Virus record (IMG/VR): IMGVR_UViG_3300013233_000417
Coordinates: 1 to 37,454 of that record
Length of the DNA: 37,454 bases
Direction: 5' to 3' (one strand)
Source of the DNA: a virus
The notes under the pieces are model-generated. The model had not been told where the DNA came from. It saw only the letters and a program-made list of their open reading frames with translations, and did not search any database. A program made the position numbers and the translations under genes. Each line of letters opens with the position of its first letter. Positions within the stretch are counted from its first letter, which is position 1. This document shows, piece by piece, positions 1 through 37,454 of this stretch.

Positions 1-153
1 TGCTACAATACATTACCAATACCCATTTTTTAAAATGCCCCCTTTAAATAATTTTTTTGGTGTGCTAGGGGGGGTGTCTAAGCAATTTCTTTTGGATTTT
101 TATTTTTTCTGGGAAATTTTTTAATAAGTGAAATCATTTTTTAAGAGAATAAT

Positions 154-763
154 ATGGCAAAACCATATCTGTGCGGTTGTGGTGAAACAAACCCCAATAA
201 ATTTACTAAAGCAAACAAATCCACATGTGCGAAATGTGCGAAAACAAAATCGAAAATAAAAAGACAACAACCAACCCCGTAGATGACATTAAATTATTGG
301 AAAAATTTAATAGTAGTTTTGTCGTAAATGAAGATACTGGTTGTTGGTTGTGGGATAAGCATAAAGGTCCGAAGGGGTACGGTCATATGAGTTATGCAGG
401 AAAACAATATGCTGCACACAGACTTTCTTATGAGTTGGCGAGTGGAACACATCCCAAAGATATGTTTGTTTGTCATAAGTGTGATACCCCCGCATGTGTA
501 AATCCAGATCATTTGTTTTTGGGAACACACGATGATAACATGAAAGACATGGTTTCTAAAGGTAGGGGGAAGGTGGTGAAAATGTGTGTGGTGAAGATAA
601 TTCACACGCATTATTAACGGAAGAACAGGCACAAGAAATCATAAACTTTAATCACTATCATGGTTCTTTAACATATCTTGCCAAAAAATTCAATACATCA
701 CCACAAACTATTTACTACGTCAAACATAGAAAAACATGGAAACATCTGAAGAAAAAATTATGA
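154..763 (+). pseudogene. Frameshifted HNH homing endonuclease
   Basis: This is a free-standing HNH endonuclease of the phage homing type, split over frames. A short frame from ATG 154 (42 codons) carries a Cys-rich finger (CGCGETNP...CAKC). The frame from 225 carries the nuclease core, with GCWLW, AHRLSYEL, VCHKCDTPACVNPDHL and GTHDDNM (His, Asn and zinc-Cys positions of HNH enzymes). A third frame, 572-763, carries the usual C-terminal helix-turn-helix (GEDNSHALLTEEQAQEI ... KKFNTSPQTIYYVKHRKTW). Adding one G to the G5 run at 565-569 joins core and tail. An indel in the A-rich stretch near 240-262 would join finger and core. Either the gene is decaying or the homopolymers are miscalled. No partner gene for homing is visible. 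Confidence 0.75.
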
Positions 764-806
764 AAAAAATTTTTATTGACGCAAAGCGTTTTTTGTGTTA
801 CAGTTC

Positions 807-833
807 TTCCAAAGTTTCCAAAGTTTCCAAAGT
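807..833. repeat. Three tandem copies of TTCCAAAGT
   Basis: Three perfect 9-base direct repeats (807-815, 816-824, 825-833) lie just upstream of the lipoprotein start at 841. They could be slippage or a protein-binding site; nothing else supports a function. Confidence 0.7.
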
Positions 834-840
834 TAAAATT

Positions 841-1023
841 ATGAAAAAATTTTTTATTATCCCAATCCTTTTTATTCCACTTACCGCATGTGGTCCAATG
901 CCCCCACCGTCCCTGAACAGTGTCCAAGGTGGGAGTATAGTTGAAGTCACGTTAGAAGATGGTACCCGATGTGCCGTCTTTGACGGTGTTGAGGCAGATG
1001 GTTTATCCTGCAACTGGAGATAA
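841..1023 (+). CDS. Small lipoprotein, 60 aa
   Basis: The N-terminus is a lipoprotein signal peptide: MKKFF, a hydrophobic core, then the lipobox FIPLTAC-G with the lipidated Cys near residue 17. The mature part is about 44 residues with two further cysteines (TRCAVFDGVEADGLSCNW). ATG 841 is chosen over an upstream in-frame ATG (736) because it begins the signal peptide directly. The next gene starts 2 bases after the stop. The protein is probably anchored in a host membrane facing the periplasm. The role is unknown; phage lipoproteins of this size include superinfection-exclusion proteins and outer spanins, but no Pro-rich spanin signature is obvious. Confidence 0.65.
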   Translation: MKKFFIIPILFIPLTACGPMPPPSLNSVQGGSIVEVTLEDGTRCAVFDGVEADGLSCNWR

Positions 1024-1024
1024 T

Positions 1025-1408
1025 ATGACAGGTTCACCAATAGAATTCAATAAACCTTTTCAAGAAAGCGACGATAGATGGTATGTAGAATCTGCCAATC
1101 CCGATCAAAATGATAATGAATATTTTTATCTTGTTTCGGAAACGGCATATATTGATATAAGTAAAAAATTACCAATATTAGTTGCCAAAACAACAGACCC
1201 ATATGATTTATTATATGACACTGAAGAAGATGCCTATCGTAAATTACTCAATTACTACAATTATCATGGTCTTGATTTCCCACATTGGAATAAACGGTTG
1301 GCATTAACAGGAACAACCATTACAGATACGGTATGGTCAGACTTTAGAGTACCAGCAGGGTACGACAAGGGATTAATAACAGGCTCACGGGAACTGGATT
1401 TAGAATGA
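1025..1408 (+). CDS. Hypothetical protein, 127 aa
   Basis: Unrecognised acidic, aromatic-rich soluble protein (MTGSPIEFNKPF at the start; TDTVWSDFRVPAGYDKG near the end) with no membrane segment. ATG 1025 is preceded by GGAG at a 5-base spacing and follows the lipoprotein stop by one base, so it is preferred over ATG 959, which overlaps that gene. The stop overlaps the ATG at 1405 (ATGA). Confidence 0.6.
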   Translation: MTGSPIEFNKPFQESDDRWYVESANPDQNDNEYFYLVSETAYIDISKKLPILVAKTTDPYDLLYDTEEDAYRKLLNYYNYHGLDFPHWNKRLALTGTTITDTVWSDFRVPAGYDKGLITGSRELDLE

Positions 1409-1527
1409 GTACATTAGAACACAAATGGTTCTGAATGATGGATTATTGTAAACAACAAGGTATCCCTCCCGCACAGGTATGGGCATGGGAACGCGCAGAT
1501 AAGGCATATGAAAGTAAAATACGATAA
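1405..1527 (+). CDS. Small ORF interrupted by in-frame TGA
   Basis: From ATG 1405, nine codons (MSTLEHKWF) run into TGA at 1432-1434. The same frame then continues from ATG 1435 for 30 codons (MMDYCKQQGIPPAQVWAWER...) to TAA at 1525-1527. The ATGA overlap with the previous gene and the tight packing suggest a real reading frame. The TGA may be a TGG-to-TGA change, a read-through site or simply two tiny ORFs. Function unknown. Confidence 0.35.
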
Positions 1528-1771
1528 CGGGACGACTGAATATGGTCATGGTGTATCCATTGGATTAAATGCAGATGAAGTCGCCATTGTAATTGATGAA
1601 TATATAAAATCCAAAAAGATTGAAGTCTATGGTCCACGTACCATTACTGTCAATTGGGAAAAGATTCTTAATGGACGTGTTTATGTTGATCCAATGGGTT
1701 GGGTTAAAGCATTATATCCACCACAATTGAATGTAGCATGTCCTTCGTGTCGCTATAGGGGTATCGTTTAG
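1508..1771 (+). CDS. Hypothetical protein, 87 aa, C-terminal zinc knuckle
   Basis: Unrecognised small soluble protein. A mixed alpha/beta body (VSIGLNADEVAIVIDEYI) is followed by a C-terminal CPSCRYRG pair of cysteines, which could be half of a zinc site. The start overlaps the preceding ORF by 20 bases, and the stop is one base before the next ATG, as in the operon-like packing of this region. Confidence 0.5.
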   Translation: MKVKYDNGTTEYGHGVSIGLNADEVAIVIDEYIKSKKIEVYGPRTITVNWEKILNGRVYVDPMGWVKALYPPQLNVACPSCRYRGIV

Positions 1772-1772
1772 T

Positions 1773-2285
1773 ATGAACAAAAAAGAATTTAACAAATACT
1801 GTGCAACGGTAATGGGCTATAAAAGTTGTTACAATGAACCCTATCCATTTGATGTTCATGAATATTATTTAAGTGGTAAATTTATTTGTCTGGTAGATGA
1901 TTATAATCCTTATAGTGATCTTAATCAATTGGTAGATGTAGTAGAAGTATTATCGCTTCGTGATGAAGAAAGATTTATCAATACCCCTTTAAAATCTGGT
2001 GAAGATATTCATAAACAGTTTTTAGAATTTGTTATATCATATATGATAGAGGACAATAAACCAAAAATTGGATTGGTTGAAAAGATAGTTGATAAAAACT
2101 ATCATTCTTTTGAAAGTGCAATATTAGTTGGTAATATGTCTGAAACCAGTATTGCCAAAAAAACAATTGAAATGGTAGTGGATGAATGTATTGCTGCGGT
2201 TCTATCTGAAACATATGATGGTGGTAGTGGTAGTATGATTGCTGTTAATGATGTTCTAGATACACTTAGGGATGTGAAGAAATGA
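1773..2285 (+). CDS. Hypothetical protein, 170 aa
   Basis: Unrecognised acidic soluble protein with no obvious motif. It starts one base after the previous stop, and its stop overlaps the next ATG (2282). The N-terminal half is Tyr-rich and the C-terminal half looks helical (SIAKKTIEMVVDECIAAVL). It is probably part of a multigene early transcript. Confidence 0.6.
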   Translation: MNKKEFNKYCATVMGYKSCYNEPYPFDVHEYYLSGKFICLVDDYNPYSDLNQLVDVVEVLSLRDEERFINTPLKSGEDIHKQFLEFVISYMIEDNKPKIGLVEKIVDKNYHSFESAILVGNMSETSIAKKTIEMVVDECIAAVLSETYDGGSGSMIAVNDVLDTLRDVKK

Positions 2286-2447
2286 AATCAATACACTTTT
2301 TAATTATAATTTGTGTCATGTGGATATCATCTGCGATTGCCGCAGTATTATTATCTATTGGACCAATTATGATAGCCCCCCCCGTTAGTGGGAACTTGTG
2401 CTATTATATTGACCTTGGGATTTAGTGGGGAAATCAAAGATGAGTAA
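2282..2447 (+). pseudogene. Small two-helix membrane protein with C8-run frameshift
   Basis: As written the frame from ATG 2282 encodes 47 residues. It begins with a membrane helix (FLIIICVMWISSAIAAVLL) and stops at 2423-2425 after the C8 run at 2376-2383. If the run had seven C, the protein would continue as LVGTCAIILTLGFSGEIKDE, giving a second membrane helix, and would stop at 2445-2447. That stop overlaps the next start (ATG 2440) by 8 bases, the normal style here. The corrected reading is therefore more gene-like. Function unknown; a holin-like or exclusion role is only a guess. Confidence 0.5.
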
Positions 2448-2658
2448 GCTACTTAAAACAGTTATTGATGAACGTGTGTCATGGTGCCTGCATTGTGGTA
2501 AACCCAGGGTAGCGCTATTAAGACGATACCATGAATATGGACATTGGGTTGGTGAACGACAAGCAGAAGCATCAAAGATGGAACAACAAGACGATGAACA
2601 GGTAGAACATGTCTGGTGTTCTGGTTGTGGTCTATTATATCATCCAGATTCAATATAA
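2440..2658 (+). CDS. Zinc-ribbon-like protein, 72 aa
   Basis: Two CxxC knuckles, WCLHCGKP near residue 16 and WCSGCGLLYH near residue 60, flank a basic helix, so this is probably a single four-Cys zinc ribbon. ATG 2440 (MSKLLKTV) is preferred over GTG 2425 because GGGGAA lies upstream at a usable spacing. Small zinc ribbons are common in phage early regions, often binding nucleic acid or a host protein. The target is unknown. Confidence 0.6.
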   Translation: MSKLLKTVIDERVSWCLHCGKPRVALLRRYHEYGHWVGERQAEASKMEQQDDEQVEHVWCSGCGLLYHPDSI

Positions 2659-2668
2659 GAGGATCATT

Positions 2669-3130
2669 ATGAACCGTAGAAACTTTTTAAAGCTGTTTGG
2701 ATTATCTGCATTGCCTGTTGGTCTACTACCAGCACCTGCACAGACGGAATCTTATGTGACTGATATTCGTAATATTCGTGTAACGACAAGGTTTAGAGAT
2801 AAGTTCCTTGTCATTGTAGATAACAGTGCGGAACCTGCATTGGAAGATTTTGAAGGATACTTTGGTTCAACACACGAAGAATGGATTAAATGGAATTTTC
2901 GCGATACTAACAACAATTTTTATCTTCCAGAACATACGAATTTCTTTGAAGTATCAGAGAAGTCTGTGATTACCATTGTGTCGCCTACTGTCAATAAGGT
3001 TACATTTAGTCCGACACCAGATAAAGTGTATGGTGATTTTATGATGCAGGTTGATGTCGATTATGTTAGACATTCAGAAACACCTACTGGAACATTGGCT
3101 GCCATACAAACACCACACAGGCTATCATGA
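2669..3130 (+). CDS. Putative Tat-exported protein, 153 aa
   Basis: The N-terminus MNRRNFLKLFGLSALP fits the twin-arginine consensus (RRxFLK), followed by a weakly hydrophobic core and a possible cleavage site after LLPAPA. AGAGG lies 5 bases before ATG 2669, which decides this start over an in-frame upstream ATG at 2609. The mature part looks beta-rich (RVTTRFRDKFLVIVDNS...) with no recognised catalytic motif. The Tat route implies a folded protein in the periplasm or at the envelope, but substrate and role are unknown. The stop overlaps the next start (ATGA). Confidence 0.6.
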   Translation: MNRRNFLKLFGLSALPVGLLPAPAQTESYVTDIRNIRVTTRFRDKFLVIVDNSAEPALEDFEGYFGSTHEEWIKWNFRDTNNNFYLPEHTNFFEVSEKSVITIVSPTVNKVTFSPTPDKVYGDFMMQVDVDYVRHSETPTGTLAAIQTPHRLS

Positions 3131-3600
3131 CAGTACGTAGAAGAACAGATGCTGGTCATCTAGCAGAATGCCCAATGTGTGGGTCACTGGATATAGGTGG
3201 TGCCACAGATACTGTCAATTGTTATGGTTGTGGGTTACAAATAACAAAGCCCAAACCATTACAAAATGCTGTTGATGCATGGAACATGCGTGGTGGCAAA
3301 TCATTAGATGATAAAATAGTGGATGATGAAACTAATGATTGGATTAATATTGAAAAGGATGGATTGCCCACAAAAAGTAAATGGTATGATGCCTTTACAT
3401 ATGACGATGATGGTGATAGAATAGTAAAGACATTATTTTATTATGGTCTTTATGAAGATGGACCGTGTTGGATGAGGCATGGGGATTGGGACAGTCCTGT
3501 CACACATTATAAGAAACATTATAAGATTCAACCACCAAAAAAGGATATATTTGATATGACAGATGAAGAATTAAACGATGCATATGAGAATATATTATGA
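3127..3600 (+). CDS. Lar-like zinc ribbon with DUF551-like tail, 157 aa
   Basis: The N-terminal part resembles restriction-alleviation protein Lar: CPMCGS ... CYGCGLQ followed by AVDAWNMRG, the paired zinc knuckles and WN-R ending of that family. The C-terminal part from about residue 72 (WINIEKDGLP ... SPVTHYKKHYKIQPP) resembles DUF551-type phage domains, which end in a V-THW-like motif. Lar of Rac prophage modulates type I restriction. That function is known for the family and only inferred here. The gene overlaps its neighbours by 4 bases on both sides. Confidence 0.55.
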   Translation: MTVRRRTDAGHLAECPMCGSLDIGGATDTVNCYGCGLQITKPKPLQNAVDAWNMRGGKSLDDKIVDDETNDWINIEKDGLPTKSKWYDAFTYDDDGDRIVKTLFYYGLYEDGPCWMRHGDWDSPVTHYKKHYKIQPPKKDIFDMTDEELNDAYENIL

Positions 3601-3800
3601 TTACTGTAAATTACATGTATGATATTGAAGTAGTTTTATCATATAGGCGTATGGGCAATGAGGGCAATGAAATTATATTGCCGCGAACAAATGAATTTGT
3701 AGAGATTAATAATGTTGAATATTGTGTTGAAAAGATAACTCATGCATTTCAGCGATATGCTGGTGATTCTGAACATGAAATTAACATTGAATTATCATAA
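3597..3800 (+). CDS. Hypothetical protein, 67 aa
   Basis: Unrecognised small soluble protein that starts in an ATGA overlap with the Lar-like gene. It is largely beta-strand in character (YDIEVVLSYRR ... EFVEINNVEYCVEKI). Confidence 0.5.
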   Translation: MITVNYMYDIEVVLSYRRMGNEGNEIILPRTNEFVEINNVEYCVEKITHAFQRYAGDSEHEINIELS

Positions 3801-3815
3801 TAATTGGGATAAATT

Positions 3816-4006
3816 ATGGACTTATTTGGAATCGGTAGCGCAATAAAAGCCATGATAGTGGTTTATCGTCAGTCTGCACGTGGGACTGGAAGAACTGTAT
3901 CAATGGTGGAAAGTGTAAAGGACGGTGATAGGATTGTCTTCACTAATAGCAATGCGGCTGATGGGGTCAAGGAATCATAGCTGGAACAAGAGAGTTGATA
4001 TTGTGA
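3816..4006 (+). pseudogene. Small P-loop-like protein with G4-run frameshift
   Basis: ATG 3816 opens a 54-residue frame (SARGTGRTVSMVESVKDGDRIVF) that looks like the start of a small phage P-loop-type protein: a GxGRT turn, then a helix, then DGDRIVF. It stops at 3978-3980. One extra G in the G4 run at 3963-3966 would extend it as GGQGIIAGTRELIL to TGA 4004-4006. That TGA overlaps the next ATG (TGATG). This is the third place in the left arm where a homopolymer change restores tight gene junctions. Confidence 0.4.
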
Positions 4007-4308
4007 TGTACTTCGAAATAATGATTGATTATACAACTGGTGATAGTTTTAATTCTGAAAGAATTGAAGAAGAGCCATTGGGTATTGTTAATGAAGACAT
4101 GGATAAAGCTAAAGAAAATTTAGACAGAATCCAAGCGCACTGGAAGAAGTATGGCAATAAGGGTTATGATGAAGATGCACATGACCTTAAGTTGATAATG
4201 GACGATGGCGAAGAACGAACAATAAATCCTTTTTGGATGGGCTATTTTGAAAACCTACATGGTGCCAAAATAGTTGTCCAAGAACCTGAGATGTGGTTTG
4301 AAACATGA
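4006..4308 (+). CDS. Hypothetical protein, 100 aa
   Basis: Unrecognised acidic protein with a central helical, Lys/Glu-rich section (DMDKAKENLDRIQAHWKKYG). ATG 4006 is preferred to the in-frame ATG 3925, which lies inside the preceding gene. The stop overlaps the following ATG (4305). Confidence 0.55.
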   Translation: MYFEIMIDYTTGDSFNSERIEEEPLGIVNEDMDKAKENLDRIQAHWKKYGNKGYDEDAHDLKLIMDDGEERTINPFWMGYFENLHGAKIVVQEPEMWFET

Positions 4309-4502
4309 TTGATTGGAAATTGATGTCGGAAGAAGAACCTGAGAATGGTGATGCCTTTTATCTTGTACAAGAACGTGGTGGGAAAGTTACTTCTGCGTAT
4401 TGGTGTGGGAGGGAATGGCACGAACCTTGGGGAAATGAATACCTTGAAGAAGATCAACCTTTGGTGTGGGCTGAATTTAATTTCCCAAGGATACTCAAGT
4501 AA
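4305..4502 (+). CDS. DUF551-like small protein, 65 aa
   Basis: The pattern WKLMSEEEPENGDAFYLV ... Y-WCGREWHEP ... LVWAEFNFP resembles the DUF551-type fold seen at the end of the Lar-like protein 1 kb upstream, so the two may share one domain. Family function is unknown. The start and stop overlap the neighbours. Confidence 0.5.
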   Translation: MIDWKLMSEEEPENGDAFYLVQERGGKVTSAYWCGREWHEPWGNEYLEEDQPLVWAEFNFPRILK

Positions 4503-4729
4503 TGGAAAAACTTAAGCAATATTTCTCTGTCGTTCGCATGGTTGCTTTATTGGCGTTTAGTAGCGGGCCAACGTTTCTAAGATTTTTATTTATTCCATTT
4601 ATGTGGGTGGCACTGAATATTGCAGCGCTTGCCAATAAGAATAATAGAACTACATTTAAAGAAATATTTAAAGTTTGGTCAGATTATGCAGTTTTAAGAA
4701 TGTTGCATCACGGAAAAAGAAGAGGTTAA
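4502..4729 (+). CDS. Small membrane protein, 75 aa
   Basis: A hydrophobic central region (VRMVALLAF ... FLFIPFMWVALNIAAL) suggests one or two membrane helices, followed by a basic C-terminus (HHGKRRG). It overlaps the previous stop by one base and is followed 2 bases later by a lipoprotein. A membrane protein plus lipoprotein pair could be a lysis or exclusion module, but nothing else supports that. Confidence 0.5.
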   Translation: MEKLKQYFSVVRMVALLAFSSGPTFLRFLFIPFMWVALNIAALANKNNRTTFKEIFKVWSDYAVLRMLHHGKRRG

Positions 4730-4731
4730 TT

Positions 4732-4881
4732 ATGAATCTGAGTTTCCATATATGGCAATATAGCTTCATAATTGTCTTTCTTTTTGGATGCAGTACAACG
4801 CAACCAATTAAGGAAAAATGTGTAGAACCAGTTCATAAAAAACAACAAGATAAACGTAAGCGCCATTCAAAGGTGGCGTGA
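4732..4881 (+). CDS. Small lipoprotein, 49 aa
   Basis: The signal peptide ends in a lipobox (IVFLFGC-S, Cys near residue 20), and the mature part is short and very basic (KKQQDKRKRHSK). ATG 4732 follows AGAGG at good spacing. Size and layout recall outer-membrane spanin subunits (Rz1-like), but the mature part is not Pro-rich, so this is only an alternative. Confidence 0.5.
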   Translation: MNLSFHIWQYSFIIVFLFGCSTTQPIKEKCVEPVHKKQQDKRKRHSKVA

Positions 4882-4943
4882 GATGGATGAAGACAATAAA
4901 GACATGAATCACCAGGGGAGAGCGCTTACGAGCGAGGATTGAT

Positions 4944-5045
4944 ATGAGAGATATAAAAACCAGGCTGTATATTATATGGCAAATGCTAACTAATGGATAT
5001 ACCAATTCCGATAAGCACGATTGTTGGTGGTTGTGGGGACAATAA
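4944..5045 (+). CDS. Tiny ORF, 33 aa
   Basis: MRDIKTRLY... ends in HDCWWLWGQ. It is preceded by GAGG near 4935. A still smaller frame (4883-4942, 19 aa) lies between it and the lipoprotein. An alternative start of the next gene (ATG 4993) would overlap it. Confidence 0.3.
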   Translation: MRDIKTRLYIIWQMLTNGYTNSDKHDCWWLWGQ

Positions 5046-5052
5046 AAATGTA

Positions 5053-5277
5053 ATGATCACATTCGACAAAGATTCATTTCAGAACAGAGAAGCAAATGAC
5101 ATACATCCAAGTTCACCTGTCATAGATAGCATTAAGCTGCACGCACAATTTATGGTTGATGCTGATAACCCAATATCAGATAAACACCACGCAGAACAAA
5201 TTTATAAAGCAGTTTGTCGGCATTTGAGAAAAGAAAATAAAATCAATTGTGAAGAAATTAGCAAATTAAATGAGTAA
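5053..5277 (+). CDS. Hypothetical protein, 74 aa
   Basis: Unrecognised soluble protein (MITFDKDSFQNREAND ... KHHAEQIYKAVCRHLRKEN). ATG 5053 follows GGGGACAATAAAAATGTA. The in-frame ATG 4993 would add 20 residues and is the alternative. The stop overlaps the next ATG at 5270. Confidence 0.5.
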   Translation: MITFDKDSFQNREANDIHPSSPVIDSIKLHAQFMVDADNPISDKHHAEQIYKAVCRHLRKENKINCEEISKLNE

Positions 5278-5575
5278 CTACGAAAACCTATTAAATGAAG
5301 TTGAAAAAATAATCATGAACGGTGATGCTGGTTATGATGAATTTTCAACCAGCACCCGTGTCATAAAACTTGTAGAGCGATTTTTTAAAGAAGAATTAGA
5401 AAATCAAGAATATGAACGCAGGGATAATGGTGAATGTGCATTGAAAGAACGTTTCCATGAAATCTTTGGTGAAAATTATATGAAATTCATGCGCGATGAA
5501 TTTGGTGATAAGATAGGCGAAGTTATGTGGATGGCATTTATGCACGGATACTTTACAAATGAAGATAAACGATAA
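5270..5575 (+). CDS. Hypothetical protein, 101 aa
   Basis: Unrecognised acidic helical protein (EKIIMNGDAGYDEFST ... GDKIGEVMWMAFMHGYF). It overlaps both neighbours (5270-5277 and 5559-5575). No catalytic motif seen. Confidence 0.55.
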   Translation: MSNYENLLNEVEKIIMNGDAGYDEFSTSTRVIKLVERFFKEELENQEYERRDNGECALKERFHEIFGENYMKFMRDEFGDKIGEVMWMAFMHGYFTNEDKR

Positions 5576-5711
5576 GATAATTTGTTTCTTTATCGGGCAT
5601 GTATGGGTTGAAACCTACACAGATAATAAGTGTACACGTGACTGCGAACGATGTGGGAAGCATCAAAAACATACCAATATTATCTTTGGGAAAAAATGGA
5701 AAGATGACTAA
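5559..5711 (+). CDS. Small zinc-knuckle protein, 50 aa
   Basis: MKINDKIICFFIGHVWVE is followed by CTRDCERCGKHQKH, a compact Cys/His cluster. The frame fits exactly between overlapping neighbours: ATG 5559 lies inside the previous gene and TAA 5709-5711 lies just past the next ATG 5704. That makes it more credible than the longer alternative frame from 5599. Function unknown. Confidence 0.5.
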   Translation: MKINDKIICFFIGHVWVETYTDNKCTRDCERCGKHQKHTNIIFGKKWKDD

Positions 5712-5910
5712 AACACCAGAGCAAATAGAAGCAGATGAATTAATACAATTAATGGGTATTACTTCTGATTGGGTTGTTGAAAATATAAAAGAAACCGCCA
5801 TGAATAGATTTAATGTAAAGAACGGCAAACGACCACACATTAAGAGAATATTGGATGATACATTTCAACAACTAAAAGAAAAAAGTGAGAAATATAATGG
5901 ACGTGTTTAG
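5704..5910 (+). CDS. Hypothetical protein, 68 aa
   Basis: Unrecognised helical protein (MTKTPEQIEADELIQL ... FQQLKEKSEKYNGRV). ATG 5704 overlaps the preceding stop by 8 bases, and an in-frame upstream ATG (5599) would sit inside that gene. Confidence 0.5.
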   Translation: MTKTPEQIEADELIQLMGITSDWVVENIKETAMNRFNVKNGKRPHIKRILDDTFQQLKEKSEKYNGRV

Positions 5911-6202
5911 AGAATTGTGCGATCCTGATAATCTTATAGGCACCAACAATAAAATCTTATTTTGGTTTGTTGGTGTTGTTGGTGATACAGATTATTATCT
6001 TCACCAAGATCTTGTAGTTCGTAGTGGTTGCCATGATCCCACCACCAATAAAATGTTGGGGCATTTTAAAACCGACGAAGATGCCAAAGACGCAAGAATT
6101 GCTTATTATGCCAAATATGGTATTGATATAGTGGGAAGTGTTGTGGGAAGCAACATCACTAAAAATAACCTCGGTTCCCGTCCACTAGATCTTGATATTT
6201 AA
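5897..6202 (+). CDS. Hypothetical protein, 101 aa
   Basis: Unrecognised soluble protein (MDVFRELCDPDNL; WFVGVVGDTDYYLHQDLVV; GHFKTDEDAKDARIAYYAKYG). ATG 5897 with an upstream GAGAA is preferred to the in-frame GTG 5885. Its stop overlaps that of the convergent coiled-coil gene at 6199. Confidence 0.55.
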   Translation: MDVFRELCDPDNLIGTNNKILFWFVGVVGDTDYYLHQDLVVRSGCHDPTTNKMLGHFKTDEDAKDARIAYYAKYGIDIVGSVVGSNITKNNLGSRPLDLDI

Positions 6203-6345
6203 TCTTTCTTGATAGTCTTAGCTTGTTCCTTAAGGTTTTCTATCATTTTTTCTTTTTCAATGATAAGTGCATTGACGGAATCAATACCTTTCTTAAGCTG
6301 TCGTATATCGTGCTGGAGCGCCATTATAGCCTTTTCTGTATACAT
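6199..6345 (-). CDS. Small coiled-coil protein, 48 aa
   Basis: MYTEKAIMALQHDIRQLKKG followed by a continuous Glu/Lys heptad-like helix (EKEKMIENLKEQAKT). It is coupled to the upstream - gene by a TGATG overlap at 6345. Function unknown. Confidence 0.5.
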   Translation of the reverse strand: MYTEKAIMALQHDIRQLKKGIDSVNALIIEKEKMIENLKEQAKTIKKD

Positions 6346-6614
6346 CATTGGCCTATATATTTAAAAATGTGCCAAACATACATACCACCATATTGCTGCG
6401 TAGTACCGATATATTCGTAATCATTTGGTATTATGTGACCTGTACCAAAAACTCCAAATTTAAATGTCTGATACCCACTTACTTCTTCAACCATTTCCCA
6501 AAATGTAATCTTATTGTCTTGGGTTTGTACATCCACAATCCCATGTTCAACTGGTATTGAAATAGGTTGATTTTCATCGGTGTCAGAATTTAATATATAT
6601 TTAAATATTTTCAT
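6345..6614 (-). CDS. DUF7352-like phage protein, 89 aa
   Basis: MKIFKYIL ... PVEHGIVDVQTQDNKITFWEMV ... GTGHIIP ... YIGTTQQYGGMYVWHIF is the pattern of a small conserved phage family that I associate with DUF7352 (from memory, not checked). The function of that family is unknown. A sigma70-like promoter ends 5 bases before its ATG, so the mRNA would be leaderless. Confidence 0.55.
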   Translation of the reverse strand: MKIFKYILNSDTDENQPISIPVEHGIVDVQTQDNKITFWEMVEEVSGYQTFKFGVFGTGHIIPNDYEYIGTTQQYGGMYVWHIFKYIGQ

Positions 6615-6619
6615 CCTAT

Positions 6620-6648
6620 ATAATACTATAAAGAATAGTATAAGTCAA
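6620..6648 (-). promoter_or_regulatory. Sigma70-like promoter, near-leaderless
   Basis: On the - strand: TTGACT (6648-6643), a 17-base spacer, TATTAT (6625-6620). The ATG of the next gene is at 6614, where transcription should begin. No ribosome site fits between. Confidence 0.6.
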
Positions 6649-6702
6649 GTTGCTTTTTCATTTTTAATGTGTTACCATGTAGTATATTAATGGAGGTTGT
6701 AA

Positions 6703-6921
6703 ATGTTTAAAAATAATAAATTTTTGTGGATTTTATTCATAATAGTTTGTGTACCACTAGCATGTTCTATATATTTTATGCGTGTGCAAGAAAAGGAATT
6801 TGATAAATTGGGGAATTCAATTATATCTATCCGGGCTGTCGTTGATCAATTACAAAGGGAACGCGCAGAAAAAGAAAATATGAATGTTGATGATGAAATA
6901 TCACATATTCAAAAGGATTGA
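6703..6921 (+). CDS. Membrane-anchored coiled-coil protein, 72 aa
   Basis: A basic start (MFKNNKF) and one membrane helix (LWILFIIVCVPLACSIYF) are followed by a charged coiled-coil tail (AVVDQLQRERAEKEN). This layout is shared by inner-membrane spanins and many small phage membrane proteins. VPLAC-S could be read as a lipobox, but the hydrophobic stretch continues past it. Good ribosome site TGGAGG. Confidence 0.55.
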   Translation: MFKNNKFLWILFIIVCVPLACSIYFMRVQEKEFDKLGNSIISIRAVVDQLQRERAEKENMNVDDEISHIQKD

Positions 6922-6941
6922 TATAAAAAATTTAAAAAGTT

Positions 6942-7160
6942 ATGGATAAATTTTTTGCCGAAGATGAATCATGAGCAAATGATTTCTTCGATGAATTAGA
7001 ACGACAATCATTAGGTGAAAAAATGAATATAAAAAATATAAAAAAATACAAAATTTGTTATGGCGACTCCAGAGTTCAGGCAGAAATGTATAGCAATCAT
7101 AATATCCATCATGAAGCACTTTACGAAAATAACGCGGTGTATCCCAAGAAGAATGACTAA
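6942..7160 (+). CDS. Small ORF with in-frame TGA (or 45-aa ORF from 7023)
   Basis: From ATG 6942, MDKFFAEDES is followed by TGA (6972-6974). The same frame then continues without a stop as ANDFFDELERQSLGEKMN... to TAA 7158-7160, which overlaps the next gene's ATG (7153) by 8 bases. Translation could also start at ATG 7023 (MNIKNIKKYKICYGDSRV) behind TTAGG. The coding-like acidic run across the TGA is the odd point. Function unknown. Confidence 0.4.
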
Positions 7161-7560
7161 TGAAATCAAAGTTCCATATGGGATGTGGGATGTTAATGGC
7201 AAATGGGCGCATAATAAGAATTTGGATATAAGCAAATCTGAGCAGTGGCAGAGGAATCTTGCCAATGGATTTATTACTGAAAGCGATGATGTTTTCCAAA
7301 CTGCAAGGGGAGTGCTGAATAGACTTGGCGACACACAAGGAGACTATGAAGTTCGTTATGCGTTAATCAAATGCTTAGATCAGATTGCACAATATGAATT
7401 GGACAACGATTATTTAAATGCTATTATAGATGGTAGTTGGGATTCGGCAGATGAAGTAATATGCAACCGAAGACGCGAATTATCAAAAAATCCACTCGGT
7501 AAACCTATCGAAGAAGTAACTCTGAAAATGTTAAATGAAAAACTTGACAAACTTTTATAA
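7153..7560 (+). CDS. Hypothetical protein, 135 aa
   Basis: MTNEIKVPYGMWDVNGKWAH ... EQWQRNLANGF ... GDYEVRYALIKCLDQIAQYEL. No family recognised; mostly helical. ATG 7153 is chosen because it overlaps the upstream stop by 8 bases and has AAGAAG before it. The longer in-frame start at 7060 lies inside the previous ORF. Confidence 0.55.
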   Translation: MTNEIKVPYGMWDVNGKWAHNKNLDISKSEQWQRNLANGFITESDDVFQTARGVLNRLGDTQGDYEVRYALIKCLDQIAQYELDNDYLNAIIDGSWDSADEVICNRRRELSKNPLGKPIEEVTLKMLNEKLDKLL

Positions 7561-7738
7561 AAAACATAAAATTGAAATTTGGTTGGTGGGTGGACTATTT
7601 GGTCTATTCGTAGCCTTCAAGATTGTATATTGGTTGATGACATCTATTGGTTTGTGGATTTTGGTGGGTGGTGTTTTGTTGATATTATATATCATGGTTA
7701 AATATTTTAAAGTACCAATAAAGGACATATTAAAATGA
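7535..7738 (+). CDS. Two-helix membrane protein, 67 aa
   Basis: A basic N-terminus (NFYKKHKIE) leads to two membrane helices (IWLVGGLFGLFVAFKIVYWL and SIGLWILVGGVLLILYIM) and a short basic tail. It overlaps the preceding gene by 26 bases and the next by 4. A holin-like topology is possible but unproven. Confidence 0.55.
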   Translation: MKNLTNFYKKHKIEIWLVGGLFGLFVAFKIVYWLMTSIGLWILVGGVLLILYIMVKYFKVPIKDILK

Positions 7739-7962
7739 CGCGAAAAGTATATGATAAAGTTTGGATTATGCATTATAATGTACCTAAAGAATACCTAGTT
7801 TATTCTATTATCCAAAGAATGGATTTAATGAAAACATGTGTTGTTGTGAGTTATAGTTTAGTTGATGGATTTTTTGCCGCAGATACAAGTTCGAATCCAG
7901 AAATTTTTGTTGATGAAAGTGACATGTTTGATAGTAAAGAAGAATTAATCAATTCATTATGA
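7735..7962 (+). CDS. Hypothetical protein, 75 aa
   Basis: Unrecognised soluble protein (MTRKVYDKVWIMHYNVPKEY ... EIFVDESDMFDSKEELINSL), joined to both neighbours by 4-base overlaps. Confidence 0.5.
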   Translation: MTRKVYDKVWIMHYNVPKEYLVYSIIQRMDLMKTCVVVSYSLVDGFFAADTSSNPEIFVDESDMFDSKEELINSL

Positions 7963-8102
7963 ATGAACGTCCATTAAATTTAAGTTACTTTAGAGACTAT
8001 GCCAAATCAATAGGTTGTAAAGATGTTGATAGTATGGGAGATCTTGCAGTGTGGAACTATATATTGAGATATCAGGGCAAGGAAGAGATAGATGTTTCTT
8101 GA
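7959..8102 (+). CDS. Small protein, 47 aa
   Basis: MNERPLNLSYFRDYAKSIG ... LAVWNYILRYQGKEEI, starting in an ATGA overlap with the previous gene. Looks helical; function unknown. Confidence 0.5.
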   Translation: MNERPLNLSYFRDYAKSIGCKDVDSMGDLAVWNYILRYQGKEEIDVS

Positions 8103-8112
8103 TAAATAGTTT

Positions 8113-8292
8113 ATGGTATTGATTGCCAATCTACTTTTGTTAGTCGTTGGTGTCAAATTATATCAAATGTTTATTAGTATGCAAGTTATAGATATGTGGT
8201 CTGTGTTGGCTGTGTTAGCATTATGGATAAGTGCCAACATTACCATACACAATTGCTACAATTGCCATAAAAGGAGAAATTGTGATGAATGA
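8113..8292 (+). CDS. Small membrane protein, 59 aa
   Basis: Two hydrophobic helices (VLIANLLLLVVGVKLY and DMWSVLAVLALWISANI) followed by a Cys-rich basic end (HNCYNCHKRRNCDE). The stop lies inside the duplicated initiation region of the next gene. Confidence 0.5.
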   Translation: MVLIANLLLLVVGVKLYQMFISMQVIDMWSVLAVLALWISANITIHNCYNCHKRRNCDE

Positions 8293-8323
8293 AATTGAGG
8301 AGAAATTGTGATGAATGAAATTG
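8272..8323 (+). repeat. 26-base tandem duplication of a ribosome site and start codon
   Basis: Two perfect copies (8272-8297 and 8298-8323) each contain AGGAG, ATG and the first codons of an ORF (MNEI). The first ATG (8285) opens only an 8-codon frame (MNEIEEKL) and the second (8311) opens the real gene, so the duplication makes a decoy or coupled start. Confidence 0.85.
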
Positions 8324-8634
8324 ATTCGTATGGGTATTGTCCACAATGTGGTGCACGTGGTAAAGCAAGGGAAAGACGACCAAATGGAAATGATATATGT
8401 GTTGAAGGACATACATACCCATCAGCACAAGCGTTGGTGGCACCACCACTAAAAAATGTAACAGAACATAAATTTTCTAAAGGTGATAAGGTTTTAATCA
8501 CATCAGATATAATTGGTCTTAGATATATGAATGGCACTACGGGTATTATTGAACATGTTACACCATATGGCCATTATATTATCAGACAAACATTAATACG
8601 CGAAGAATATTTAACTTTGGTAGAAGATAATTAA
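8311..8634 (+). CDS. Zinc-finger protein with SH3-like tail, 107 aa
   Basis: The N-terminal knuckle YCPQCGARGKARERRPNGND with a later CVEGHTYP suggests a Cys/His zinc site. The C-terminal half (GDKVLITSDIIGLRYMNGTTG ... VTPYGHYIIR) looks like a small SH3-type beta barrel. ATG 8311 is used with the second AGGAG; GTG 8308 is adjacent in frame. Function unknown; zinc ribbon plus barrel suggests nucleic-acid or protein binding. Confidence 0.55.
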   Translation: MNEIDSYGYCPQCGARGKARERRPNGNDICVEGHTYPSAQALVAPPLKNVTEHKFSKGDKVLITSDIIGLRYMNGTTGIIEHVTPYGHYIIRQTLIREEYLTLVEDN

Positions 8635-8655
8635 ATATATAAAAGAAAAAATTGA

Positions 8656-9012
8656 ATGGTGAATAATATGTCAATAGATAGTAGTGCTTGCAATTGTATT
8701 GGTCCACAAAATGGTGAACCATTGTGCCCGTGTGCGATGCGTGCACAAGGAATATTTGAACGCGATGGTAAATGGATAAAACCAGCAGCAACAGAAAAAA
8801 TTCTTGGCGAAGTCATGCCAACATTGGATGACTTACTTAAAGGAATTAAAAAAGGTGGTTTTGAACCCATAGAAGAAAAGCAAAAAACATGCATGGATCC
8901 TGAACACGAACCACCATGGTTACTACATATACCATATGGTCAGCAATACAGACACATTTGTCCTACTTGTGGTCAAGAAAAAATTATAAAATCCAGTGCT
9001 GTAACATTTTAA
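8656..9012 (+). CDS. Cys-rich hypothetical protein, 118 aa
   Basis: An N-terminal cluster (CNCIGPQNGEPLCPC) and a C-terminal CPTCGQE knuckle suggest one or two metal sites. The middle is helical (LDDLLKGIKKGGFEP). ATG 8668 (MSIDSS, behind GGTGAA) is an equally plausible start. Function unknown. Confidence 0.55.
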   Translation: MVNNMSIDSSACNCIGPQNGEPLCPCAMRAQGIFERDGKWIKPAATEKILGEVMPTLDDLLKGIKKGGFEPIEEKQKTCMDPEHEPPWLLHIPYGQQYRHICPTCGQEKIIKSSAVTF

Positions 9013-9023
9013 TAAATTGACAG

Positions 9024-9182
9024 ATGAACAAAATCATGAAAGAATACGAAGACATTAATATCAATGATGAAGATGATGATATTACGATTACTGCCGAAAC
9101 CGAAGAAGAAATATTAGAAGTTCTTCAGAAGTCTAATAAATCTGCTTCCGTGGATGCCAATCTTTCAACAGCTACTTTATAG
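9024..9182 (+). CDS. Small acidic ORF, 52 aa
   Basis: MNKIMKEYEDININDEDDD ... TAETEEEILEVLQ is strongly acidic. It overlaps the convergent methyltransferase gene by 58 bases, so its last third is antisense to that gene. DNA-mimic-like acidity is noted, without further support. Confidence 0.35.
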   Translation: MNKIMKEYEDININDEDDDITITAETEEEILEVLQKSNKSASVDANLSTATL

Positions 9183-9862
9183 TATTCAGGATCTAATTCC
9201 ACCCCGACGAAATCTCTTCCGAGGTTTCTTGCGGCTAATGCAGTAGTTCCCGATCCGCAGAAGCCGTCGAAAACCAGATCCCCAACGTCTGAATGTTTTT
9301 CTATGCATTGTTCTATCAACTTTAATGGTTTTTGATTTTGGTGTAGTTGTCCCTTACCAACTACTTTCGGAAACGCCCATATGTCATCTATGCGCTTCCC
9401 ACGTATCACAGAATCGCCCTTGTTTGCCAAAATAATAAATTCATGGCGTTTGCCAAATGCGTGTTTTAAATCTCCCGCGGTATGGTTGTTCTTTTCCCAA
9501 ACAATGATGTTTCGTATTGCAAATCCAGCGTCTTCTATTTCGTTTATAAAATAACCTATTTTATTTGAATTACAAAACATGTACATCGCAGCATCTGGTT
9601 TTAAAATACGATAGCATTCTTTAATATACTTAGATATTAAATCTGGATCGTTATCACCATTTATAACCGTAGTAAATTTGTGGTCACGAATACTTTGATC
9701 GGCATCATACTTATCTGCCTTATTATTTCTACGGCATGTTTTATAATCCATCAAGTATGGTGGATCTGTAACTATAAGATCCACTATTTCATCTGGAGTC
9801 TTCGATAAAAATTCAATACAATCACCATGTATTAATTCTTGCACTTTATCTGTTTCTTGCAT
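9125..9862 (-). CDS. DNA methyltransferase (amino-MTase, DPPY type), 245 aa
   Basis: S-adenosylmethionine-dependent DNA methyltransferase. Catalytic motif IV is LIVTDPPYLMD near residues 30-39. The SAM-binding motif near the C-terminus is LVFDGFCGSGTTALAA, followed by GRDFVGVELDPEYY. Motif IV before the FxGxG motif is the beta-class order, used by N6-adenine and N4-cytosine enzymes. ATG 9862 (MQETDKVQELIHGDCIEFL) with AAGGTTACAA before it is preferred to in-frame starts that reach into the opposite gene's promoter. No restriction partner is visible, so self-protection or expression control is likely. The specificity cannot be read from the sequence. Confidence 0.85.
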   Translation of the reverse strand: MQETDKVQELIHGDCIEFLSKTPDEIVDLIVTDPPYLMDYKTCRRNNKADKYDADQSIRDHKFTTVINGDNDPDLISKYIKECYRILKPDAAMYMFCNSNKIGYFINEIEDAGFAIRNIIVWEKNNHTAGDLKHAFGKRHEFIILANKGDSVIRGKRIDDIWAFPKVVGKGQLHQNQKPLKLIEQCIEKHSDVGDLVFDGFCGSGTTALAARNLGRDFVGVELDPEYYKVAVERLASTEADLLDF

Positions 9863-9890
9863 TTGTAACCTTTTATTATTTTTATTTAAA

Positions 9891-9919
9891 TTGACATTAT
9901 ACCATATGTGAGTTAGAAT
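9891..9919 (+). promoter_or_regulatory. Sigma70-like promoter, near-leaderless
   Basis: TTGACA (9891-9896), a 17-base spacer, TAGAAT (9914-9919). The ATG of the next gene is at 9927, about where RNA should start, and no Shine-Dalgarno is present. Confidence 0.6.
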
Positions 9920-9926
9920 AGCAACT

Positions 9927-10553
9927 ATGAATAACATTGTTTATGAAAGACAAAGAATAAAATCGGATAGTTATATTCCATACGTTTCACAAAAAATTAT
10001 TAAATCGCTAGGATTGGATCCTTCTATTTGGAGTATCCATGTAACCACACCTGAGCAAGATATGAAAGAAGCGGCGGATTTAATACTTACTGACGGAAAA
10101 GTAGAATATATGATAGCCCTTAGAAATCGTCAACAAAAATATGTAGAGATGGGTTATTACTATGACTTTACTATCAGACATGAATATAAAGCTGGTCACA
10201 AAACTGAATATGAAAAAATATTAATTGATGGTTATGCCGATATGATGTTCTATGGTTTCCAGAGTGGCGAAAAAATAAACAGATGGTTGTTTATGTTGGT
10301 AGATGAATTTAGATGCCAACACAAAATAGTAAATGGTGTAGCTGTCCCACAAGATCATATAAAATATTCACTGAAGGAAAATACTGACGGCAGAAATGAT
10401 TTCTACGCATATGATATAAATTCATTCAAAAATCACGACAAACTAATAATAGCACATAGTGATGGTTATTTTAAAGACGTAACTACAAAAACTTATGGTG
10501 GTATAACCACTCATACTTTAAAATTGAAATCGGAGAGAATAGATGGGTATTGA
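9927..10553 (+). CDS. Conserved phage protein, possible PD-(D/E)XK-like fold, 208 aa
   Basis: The core reads MKEAADLILTDGKVEYMIALRNRQ ... YDFTIRHEYKAGHKTEYEKILIDGYADMMFYGF. This layout (acidic EAAD, then IALR, FTIR, TE..KI.DG..D) recalls a widespread phage family of unknown function with a possible nuclease-like core; that link is from memory and unproven. It heads a three-gene cluster with the intein-bearing methyltransferase, overlapping the next gene by 11 bases. Confidence 0.5.
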   Translation: MNNIVYERQRIKSDSYIPYVSQKIIKSLGLDPSIWSIHVTTPEQDMKEAADLILTDGKVEYMIALRNRQQKYVEMGYYYDFTIRHEYKAGHKTEYEKILIDGYADMMFYGFQSGEKINRWLFMLVDEFRCQHKIVNGVAVPQDHIKYSLKENTDGRNDFYAYDINSFKNHDKLIIAHSDGYFKDVTTKTYGGITTHTLKLKSERIDGY

Positions 10554-10890
10554 TTTTTCGCACGGCGAAGCACATTGGTCTTATAGCGGCTTTATGCGAT
10601 TTAGGGCGAGGCTTATTGAAACGTTGGGATTGGGAAATCTTAACGAAATGTATGGCGATGGAAGTTTTTATGATAAGCTCAAAAACATTCCAATATTTCC
10701 ATTGATAAATCATTCTGATTGTGATGGTGAATTGACTGTTGAAGAAATGAAACAAATAATTCCACAATTAGATTTAATTATAACGTTATGGGAATCCAAT
10801 GGTGGTGATTATGATTCTGAAAGAGCACGGGATTTCATCAACGGCATGAAATATGCCATAGAAGAAGATGTTCCATTGGAATTCATGTAA
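10543..10890 (+). CDS. Conserved phage protein, 115 aa
   Basis: MGIDFSHGEAHWSYSGFMRF ... INHSDCDGELTVEEM ... NGMKYAIEEDVPLEFM. The GIDFSHG, WSYSGF and NHSDCDGE patches look like those of a small phage family of unknown function that I recall from other phages. The stop and the next ATG share a base (TAATG), so translation is probably coupled to the methyltransferase. Confidence 0.6.
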   Translation: MGIDFSHGEAHWSYSGFMRFRARLIETLGLGNLNEMYGDGSFYDKLKNIPIFPLINHSDCDGELTVEEMKQIIPQLDLIITLWESNGGDYDSERARDFINGMKYAIEEDVPLEFM

Positions 10891-12458
10891 TGCAGATAAA
10901 ACGTATATGGGCTATGCCCAATAAAAATACTTTTGAAGTATCTCCTATTGGTGACATTGTAAGAAAATACACGCACGGCAAATCCATAGATCCATTCGCA
11001 AATAAAAATAAGTTTGCCATGATTACAAATGATTTAGATACTGAATATTCCACAGATTACCATATGGACGCCTTAAATTTCTTAAAGATGTTCGATGATG
11101 AAGATATTGATACTGTTTTGTATGATCCCCCATATTGTTACGACAAAGAAACTGAAGTACTGACGGAAGATGGTTGGAAGTTTTTTGATAACCTCAATGA
11201 GAATGATGTTGTTGCCACTCTAAACACCACCACAAATGAACTCGAATATCAAGCGATAAATGAAATTATCAAAAAAAGATATTCAGGTAAAATGATTGCG
11301 TTTGACTCGCAGAGTGTAAACTTATTTGTGACGCCCAATCATAAAATGTGGACTAAACATTCATATTATTCAAATTATAATTTTGAAGACGCCATTGATG
11401 TTGTAGATAAAAATTCATGGTTCAAAAAAGCGTGCGACTATATTGGATATGAAAAAGAATATTTTACACTGCCTGCTGTTGAATTATTAAAAACTAATAA
11501 ACATGGCGAAAAATATAAACCAACAAAACAAATAAAAATGGATACGTGGCTAAGTTTTCTTGGGCTATATATATCAGAGGGGTGTTGTAAAAACTACGAT
11601 TATCAAATATCATTGACTCAGAAAAAGATTAAAAATTTAAAAACATCTGAAATGGTATTAGATGCGCTTGGGTACAAATATTATAGGGATGGTAATGATT
11701 ATAAAATACACGACAAACAACTATGGACATATTTAAAAAAATATGGAAAATCTCGTGAAAAATACATAGATCCTGATATTAAAAAATTGTCTAAGCGACA
11801 GTTGGAAATATTGTTGAAATATCTAATGATTGGCGATGGAACTAATATCAGATACGAAAAGTTAAACAAACAAGCTGGGAAAATGTATCACTATACGACA
11901 AATTCTTATTATACTGGTTCTATAAGACTGATGAGTGATGTATCTGAGATTTGCATTAAGTGTGGATATGGTATAACAGTAACTCCAAAGAAAAAGAAAG
12001 GATACGAAGACATATATAATATACATATGTTGGGTGCCAAAGATTTTAAAGTTAAAAAGGACAACATTAAGATCATTGACGATTTTGATGATTTTGTATA
12101 TTGCGTTTCTGTGCCGAATAAAACGGTATTGGTTAAGCGAAAGGGAAGAGTGGTTTGGTCTGGAAATTCACCACGACAGGTATCTGAAGTTTACACAAGA
12201 CTTGGCATGACGGTCAATATGGAGACTACTCAAGCTTCATTTTGGTCTAAAATGAAGCTTGAGATTGGCAGAATAACAAAAATCAACGGTATTGTCGTTG
12301 GCTGCGGGTGGAACAGTGGTGGAATAGGCAAAAAATACGGTTTTGAACTGATAGAAGTACTTTTAGTTCCCCACGGGGGTCAACACAACGACACCATTGT
12401 AACAGTAGAAAGAAAGGTCAGAAAGCTGTATAAAAGTGATGAAACTCTTATAAGCTAA
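10890..12458 (+). CDS. Phage DNA methyltransferase interrupted by an intein, 522 aa
   Basis: Precursor of a 178-residue methyltransferase (exteins 1-82 and 427-522). The N-extein has a SAM-site-like segment (SIDPFANKNK) and the catalytic motif VLYDPPY (79-82), which the intein interrupts. Splicing gives DPPYSPRQVSEVY. The C-extein contains VVGCGWNSGGIG and ends about 20 residues later. The likely activity is N6-adenine methylation, as for phage DPPY enzymes, but the target is unknown. Its end overlaps the convergent gene at 12448. A 15-bp perfect inverted repeat sits in the C-extein (12229-12263). Confidence 0.8.
   Translation: MQIKRIWAMPNKNTFEVSPIGDIVRKYTHGKSIDPFANKNKFAMITNDLDTEYSTDYHMDALNFLKMFDDEDIDTVLYDPPYCYDKETEVLTEDGWKFFDNLNENDVVATLNTTTNELEYQAINEIIKKRYSGKMIAFDSQSVNLFVTPNHKMWTKHSYYSNYNFEDAIDVVDKNSWFKKACDYIGYEKEYFTLPAVELLKTNKHGEKYKPTKQIKMDTWLSFLGLYISEGCCKNYDYQISLTQKKIKNLKTSEMVLDALGYKYYRDGNDYKIHDKQLWTYLKKYGKSREKYIDPDIKKLSKRQLEILLKYLMIGDGTNIRYEKLNKQAGKMYHYTTNSYYTGSIRLMSDVSEICIKCGYGITVTPKKKKGYEDIYNIHMLGAKDFKVKKDNIKIIDDFDDFVYCVSVPNKTVLVKRKGRVVWSGNSPRQVSEVYTRLGMTVNMETTQASFWSKMKLEIGRITKINGIVVGCGWNSGGIGKKYGFELIEVLLVPHGGQHNDTIVTVERKVRKLYKSDETLIS
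11136..12167 (+). mobile_element. Intein with LAGLIDADG domain, 344 aa, in the methyltransferase DPPY site
   Basis: The intein runs from Cys83 (CYDKETEVLTEDGWKFF, block A) to Asn426 (VVWSGN), with Ser+1. Block B is FVTPNHKMW (T-x-x-H). LAGLIDADG-like motifs are LGLYISEG and LLKYLMIGDGT. The penultimate residue is Gly instead of the usual His. The N-terminal Cys and Ser+1 fit the standard (class 1) splicing route. Both endonuclease motifs keep an acidic residue (E, D), so homing may be active. The site splits the catalytic motif, a typical choice that prevents clean loss. Confidence 0.9.
12229..12263. repeat. 15-bp perfect inverted repeat inside a coding region
   Basis: The left arm 12229-12243 (CTCAAGCTTCATTTT) and right arm 12249-12263 are exact reverse complements with a 5-base loop (GGTCT). 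It lies in the C-extein of the methyltransferase (protein TTQASFWSKMKLE). There is no U-run, so it is not a classical terminator. Confidence 0.9.
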
Positions 12459-12735
12459 CGTCATCAAAATCCACCATTAGCCGATATTGTGGCAAATGAA
12501 CCGTTCTGTCAAATTTATCAGTAGCAGTCTGGAAAGTTTTTTCTATTTTTCCTTTAGATATCATACTTTTTAAGATGTGCCCAAATGTTACTACGTTGGG
12601 TGTAGTTGATTTAGAAGCTACCATGTGAAGAAAGGATTCGGAAACCCACATGCCGCAACGATTTGACAATGCATTGGTGATATCTTCTTCAATTTTTTCC
12701 ATCAATTTGCTTTCAAAGTTTACTATTTCAATCAT
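12448..12735 (-). CDS. Hypothetical protein, 95 aa
   Basis: MIEIVNFESKLMEKIEEDI ... MWVSESFLHMVASKS ... KSMISKGKIEKTFQ ends in MVDFDDVSL. Unrecognised. ATG 12735 lies 5 bases after the upstream stop; the longer in-frame start at 12783 would overlap that gene. It converges on the methyltransferase with an 11-base overlap. Confidence 0.5.
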   Translation of the reverse strand: MIEIVNFESKLMEKIEEDITNALSNRCGMWVSESFLHMVASKSTTPNVVTFGHILKSMISKGKIEKTFQTATDKFDRTVHLPQYRLMVDFDDVSL

Positions 12736-12739
12736 TACA

Positions 12740-12925
12740 TTAAAATCCGTAGTCAGGGGTACAACACAAACCCAAATCTTCACAATTTCTAAAGAATTTT
12801 TGCATCATTGCATTGTTTGGAACGTTATTTGGGTGAATTGTGGGGGAATTTTCTTCACGACCGGTCAAATATCCGTCGCCATTTAAGTCTTCAACTTTAT
12901 TTGTAAGTACAAATGTGCTTTTCAT
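12740..12925 (-). CDS. Small protein with EF-hand/dockerin-like loop, 61 aa
   Basis: Residues from about 12 read VEDLNGDGYLTGRE, a match to the calcium loop D-x-N-x-D-G-x-x-x-x-x-E of EF-hands and dockerins. The C-terminus has a CC pair (GLCCTPDYGF). ATG 12925 is preferred to the in-frame TTG 12952. It is driven by the promoter at 12961-12989. There is one loop only, so calcium binding is a suggestion, not shown. Confidence 0.5.
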   Translation of the reverse strand: MKSTFVLTNKVEDLNGDGYLTGREENSPTIHPNNVPNNAMMQKFFRNCEDLGLCCTPDYGF

Positions 12926-12936
12926 GATAATTTGTC

Positions 12937-12965
12937 TTGTGTTGTTGTTCAATATGTGATATTAT
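12937..12965 (+). promoter_or_regulatory. Possible + promoter, face-to-face with the - promoter
   Basis: TTGTGT (12937-12942), 17 bases, TATTAT (12960-12965). It is weaker than its - partner but shares the same -10 AT-rich block. It would serve the gene at 13027. Confidence 0.35.
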
Positions 12966-12989
12966 ACTACAAGTAAACCTAAAAGTCAA
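12961..12989 (-). promoter_or_regulatory. Sigma70-like promoter
   Basis: - strand TTGACT (12989-12984), 17 bases, perfect TATAAT (12966-12961). It drives 12925 and then 12735, with a leader of about 30 bases. Confidence 0.7.
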
Positions 12990-13000
12990 GCTTTTAGGTT
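12976..13000. repeat. 10-bp palindrome over the -35 element
   Basis: AACCTAAAAG (12976-12985) and CTTTTAGGTT (12991-13000) flank a 5-base loop and cover the -35 box of the - promoter, in an operator-like position. The right arm runs into an AGGTTACAA motif (12996-13004). Confidence 0.6.
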
Positions 13001-13026
13001 ACAAAAATGCAAAAAGAGTAAAAATA

Positions 13027-13335
13027 ATGAAATATATTAAACAAATATCATCAATTGTGATTATTTTGGGATTTATGGCGCTTTCGATGGCACCATTATT
13101 GGTTAAAGCAGATTCTAAGGAAGCTATGTCGCTGTTAGACCGCTTAGGTGCTTCATTTATCATCCACGACAAAGGTGATTCACTAAGTATTATTACGTAC
13201 GACTGTAAGACGCCAGGTGAAACTTACAAAATCCTTAAAAATGCTGGTATTAAAGTAGATCGTGTTGTAAATTATAGGGTAAAAGCCGATAAACCGGCGG
13301 AGATGACCTTTAAAAACTACCTAATTACCAATTAA
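13027..13335 (+). CDS. Exported small protein, 102 aa
   Basis: MKYIKQISSIVIILGFMALSM...LLVKA is a Sec signal peptide with likely cleavage after VKA. The mature part of about 73 residues is compact and basic (SLLDRLGASFIIHDKG ... YKILKNAGIKVDRVVNYRV). ATG 13027 starts the signal peptide; an in-frame upstream ATG at 12937 would put 30 charged residues before it. Probably periplasmic, role unknown. Its stop overlaps that of the convergent gene at 13332. Confidence 0.6.
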   Translation: MKYIKQISSIVIILGFMALSMAPLLVKADSKEAMSLLDRLGASFIIHDKGDSLSIITYDCKTPGETYKILKNAGIKVDRVVNYRVKADKPAEMTFKNYLITN

Positions 13336-13937
13336 GTAAACCAATTGTTAATATCAGTGTCATCTGGATGTGATTGTGGTGTTGGTTTTCCAGCACCACT
13401 AGTAGGAAATGGTCCATTGGGGTTTGGATTTTTGTTTGTTGCGGCTTTTTCTTTAGAAAGTAGTTTGTTCATAACCCGTTCTATTGGAACTTGTAATCCC
13501 TTAGCAAACCCAGATATTTTATTGGGATCTTGGACAGCTTCGGCTGCTTGTTTGGTGAAAGTTTTCGCAGATGGGTGATTGCCAATCATTTTTAGGCGAT
13601 TTAGTGCCAACTGGCTTGCTTGTTCGTTATTTCCATAAACACTTGCTAGTGTCGTACCCAAATCACTCTTAGTATCAAATGCGGAGGCTATATCATCATT
13701 TTGGACTGCGTTCAATGCACCAAATATTAAAGTAGTTGATTTCAATTCTTTTGGTGGTAGCGAACCGGACTGAATTTGGTTCATTTTCCGCACAATCCAA
13801 TTAGTGATTGCTTCATTCAATTCTTCATAAGCAATATCTTCATGTTCGCAAAACGAAGTTAGATTTTTTTCGATTAAGGCTTCAGTAGAATTCTTTTCTA
13901 CTGCACTTTCATTTAGTTTGTCTAATAAGTTGTACAT
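13332..13937 (-). CDS. Late hypothetical protein, 201 aa
   Basis: MYNLLDKLNESAVEKN ... WIVRKMNQIQ ... a helical middle (KTFTKQAAEAVQDPN), then a Pro/Gly/Asn-rich tail (NPNPNGPFPTSGAGKPTPQS). No family recognised; the late promoter suggests a virion or assembly role. ATG 13937 with GGAG 6 bases upstream is the start; the in-frame TTG 13949 is part of that ribosome site. Translation from read-through RNA may be blocked by the hairpin at 13939-13979. Confidence 0.6.
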   Translation of the reverse strand: MYNLLDKLNESAVEKNSTEALIEKNLTSFCEHEDIAYEELNEAITNWIVRKMNQIQSGSLPPKELKSTTLIFGALNAVQNDDIASAFDTKSDLGTTLASVYGNNEQASQLALNRLKMIGNHPSAKTFTKQAAEAVQDPNKISGFAKGLQVPIERVMNKLLSKEKAATNKNPNPNGPFPTSGAGKPTPQSHPDDTDINNWFT

Positions 13938-13938
13938 A

Positions 13939-13979
13939 TAAATCTCCAAGCATATGTGTATTTATACTTGGAGATTTAT
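13939..13979 (-). promoter_or_regulatory. Ribosome-site-sequestering hairpin around a late promoter
   Basis: Arms TAAATCTCCAAG (13939-13950) and CTTGGAGATTTA (13968-13979) are perfect 12-bp complements with a 17-base loop. On the - strand the second arm holds the GGAG of the 13937 gene, and the loop holds TATAAATA. Read-through RNA can hide the site; RNA from the late promoter lacks the first arm. Confidence 0.7.
13959..13966 (-). promoter_or_regulatory. T4-type late promoter TATAAATA
   Basis: Exact T4 late box on the - strand, 21 bases before ATG 13937, in the loop of the hairpin. Confidence 0.75.
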
Positions 13980-14078
13980 TAGTTAAAATATGTTAATTTT
14001 GTTCTTTTGTATAGCAATCATGTACTTGCTATTACAGTTAGATGTTTCTAAAAATACGATATAATCATCATGGGCCAA

Positions 14079-14177
14079 TTACGCTGCCAATGAATCTGGT
14101 GCTACGGAAGAAGTGCGTCCAAAAGATTCTGGCAATACCATTACTTGTTCCTGATCGAAGATAGCATCTTTGCGCAT
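14079..14177 (-). pseudogene. Possible gene remnant, 32 codons
   Basis: Coding-like frame MRKDAIFDQEQVMVLPESFGR... with acidic and hydrophobic alternation, open upstream as IQETGVNVKTEPWT but lacking an ATG. It lies just downstream of the promoter at 14236-14264. Confidence 0.25.
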
Positions 14178-14235
14178 TGTCCACGGCTCAGTTTTTACAT
14201 TGACTCCAGTTTCTTGAATGATTAAAAGTACACTT

Positions 14236-14264
14236 ATTTTAACATAATTAGGTTACAATGTTAA
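14236..14264 (-). promoter_or_regulatory. Sigma70-like early promoter
   Basis: - strand TTAACA (14264-14259), 17 bases, TAAAAT (14241-14236). The spacer is nearly the same as in the promoter at 16149-16177 (shared TTGTAACCT). Transcripts would run through the hairpin at 13939-13979. Confidence 0.6.
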
Positions 14265-14376
14265 CCCAATCCATGATCTACCAAAAACAAATGCTTTGGA
14301 TTGCACTTATTAGGGTTTTGTTTATATACTAAATATTTAGAAGATAATATTTCATTAATTATTTTTTCATAACAAC

Positions 14377-15336
14377 CTATATATAAATTTCACTTACTGA
14401 TTGACCATCATTAATACGACGCATTGTTTCTGCTATTAACCCAGCGACGGATATAACGCGTATCTTATCGCAAGTTTTTGTAGTAGATAGTGGGATGGTA
14501 TCTGTAACTACTACTTCATCCAATTCACCATTTTCAATATTGTCATATGCATTACCAGAAAAAATTCCATGGGTGGCATATGCATCAACGCGCTGTGCAC
14601 CATTTTCTTTTAGCGCGTCGGCGGCTTTGCACAAAGTGCCTGCTGTATCAATCATGTCATCTACAATGACACAATTCTTGCCTTCTACATCGCCTATTAT
14701 ATTCATAACTTGTGCTTGGTTAGCTTTGGGGCGACGTTTATCAATAATTGCAAGGTCTGCATCATTTAATTTTTTAGCTACCATACGCGCACGCGCAACA
14801 CCACCAGTGTCTGGTGATACAACAACTAAGTTATACATATCACGTTGATACTTTCTGTAAATATCAGAAACTATATTGGGTGTTGCCGATACATTTGTGG
14901 TTGGTATAGAAAAGAATCCTTGTTGTTGTTCTGAATGTAAGTCAACCACAATCATCTGATTAACGCCTGCAATTTGCAGCATATCTGCAACCAACCTTGA
15001 TGTTATTGGGGTTCGTGTATATTGCGGTCGTCTGTCTTGGCGTGCATATCCATAATAAGGAACCACGGCAATGATTTTTTTTGTTGCGGATCGTCTAAAT
15101 GCATCTACCATAATTAACAGTTCCATTAAATTATCATTTGTTGGTGGTACTGTTGGTTGGATAATATGGATGATATCTTCACGAACTGCTTCGTTTATTT
15201 CACACCGTATTTCGCCATCACTAAACTGCTCAAGGTCTATCTTTCCGAGATTTATTTTTAATAGTTTGGCTATGCATTTTGATAATTCAGTATTAGCATT
15301 ACCAGAAAATATTTTGGCGTTATTCATTGATGTCAT
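14377..15336 (-). CDS. prs: Ribose-phosphate pyrophosphokinase, 319 aa
   Basis: Makes PRPP from ribose 5-phosphate and ATP in the cytoplasm, feeding nucleotide and NAD synthesis. Visible family motifs are KIFSGNANTELS at the start, VVPYYGYARQDRRPQ, the metal-binding VVDLHSEQQQGFF, VVSPDTGGVARA, the flexible-loop region IIDKRRPKANQAQVMNIIGD and the PRPP loop NCVIVDDMIDTAGT. Length is full (usual about 310-320). ATG 15336, with AGGA 9 bases upstream, overlaps the previous gene by 17 bases; an upstream in-frame ATG is less well placed. It is complete with no obvious loss of catalytic residues. In some phages Prs-like enzymes rebuild NAD+; no NAMPT-like partner is in this window. Confidence 0.93.
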   Translation of the reverse strand: MTSMNNAKIFSGNANTELSKCIAKLLKINLGKIDLEQFSDGEIRCEINEAVREDIIHIIQPTVPPTNDNLMELLIMVDAFRRSATKKIIAVVPYYGYARQDRRPQYTRTPITSRLVADMLQIAGVNQMIVVDLHSEQQQGFFSIPTTNVSATPNIVSDIYRKYQRDMYNLVVVSPDTGGVARARMVAKKLNDADLAIIDKRRPKANQAQVMNIIGDVEGKNCVIVDDMIDTAGTLCKAADALKENGAQRVDAYATHGIFSGNAYDNIENGELDEVVVTDTIPLSTTKTCDKIRVISVAGLIAETMRRINDGQSVSEIYI

Positions 15337-15901
15337 TTTTATTGTCCTCATCTTTGTTATTTTTATTTTCAATTTCTTTAAGTACTGATTCTATTGATTC
15401 TGTAAATTTATCAAAGAATTTTACAGCAGCAAACTGTGACACTGCCATGTCAGCATATGCGATTAGAAGATTGTCATATTTTGTACATGCAACATCCACA
15501 AGTCTGCGGGTTTTGTACAACTCCTTAATTAACATCGCCGCATTAGAATTTACTATTATCATGATAATTATTAATATATATCCAACAACAGTGGCGTGAA
15601 GAAACTCTAAGAATGGATAAGATATCATGAAAGTGTTAATGCAAATGCAAGCGTAAGTCGCTAAAATTGCAGGATCTCTAAGCGCAAGAAATGATGTCAA
15701 TCCTTTAATTTGAACATTCTTTAAAAACGACATGACTTTGTCGTGGTCTGCAAGCTTATTTTCTTCTTTGTCTAATTTTACATATGCATCTTCTAAGAAA
15801 CTTAACCCCATATGCACAAATTTAAAAGATCGGACAGTGTAGATGTGTGCTACCACACCAAATATAAAAAATCCAATTAATGTAAGCATCACACCATCCA
15901 T
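15320..15901 (-). CDS. Membrane protein, 193 aa
   Basis: An N-terminal membrane helix (VMLTLIGFFIFGVVAHIY), a charged helical segment (EDAYVKLDKEENKLADHDK), two further helices (ATYACICINTFMISYPF and VVGYILIIIMIIV), then a soluble C-terminus that is very Asn/Asp/Lys-rich. ATG 15901 lies 5 bases after the helicase-fragment stop; the longer in-frame start lies inside that frame. Function unknown. Confidence 0.55.
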   Translation of the reverse strand: MDGVMLTLIGFFIFGVVAHIYTVRSFKFVHMGLSFLEDAYVKLDKEENKLADHDKVMSFLKNVQIKGLTSFLALRDPAILATYACICINTFMISYPFLEFLHATVVGYILIIIMIIVNSNAAMLIKELYKTRRLVDVACTKYDNLLIAYADMAVSQFAAVKFFDKFTESIESVLKEIENKNNKDEDNKNDINE

Positions 15902-15905
15902 TATT

Positions 15906-16115
15906 TCATATTTCCAAAATACGCTTCTTCGGAATTGGAAAAGGATGAAACACCAATCCAGACGTAATAGTTTTTCCAGCACCCGTTGGATGTACTATTA
16001 AAATTCTGTCTACTTTGTCTTCTAGTGCTTTTTCTACAGCATGAAGTGCTGCAACCTGATACCATCTGGATGATTTTTTGCCAAATAGAATGTTTTCTTT
16101 GTCTTGCTCTGACAT
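15906..16115 (-). CDS. Truncated helicase-like P-loop protein, 69 aa
   Basis: Residues 17-55 match the beginning of an SF2 (DEAD/HsdR/UvsW-type) helicase: RWYQVAALHAVEKALEDKVD then RILIVHPTGAGKT (Walker A) and ITSGLVF. After that it diverges (FHPFPIPKKRILEI) and stops, with no DEAD box or second domain. It has its own strong promoter (16149-16177) and is coupled to the next gene, so it may be expressed. It could be a decayed helicase or a dominant-negative type fragment. Confidence 0.55.
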   Translation of the reverse strand: MSEQDKENILFGKKSSRWYQVAALHAVEKALEDKVDRILIVHPTGAGKTITSGLVFHPFPIPKKRILEI

Positions 16116-16148
16116 GTTGTTAACCTCTATTGTGTTATTGATATGGCT

Positions 16149-16177
16149 ATCTTATCACAATAAGGTTACAATGTCAA
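16149..16177 (-). promoter_or_regulatory. Sigma70-like early promoter
   Basis: - strand TTGACA (16177-16172), 17 bases, TAAGAT (16154-16149), about 27 bases of leader to ATG 16115. Spacer TTGTAACCTTATTGTGA closely resembles that at 14242-14258. Confidence 0.7.
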
Positions 16178-16191
16178 TTACTTTTTATAAC

Positions 16192-16383
16192 CTATTTCTC
16201 TCTTACTAATCCAAGATAGTCTGAAATGGTCTTGGGATCTTGAATTTCTTCGGATTTTTGATTTTCTTCCCCTGTAGAAAAAACGTCTTGCATAATTTGT
16301 TGCATTGGTGTTACTTGGGTTATTGGTATTTCTGGTTGGGTCCAATCATTCGCAAAGTTATTAATTTCTTTAAAAAATTCCAT
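16192..16383 (-). CDS. Small acidic protein, 63 aa
   Basis: MEFFKEINNFANDW ... TPMQQIMQDVFSTGEENQ ... SDYLGLVREK. It starts one base after the previous stop, so it is probably in the same late transcript as the basic protein. Unrecognised. Confidence 0.5.
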   Translation of the reverse strand: MEFFKEINNFANDWTQPEIPITQVTPMQQIMQDVFSTGEENQKSEEIQDPKTISDYLGLVREK

Positions 16384-16384
16384 A

Positions 16385-16630
16385 TCAATAATCCATTTGA
16401 CTCTTTATTTCTCTTTTATCTTCTTTTCTGCGACCACGTTTCGTATTAGCATCACTGTGAGCCGATTTGTGGGTACCTGCGCCTGTCATACCATATGTAT
16501 CTTTAGCAACCAAATTGCGTGTTTTGGTTTTAGATGGATTATCAGCCTTTTTCTTTCGGCGACGCTTGGCTTGGGCTTTTCGCTTACTACTACTTTTTGC
16601 CATTTCTAATAATTGTTGAATTAACTTCAT
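16385..16630 (-). CDS. Small very basic protein, 81 aa
   Basis: MKLIQQLLEMAKSSSKRKAQ is followed by KRRRKKK and a Ser/Lys/Arg-rich tail. Probably binds nucleic acid or packs with DNA; virion-internal proteins of this kind occur in T4-like phages, but no family is assigned. ATG 16630 with GGAG 6 bases before is used; the in-frame TTG 16642 is part of the ribosome site. Late-type promoter upstream. Confidence 0.5.
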   Translation of the reverse strand: MKLIQQLLEMAKSSSKRKAQAKRRRKKKADNPSKTKTRNLVAKDTYGMTGAGTHKSAHSDANTKRGRRKEDKREIKSQMDY

Positions 16631-16651
16631 ACAGTACTCCAAATTTTACTG

Positions 16652-16659
16652 TATTTATG
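16652..16659 (-). promoter_or_regulatory. Late-type box CATAAATA
   Basis: One base off TATAAATA, 21 bases before ATG 16630. A 7-bp inverted repeat (16629-16635 and 16648-16654) overlaps it and the start codon. Confidence 0.45.
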
Positions 16660-16670
16660 ACAACAATCTT

Positions 16671-17093
16671 TTAGTCTAACTTGTGCGTCTTTTTTATGCT
16701 ACGTATTGCAGCTTTTATTATTGGTTTATGGATGTCCCTTCCAGAATCTTTAAATTCTGGAAGGGACATCCATTTTATTTCGGCAGTTTCAGAACAAGGA
16801 TCGCCAAACATATCAACATCCTTTATTTCCGCAACGAAAATTCTGGTTCGGCCTAAAAAAGTACCAAGATCTTTTTTCTGCACTACATTGCCCAAAAACA
16901 AACCAAGTTCTTCTCCAGCTTCACGAAAAGCTGTCGTTTCATCTGATTCACCTTCTTCTTGCTTGCCTTTTGCTATCTGAAATTTATTACCACCAAACTT
17001 TTCCTTTGATGGTTTCATGAATAACATCTTTATTTCACCATTTTCAACGAAATATGGTATCACACCTGCGCGATAAACTACTTTCTTTGACAT
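16671..17093 (-). CDS. NUDIX hydrolase, 140 aa
   Basis: The Nudix box is complete: GKQEEGESDETTAFREAGEELGL (Gx5Ex7REUxEExGU) near residues 42-65, preceded by FQIAK. The family cleaves nucleoside diphosphates linked to another moiety. Substrate is not evident; candidates are (d)NTP-like, ADP-ribose or NAD-related compounds. The C-terminal part (MSLPEF ... SGRDIHKPIIKAAIRSIKK) contains a perfect 20-bp inverted repeat at DNA level. A GATAAATA box lies about 30 bases upstream. Confidence 0.88.
   Translation of the reverse strand: MSKKVVYRAGVIPYFVENGEIKMLFMKPSKEKFGGNKFQIAKGKQEEGESDETTAFREAGEELGLFLGNVVQKKDLGTFLGRTRIFVAEIKDVDMFGDPCSETAEIKWMSLPEFKDSGRDIHKPIIKAAIRSIKKTHKLD
16728..16773. repeat. 20-bp perfect inverted repeat inside the NUDIX gene
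   Basis: Left arm 16728-16747 and right arm 16754-16773 are exact reverse complements (ATGGATGTCCCTTCCAGAAT) around the loop CTTTAA. Both arms are translated. It is not followed by a U-run on -; on + it is followed by TTTATTT. Confidence 0.95.
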
Positions 17094-17121
17094 ATTTGTT
17101 ACCTACATTAAAATATGATTG

Positions 17122-17129
17122 TATTTATC
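17122..17129 (-). promoter_or_regulatory. Late-type box GATAAATA
   Basis: On -, 28 bases before ATG 17093 of the NUDIX gene, in an otherwise AT-rich gap. Confidence 0.5.
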
Positions 17130-17156
17130 AATAAAAATGTGTGTAAAGTCAACGAT

Positions 17157-17501
17157 TTAATTGTGCTCCCGCCAGATCATCATACGTTTTGTATTTCTAT
17201 CCTTGCGCACGTGTGCTTTACCAGATTCACTATAAGAATCATGACGTTTTATCTGTCGCATGACTTTTTGTGAAATTCCACCATGGGCTTTACAATAATC
17301 TTCAAAATCCACCGCTTCTGATGGTATTTTGTTACTATCGGCAAATTTTACAGAACCTAGTGGAGTAATTGGTAACTCCTTGAAAGCAATAGAAATTTTA
17401 TCGCCTTTTCGTCCACGCTTTCTTCCTTGTGGTTTTGTAGCAGTTCTGGCTGTTTTATCAGCTGCATCTAATATAGAATGTACTGTTGAATTAACTTCCA
17501 C
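17157..17501 (-). CDS. Basic hypothetical protein, 114 aa
   Basis: N-terminal helix, then a very basic patch (KPQGRKRGRKGDK), then DFEDYCKAHGGISQKVMRQI and a basic end (HVRKDRNTKRMMIWREHN). Nucleic-acid binding is likely but not shown. The start is probably GTG 17501, six bases after GGAG; the in-frame TTG 17513 is part of the ribosome site itself. Confidence 0.5.
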   Translation of the reverse strand: MEVNSTVHSILDAADKTARTATKPQGRKRGRKGDKISIAFKELPITPLGSVKFADSNKIPSEAVDFEDYCKAHGGISQKVMRQIKRHDSYSESGKAHVRKDRNTKRMMIWREHN

Positions 17502-17535
17502 CTTTTTCTCCAATTGAATTATTTACGATAATGAC

Positions 17536-17564
17536 ATTATATCATAACCCATTTAAAAAGTAAA
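17536..17564 (-). promoter_or_regulatory. Sigma70-like promoter
   Basis: - strand TTTACT (17564-17559), 17 bases, TATAAT (17541-17536), about 30 bases before the 17501 start. Confidence 0.6.
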
Positions 17565-17570
17565 GGGTTA

Positions 17571-18215
17571 TTATTCATTAGCGTTTATTTTTATCCTAGC
17601 ATCGCAGATCTGCATTAACATCCGCATAGAACCCAATGACATTTCAGCATCAATAAGAGAATTGTGGCTTCCTCTGGCATCATAACCCATTGTTTCAAAT
17701 AGGGAATCTGACGTATAAGAGCGGACTACTAAGTATCCAGCTGTACTTGAATCTAAGTTTCTTCCACTAAATTTAATATCGACGCCATATCGTGTGAACA
17801 TATCTTTCATGAATGGAACGTCGAAGCTTGCAACATTGTGACCAAGTGCATGAATGCTTACAGTTGGTCCCCAATATTTTATTATTAGGTTTGCTATTAA
17901 TACGACAGCTTCTACTTCTGTGATTCCATTTTCTTCTAAATACTCAAAAGTAAGACCGTGTATACCTTCAGCAACAACACCAAACTCAGGATCGGCTTCG
18001 CGTACTGCTTTGGATTCATCGTTCCACTTTATTTCAACATAAAGCTTTTCAACTTCTTCGAGCGTTTCTGCGTTAGCGACTATTATTCCCCATGAAACAG
18101 CTTGATGACCTTCGTAGATATTTCCGGTACCTTTATTGAAACCAGTGGTTTCAGAATCTATCGCTAAAACATATTTAAAATAACCTTTTGGTTTTTTTTC
18201 GTAGAAATCATCCAT
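17571..18215 (-). CDS. DEDDh 3'-5' exonuclease (DnaQ-like), 214 aa
   Basis: The three exonuclease motifs are visible: ExoI LAIDSETTGFNKG (residues 18-30), ExoII HALGHNVASFDVPFMKD (about 123-139), ExoIII SHNSLIDAEMSLGSMR (about 183-198, His and Asp five apart as in the DEDDh type). The family removes nucleotides from DNA or RNA 3' ends with two metal ions. In a phage it may proofread, degrade host nucleic acid or process RNA. Clear ribosome site AGGATAAAGAG before ATG 18215. Confidence 0.85.
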   Translation of the reverse strand: MDDFYEKKPKGYFKYVLAIDSETTGFNKGTGNIYEGHQAVSWGIIVANAETLEEVEKLYVEIKWNDESKAVREADPEFGVVAEGIHGLTFEYLEENGITEVEAVVLIANLIIKYWGPTVSIHALGHNVASFDVPFMKDMFTRYGVDIKFSGRNLDSSTAGYLVVRSYTSDSLFETMGYDARGSHNSLIDAEMSLGSMRMLMQICDARIKINANE

Positions 18216-18227
18216 CTCTTTATCCTA

Positions 18228-18590
18228 TTAACATAATTTTTCATTCTTTTTATTGGTGGTTGGTACACATGCTACATCAGCACAAATTTTATTTTGTGGA
18301 TACAACAATGGACCGTATTGGGTACAAAATACTGTTTCACTAGAAGGTTCTTTTTTGTGTAATTCTTCAATAGTTTGTGATGTTTCTCGTAGACGTTTAA
18401 TTATCGTTTCCATAAGATCGTATGGATCTTCTGATAAATTCATATCATCTTCATGTAATTCGGAAGTAACTTTAGTAAACACTAACTGCAAGTGTTCACA
18501 AATCATCTCCCATTGTGCTATTGTTGGTTGGTGGGAACCAGATAGTTCAGTGAATCCCTGTAGCCAGTAACAAAAATCTTTTGGTTCCAT
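18228..18590 (-). CDS. Small conserved phage protein (F-x-x-W-L-x-G domain), 120 aa
   Basis: The N-terminus KDFCYWLQGFTELSG ... PTIAQWEMICEHLQLVF is a compact helical domain found in many phages (from memory), with unknown function. Two further genes in this window (35954-36397 and 36394-36936) carry the same pattern. Only this copy ends in a short Cys-containing tail instead of a Pro-rich one. Confidence 0.6.
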   Translation of the reverse strand: MEPKDFCYWLQGFTELSGSHQPTIAQWEMICEHLQLVFTKVTSELHEDDMNLSEDPYDLMETIIKRLRETSQTIEELHKKEPSSETVFCTQYGPLLYPQNKICADVACVPTTNKKNEKLC

Positions 18591-18599
18591 ATTAACCTC

Positions 18600-18911
18600 T
18601 TATGAAAAACTTTCACCACAACCACACATGGTTGAGTTTGGTATGTTTATAACAAATTGTTGTGCCATTATCGTAGATTCAAAATCTACCGTGGCACCAT
18701 CAATCATTTTAGCTGATATAGGATCTATAAATAAATTATATCTACCAGCTTCTATTACTATATCATCTTCGGCACATGCGTCAATGACTTCAGTAAATTT
18801 ATATTTAAAACCAGCACAACCACCGGATGTAACTTCTATGCGAATGCCTAATGATGGTAATGCTGTGACTTCTGTTATTCTAGCGATGGCAGCCTCAGTC
18901 AAATGAATCAT
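18600..18911 (-). CDS. A-type iron-sulfur carrier (HesB/IscA/ErpA-like), 103 aa
   Basis: MIHLTEAAIARITEV is the typical start of the family. The three conserved cysteines are present: Cys32 in SGGCAGFKY and Cys96/Cys98 in TMCGCGESF. A-type proteins bind or transfer Fe-S clusters or iron to client enzymes. As a phage gene it probably supports a cluster-containing enzyme during infection. Start 18911 overlaps the upstream gene by 17 bases; ATG 18923 is the alternative. Confidence 0.9.
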   Translation of the reverse strand: MIHLTEAAIARITEVTALPSLGIRIEVTSGGCAGFKYKFTEVIDACAEDDIVIEAGRYNLFIDPISAKMIDGATVDFESTIMAQQFVINIPNSTMCGCGESFS

Positions 18912-19182
18912 GTTCTGCATCACCAGGTAAAATTATTTTTTTGTATTCTTTTCCATCAGCACGCAACTGTTTAAATTCTTCTTCCCACGTATCATTCCAT
19001 TCACCCAGCTCACGCAACAAAACTTCAGCAAGTTCTAAGTTCCCACGCTGTTGATACATCCATGCATTTTGTTTTTTGTTACTAATAACAGCATTCTTTG
19101 CTTGTTCTTCGGTCACACCATATATCTCTATAATGCTTTCTATCATTTCTTCTTCTGCAACTGAAAAATATACTTCAGACAT
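18895..19182 (-). CDS. Hypothetical protein, 95 aa
   Basis: MSEVYFSVAEEEMIESIIEIYG is followed by EEQAKNAVISNKKQNAWMYQ and an acidic end. Unrecognised. ATG 19182 follows GAGG at good spacing; the in-frame TTG 19197 is part of that ribosome site. It lies between the Fe-S carrier and the P-loop gene with tight junctions. Confidence 0.5.
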   Translation of the reverse strand: MSEVYFSVAEEEMIESIIEIYGVTEEQAKNAVISNKKQNAWMYQQRGNLELAEVLLRELGEWNDTWEEEFKQLRADGKEYKKIILPGDAEHDSFD

Positions 19183-19193
19183 TTTACCTTTCC

Positions 19194-19778
19194 TCAATTA
19201 AATCTATCAATATATTCAACTATTTCTACAATCCTATCTTCTAAATTTGTAGAATATATTGTAGATAAACCAGTTTCAGATCCATCAACTTCAACCATCT
19301 GTTCTGTTATGTCAAACATTACAGTGTCTATCATTCTACTGTAATGTTGGTTAGTACTACGAACGCCATCACGTTCTATATTATTAGAAAATTTTGACTG
19401 TATGTAAAAAATATGATCATAATTTTGTGTATGTTCTCTACATTCATCATAGTATTGATCTAACCATTCATCAAATTCATTGTATTGTCCAAACGCAATC
19501 AACGAATAAGTAAACAGATCAGCGAAAGATCTTTCGGTAAAATATAAATCGCTTGATAGTGATAATTCTATTTCGTCTGCATATTTTCGTTTTACTAATT
19601 CCGCTTGAAAAGCTTTTTTCAAATCAAAGTTTTGATTGACTACATCTAGGGAGACTCCCCAATCATTCAAAATAGACCGCGCAGTTTTTCTTTCGGTTAC
19701 GTTATAACCACGATTTTTTAATTCGCGCAGAATTGTGGTTTTACCGCATCCCTGCGATCCTGATATTGCTATTAACAT
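19194..19778 (-). CDS. NadR/AAA_28-like P-loop ATPase or kinase, 194 aa
   Basis: Walker A is LIAISGSQGCGKTTILREL (residues 2-20). The following helix and NVTERKTARSIL resemble NadR-type ribosylnicotinamide kinase and related AAA_28 proteins, as do ELSLSSDLYFTERSFADLF and YDHIFYIQ. NadR-type kinases phosphorylate nicotinamide riboside; the assignment here is only to the fold. It overlaps the nucleotidyltransferase gene by 7 bases. Other options are a nucleoside or polynucleotide kinase. Confidence 0.6.
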   Translation of the reverse strand: MLIAISGSQGCGKTTILRELKNRGYNVTERKTARSILNDWGVSLDVVNQNFDLKKAFQAELVKRKYADEIELSLSSDLYFTERSFADLFTYSLIAFGQYNEFDEWLDQYYDECREHTQNYDHIFYIQSKFSNNIERDGVRSTNQHYSRMIDTVMFDITEQMVEVDGSETGLSTIYSTNLEDRIVEIVEYIDRFN

Positions 19779-20425
19779 GTTTTAATTTTATTTCTTACTT
19801 CGTTTGGTAAAAGGTGCAAATATTGCATATATTTTTCTGGAATATATACTTGATGGTTAGGAAATTTTGTCATCAATTTTTTTAAATGATTATTCATTGA
19901 ATAACAAAAAGAATCTTCGGATACGCTTTTGTTTGTAAATGTCAAAGTTTTGTTTTCAGCATCAGAAATAAAGTCTTTGGTAAATGTAACCTTATGACCA
20001 TCACAATATGCCTTACAAATACCAAAATCAAATACATCATTTACATATTCAACGGGTGGCAGGTCAACTAAGACTATATTATACTTAACTTCAGATTTAA
20101 CTAATTCAAACACCATATCCATATCATTTAATTGATCGTATGTGTCATCTGGCTCCATTTCTTCTATGGTATCACCAGACCAGAAACTGTCTAAATTTAA
20201 ATCAAATACCTCTGCCCAAAAATCTGTGGTATAGGCATCGCTTCTAATGTATTTTGTATGTGAATTGTTGGTGTGAACGAAGATATCAATATCATTAAAT
20301 GGGCGTTTATGGTAGATATCACGATAGTATCCACCCGCTATTATTGACCCAGATATGTAATTTTGGTTTATATTGCGTAGAATTCTAATGGGTTCATTGA
20401 CTTTGTTGAGTTTGTTGGACATCAT
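19772..20425 (-). CDS. Nucleotidyltransferase-fold protein, 217 aa
   Basis: The early motif SIIAGGYYRDIY followed by PFNDIDIFVHT (GG-x-x-R-D, then D-x-D) is the active-site pattern of the nucleotidyltransferase superfamily, close to the CCA-adding/poly(A) polymerase arrangement. A later acidic position may lie in YNIVLVDLPP. Substrate unknown; tRNA end repair, RNA tailing or protein nucleotidylation are options. It is coupled to the P-loop gene downstream and overlaps the gene upstream by 32 bases. Confidence 0.65.
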   Translation of the reverse strand: MMSNKLNKVNEPIRILRNINQNYISGSIIAGGYYRDIYHKRPFNDIDIFVHTNNSHTKYIRSDAYTTDFWAEVFDLNLDSFWSGDTIEEMEPDDTYDQLNDMDMVFELVKSEVKYNIVLVDLPPVEYVNDVFDFGICKAYCDGHKVTFTKDFISDAENKTLTFTNKSVSEDSFCYSMNNHLKKLMTKFPNHQVYIPEKYMQYLHLLPNEVRNKIKTC

Positions 20426-20648
20426 TTATACCATCATTTTTATTATTCTGGTCATTATATTCTGAATTTTCCAATTTGTCAAGCGAAATGAGTAAATCTG
20501 CAAGGATTAAATTGTTTTCTTTTAACCTTTTTTTATATGTTTTTGCTTTTATTTTGGTTTTAGAATTTTTAATTGTATCAAAAAGTTCTTGGCTTGTAGC
20601 AGCTCTTTCTGTTATTTCTTCCATTAATGCGTCTTTTACTATTGTCAT
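20394..20648 (-). CDS. Small coiled-coil protein, 84 aa
   Basis: MTIVKDALMEEITERAATSQEL ... a Lys-rich helix (KTKIKAKTYKKRLKENN) and a low-complexity Asn/Gln tail. Unrecognised. The start overlaps the upstream stop (20645-20648). Confidence 0.5.
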   Translation of the reverse strand: MTIVKDALMEEITERAATSQELFDTIKNSKTKIKAKTYKKRLKENNLILADLLISLDKLENSEYNDQNNKNDGINDVQQTQQSQ

Positions 20649-20914
20649 ATTAGCCCCGTAAGTGCGTTTTCTTTCTTATTTTTCTTTGGTTTTATAGTTT
20701 GTTTATGTTGTAACACAGCATCTAATTGTTTGATGCCAATCTGTATTTGTTTTATCATGGCTGGATTGCCACATTCCAATATAATCGCCAATCTATTATT
20801 CAATACTATTCGTTGGTCAAATAATTGAGAAACTGTCATATCCATCCATTCGTCGGCTGATACTAGTTCAACCTCTTTTCCAGAAGGAGTCATATTGCCG
20901 TTTACATCTACCAT
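20645..20914 (-). CDS. Hypothetical protein, 89 aa
   Basis: MVDVNGNMTPSGKEVELVSA ... MTVSQLFDQRIVLNNRLAI ... helical, with a basic end (KPKKNKKEN). Shares one base with the upstream gene's stop (20914). Unrecognised; probably co-transcribed with the late gene upstream. Confidence 0.5.
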   Translation of the reverse strand: MVDVNGNMTPSGKEVELVSADEWMDMTVSQLFDQRIVLNNRLAIILECGNPAMIKQIQIGIKQLDAVLQHKQTIKPKKNKKENALTGLI

Positions 20915-21819
20915 TAGTTGGGTAGACCTGTTATATGGACCATTTGTGCATTACCCATCGATGTAGTCACATACTTCTGAACACCATCAGGGGATCTTGT
21001 TTTCTGTGGTGGTATATCCGTTCCCGCCAATATATCTCTACGTATTTCAAGTTCATCCGTGCTATTAGCATGAAGGTTGTAAACCCACAATTCTTCAAAA
21101 GTACCATTATCGTCTTGTCTTTTATATACCAAATGAGCATTATCTACGTGCCTAACAAAACCAGCACGGTTAGGATCTTTTGGTTCTTCTAATTCAGAAT
21201 CATCTGGTAATGGTTCTGGTTCACCATATGGTGTTTGTTCTTGTCCCTCGATGTCATCGCCGAAGCCACCACCAGCACCACCGGGCATTTCTTGACCAAC
21301 ATCATCGCTGGTCATACCAAATTCTTCCAAAAACCGTGTATAATAACTAACTGCTGTTGATTCCGTAACTCCAAGTTCTTGGAAAGCATTTAATATGGTT
21401 GCACGATTTGCATCCGGTCTATGTACCATAGTTTGAAATAATTGGCGAGCTTGATCGACAAGATTCATTTCCGCTTCTTCTTCACCATCTTCTGGTGGGA
21501 TTCTTGATTCTGGTGGTAATGTGGACATTCCTGCTTCTGGATCGTTGTCATTATTACTATATTGACTCACAGAATTCATGTTATCAGAAAATGCTGCTGG
21601 TGTTATACCTGCGAATAATTCGGAAATTAAACTTTCACCCATACCACCTGTACCTACTGGAATGCCAGCACCGGATGAACCTGATGGTGTTCCATCAGTA
21701 AACCAGCTATCTGACAAGCCACCACCTTTCTTCTTTTTCTTTGATTTTTTCCCTTTCTTCTTTTCAAGTAAATGTTTACCATCTACGAAGTCTTGGAAAC
21801 CGAATTTTTCATCAATCAT
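20914..21819 (-). CDS. Late, possibly structural protein, 301 aa
   Basis: A basic stretch (KKKGKKSKKKKKGGG, residues 18-32) and Gly/Ser/Pro-rich and acidic linkers come first. A small helical domain (LFQTMVHRPDANRATILNAF ... STAVSYYTRFLEEFG) follows, then a C-terminal beta-rich domain (HLVYKRQDDNGTFEELWVYNL). The helical domain looks like one that recurs in marine T4-like phages (from memory). A perfect late box lies 23 bases upstream and GAGG precedes ATG 21819. Virion or assembly role inferred. Confidence 0.55.
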   Translation of the reverse strand: MIDEKFGFQDFVDGKHLLEKKKGKKSKKKKKGGGLSDSWFTDGTPSGSSGAGIPVGTGGMGESLISELFAGITPAAFSDNMNSVSQYSNNDNDPEAGMSTLPPESRIPPEDGEEEAEMNLVDQARQLFQTMVHRPDANRATILNAFQELGVTESTAVSYYTRFLEEFGMTSDDVGQEMPGGAGGGFGDDIEGQEQTPYGEPEPLPDDSELEEPKDPNRAGFVRHVDNAHLVYKRQDDNGTFEELWVYNLHANSTDELEIRRDILAGTDIPPQKTRSPDGVQKYVTTSMGNAQMVHITGLPN

Positions 21820-21842
21820 TGTATTTCCTCACGATGTATCTA

Positions 21843-21850
21843 TATTTATA
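21843..21850 (-). promoter_or_regulatory. T4-type late promoter TATAAATA
   Basis: Exact late box on -, 23 bases before ATG 21819. Confidence 0.75.
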
Positions 21851-21880
21851 CTCGAATCAACCAAGGGTGTTTTTTAATGT

Positions 21881-21888
21881 TATAAATA
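21881..21888 (+). promoter_or_regulatory. T4-type late promoter TATAAATA
   Basis: Exact late box on +, 22 bases before ATG 21911. Divergent to the box at 21843-21850, 30 bases away. Confidence 0.75.
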
Positions 21889-21910
21889 TAAGAAAATACA
21901 GAGGTTTGGA

Positions 21911-22363
21911 ATGGCAACAAAAAAAAGGATACGTGGAAACCCACTTCCACTAATAATAGAAGAACACCCAAAGGATTATCAAGGTTACCCATTTATTACA
22001 TTAATTGAATATCGTGATCAACACCTTTTAAGTATAATAGATAACACTACGGATAAGATGATAAAAGCCTATGTTTTGGATTTGTGCAATCCAGAAGGCA
22101 TAAACGAAGAAGTTGTTATAGAAGTTGCTGCGGAATGGTATGCAGAAAGCCGCGACAAATATCCAATATCTTTTGAATTTTCCAGAAGAATGATGGCAAC
22201 AGAAGTAAAGCCACTATATAAGTCTTTTGCTATTGGTTTTGTGACACGGCTGATAGGTCCATTGCCAAAGTTTGAGATGAATGAAGTTAAAAGTATCAAA
22301 CGCAGAAGGAAAAAACCTATTCCTGAGAATATAGAAATTCACAGGAATATTGTAAAATTATGA
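21911..22363 (+). CDS. Late hypothetical protein, 150 aa
   Basis: MATKKRIRGNPLPLIIEEHP ... ITLIEYRDQHLLSIIDNTTD ... YKSFAIGFVTRLIGP, with a basic end (KSIKRRRKKPIPENI). I do not recognise the family. It is a lone + gene inside a - block with its own late promoter and a GAGG ribosome site. Its stop overlaps that of the convergent gene at 22358. Confidence 0.6.
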   Translation: MATKKRIRGNPLPLIIEEHPKDYQGYPFITLIEYRDQHLLSIIDNTTDKMIKAYVLDLCNPEGINEEVVIEVAAEWYAESRDKYPISFEFSRRMMATEVKPLYKSFAIGFVTRLIGPLPKFEMNEVKSIKRRRKKPIPENIEIHRNIVKL

Positions 22364-22891
22364 TTTGTTAGTCTTTTTTAGAAATTCTTTCTCGTTTAAC
22401 GCGTCATTCATTTCCGAAATCATAGACCACGATTCCATAGGAGCTTCGCCACCACCCACATCCAACGCACCCATGCCTGCTGAACCTTGACCATCGCCCA
22501 TTGGTGTAGATGGTTTCATGTCAGGTGTGGCTTGTTGTGGCATTTCTGGCGATGCATTTTGTGCGCCAATTTCCTCAATATCTTCTGGGCTTTCCGCATA
22601 TGCGAATTGGTTTCCTTGTTCAGTCAATTGTCCCATATCATCAACCAATCCTTCTTTTTTTAGCACTTCAGTACCAACATCGGTAATGGATGCTGATTGG
22701 TTTTCATCATCAAAAAACATTAGATTTTGACCTGCGAGTTGGTCGCGTGCTGCAACTATATTTCTTCCACGAGAAACCGCCTCATATGCCATTTGTTCGG
22801 TTTCTGATGCAATTAATTTCGCCAATACGTATTTTTGTGTATTTCCCAAACTAATAGCAGTTTCTATTTCTTTTTCGTTTATAATATTCAT
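22358..22891 (-). CDS. Hypothetical protein with winged-helix-like N-terminus, 177 aa
   Basis: The first 85 residues are helical with a possible winged-helix pattern (AVSRGRNIVAARDQL ... ASITDVGTEVLKKEGLVDD). The rest is a Gly/Met/Pro-rich linker (TPDMKPSTPMGDGQ...GMGALDVGGGE) and a short helical end. It follows the polymerase-like gene by 17 bases. An AATAAATA sequence 5 bases before ATG 22891 would give a leaderless RNA, so read-through is more likely. Confidence 0.5.
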   Translation of the reverse strand: MNIINEKEIETAISLGNTQKYVLAKLIASETEQMAYEAVSRGRNIVAARDQLAGQNLMFFDDENQSASITDVGTEVLKKEGLVDDMGQLTEQGNQFAYAESPEDIEEIGAQNASPEMPQQATPDMKPSTPMGDGQGSAGMGALDVGGGEAPMESWSMISEMNDALNEKEFLKKTNKS

Positions 22892-22908
22892 GATAGTATT
22901 TATTACTA

Positions 22909-23496
22909 TTATATAATTCCTGCTTTAATGAGGTGTAATTGCAAAACTACATTTGCCGCATATGCAAACGCATGTGAACGCTTAAAGTAATATTTGTTTG
23001 GATCGTCTGGTATTTTGAATAACTCTTCACGAATTCTCATTTTATTTTCGTCATAAGAATATGTCAAATTTATTAGGTGTCTCATAGCAGGACGGATGAT
23101 AGCTACACAATCTGCCATATCCTCCAAGGATTGTGGATTCATTCTAAGTATCAAATCGTAGTGTTTTCCCATTTGAAAAAGCTTTTCCACAACATCTTGT
23201 CGTTGTAGCAATGACCAATCTGGTTCATGTTTTATCAATTCCCTAATCTCTGCCTTGGTTTCAAAATCATTCAATAGTGAGATATGCAAGAAATCTATTT
23301 TGAAAAAGCCAAGCTTTTCGGCTTCCTTGTGTGGTATTGCCGCAAATTGGGTTATGGGATCTATGGGGATGGATTGTAGATACACACCCGCAGTGTGTTT
23401 TTGGATTTTTCCATCCTTGACAATTATTGCAGGTATTCCTTCCTTAAAATAATCTAAAGGGTCAAAATTAGTTTTAAAATCTAAATCTATATCCAT
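22909..23496 (-). CDS. DnaE-like polymerase core, C-terminal half, 195 aa
   Basis: It reads as a strongly shortened bacterial DNA polymerase III alpha palm/fingers region. MDIDLDF at the very start matches PDIDIDF (catalytic Asp at residues 2 and 4). HTAGVYL (34-40) matches HAGGVVI. DPITQF (46-51) matches -PVTQF. EAEKLGFFKIDFLHISLL (58-75) matches the V-LGLVKFDFLGL segment with the third catalytic Asp (68). LEDMADCVAIIRPAMRHLI (124-142) matches the EDMIALVALFRPGP segment. FKRSHAFAYA (171-180) matches FNKSHSAAYA. The rest of DnaE (PHP, beta-binding, OB) is absent. Its missing N-terminal half is the gene at 35419-36021. No clear ribosome site is seen before ATG 23496. Confidence 0.75.
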   Translation of the reverse strand: MDIDLDFKTNFDPLDYFKEGIPAIIVKDGKIQKHTAGVYLQSIPIDPITQFAAIPHKEAEKLGFFKIDFLHISLLNDFETKAEIRELIKHEPDWSLLQRQDVVEKLFQMGKHYDLILRMNPQSLEDMADCVAIIRPAMRHLINLTYSYDENKMRIREELFKIPDDPNKYYFKRSHAFAYAANVVLQLHLIKAGII

Positions 23497-23527
23497 GAGT
23501 TTTTTTTTGGAACTTTATTACATTGAC

Positions 23528-23535
23528 GATAAATA
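23528..23535 (+). promoter_or_regulatory. Late-type box GATAAATA
   Basis: On +, 18 bases before the homing-endonuclease ATG (23554), suggesting late expression of that gene. Confidence 0.45.
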
Positions 23536-23553
23536 ACTACGAGATAATATATC

Positions 23554-24909
23554 ATGAAAAATAAAATAAATCAAGTTAAAAGCACACAATTTAACACATT
23601 TTCTACAAAAAAATTAATAGTTCAATTTATAGAAAACTGTATTTCTCGTAGGAATTCACAATATGTTGCTATTTTGAAAAGAAAAAATTTGACATTATAC
23701 GAATTCATTTTAAAAGAATGTGCTGCCAATTCACCACTAGAATCAATATATCAATATATTCATAACAAATCTATCCCTTTATGTAAACATTGCACCAAAA
23801 ATCATGTAAAATTTATCAATTATAAAAAGGGATATGCTCAGTTTTGTTGTAAATCTTGTAGCGATAAATCTGATATTACAAAAGAAAAAAGAAGTAAAAC
23901 TAATTTGGTAAGGTATGGAAATTGCTGCGCTGTGCAATCAGAACATGGTAGCAAGAAAAGAAAAGAAACAATGTTAGGAAAATATGGTGTTGAACATTTT
24001 TCTAAAACTAAAGAATTTAAAAATAAATTTACAGCAACAATGAAAAAAAGATACGGGGTAGAATATGCTATGCAATCTGATGAATTGAAAGAAAAATATT
24101 GTGATTCATTAGAGCGTAACCATGGAGTTAGGCACCCATCAAAATCTAAGGAAATATACAAAAATAGAAATAAAGCCATGCAAGAAAAATATGGTGTTGA
24201 ATATGCAATGCAATCTGATGAATTGAAAGAACGTCATAGATTATCATTACAATCTAATTATGGGGTAGATATACCATTACAATCTAAAAAAATTCAAGAT
24301 AAATTCAAAAATACTATGCGCGAGCGTTATGGCGCAGAATATACAGCTAATGTAGATTGGTTATTTACACAAATGAAGCAAACAAATCTTGAACGTTATG
24401 GCGTTGAATATTTAATGCAATCAGACGAATTTAAAGAAAAAACGAAGCAAACAAATCTTGAACGTTATGGCGTTGAATATCCAATGCAATCAGACGAATT
24501 TAAAGAAAAAACGAAGCAAACAAATCTTGAACGTTATGGCGTTGAATATCCAATACAAAATGAAGATATTAAAAATAAGATTCGTTTAAAAATGGAAAAG
24601 GAAGGTAAGTGGATTCCAAATGAATTACTATCGGATGCACAGATGTATTATAAGCAGGTAATAAAATATACATACAAGCAACCATTGCATTTGCTGGAAA
24701 ATATTGATAAAAGAGGTCGGGCGGGAAAAGATGATGCATATCATATAGACCATAAGGTTTCTATAAAATATGGTTTTGAAAATTCCATACCACCTTATAT
24801 TATTGGAAATATTAATAATTTGGAAATGCTGCCATGGTATGATAACATCTATAAAAGTTCTAAGTGCTCTATCGATCCAGAAGAACTTATAATATTAATA
24901 CAAAAATAA
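23554..24909 (+). CDS. Homing endonuclease with ten YGVE-Q repeats, 451 aa
   Basis: Free-standing homing endonuclease. The N-terminal region has a Cys zinc site (LCKHCTKNHVKF ... FCCKSCSDKS, about 75-110). Then come ten repeats of about 23 residues around ERYGVEYPMQSDEFKEK, a repeat I associate with phage homing nucleases carrying DUF723-like modules and likely DNA-contacting. The C-terminus (YHIDHKVSIKYGFE, then NINNLEMLPWYDNIYKSSK) fits an HNH or endonuclease-VII-like H-DH...N...N core. It is the only + gene of its block and starts 57 bases from the divergent polymerase-half gene. No frameshift seen. It ends just before the convergent tail gene. Confidence 0.8.
   Translation: MKNKINQVKSTQFNTFSTKKLIVQFIENCISRRNSQYVAILKRKNLTLYEFILKECAANSPLESIYQYIHNKSIPLCKHCTKNHVKFINYKKGYAQFCCKSCSDKSDITKEKRSKTNLVRYGNCCAVQSEHGSKKRKETMLGKYGVEHFSKTKEFKNKFTATMKKRYGVEYAMQSDELKEKYCDSLERNHGVRHPSKSKEIYKNRNKAMQEKYGVEYAMQSDELKERHRLSLQSNYGVDIPLQSKKIQDKFKNTMRERYGAEYTANVDWLFTQMKQTNLERYGVEYLMQSDEFKEKTKQTNLERYGVEYPMQSDEFKEKTKQTNLERYGVEYPIQNEDIKNKIRLKMEKEGKWIPNELLSDAQMYYKQVIKYTYKQPLHLLENIDKRGRAGKDDAYHIDHKVSIKYGFENSIPPYIIGNINNLEMLPWYDNIYKSSKCSIDPEELIILIQK
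24376..24555 (+). repeat. 69-base tandem repeat in the homing endonuclease gene
   Basis: Units at 24376-24444 and 24445-24513 are nearly identical, and a partial third begins at 24514, each coding KQTNLERYGVEY.MQSDEFKEKT. Older units upstream have diverged, so this part was amplified recently. Confidence 0.9.
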
Positions 24910-24929
24910 TCGTTGTGTCAAATGTCTTT

Positions 24930-25376
24930 TTATTTAAACATCATCCCGACAATTCTCCCTTCTACTGGAGTTCCTGTTGCATCTTCTATTCTAAAATTTG
25001 TAGATCCTGCTGCTATAGATGCTGGGTTTAATATTCTACTTCCACCATTCCAGACAACAGATAATGCATATCCAATTTGTGTACTCCCAAGACCATGTAT
25101 TATGACAAAATCACCCACAGTATTATATGATGTAGACCACCCCGGCGGTAAAGTAGTTTCCGTTATTCCTACTGGAGAGCCTGTGCCGGTTGTTATGTCA
25201 ATGGAATAACTTGTAGCGACTCCACCGGGTGTTGATGGTTGTTGATGTTCCCAGCTCCCAGTTCCCGAATTAAATACTAATATATCACCATTTATTGGTG
25301 TTGGTGAACCAGCAGTGTTAACATTATTCAACTCTTCTATGCCAACATCTACTTGAAATCCTTTTACTCTGGTCAT
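24930..25376 (-). CDS. Tail-fibre-type distal protein, 148 aa
   Basis: The N-terminus (LNNVNTAGSPTPINGDILVF then SGTGSWEHQQP) is a common trimeric tail-fibre linker pattern, with a beta-rich C-terminal domain (VGDFVIIHGLGSTQIGYAL). It follows two large fibre genes and is probably the last gene of that operon, with ribosome site AAGGAG. Location: virion tail tip or fibre. Confidence 0.65.
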   Translation of the reverse strand: MTRVKGFQVDVGIEELNNVNTAGSPTPINGDILVFNSGTGSWEHQQPSTPGGVATSYSIDITTGTGSPVGITETTLPPGWSTSYNTVGDFVIIHGLGSTQIGYALSVVWNGGSRILNPASIAAGSTNFRIEDATGTPVEGRIVGMMFK

Positions 25377-25386
25377 TTATATCTCC

Positions 25387-27768
25387 TTATAATAACAAAC
25401 TTTCAATTTTACTTCCTGAAAGTATATCATAATTAAATTCTATATAATCTGTAGTATCACCCAGAAGCAAATCCCCAGACAAAATATTAGTTTCTTTATA
25501 ATCACCATCTATTCCAGCCACTGCTACGTTTAATTGATTAAAATTTCCCAGTGGTGTTTGCAATATATTGCCAAAGGGGGATGGTACTGGTGCTGATGGT
25601 GGTGGTGAACCAGTTGGATCATACAATGGCAACAATGGCGTATTTACTATTGGTATTGATGGATTTGCTACTGGTATAATAGTATTTACAGAATCAAAAA
25701 CTGCTCCGTTTGCATGTACACTATATACACCATCATAGGAACCATAAGTTGGTTCCACGGAACCATTGATGGTGAATGTTTTTCCAACTGGGAAATTAGC
25801 AGTTTGATCGCCGGCCACAGTTATGTCATCTGGAATAGGTGCGGGGGAACCAGCAACAAAATCATTACTCAAAAATGTGGCAGCAATTATGGTTAATGGG
25901 GTTGGGTCTGTAGCAAACAAATATGTATTTGCTGTAGCGGGGTCAGTTATTGCTACTGTACTTGTAGCACCAGATGATGATACAGTAAAAGTTTCAATTC
26001 CATCTATAAATCCGAAAGTAACATTTGTTGGTGGTGAACCAATTAACTGTGCATTTATAGCATTGACCAAATCTGAATGTGTAGTAACAACCGTACCAGG
26101 TGAACCACCAGCAATTATTGTTATTGTGGTTGCAGCACCACCATCTATAGATATATCAAAATCATAGGTATCTGTTGGATCCAGTGCTGTTATTGATGAA
26201 TTCACAATTGTATCATAATATGCTACTGTTTGAGTTCCATTAGTGTGTGCATATTGTTTAATACCATTGATAGTAATAGACAATCTATTGTCTCCTATTG
26301 TGTGTGATGGCACAGAATATAATCCAGGGGCAGTTAATGTTGCCGCAAGTTGTTCAAATTTTCTTGAAATTGTTCCAGAAAGTGAATCTACATATCCTTT
26401 AGTTGCCAATTGATTAGATAGAACGGGTGGAGCTGAAGTTACATTTCCAGTAACTATTACATCATTGGTAAATGTCGGATTTAACAAATTCGCTTTTGCA
26501 GAATCCAAATATTCTATAGATGACTGTACAGTACCGCCATGTAATACATTGAATGTATTATCAATTGCTACATCAGCTGCTAAATGCGTATGACCTACTC
26601 TGGATATACCAACAGCATCAATTGTAGAAAATGTTAAATCTGGATTTGTTATAGTGAACCGCAAAGTTGTTTCTAATATATTAGGGGTAGGTGAACCCAG
26701 ACCAGCATTAACCCAATTAGTTTGTGTTAATTTACCATCCCCACCGGCACCAGATATAACCAGCGCATCAACATATGTCTTAGATGTGGCTGCGTCAGCC
26801 TGTGAAGGTGTTGCTGGTAATCCCAAAACCTCGCCGGCTGTTGCAAAGGTAATGTTTGCACCTGATGCCATAATAGCACCGCTAGTTCCAATTTTTGTAT
26901 CCAATTGGGATTGCACATTTGATGTTACACCAACTAGTTCATTCACTTCAGCACCAGTTAGTGTTGGTAGATTTAATGCATCTAAGAATGTATTTTGATC
27001 CGCAGAAAGGTGTACAGACGTATCTGTTATATGCGCGTCTACATAAGCTGCGCTGGTAGCAGCAGAAGATTGTGTTGGTGATGTTGGCAGACCCAGAATT
27101 TCACCACCCATAAAAGTGAGATTTGCCGCTGCTGCCATAGTATCACCACTAAGGGATACTTTATCATTTAGTTGTGTTTGTACATTAGATGTTATTCCTA
27201 TTAGTTGATTAACATCAACGGCAGTTAACGATGGACTACCCGTAAGGGTTAAACCATCCAAGAAAATATTTTGGTCGGGTGTTATATGCGCCGATAAGTC
27301 ATTTATATGAGCATCAACATATTGCTTAGGAACTGCACCCAATACACCTATTGGATTTCCAGATAATACTAATTCACCAGTCATAGGTGACGAACCAGTT
27401 GCCATAATTATAGCATCCCAATCATTTACCAAATCATCACCAGTGCCTGTGGAATTTCTAATAAATAATTGTTCTTGTGATATGGGGCTACCAGTAGTTG
27501 AATTGTTATACCATATCTGACCTTCTACTGAAAACACCGGACGGGATCCATTGGCAAAATTTTCTATAAGATAAACTAAATCTTGAAATACTCCCTCACC
27601 ATAATCTTGAAATGATTTACCATAAAGTTTTAATGTTGTATTTGCAGATACAGCAGAATTTATAATAGTTGGATCTGAAGGACTTACTGGTCCATTACCA
27701 GAGAATGGTTGCACATCAAAAGATGCTTTGGTAGTATCAGTAAAATTTATTGTGTATTTTGTTGCCAT
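25387..27768 (-). CDS. Long tail-fibre protein, 793 aa
   Basis: A modular trimeric-fibre-like protein of the phage adhesion apparatus. The N-terminal 100 residues (FSGNGPVSPSDPTIINSAV ... YGKSFQDYGEGVFQDLVYL) resemble a baseplate-attachment domain and match the start of the next protein upstream. Then come repeats containing AHITPDQNIFLDGL...TAVDVNQLIG and SAATSAAYVDAHI, a central region and a beta-rich C-terminus. Seven Gly-Ser-Pro tripeptides are scattered through the chain, using different codons. Receptor-binding role inferred from layout. Confidence 0.8.
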   Translation of the reverse strand: MATKYTINFTDTTKASFDVQPFSGNGPVSPSDPTIINSAVSANTTLKLYGKSFQDYGEGVFQDLVYLIENFANGSRPVFSVEGQIWYNNSTTGSPISQEQLFIRNSTGTGDDLVNDWDAIIMATGSSPMTGELVLSGNPIGVLGAVPKQYVDAHINDLSAHITPDQNIFLDGLTLTGSPSLTAVDVNQLIGITSNVQTQLNDKVSLSGDTMAAAANLTFMGGEILGLPTSPTQSSAATSAAYVDAHITDTSVHLSADQNTFLDALNLPTLTGAEVNELVGVTSNVQSQLDTKIGTSGAIMASGANITFATAGEVLGLPATPSQADAATSKTYVDALVISGAGGDGKLTQTNWVNAGLGSPTPNILETTLRFTITNPDLTFSTIDAVGISRVGHTHLAADVAIDNTFNVLHGGTVQSSIEYLDSAKANLLNPTFTNDVIVTGNVTSAPPVLSNQLATKGYVDSLSGTISRKFEQLAATLTAPGLYSVPSHTIGDNRLSITINGIKQYAHTNGTQTVAYYDTIVNSSITALDPTDTYDFDISIDGGAATTITIIAGGSPGTVVTTHSDLVNAINAQLIGSPPTNVTFGFIDGIETFTVSSSGATSTVAITDPATANTYLFATDPTPLTIIAATFLSNDFVAGSPAPIPDDITVAGDQTANFPVGKTFTINGSVEPTYGSYDGVYSVHANGAVFDSVNTIIPVANPSIPIVNTPLLPLYDPTGSPPPSAPVPSPFGNILQTPLGNFNQLNVAVAGIDGDYKETNILSGDLLLGDTTDYIEFNYDILSGSKIESLLL

Positions 27769-27785
27769 TAATTAATTCCTATTGT

Positions 27786-30029
27786 TTAACCCCAGACGAT
27801 AGATATATGGCCGGTTCCACCCAAACCACCATATCTATCGCTGGTGAATGGATTGGTACCGCGTGCACCACCCGAACCAAGCGTATACGTTATTACTTGG
27901 CCAGCAGATACTGAAAAAGTTCTAGTCATACTCCTTCCAGAGTTTCCACCTTCTCCAGGAAGAGCATCCTGACCAACACCGCCGCCGCCGCCGCCACCGA
28001 CTTGTCCATCTCCACCCCATGTGCCAAATGCAGAACTGCCTATGCCGCCATAGCCATTTGGTGTAGAACCACCGTTCCCACCCCGTGTAGGCAGGCCGGT
28101 GTTGGCCGCAGGTCCGCCAGCTGTTCCACCAAAAGAAATACCATACCCACCGATTGGTACAGCCCTCAAGGTTTGCCCGGTGCCGGCATTCCCACGACCG
28201 CCCGAACCACCGGGCAAACTATATGTTCCATTTCCTGTGACTATTACAGTTGTAGTACCTCCTGTTCCACCATCATCACCTATCCAGTTTCCGCCATCAC
28301 CACCGGAAGCGCCGCCGCCACCCCCAGAAACCATAGTTATAGTAGCCCTTGTAATTCCAGAAGGTATTGTAACGCTTCCACTTCCACCATTATCCAAATA
28401 CGTAACACCTACACTAGAAACATTTGACTTAACAAAAGCAGTTGTCGCTATACGTGTACTATTGTCGGTTGAAGCGAATGTTACCGACCTTGGATCACCG
28501 GTTAATGTTGGGCTGTTGATGGGAGCTTTGGTATCCACATACGCTTTAGATGTAGCTGCGGTATTTCCAGAAGGTGTAGCTGGTAAACCTAATACTTCAC
28601 TACCAGTACCCGATAATGTTAAATTGCCAGTTTTACCAAAAGTGAAATTTCCACTAAAGTTTACTACGTTCCCAATGGCATGAACACCATCACTTACCCT
28701 AATTATAAACGAGGGTGTTGTTGTTTGATGCGATGCTTCTAAGTGAATAGCACCTGCATTATCAGTATATATTGTTGATGTAGAACCAACATCATATTCG
28801 TTGCCTACACGGATGTTAAAATTTCCTGCGCCGTCATTATATGTTATTCTGTGATCGCCATTCTCAAATGTTAATGCATCGTTAGTATTTAAATTTAATG
28901 TTCCTGTCATAAAATCACCAGCTACATTAACATATCTATTGTCTGCATATAATTTTGTAATAAGATGTTGATCGTTTGGATGAACTATGGCATTTACTGA
29001 TATATTGCCATCATTAGTAAAATCAAATAGTCCAGAAAATGTAACTGGCTGGCCAATAGTATTAACAAATCCATCACCCAATAAAATACTTAGTTCTGGA
29101 TTTGTTGATTCGTGATTCATCAAAACATGAATCGCACCACCAGTTTGTGTGTATAGAGTTCCAGCATTATATTCATTGCCCACGCGAATATTAAAATTCC
29201 CCCCACCATCATTATTAGTTATTCTATGTTGACCGGATTCAAACCAAAGTTCACTACCACCATCTAAAGTAATATTACCAATATCCATTCTAATGTCAGA
29301 TTGCATTATAAGACTACCAGTCATGGTATCACCAGCTTTCTCTACCATTAAATCTAGTTGTCCTTGAACAGTACCGCCACCCAAAAATAGATTAATCCCA
29401 TCTAAAGTATTAACTTCAGAAGATGTTACAGATGGAAGATTTAACCCATCCAAAAAAGTATTTTGTAGGGGAGTTAAGTGTAGATCTGTTCTCAATTCAT
29501 GAAAACTGACAGAATTAGTGGCTTCGGCATATACAGTTTTCCACACTAAAGTTTCTGGTGGAAATACTGGACTACCACTTGGTGGTGGTGGTAATTGATA
29601 TGATAAATCATAATTGTACATTTTTTGGTCAGTAAGATTATACCAAAGTTGTCCTACTAGGGGTGCTGTTATTCCATTACCAAGTCCTAAATCCCGCTCA
29701 TCTTTTGGAAGTAATGGTGATACACCAACCACATAACTACCACTCCCATGTACCCATGTTGCATCATCAACATCTGTACCTGGGAGGAAGTCTCCAGTTT
29801 CTTTAGCTAAACACGCATGGCTTTCTAATAACCTATATTGGTTTTGGTCTACACCTTCACCCCATTTAATGGAACCAAAGCCATATAATTCTAAGTCGCT
29901 TTCCCTATTGACACCACCAGGACCATTTAATTCGCCCGGTCCAATTATGAATGAATTATCCTCGCGAATCTGTATATTGTTGGAATTATCATCAAAAGCT
30001 GTGTTTTTGATAAAAAATGTTTGTGACAT
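27786..30029 (-). CDS. Large tail-fibre protein with Gly-rich tip, 747 aa
   Basis: The N-terminal domain (SFIIGPGELNGPGGVNRES ... YGFGSIKWGEGVDQNQYRL) is a likely attachment domain. Two internal repeats of about 95 residues contain HRITYNDGAGNFNIRVGNEY and MTGSLIMQ / MTGTLNLN. A chaperone-free fibre linker (IATTAFVKSN) leads to a very Gly-rich tip (GGGGGASGGDGGNWIGDDGG ... GGGGGGVGQDALPGEGGNSG). Such Gly-rich tips are typical of fibres that bind receptors through loops. It is probably the adhesin determining host range, with a late box 28 bases upstream. Confidence 0.8.
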   Translation of the reverse strand: MSQTFFIKNTAFDDNSNNIQIREDNSFIIGPGELNGPGGVNRESDLELYGFGSIKWGEGVDQNQYRLLESHACLAKETGDFLPGTDVDDATWVHGSGSYVVGVSPLLPKDERDLGLGNGITAPLVGQLWYNLTDQKMYNYDLSYQLPPPPSGSPVFPPETLVWKTVYAEATNSVSFHELRTDLHLTPLQNTFLDGLNLPSVTSSEVNTLDGINLFLGGGTVQGQLDLMVEKAGDTMTGSLIMQSDIRMDIGNITLDGGSELWFESGQHRITNNDGGGNFNIRVGNEYNAGTLYTQTGGAIHVLMNHESTNPELSILLGDGFVNTIGQPVTFSGLFDFTNDGNISVNAIVHPNDQHLITKLYADNRYVNVAGDFMTGTLNLNTNDALTFENGDHRITYNDGAGNFNIRVGNEYDVGSTSTIYTDNAGAIHLEASHQTTTPSFIIRVSDGVHAIGNVVNFSGNFTFGKTGNLTLSGTGSEVLGLPATPSGNTAATSKAYVDTKAPINSPTLTGDPRSVTFASTDNSTRIATTAFVKSNVSSVGVTYLDNGGSGSVTIPSGITRATITMVSGGGGGASGGDGGNWIGDDGGTGGTTTVIVTGNGTYSLPGGSGGRGNAGTGQTLRAVPIGGYGISFGGTAGGPAANTGLPTRGGNGGSTPNGYGGIGSSAFGTWGGDGQVGGGGGGGVGQDALPGEGGNSGRSMTRTFSVSAGQVITYTLGSGGARGTNPFTSDRYGGLGGTGHISIVWG

Positions 30030-30057
30030 TGTGCACCTTTGCTTTATTAATTATATC

Positions 30058-30065
30058 TATTTATC
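30058..30065 (-). promoter_or_regulatory. Late-type box GATAAATA
   Basis: On -, 28 bases before ATG 30029, in the only sizeable gap before the fibre operon. Confidence 0.6.
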
Positions 30066-30097
30066 ATATATTTATTAAGCAAAAATTGGTGGTTAAA

Positions 30098-30784
30098 TTA
30101 TATGTTGAGGGCTTTGACGCACTCCAATGCCAGTTTGTGATCTGATTTGTGGGACTTAAACCTTGTCTTCCAATAATCTGGATTTATCAGGCTTTCCAAT
30201 ATAACACGCTCTTCTTTTGTGGTAGTTTCTAAGAAAAATGCGATAAACTTTTTACTATTTAATAATATCCACGGAGATACCCGACGCTGTTGGAGTAATT
30301 GAATAATGTCATTTGGTACTACTACATCAAAAACATCAGATACATCAACCTCCGCCATATCTACAATATCATATAACGTCTTAACAGTAATTTCTATTAA
30401 ACGCTCAGTGGGAAGTTTTCTGGTGATATATTCAAGATATTTACCATAGACGACATCTTGTGTCCAAAGATTTGGAGTTATATTCTTCTCGACCATCAGT
30501 TCTATGTAGCTTTTAGTGTCTGGTATTTGGACTTTAAATATAAAATTGACGAATTTTAAAAACGAATTGAAGTAATGGGAATTCTTAAAAGCTTCGGGAT
30601 TTGTTATTACCGCATGGTGTTTTTTCTTCATCCAAGATTTGTAAAAAAGATGCGCTGCTTGTCCTTCCAAAGATTTAAAGTCTTCATCGCGCTGCATTTC
30701 TTTACAATAATGTTTTAAGAACCGCGATTCGTGTTTAAATTGCTGACGGCAATACTTACATTGATATTTAAGATCTTCACTCAC
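30098..30784 (-). CDS. C2H2-finger protein, 228 aa
   Basis: A single C2H2 finger at residues 9-26 (CKYCRQQFKHESRFLKHYC) is followed by an all-helical body (AAHLFYKSWMKKKHHAVI ... TERLIEITVKTLYDIVDMAE ... KTRFKSHKSDHKLALECVKAL). The function is unknown. It is joined by a 4-base overlap to the clamp-loader small subunit, so a replication or transcription role is plausible. Confidence 0.6.
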   Translation of the reverse strand: MSEDLKYQCKYCRQQFKHESRFLKHYCKEMQRDEDFKSLEGQAAHLFYKSWMKKKHHAVITNPEAFKNSHYFNSFLKFVNFIFKVQIPDTKSYIELMVEKNITPNLWTQDVVYGKYLEYITRKLPTERLIEITVKTLYDIVDMAEVDVSDVFDVVVPNDIIQLLQQRRVSPWILLNSKKFIAFFLETTTKEERVILESLINPDYWKTRFKSHKSDHKLALECVKALNI

Positions 30785-31278
30785 GCTCGTTTCTTAAGTT
30801 CTCTTTTCAACGCAGCAAGTTCGTCTTTTTGGTATCCAAGGTCTTCAGCCATTTCTACTATAGTGGCATTTGTTAATAATGGAAGCGATTCAACAGCTTC
30901 TTTAGTACTGTAACCGAATACTGTCTTGATAACTGCGGTTGTTTTTGTGAACCCAGCTCCTTTCTTTTGATTTGATTTATTAAAATTCCATCTACAGTCC
31001 TTGCCCGTGCACGATGCCGACATTAAATCATATAACAATTTTTTGTGTTTGCCTAATGGAAAAACGAGTGGATTGACAACAGCGTTAATGAAATATATCT
31101 GCTTGGCAGAATTAATACTACCATCATTACAACCAGTTAGCCATCGCATTATGAGATATGGGCTTATTTCCTTTCGTTGATCTTCTGTAAGGGAATCAAA
31201 GTAGGCAGAATTCTTGGTTGCTATATTCCTAAGCAATGGAAACAATTCTACTTTGTATTCTTTCTTTTTAGCTGCCAT
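30781..31278 (-). CDS. Clamp-loader small subunit, gp62-like, 165 aa
   Basis: PYLIMRWLTGCNDGSINSAK ... YFINAVVNPLVFPLGKHKKL resembles the small clamp-loader subunit (T4 gp62 type) of marine T4-like phages, as I remember it. In T4, gp44(4):gp62(1) opens the gp45 clamp with ATP. Position next to the gp44-like gene, separated by one small gene, supports it. The body is helical with basic ends. Divergent, so only moderately sure. Confidence 0.55.
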   Translation of the reverse strand: MAAKKKEYKVELFPLLRNIATKNSAYFDSLTEDQRKEISPYLIMRWLTGCNDGSINSAKQIYFINAVVNPLVFPLGKHKKLLYDLMSASCTGKDCRWNFNKSNQKKGAGFTKTTAVIKTVFGYSTKEAVESLPLLTNATIVEMAEDLGYQKDELAALKRELKKRA

Positions 31279-31606
31279 CAGGAACCTTTAATTTTTTATT
31301 GCAGAATTTACATTCTACATAACCGTCTTTGACACAAAGGTGTTCATATGGATGAACACAACCATTAACCATTATACCACGAAGTTCAGCTATCTTGTCA
31401 ATGAGTGGCTGTTTTTCTTCTGAAATGATTGTCATGATTTTTTCTTCAATCGGACGTAGTTCATCTAACAACTTTTCCATATTGTTGAACTTGCGTTTCC
31501 ACGCAGTCTTCTCACTACGATTGGATGCATTAGATATGCGCTCCAATAATAATCGCTGTTCCATCTGCGCATCTGTTTCATTTTCGGGTTTTTTGCGTCT
31601 TGCCAT
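31268..31606 (-). CDS. Coiled-coil zinc-ribbon protein, 112 aa
   Basis: A Lys/Arg/Glu-rich coiled coil (LLLERISNASNRSEKTAWKR ... EEKIMTIISEEKQPLID) is followed by a zinc ribbon (GCVHPYEHLCVK ... VECKFCNKKL). It sits between the two clamp-loader genes with overlaps, so it may act with them. Function unknown. Confidence 0.5.
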   Translation of the reverse strand: MARRKKPENETDAQMEQRLLLERISNASNRSEKTAWKRKFNNMEKLLDELRPIEEKIMTIISEEKQPLIDKIAELRGIMVNGCVHPYEHLCVKDGYVECKFCNKKLKVPDGS

Positions 31607-31616
31607 ATCTATAACC

Positions 31617-33656
31617 TTAAATTTGTGACAATGATATTAACATTGCGGCTGCATTAATTTCTGGGTCTGCACATATACCATTCTTGTATAGAAATTCACC
31701 AATAACTAATATTGCAGAATAATACTTGTCTTGTTGTGAAAATTTTGGTGATTTGTTAATATTTTCATACAAAAATCGGTATATGCTTTCCCAATCTTCT
31801 GCTGGTACATTTGCACATAACAACGTACGCGCTTCTTGCCATTTATCAGAGCTTATTAAATCCAATAATTGAAACTTATAATCGCCTGCTTCAATTTCTG
31901 TAGCATGGTTCAATAAACTTCCTGATGGTGAATTCTGCTGAAGCAGATTGACGATTTTACGTATGTCTGGATACCCTACAGCAACATACTTATCCAACCT
32001 ATCAAGATCAAATTCAACCTTTTCGGATATTAGTATCTTTGCGGCAAATTCTGCAATGCCATTTTTATCAGCTGCTTTAAATCTGTAATGTTGTGAACGA
32101 GATTTTATTGCTGGTATAATCTTATTGTCGTAGTTGCATGTCAATATAAATCTGGCGCTAGAAGCTTCATTTTCCATATATTTTCTGAGGACTGCTTGAG
32201 CATTTAACGATAGATAATCTGCTTCTTCCAACAAGACCACTTTAAAGTCTCCCATGGGAAATGTGCTAATGAAATGTTTAATTTTATCGCGCATATCATC
32301 TACGGAGTTTTCATCACTGGCATTTATGATACGAACGTCAGCAGCATCTGTTACGATTTCGTTTATGAGGATTTGTGCTATGGTTGTATTATGCGTTACT
32401 ATGTAATCATTTGTAATATATAGATGATTTGGATCATCTATAAGTATGCACTGTGCATCTTCCACCCCCACACATTCTATGGATTTTATGCGCCTGCGTA
32501 ATGTAATATTTCCCTCACTGTGATTTTCACCAAAGGTTTTAGTTCCCAATTCGCTTTTTCTATTCAATTTAAAAAATTGTGCAGTTCCATCATTATGATT
32601 AATATGTAAGGTAAATGCTATTTTACCATCTAGTTGTTTACCATTATACATGTATGTTGGGATACGCGAAGTGAGGGTGCAGGTACATCCCAACGACCAC
32701 AATATTTCTTGTAGGTTTTTTGCTAATTGGTGACTGGTTGTAGTATAAGAAACATTGCTGCCAGCCTTACCTATTGTGCCGTCAGTATCCATTAATCCTT
32801 GCACCAATTCCCAACGCTGTGCCACAGAACCTATCATATATTCTTTTGGAATAAATTTTTCATGGGATCTGGCTCCATACAAATTATTTTCCCTGAAGTA
32901 TTTGGTGTAGTGATTTTCACTAACACCAATCTTACCACCAAATATTTTTCTTTTTTCATTAACTATATAATGTTCTATTTTAGTATTTGATATCGCTTTT
33001 ATCACATATCCATCTAAAAGTCTAGTTTGACATTCCTGCACGATATCTTTATCAGCAGAGGTCAATTTGGGTGTAGGTGAGCACATAGATCCATCACCCA
33101 ACAAAACTCCCATTATGTACGGATCTACATCATATTCTTCACTAGGATATTCGACGGGTTTAATTAGTGGTATAGATATGTTAAATTTTCCAGAAGATCG
33201 TAAAGATTGTTTATCCATAAAGGAAATTATGGTTCTAGTATCTACAATGTGTTTTTTAGCAACTCTATCATTATAATTATCTATGAAATAACATTCCCAA
33301 AGATGATCCAAGCAGCTATCTGTAGAAGATCCATCGTGAAACGTAATAGTATATATTTCCTTCTTTCCTTGTGGAAATATATCGACTATAGTGGCGGTGT
33401 TATTATTGGGCGTACATATAATATCACCTATATGTAAATCGCCCATAAGTTCCCACCCATTAGGCGTCAAAACTTTACTATGTAGTGGTTGTGCTTTTCC
33501 GGAGCCTTGTACACCAGACAAAAGTAAGTGTGGTATGGTTTTATCGCCTACCATTTGGTAGAATGCTGTCTTTTGGGATTCATCGTGGAATACGTAGTCA
33601 TCAAGTTTTTGTGGACGATACTTCTCACACCATAAATTGTGTTTTGGGTTTATCAT
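31617..33656 (-). CDS. Clamp-loader ATPase gp44-like with intein, 679 aa
   Basis: The host part (1-54 and 424-679; 310 residues, T4 gp44 is 319) is an AAA+ sliding-clamp loader. It begins LWCEKYRPQKLDDYVFHD, the usual clamp-loader start. The P-loop GVQGSGK|TT is interrupted by the intein. After splicing come Walker B VVLLEEADYLSLNAQAVLRKYME, sensor-1 region ARFILTCNYDNKI and the arginine-finger region IKSRSQHYRF (SRS in place of SRC). It is driven by the promoter at 33684-33712 inside the previous gene's end. The protein cannot be an ATPase until the intein splices. Confidence 0.92.
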   Translation of the reverse strand: MINPKHNLWCEKYRPQKLDDYVFHDESQKTAFYQMVGDKTIPHLLLSGVQGSGKAQPLHSKVLTPNGWELMGDLHIGDIICTPNNNTATIVDIFPQGKKEIYTITFHDGSSTDSCLDHLWECYFIDNYNDRVAKKHIVDTRTIISFMDKQSLRSSGKFNISIPLIKPVEYPSEEYDVDPYIMGVLLGDGSMCSPTPKLTSADKDIVQECQTRLLDGYVIKAISNTKIEHYIVNEKRKIFGGKIGVSENHYTKYFRENNLYGARSHEKFIPKEYMIGSVAQRWELVQGLMDTDGTIGKAGSNVSYTTTSHQLAKNLQEILWSLGCTCTLTSRIPTYMYNGKQLDGKIAFTLHINHNDGTAQFFKLNRKSELGTKTFGENHSEGNITLRRRIKSIECVGVEDAQCILIDDPNHLYITNDYIVTHNTTIAQILINEIVTDAADVRIINASDENSVDDMRDKIKHFISTFPMGDFKVVLLEEADYLSLNAQAVLRKYMENEASSARFILTCNYDNKIIPAIKSRSQHYRFKAADKNGIAEFAAKILISEKVEFDLDRLDKYVAVGYPDIRKIVNLLQQNSPSGSLLNHATEIEAGDYKFQLLDLISSDKWQEARTLLCANVPAEDWESIYRFLYENINKSPKFSQQDKYYSAILVIGEFLYKNGICADPEINAAAMLISLSQI
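32388..33494 (-). mobile_element. Class 3-type intein in the clamp-loader P-loop, 369 aa
   Basis: Runs from Ala55 (AQPLHSKVLTPNGW) to Asn423 (YIVTHN), with Thr+1. With Ala at position 1 it cannot use the usual N-terminal Cys/Ser route. The residues of the class 3 triad are visible: Trp120 (block B, CLDHLWECY), Cys403 (block F, AQCILIDDPNHLY) and Thr421 before HN (block G). The LAGLIDADG-type homing domain has IMGVLLGDGS and LVQGLMDTDGT. Class 3 inteins are known from phages and often interrupt P-loops. It may still be mobile, since both acidic motif residues remain. Confidence 0.9.
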
Positions 33657-33683
33657 TATTATTATTCTCCAATTTATCCGTGA

Positions 33684-33712
33684 ATAATACTATAGACTTC
33701 ATTTTTTGTCAA
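33684..33712 (-). promoter_or_regulatory. Sigma70-like promoter for the clamp loader
   Basis: - strand TTGACA (33712-33707), 17 bases, TATTAT (33689-33684). It overlaps the stop of the membrane-protein gene, with about 20 bases of leader carrying TTGGAG. Confidence 0.7.
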
Positions 33713-34695
33713 CTATTATTCTGTGCTTTGTGCTGACTTTTTCTACTCAATATGTCAATAAATATTTCCCTGTACATTTTTTCACTAGTGGTTAATTTTC
33801 TTTTTTCAAATCCTTTTATTATGTTTTCCAATTCTCCAATAGTTAACTCATTAACATCTTCTTTTATATCTAATTGAACTTCTTCGGGGTTTTTATCTAA
33901 GTCAGAAAATATAATGTTTTCTGTACTATGTTGTACATCATTTGTAACCTTTTTAACTTCTATGCCCATTTCCTTTTGTCTTATTAAAAGTACGTTGTTG
34001 GTAGCTAGAGTTAACATTACAGCAAGCGGATCAAAAGCAAATATTAACATAAAAATTAACCATTTTACAGCCTCATCGTTTTGTGTACCAAATGCCTTTG
34101 CTATGAATATAATGGGTCCTATATGTACTTCATTGACAAGCTTTTCATGTTTTATTTTAGATATTTTTAATGTCTTTTCGTTTATTTCCGCAGTATACTT
34201 TGCTATATCTTCTTTTATTGTTTTTAATTCTGGTCCAAAAGATTTTAATAGTCTTTGACGTGCAGTAATATAGTTGATGGGTAGTGAAGCTATATCGTCA
34301 TCAATTTGCTTTTTACGAGCGACATTTTCATTTTTAAATCTTATTAGTTCTTCTTGTTCGTGTTGCAATAAGGATATGCTCTGCTCTTGTTGTTTTAGTG
34401 ATAACGTATCTTGTTGATATCCTTGTGATAGAAAACCAAAAATTCCTGCGGATGTGATTGACATTAATACGAGTATTGACGAAAAAAGATATATTCTTGC
34501 TTTTGATGTTATTGTATCCCAATAACGATAAAGGTATGATGCTGCCACCAATTTTCCCAATTCGAGGGATACGCCCATTGCTATTATTTCCCAAAACCAA
34601 CCAGAAAATATAGAAGCTAATCCATATATACTAAAATAGCCTGCTACTGCGGCTATTGAGAAGGCAGAAAATGCCAATAATGTGATAAATACCAT
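33709..34695 (-). CDS. Membrane protein with long coiled coil, 328 aa
   Basis: Helices near residues 2-20, 28-50 (WFWEIIAMGVSLELGKLVAA) and 68-90 (LFSSILVLMSITSAGIFGFL), then a coiled coil (about 95-185, LQHEQEELIRFKNEN), a further helix (WLIFMLIFAFDPLAVMLTLA) and an acidic tail. I recall similar membrane proteins in marine T4-like phages, with unknown function. A late box lies 22 bases upstream and GGAG precedes the ATG. Confidence 0.6.
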   Translation of the reverse strand: MVFITLLAFSAFSIAAVAGYFSIYGLASIFSGWFWEIIAMGVSLELGKLVAASYLYRYWDTITSKARIYLFSSILVLMSITSAGIFGFLSQGYQQDTLSLKQQEQSISLLQHEQEELIRFKNENVARKKQIDDDIASLPINYITARQRLLKSFGPELKTIKEDIAKYTAEINEKTLKISKIKHEKLVNEVHIGPIIFIAKAFGTQNDEAVKWLIFMLIFAFDPLAVMLTLATNNVLLIRQKEMGIEVKKVTNDVQHSTENIIFSDLDKNPEEVQLDIKEDVNELTIGELENIIKGFEKRKLTTSEKMYREIFIDILSRKSQHKAQNNS

Positions 34696-34717
34696 AATAT
34701 CTCCTAAGATAGAATAG

Positions 34718-34725
34718 TATTTATC
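34718..34725 (-). promoter_or_regulatory. Late-type box GATAAATA
   Basis: On -, 22 bases before ATG 34695. Confidence 0.6.
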
Positions 34726-34734
34726 ATTTTAAGT

Positions 34735-35052
34735 TCAGTCTTCTACTGCCAATACCTGTTCTAGATCAGAATACCAAAATGTATCGCCATCAAATTCAAT
34801 GGCTTCCGACCATTTAAGAGCATCTATCAACACTTTAGAACCTGGTTCAAAAAATGATGGATCTATATCTGGACCAACATTTTCCACGATAACCCAGCGA
34901 GGCATTTTCGCACCTTCATCATAGCTAGATATCGTAAAACCGAATTCTGTGGTTTCTTCAAACTGTGTTCGCCTTTTATCTTGATCTGTGCGGATGACTA
35001 CTTTATCTGCAAATTTAAATGTAAATTTCTTTCCAAGTGGCATTAATTTCAT
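34735..35052 (-). CDS. GroES/gp31-like protein, 105 aa
   Basis: The pattern VIVENVGPDIDPSFFEPGS, then KVLI, then EAIEFDGDTFWYSDLEQVLA follows the GroES barrel (V-VGPG ... VGDKVL ... DGEEY...ESDILA) and the VHSVGPDVPEGFCEVGD segment of T4 gp31. The middle FTISSYDEG would be the mobile-loop position. GroES-type proteins cap host GroEL to fold phage proteins such as the major capsid. The match is by eye; a different beta-barrel protein is the alternative. Confidence 0.5.
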   Translation of the reverse strand: MKLMPLGKKFTFKFADKVVIRTDQDKRRTQFEETTEFGFTISSYDEGAKMPRWVIVENVGPDIDPSFFEPGSKVLIDALKWSEAIEFDGDTFWYSDLEQVLAVED

Positions 35053-35066
35053 ATAATATTCTTCTT

Positions 35067-35405
35067 TTATTTTTTAACGGTAGAACGTGCTTTTTGTTTT
35101 GTCACTTTTTTCTTAGGTGCTTCCTTATTATCTGCATCATCAACTTCTACAAATTTGGCAACATCTTCAATGTGCGATTCATCTGCACTTGCAGCTGGCT
35201 CTGGCATATCTGGTGTGCTTTCAACTTCAGTAGATTCAACTTTGGGAAGGTCAGCTTTCTTTAAACGACGCTTCAATCTATTTTCTATAAAATTTTGTCT
35301 TGTTTTAACTTCAAGTGGTGTTGGTGCTGACGCCATTTGTTGTTTGATTTTCATCAAATCGAAATCTACTATCGCGCCTCTAGCACTACGTACTTTTTTT
35401 CCCAT
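35067..35405 (-). CDS. Conserved basic/acidic phage protein, 112 aa
   Basis: MGKKVRSARGAIVDFDLMKI ... VKTRQNFIENRLKRRLKK is the start of a small protein I recall in T4-like marine phages. Then comes an acidic linker (VESTEVESTPDMPEPAASAD) and a Lys-rich end (PKKKVTKQKARSTVKK). Function unknown. Confidence 0.55.
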   Translation of the reverse strand: MGKKVRSARGAIVDFDLMKIKQQMASAPTPLEVKTRQNFIENRLKRRLKKADLPKVESTEVESTPDMPEPAASADESHIEDVAKFVEVDDADNKEAPKKKVTKQKARSTVKK

Positions 35406-35418
35406 TACATATCTCCTA

Positions 35419-36021
35419 TTATTCGGTTCGTAGAAATTCTTCTATATTTAGTCCATATTTGAAACTATCAATATCATGTACTTCCAAAAGGTACAAAATA
35501 TAGGAAGAAACGCTGCTACCGCGCCCTACTCCCCAAACTACATTATTTTCTATCAATGTATTTATGATATAAATTAATGTTGCTAAAACAGGCATTAAAC
35601 CAAGCCTTTTATATAACTCCAGTTCATCCAAACATCTATCTGTTCGTTCCACGAATTCGGAGTCTGACAAACCATCTGTAGATTTAATTAATTTGGCTAT
35701 GACATGCGATTTAATATCAATATCTTTATATTCTTGTGGTATGTTCCATTCATAATTAAACGGTCTGATGTTTTCTTTTATTGTAAGTTTTTCATCTCTA
35801 CTAACATTTTGATTGTATTGTTTTATTCTTGGTGTAAATTCTTCCACAAATAAACCTTTTGTTGAAATGCCATTTCTAATAAAATTCAACAATGTGTCTT
35901 CTGATACCGTAGAATCGCCATCATACCAAAGAACTCTATCTTCTAATTGTGTTTTACCCAAATGAAGATTCATAGCTTCCGTCAGTGGTGTCAATATTTG
36001 GTGTCTTGGATCTGCCTCCAT
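35419..36021 (-). CDS. DnaE-like polymerase core, N-terminal half, 200 aa
   Basis: Matches the region of DNA polymerase III alpha just before the catalytic D-x-D. FVERTDRCLDELELYKRLGL (123-142) corresponds to the ERLEYELDVI..MGF helix. NVVWGVGRGSSVSSYILYLL (160-179) corresponds to GPGRGSAAGSLVAYLLG. VHDIDSFKYGLNIEEFLRTE (181-200) corresponds to I-DPL-YDLLFERFLNPE. It ends exactly where MDIDLDF of the gene at 22909-23496 begins. No PHP domain is seen. The frame can start at ATG 36021 or 35973, both overlapping the upstream gene. Function alone is unclear; an inactive clamp- or template-binding remnant is an alternative. Confidence 0.7.
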   Translation of the reverse strand: MEADPRHQILTPLTEAMNLHLGKTQLEDRVLWYDGDSTVSEDTLLNFIRNGISTKGLFVEEFTPRIKQYNQNVSRDEKLTIKENIRPFNYEWNIPQEYKDIDIKSHVIAKLIKSTDGLSDSEFVERTDRCLDELELYKRLGLMPVLATLIYIINTLIENNVVWGVGRGSSVSSYILYLLEVHDIDSFKYGLNIEEFLRTE

Positions 36022-36397
36022 CGGTAGTTGGCATTTGTGGTGGTGCTTCTACTGCCGATGGTACATACGCAGTTCCATCGTGCGTCTTTACTACAGGACC
36101 TTCTGGTATACTACTTGGTGCTGGAGGCGCAGCGAATGCAGGATTTACTGGAGGTTGAACTGGTGCATCAGGTCGAGACAATAATGGATTCGTTGGTGGT
36201 TGCACAACTTCCTTTACAATCTCTGGAACAGGTTCAATTATACCATTTATCCTACTGCGAATTAATTCCCACTGGTCGTGGTTTGGTGCCCAATTTTCTG
36301 GTTGTAATTCTTCAACACCTTCTAACCATGCTTTGAATTCTGCGAGCGTCAATTTAGATCTACGCTTTCCCTTTTTCTTTATTGGTGCTGCCATCAT
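35954..36397 (-). CDS. F-x-x-W-L-x-G domain with Pro-rich tail, 147 aa
   Basis: After a basic start (PIKKKGKRRSK), the domain AEFKAWLEGVEELQPENW ... HDQWELIRSRINGIIEPV matches those at 18228-18590 and 36394-36936. The tail is Pro/Ala-rich (PPTNPLLSRPDAPVQPPVNP) and likely disordered. It overlaps the upstream gene by 4 bases. Function unknown; tail may tether the domain. Confidence 0.55.
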   Translation of the reverse strand: MMAAPIKKKGKRRSKLTLAEFKAWLEGVEELQPENWAPNHDQWELIRSRINGIIEPVPEIVKEVVQPPTNPLLSRPDAPVQPPVNPAFAAPPAPSSIPEGPVVKTHDGTAYVPSAVEAPPQMPTTDGGRSKTPNIDTTDGSYESSFG

Positions 36398-36936
36398 TCT
36401 TTACCTTTTATACCTGTAAGTTTATACATTTCCTGTCGAACAGTTTCAATATCTTCAAAAAAACCTTTCACGGTTTCGCTTTCTTCGTACGGCATATATG
36501 GATTCACAGAATCGACACCAACTTTATCGCACGCATTTTTAAATACCTCAGAAGATGGTGCTATTGACGATGTTTGTAGTGGTGTATCACTAGAAATACT
36601 AATAGTGTTTTGTGTAGACTCATAACCATAATGCGAGCAAGTAACTTCCCAAGGATTTGGTACTAGGTCGCCCACATATGTAGGTGGTATGATGGAGTCT
36701 GTTATTTTTGGTGATTTATACCATTTATCTTCAGGGGGCGTATATGTCGGTACATATGTTGGTTGTTGTGTTATAATTTCTTCTTTATCTGGCACGACCT
36801 TATCCATCATCTTATATATGGCACGCCAATCTTCAGGACCGGGGCAATTTTTACCAGTACCGCGCAGTAAGCCGTTCATCCATGCTTTAAATTCATCAAA
36901 TGTTATTTCTTCTTTCAATTCTACACTACTATTCAT
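36394..36936 (-). CDS. F-x-x-W-x-x-G domain protein, 180 aa
   Basis: DEFKAWMNGLLRGTGKNCPG followed by DWRAIYKMMDKVVP is the third copy of this domain in the window. Next are a Pro/Tyr-rich linker (PTYVPTYTPPEDKWYKSP), a Ser-rich middle and a helical end (DIETVRQEMYKLTG). Function unknown; overlaps both neighbours by 4 bases. Confidence 0.55.
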   Translation of the reverse strand: MNSSVELKEEITFDEFKAWMNGLLRGTGKNCPGPEDWRAIYKMMDKVVPDKEEIITQQPTYVPTYTPPEDKWYKSPKITDSIIPPTYVGDLVPNPWEVTCSHYGYESTQNTISISSDTPLQTSSIAPSSEVFKNACDKVGVDSVNPYMPYEESETVKGFFEDIETVRQEMYKLTGIKGKE

Positions 36937-37418
36937 ATTATGTCACCTACAAGTTTTTCTTTAAGGTATTTATTATACGCATCAGAGGGCGCGACATTAA
37001 TCCACGCACCGGGTTCTATTGGATGACAAAGCATTTGAAATTTGTTTAGAGATGGACCAACATTGTTAAAATTCGCATCCCAATCAATGACTTGGATGGG
37101 TTCTAAGTCTGGAGATGTCATTTCCATGCCATATACTAATGCACGGAAATCTTTACCAGCGAGTTCAGATATCTCCACAACATCCAACTGATAAGTTTCC
37201 TCATCAGATATTAAAATATTCCAATTGGCAGGCACCTTAAATGCAAATCCACGTACCATTAACGTAATTGTGGGGCATATTACTTCCTCAAATACTAAGA
37301 GTGGTGCTAATGTGAAATCCATGATATTCAAATCGAGGACGTACATATATTGCGACAGGACTGGTCCTGTAATGCTTTCCAACATTATAGCATCGTTGTT
37401 TTCATCAAATATTAACAT
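36933..37418 (-). CDS. Conserved phage protein, 161 aa
   Basis: MLIFDENNDAIMLESITGPV ... FKVPANWNILISDEETYQLD ... NKFQMLCHPIEPGAWINVAP, SDAYNKYLKEK. I recall similar marine-phage proteins with the WNIL...LD and CHPI-P--WINVAPS segments; function unknown. Sequence to the window end (37419-37454) is AT-rich, with a possible TATAAT, but its -35 would lie outside the window. Confidence 0.55.
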   Translation of the reverse strand: MLIFDENNDAIMLESITGPVLSQYMYVLDLNIMDFTLAPLLVFEEVICPTITLMVRGFAFKVPANWNILISDEETYQLDVVEISELAGKDFRALVYGMEMTSPDLEPIQVIDWDANFNNVGPSLNKFQMLCHPIEPGAWINVAPSDAYNKYLKEKLVGDII

Positions 37419-37454
37419 ATTTTTATTCTTATTTTTATTATTATAGTATTATAT

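Follow-up and report, generated by a model that had tools for sequence, protein, structure and literature searches.

The analyzed sequence (hereafter the window; the whole stretch of 37,454 nucleotides) is a 37.5-kb fragment of IMG/VR virus record IMGVR_UViG_3300013233_000417. Its genes between positions 17571 and 37418 were collinear with positions 271168-290275 of Stenotrophomonas phage CM1 and 118806-138637 of Xanthomonas phage XacN1, and the gene order was the same as in these two jumbo phages, with identities of approximately 25-50%. No relatives of the PRPP synthetase of the window were found in IMG/VR. The clamp loader gene (T4 gp44 type; 31617-33656, minus strand) was interrupted, close to the Walker A region, by an intein that carries a LAGLIDADG domain, and the DNA methyltransferase gene (10890-12458, plus strand) showed an apparent intein in the DPPY motif (DPPY / CYDKETEVL...VVWSGN / SPRQ), with a weak LAGLIDADG match. 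The features relevant to the leader of the gene starting at 13937, together with similar elements elsewhere in the window, were the following:

13332-13937, minus strand: putatively controlled gene, encoding a 201-aa ORFan protein (ORF list, homology searches).
13938-13954, minus strand: 3' arm of the hairpin, with GGAG at 13947-13944 (stem search, fold).
13959-13966, minus strand: T4-type late promoter TATAAATA, 29 nt before the start codon, with a predicted RNA start at 13953 (motif and T4 spacing).
13963-13979, minus strand: 5' arm of the hairpin (anti-Shine-Dalgarno arm), carried only by RNA started upstream (stem search, fold).
13983-14200, minus strand: degenerate small gene between the early promoter and the hairpin, with a good ribosome site, an ATG directly followed by TAA, and a second in-frame TAA at 14081-14079.
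14236-14264, minus strand: sigma70-like, probably early, promoter upstream of the hairpin (TTAACA-17-TAAAAT, 10/12 match, extended -10).
16149-16177, minus strand: near-identical promoter (24/29 in an alignment with 14264-14236), upstream of the co-directional block 16115-14377.
16624-16664, minus strand: third and weak case, in which CATAAATA precedes a stem of 8 bp at the start of the 16630 gene (stem scan, fold).
34683-34726, minus strand: second strong case, in which the late promoter GATAAATA is the 5' arm and pairs with the region around the start codon of the 34695 gene (stem scan, fold).

No relatives of the 201-aa protein were detected in PHROGs, phage records or IMG/VR, its Pfam matches were all sub-threshold, and an AlphaFold model built without an alignment reached a pLDDT of 43; nor did the exact hairpin of its gene have a second copy in IMG/VR. 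Since the protein has no relatives, conservation was tested on the architecture in other genes and phages, instead of on its own hairpin. At the N-termini of the proteins encoded at 13937 and 16630, a short hydrophobic segment was closed by LxE (KLNE/S and QLLE/M, respectively), ends that appear to resemble those of head proteins cleaved by the T4-type prohead protease. Based on the resemblance of KLNE/S to such a cleavage site, the 201-aa product is possibly an internal head protein.

The original prediction had described a perfect 12-bp stem covering the GGAG of the 13937 gene, with TATAAATA in its loop, and both elements were recovered. The stem formed by TAAATCTCCAAG and CTTGGAGATTTA was perfect over 12 bp, one further outer pair brought it to 13 bp, and with a single G-U wobble it extended to 17 nt per arm (13963-13979 and 13938-13954), with a loop of 8 and arms that were 94% complementary. 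TATAAATA lay between the arms of the 12-bp stem, its first four bases joining the extended stem. The predicted fold of the hairpin (13979-13938, minus strand) had an energy of -22.2 kcal/mol (z -7.7 to -8.3). The GGAG was located inside the 3' arm, followed by six bases and then by the ATG at 13937, and this Shine-Dalgarno sequence was base-paired in the predicted fold of upstream-started RNA (z about -8; a prediction, not probing). Opening the start region was computed to cost 22.3 kcal/mol in the read-through RNA vs. 1.8 kcal/mol in the late RNA.

Stems of at least 12 bp (loop up to 30) were found four times in the real window and never in 20 dinucleotide shuffles, the 13-bp core being among the four. 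Such a palindrome might be the neutral product of templated mutation (quasi-palindrome correction), placed on the leader by chance, and two longer perfect palindromes inside genes lend this reading some weight: one of 20 bp within the NUDIX gene (16728-16773) and one of 15 bp within the methyltransferase gene (12229-12263), which indicate that long palindromes also arise in the window without a ribosome site. Against it, the probability that one of four such palindromes would fall on a late leader by chance was roughly estimated at a few per cent, and the arrangement recurred on late leaders elsewhere with covariation, as described below, as well as in a second case in the window, at 34695. 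A neutral origin was thus considered very unlikely. The stretch of the NUDIX gene that holds the 20-bp palindrome aligned with the homologous coding sequence of XacN1 and CM1.

In T4 the late motif spans positions -13 to -6 (PMC1524935), and on this spacing the RNA start was predicted at 13953. The placement of the promoter fits the earlier proposal that RNA started from TATAAATA would lack the first arm: the RNA from the predicted start would have a 16-nt leader, which was unpaired in the predicted fold. Taken alone, TATAAATA was not enriched in the window (4 copies vs. 6.75 expected). The broader motif NATAAATA, reported as the late motif of cyanophage S-PM2 (PMC2984593), was present in 18 copies, 12 of which were located within 60 nt before a gene start, and placement within this distance was found for 11 genes in forward orientation vs. 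1 in the reversed one. The same placement before gene starts was observed in CM1 and XacN1. Judged by its position relative to genes, NATAAATA represents a genuine class of promoter in the contig.

The chance frequency of TATAAATA alone would be compatible with an inactive promoter, in which case the hairpin would be present on all RNAs and act as a regulated or constitutive brake, or through an effect on RNA stability. This alternative is at odds with the strong placement of NATAAATA before gene starts, with the typical 29-nt distance between this copy (13966-13959) and the start codon, and with the absence of predicted structure in RNA from the predicted start; it was given a very low probability. 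Other late-type motifs in the window included divergent copies of TATAAATA at 21843-21888, for the genes starting at 21819 (minus strand) and 21911 (plus strand), and a copy of GATAAATA 26 nt upstream of a homing endonuclease gene (23554-24909, plus strand), where leader structure was only weak.

No late sigma factor gene was identified within the 37.5-kb fragment. A search of XacN1 and CM1 with PF04542 yielded no sigma factor either, and T4 gp55 was therefore compared directly with both phages, which revealed relatives in CM1 (1e-8) and XacN1 (2e-6).

Regarding transcription from upstream, the early-type promoter-like site that had been proposed at 14236-14264 was indeed present, and RNA from the near-identical site at 16177-16149 could, given its position, read into the hairpin as well. 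Generic sigma70-like sites were not commoner in the window than in shuffles (25 vs. 22.4). The joint consensus of the two sites gave 2 matches vs. 0 in shuffles, a partly circular result since the consensus was built from both of them. No terminator-like site was found between the 14264-14236 promoter and the hairpin, and no relative was found for the degenerate small gene that lies there.

The hairpin over the 34695 gene, which was absent from the original prediction, comprised 13 bp with one G-U pair (z -6.2); the orthologues of this gene in XacN1 and CM1 had neither the late promoter nor the hairpin. At the 16630 gene, for which a weaker 7-bp version had been proposed, a short stem was present (8 bp), yet it did not reach significance (z -1.4). 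The turnover of such hairpins, which cover a ribosome site and contain a late promoter, seems to be rapid.

A pattern scan of IMG/VR returned at least 78 ORF-linked matches, corresponding to at least 44 non-redundant ones at 80% protein identity. In these non-redundant matches, positions next to the five pairs that the pattern required paired far above shuffled partners, and the extra pairs among the matches listed comprised several different Watson-Crick pairs, i.e. covariation outside the searched motif; in these statistics sequences were taken as independent after the 80% reduction, gp13 members still being related. Much less stem extension was seen among the matches listed when a non-complementary 5' element was used in a control scan, the two scans being compared for stem extension and not for frequency. 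With regard to gene type, 35 of the 78 matches listed were gp13 (head-tail adaptor), and among the others were two proteins (89 and 97 aa) whose N-terminus has a hydrophobic segment, a baseplate wedge protein, and homing endonucleases of the HNH and GIY-YIG types.

The gp13 leaders were also analyzed unconditioned on the hairpin, by fetching 80 loci by protein and comparing their leaders with swapped leaders. Eighteen of the 80 reached at least the 95th percentile of the swapped controls (4 expected) and 11 at least the 99th (0.8 expected), figures that may carry a mild bias from a query alignment drawn from hairpin-bearing members. In the nine hairpin-bearing gp13 loci that were looked at, the upstream gene was co-directional and ended close by; these upstream genes were mixed (one kinase, one tail-type protein, others without identity), and the gate may therefore act there against any read-through, beyond early RNA. 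In four gp13 leaders (L241, L251, L255 and L266) the loops of hairpins over the ribosome site contained, in place of TATAAATA, either TATACATA or ATACATA, which may represent a late promoter variant of a single marine lineage. Another locus (L347:8694-8741) contained a 21-bp palindrome that is both a pair of divergent late promoters and the ribosome sites of two genes, one of the HNH type and one encoding 255 aa, such that the ribosome site of either gene was the blocking arm of the other. This divergent arrangement is a possible origin of such hairpins; for the palindrome at 13938-13979 it was rejected, as no plus-strand ORF of at least 50 codons starts there.

Orthologous Rz-like spanin genes were found directly 3' of a shared exonuclease gene in XacN1 (118455) and CM1 (270852). 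Like the leader in the window, both spanin leaders had NATAAATA inside a long hairpin just 5' of the gene (z -5.6 and -5.8), adjoining the block syntenic with the window. They differed from it in guarding a lysis gene and in having a stem of unrelated sequence, and the stems of XacN1 and CM1 were themselves completely different in sequence despite the orthology of the genes. The Shine-Dalgarno sequence of the XacN1 spanin leader was weak.

These comparisons bear on a reading of the palindrome as a DNA operator, in which a dimeric protein bound to both arms would repress the late promoter between them. The dyad symmetry is centred on the promoter, and I-TevI provides a precedent, as it recognizes an operator located over the late promoter of its own gene (PMC2988022). 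A single binding protein, however, would conserve the sequence of the arms, and across phages and genes the arms varied while remaining complementary; in addition, it was invariably the 3' arm that held the Shine-Dalgarno sequence in the searched set. Repression through an operator was consequently regarded as highly unlikely.

The arrangement at the 13937 gene is very probably best explained by a time gate of the T4 type. RNA started upstream, either at the 14264-14236 promoter or by read-through from the PRPP synthetase block, would carry both arms and fold, leaving the GGAG base-paired and the 13937 gene hardly translated. A late gp55-type sigma factor of the phage would use TATAAATA and produce RNA starting near 13953, which would lack the 5' arm and leave the ribosome site free. 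The RNA start at 13953 and the involvement of a gp55-type factor are inferred, as are read-through by early transcripts, the block to translation and the lateness of the gene. The hiding and timing logic of the original prediction is supported by the sequence elements, all of which were present, and by the covarying stems in unrelated phages and the spanin orthologues. The comparative data support this logic as a class, and what the analysis shows directly is the sequence elements, the predicted folds, the placement of the promoters and covariation within this architecture in other phages.

The leaders of T4 genes e, soc and 49, reviewed in PMC3014915, share with the arrangement predicted for the window a helix that hides the ribosome site on upstream-started RNA, a late promoter in or beside the helix whose RNA omits the 5' arm, and a late gene set among early genes; the window differs in phage lineage and in carrying an unrelated gene. 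The leaders of the homing endonucleases I-TevI, segB and Aeh1 mobE (PMC2988022), of which those of I-TevI and segB are described as cases of hairpins sequestering the ribosome site, likewise have the late promoter within the 5' side of the hairpin, whereas no endonuclease domain was seen in the window gene. A T4 scan for stems that join the sequence ahead of a late start with the start region placed I-TevI and segB, two known cases, at the top, while e and soc scored low, meaning that some real cases are missed by the scan. The score of the window stem was 35 vs. a T4 maximum of 25-26 in the same scan, and the stem (13 bp perfect, 17 with one wobble) was longer and more perfect than any T4 stem in it. 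The kinship with e and soc that had been proposed is borne out by the sequence-level features of that class found here, and at this level the window leader is a further case of the mechanism of T4 e, soc, 49 and I-TevI.

No jumbo-phage or spanin cases of late gating by a hairpin over the ribosome site were found in a literature search, most subscription journals being outside its reach. The present results are evidence that the kind is wider, in phages and in genes, than described in the reviews (PMC3014915, PMC2988022). Across T4-type phages, in a range that extends from marine myoviruses to jumbo phages, a late promoter within a hairpin over the ribosome site is probably a timing module of general use. 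It would have arisen many times over, on genes that are unrelated to one another (the gp13 neck gene, a baseplate wedge gene, and those for Rz-like spanins, homing endonucleases and small membrane-type proteins), with structure rather than sequence being preserved. As indicated by covariation, a control familiar from a few genes of T4 and its relatives would thus reach distant T4-type phages and their structural and lysis genes, and the combination of hairpin and late promoter would provide a sequence signature for tightly timed genes in uncultivated phages.

Follow-up and report, generated by a model that had tools for sequence, protein, structure and literature searches.

Class 3 inteins and related systems

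Class 3 inteins are defined by the absence of a nucleophile at residue 1 together with Trp at position B:12, Cys at F:4 and Thr at G:5 (PMC7891396, PMC5050341). This WCT motif sets class 3 apart from class 2, and a Cys-His-Thr triad has been described in class 3 by crystal work (PMC7664689). In a survey of 1,701 class 3 inteins, 82.5% were found with LAGLIDADG (PMC7891396). Class 3 inteins have also been reported from mycobacteriophages, and insertion between Lys and Thr of the P-loop is known as a 'classic' intein site (PMC5050341).

The window analysed here is a metagenomic IMG/VR record of 37,454 bases in which a clamp-loader gene is interrupted by an intein. The mycobacterial DnaB inteins Msm DnaBi1 (PDB 6bs8) and Mch DnaB-1 (6rix/6riy) resemble it in their WCT set, block-B His, P-loop site and HINT fold (Z 18.6-19.6, rmsd 1.5-2.2), whereas their identity to it is about 24%, their host is DnaB and the crystallised ones are mini-inteins. 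Phage class 3 inteins with LAGLIDADG (Proteus phage 10, Aeromonas phage AerS_266, Pseudomonas phage EL and others) are 34-39% identical over the full length and have the same Lys/Thr P-loop junction. Their hosts are terminases, SF2/SNF2 helicases, primase-helicases and the like, whereas the host in the window is a clamp loader. The P-loop inteins of the archaeal RFC small subunit (Thermococcus, Methanothermococcus; L185, L188, L190, L196, L203, L206) share the insertion point of the window intein, with junctions GVGK/CLTGD...LHN/TT in a clamp-loader ATPase homologous to that of the window, but they are class 1 (Cys1) and form a lineage of their own in the splicing-domain phylogeny.

The interrupted clamp-loader gene

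The locus is read as a mobile class 3 intein bearing LAGLIDADG in the Walker A motif of a clamp-loader ATPase subunit from a jumbo phage of the XacN1/PA5oct kind, with a probability of about 0.93. The features on which this reading is built are listed in Table 1.

Table 1. Features of the clamp-loader locus in the window; residue numbers are those of the intein unless stated otherwise
Feature	Coordinates	Strand	Basis
Precursor, gp44/RFC-type sliding clamp loader subunit with intein, 679 aa	31617..33656	-	open reading frame; phrog_168, NCBIfam
N-extein, 54 aa, C-terminal end is Walker A ...GSGK	33495..33656	-	alignment with uninterrupted loaders
Class 3 intein, 369 aa (precursor residues 55-423, in frame)	32388..33494	-	
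Ala1, non-nucleophilic first intein residue	33492..33494	-	sequence
His64, block B catalytic His	33303..33305	-	sequence, alignment (129/129 homologues)
Trp66, W of WCT triplet, block B:12	33297..33299	-	sequence, alignment
LAGLIDADG motif 1, IMGVLLGDG, residues 127-135, catalytic Asp134	33090..33116	-	alignment, D in 121/129
LAGLIDADG motif 2, VQGLMDTDG, residues 231-239, catalytic Asp238	32778..32804	-	Pfam LAGLIDADG_3; D238 in 127/129
Cys349, C of WCT, block F:4, predicted branch-point nucleophile	32448..32450	-	sequence, alignment (129/129)
Thr367, T of WCT, block G:5	32394..32396	-	sequence, alignment (129/129)
His368-Asn369, penultimate His and terminal Asn for cyclisation	32388..32393	-	sequence, alignment
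C-extein, 256 aa and stop, starts TTIAQIL; +1 Thr at 32385-32387	31617..32387	-	alignment with uninterrupted loaders
gp62-like second clamp-loader gene, downstream of precursor	30781..31278	-	phrog_225 clamp loader, E 4.6e-5; XacN1 has same gene order

The host protein matches the PHROG clamp-loader family phrog_168 (E 6.7e-62) and the NCBIfam model PRK00440.1 for the RFC small subunit. With this AAA+ clamp-loader family match, its replisome neighbours and a gp62-like gene beside it, it is a loader of the T4 gp44/RFC small-subunit type, and the gp44-like host proposed in an earlier note on this DNA is supported. The clamp loader minus the intein is 310 aa long and GSGK is then followed directly by TT. 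Aligned with uninterrupted loaders, the C-extein is intact and conserved. Among named relatives of the loader, PA5oct and its kin are nearest (44.6% identity), followed by Phosso, XacN1 and Atu_ph07. The gene order around the loader is that of ORF238-ORF245 in Xanthomonas phage XacN1, whose own loader, ORF241 ('sliding clamp loader subunit', 933 nt), has no intein. The window is likely a piece of a large-phage genome of the XacN1 type.

The junctions read LLLSGVQGSGK/AQPLHSKV...DYIVTHN/TTIAQIL, so that Walker A is split as GSGK/TT. The earlier note had placed an intein without a residue-1 nucleophile at 32388-33494, between GSGK and TT of the P-loop, and had named Trp120, Cys403 and Thr421 as its key residues. 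The limits are exact (369 in-frame codons of the 679-aa ORF), the first residue is Ala, and the three named residues are present, their numbers being those of the precursor and corresponding to W66, C349 and T367 of the intein. The intein is far beyond chance: a homologue of 369 aa occupies this site in two other viral contigs (66-67% identity) and in a third (57%). The Pfam Intein_splicing model (PF14890), run on the whole record, gave no match to the intein; this model may simply miss class 3. Annotation relying on PF14890 would overlook class 3 inteins such as that of the window.

Assignment to class 3

Intein alignments were used to scan viral contigs, and 129 distinct homologues were collected. 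Every one of them has Cys, Thr and the block-B His; Trp is present in all but one (128/129), which has X at that position. Two of the search patterns included Trp, and the residue was recounted in the 92 homologues matching neither pattern; the conservation of Trp is not just a search artefact, because 91 of these 92 have the WCT triplet. The first residue is most commonly Ala (89/129), so Ala1 of the window intein is not odd within its family, while Cys is found in 6 and Ser in 3. The homologues with Cys at residue 1 despite WCT (e.g. L137, L139, L167, L371, L376, L387) indicate, as far as an alignment can, that a complete WCT set is compatible with a nucleophile at residue 1. The junction is GK/T in 97 homologues and GK/S in 11 (108 of 129 together), across many unrelated ATPases, and by its own junctions the clamp-loader insertion conforms to this Lys/Thr P-loop habit.

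The window intein has Ala where class 1 has Cys or Ser, and it has the WCT residues (W66, C349, T367) whose absence marks class 2; in the Cys-His-Thr triad, the block-B residue is His64. A tree of splicing domains places 39 class 3 inteins, that of the window among them, and 12 archaeal RFC class 1 inteins on opposite sides of a branch with support of 100/98. The earlier note had counted a phylogenetic position among class 1 inteins as evidence against its reading, but the window intein falls in class 3: a forced grouping with the class 1 P-loop inteins of RFC is rejected (AU p=0.0013), on a tree whose class 1 reference consists of archaeal RFC inteins only and for which the program warned of long branches meeting.

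An AlphaFold2 model of the intein, built from a 64-sequence alignment, has pLDDT 94.2 and pTM 0.92. Compared with the PDB by VIA-align, it matches the class 3 Msm DnaBi1 (6bs8_C; Z 19.6, rmsd 1.5, 123 residues), Mch DnaB-1 (6rix_B and 6riy_B; Z 18.6) and, over intein and endonuclease together, PI-SceI (Z 27.5, 327 residues). The class 1 intein gp41-1 also matches (Z 18.2), as the HINT fold is common to the classes and does not separate them. The class 3 DnaB inteins of Msm and Mch are also among the sequence matches of the intein in the PDB. The class 3-type assignment of the earlier note is thus borne out by sequence, tree and structure comparison, and the same evidence supports the internal Cys as the predicted branch point.

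Endonuclease and mobility

The homing domain of LAGLIDADG type that the earlier note had recognised is matched by Pfam LAGLIDADG_3 (E 3.4e-8, precursor 283-335), and both of its motifs have their catalytic Asp (D134, D238) in a PI-SceI-like fold. From tested relatives we infer that the endonuclease is active. In a mixed infection, the LAGLIDADG domain would cut loader alleles that are intein-free and the intein would be copied in.

Three more metagenomic viral contigs, L009, L010 and L095 (IMG/VR 3300009537_000364, 3300009537_000559 and 3300001270_000028), have the same intein at this site of the clamp-loader gene, with 67, 66 and 57% identity to the window intein, respectively, and with WCT intact. 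Uninterrupted clamp loaders were found in 22 sampled genes (L001-L007 and others) and in phage XacN1. The four clamp-loader inteins form one clade (99/99), whereas a single clade for the exteins of the carriers is rejected (AU p 2.4e-5). The extein nearest to that of the window is from L001, which is intein-free (74%); on the extein tree L010 stands beside the intein-free L016 and L095 is distant. Between L095 and the window, the intein is more similar (57% identity) than the extein (about 50%). This discordance between the intein and extein trees suggests homing, and horizontal homing fits it better than repeated loss. Co-conversion tracts were not seen beside the insertion site, where flank identity is no higher than in the rest of the gene. 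For the pair L009 and L010, the dN/dS ratio is 0.13 in the intein and 0.06 in the extein, purifying selection being measured directly only for this pair and in comparisons with L095. Transfer of the intein cannot be dated because synonymous sites have reached saturation in the comparisons of the window with L009 and L010.

Predicted splicing and its effect on the loader

Tested class 3 inteins serve as the model for the predicted splicing mechanism. With His64 and Thr367 activating it and Trp66 packing the core, Cys349 would attack the Lys54-Ala1 bond to give a branched thioester. The N-extein would then be transferred to the +1 Thr side chain, cyclisation of Asn369 would free the intein, and an O-N shift would leave the GSGKTT loop. 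By analogy with its tested relatives, the window intein is expected to splice and to do so through Cys349. In the class 3 intein AceL NrdHF, the mutant T144A, at the position of Thr367, still splices about tenfold more slowly (PMC7891396).

The earlier note had further claimed that splicing gates replication. The part of this claim that stands is a precursor without an intact P-loop, in which K54 is held apart from T55/T56; clamp loading would presumably be impossible for such a precursor, judging from tested relatives. Conditional control goes beyond the evidence. It would require splicing that responds to stress or redox state and thereby times phage replication, which we consider improbable. 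The P-loop is indeed split until splicing, and oxidation inhibits the related class 3 Msm DnaBi1 in vivo through Cys48 (PMC6195587). The window intein also has Cys61, three residues ahead of His64, which is found in 4/4 clamp-loader inteins and in 80/129 homologues; it occupies the position of the block-B Asp of DnaBi1 and is the sole hint of a thiol near the triad. However, a redox switch of the DnaBi1 type was considered and set aside, as the redox-trap Cys48 aligns to Ile47 in the window intein. In addition, the clamp-loader intein is patchy among close relatives, and for this reason a parasite is expected rather than a needed regulator. A broader scheme is equally doubtful: the P-loop of the phage loader would be repeatedly invaded (by class 3 in one phage lineage, and by class 1 in archaea as well as in at least one other viral contig), and the loader, while unspliced, would hold back replisome assembly post-translationally, perhaps with redox tuning via the block-B Cys61 beside the triad.

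The combination of Ala1 with a nucleophile at +1 (Thr) would also fit a class 2 route, in which the N-terminal bond is attacked directly by the +1 residue, with Cys349 playing no part. Thr at +1 would be a weak direct attacker, which counts against this route. WCT, the mark of class 3 (PMC7664689), is moreover complete in the window intein and invariant across the 129 homologues except for the one X, and the class 3 Bvi IcmO intein is incapable of class 2 splicing even with Cys+1 (PMC5222942). Splicing of the class 2 kind is therefore very unlikely here, and the internal Cys349 is retained as the predicted branch point. A decayed intein that no longer splices and leaves a dead clamp loader on this contig would be just as surprising, for although the contig is metagenomic, the ORF is intact, the catalytic residues and both endonuclease Asp are all present, the model has high confidence along its whole length, and the C-extein is conserved and undamaged.

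The clamp-loader P-loop as an insertion site

Among the 50,697 records of INPHARED, none covered at least 80% of the clamp-loader precursor. The literature on inteins in clamp loaders (gp44, replication factor C, DnaX) yielded no class 3 phage case, which is weak evidence of absence, the survey's host list lying outside this comparison. The intein itself looks ordinary for class 3 with LAGLIDADG, and only the invaded gene looks little recorded. With it, a core ATPase of the replisome, the T4-type clamp loader, joins the class 3 intein hosts seen in this analysis; a single intein alters no concept. A clean comparison is provided by homologous loaders with the same GK/TT site, where phages have class 3 inteins and archaea have class 1. 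Because class 1 archaeal inteins interrupt the same point of a homologous protein, the shared P-loop site is convergent, and the presence of both classes at one GK/TT site supports site-driven invasion of Walker A, not shared descent.

Clamp loaders with HN/TT junctions were also sought with the pattern CATAAYACNACN{46,76}ATHAAYGC, which gave mostly chance matches; only L238 was loader-like. An intein of class 1, apparently split, interrupts a phage-like clamp loader at 9964-12503 (+) of this contig (IMGVR_UViG_3300024974_000020), at the same P-loop GK/TT. The N-half stops 28-29 aa into the intein (CLDPNEEI...EKST, then a stop codon), and the C-half begins with the rest of the intein, followed by HHN/TTIAKAL. 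Between the halves lie ORFs 10419-11096 and 11078-11365, homing endonuclease-like by eye. The arrangement looks like that of a fractured gene with a short IntN.

Other genes in the window

The stretch 35419-36021 (-) encodes a protein of 200 aa resembling DNA polymerase III alpha (phrog_11127, E 3.9e-39), which ends just past a GRGS motif and before the expected catalytic Asp motif. Similar short ORFs are found near the clamp loader in XacN1 (ORF245, 'DNA polymerase III alpha subunit') and in PA5oct-like phages. A 451-aa ORF at 23554-24909 (+) matches the PHROG homing endonuclease families phrog_3339 (E 3.2e-35) and phrog_12131 (E 3.5e-34) and is apparently a second, free-standing mobile element. 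The adjacent proteins encoded at 35954-36397 and 36394-36936 (-) are alike at their start (LAEFKAWLEG and FDEFKAWMNG) and possibly represent a tandem duplication.
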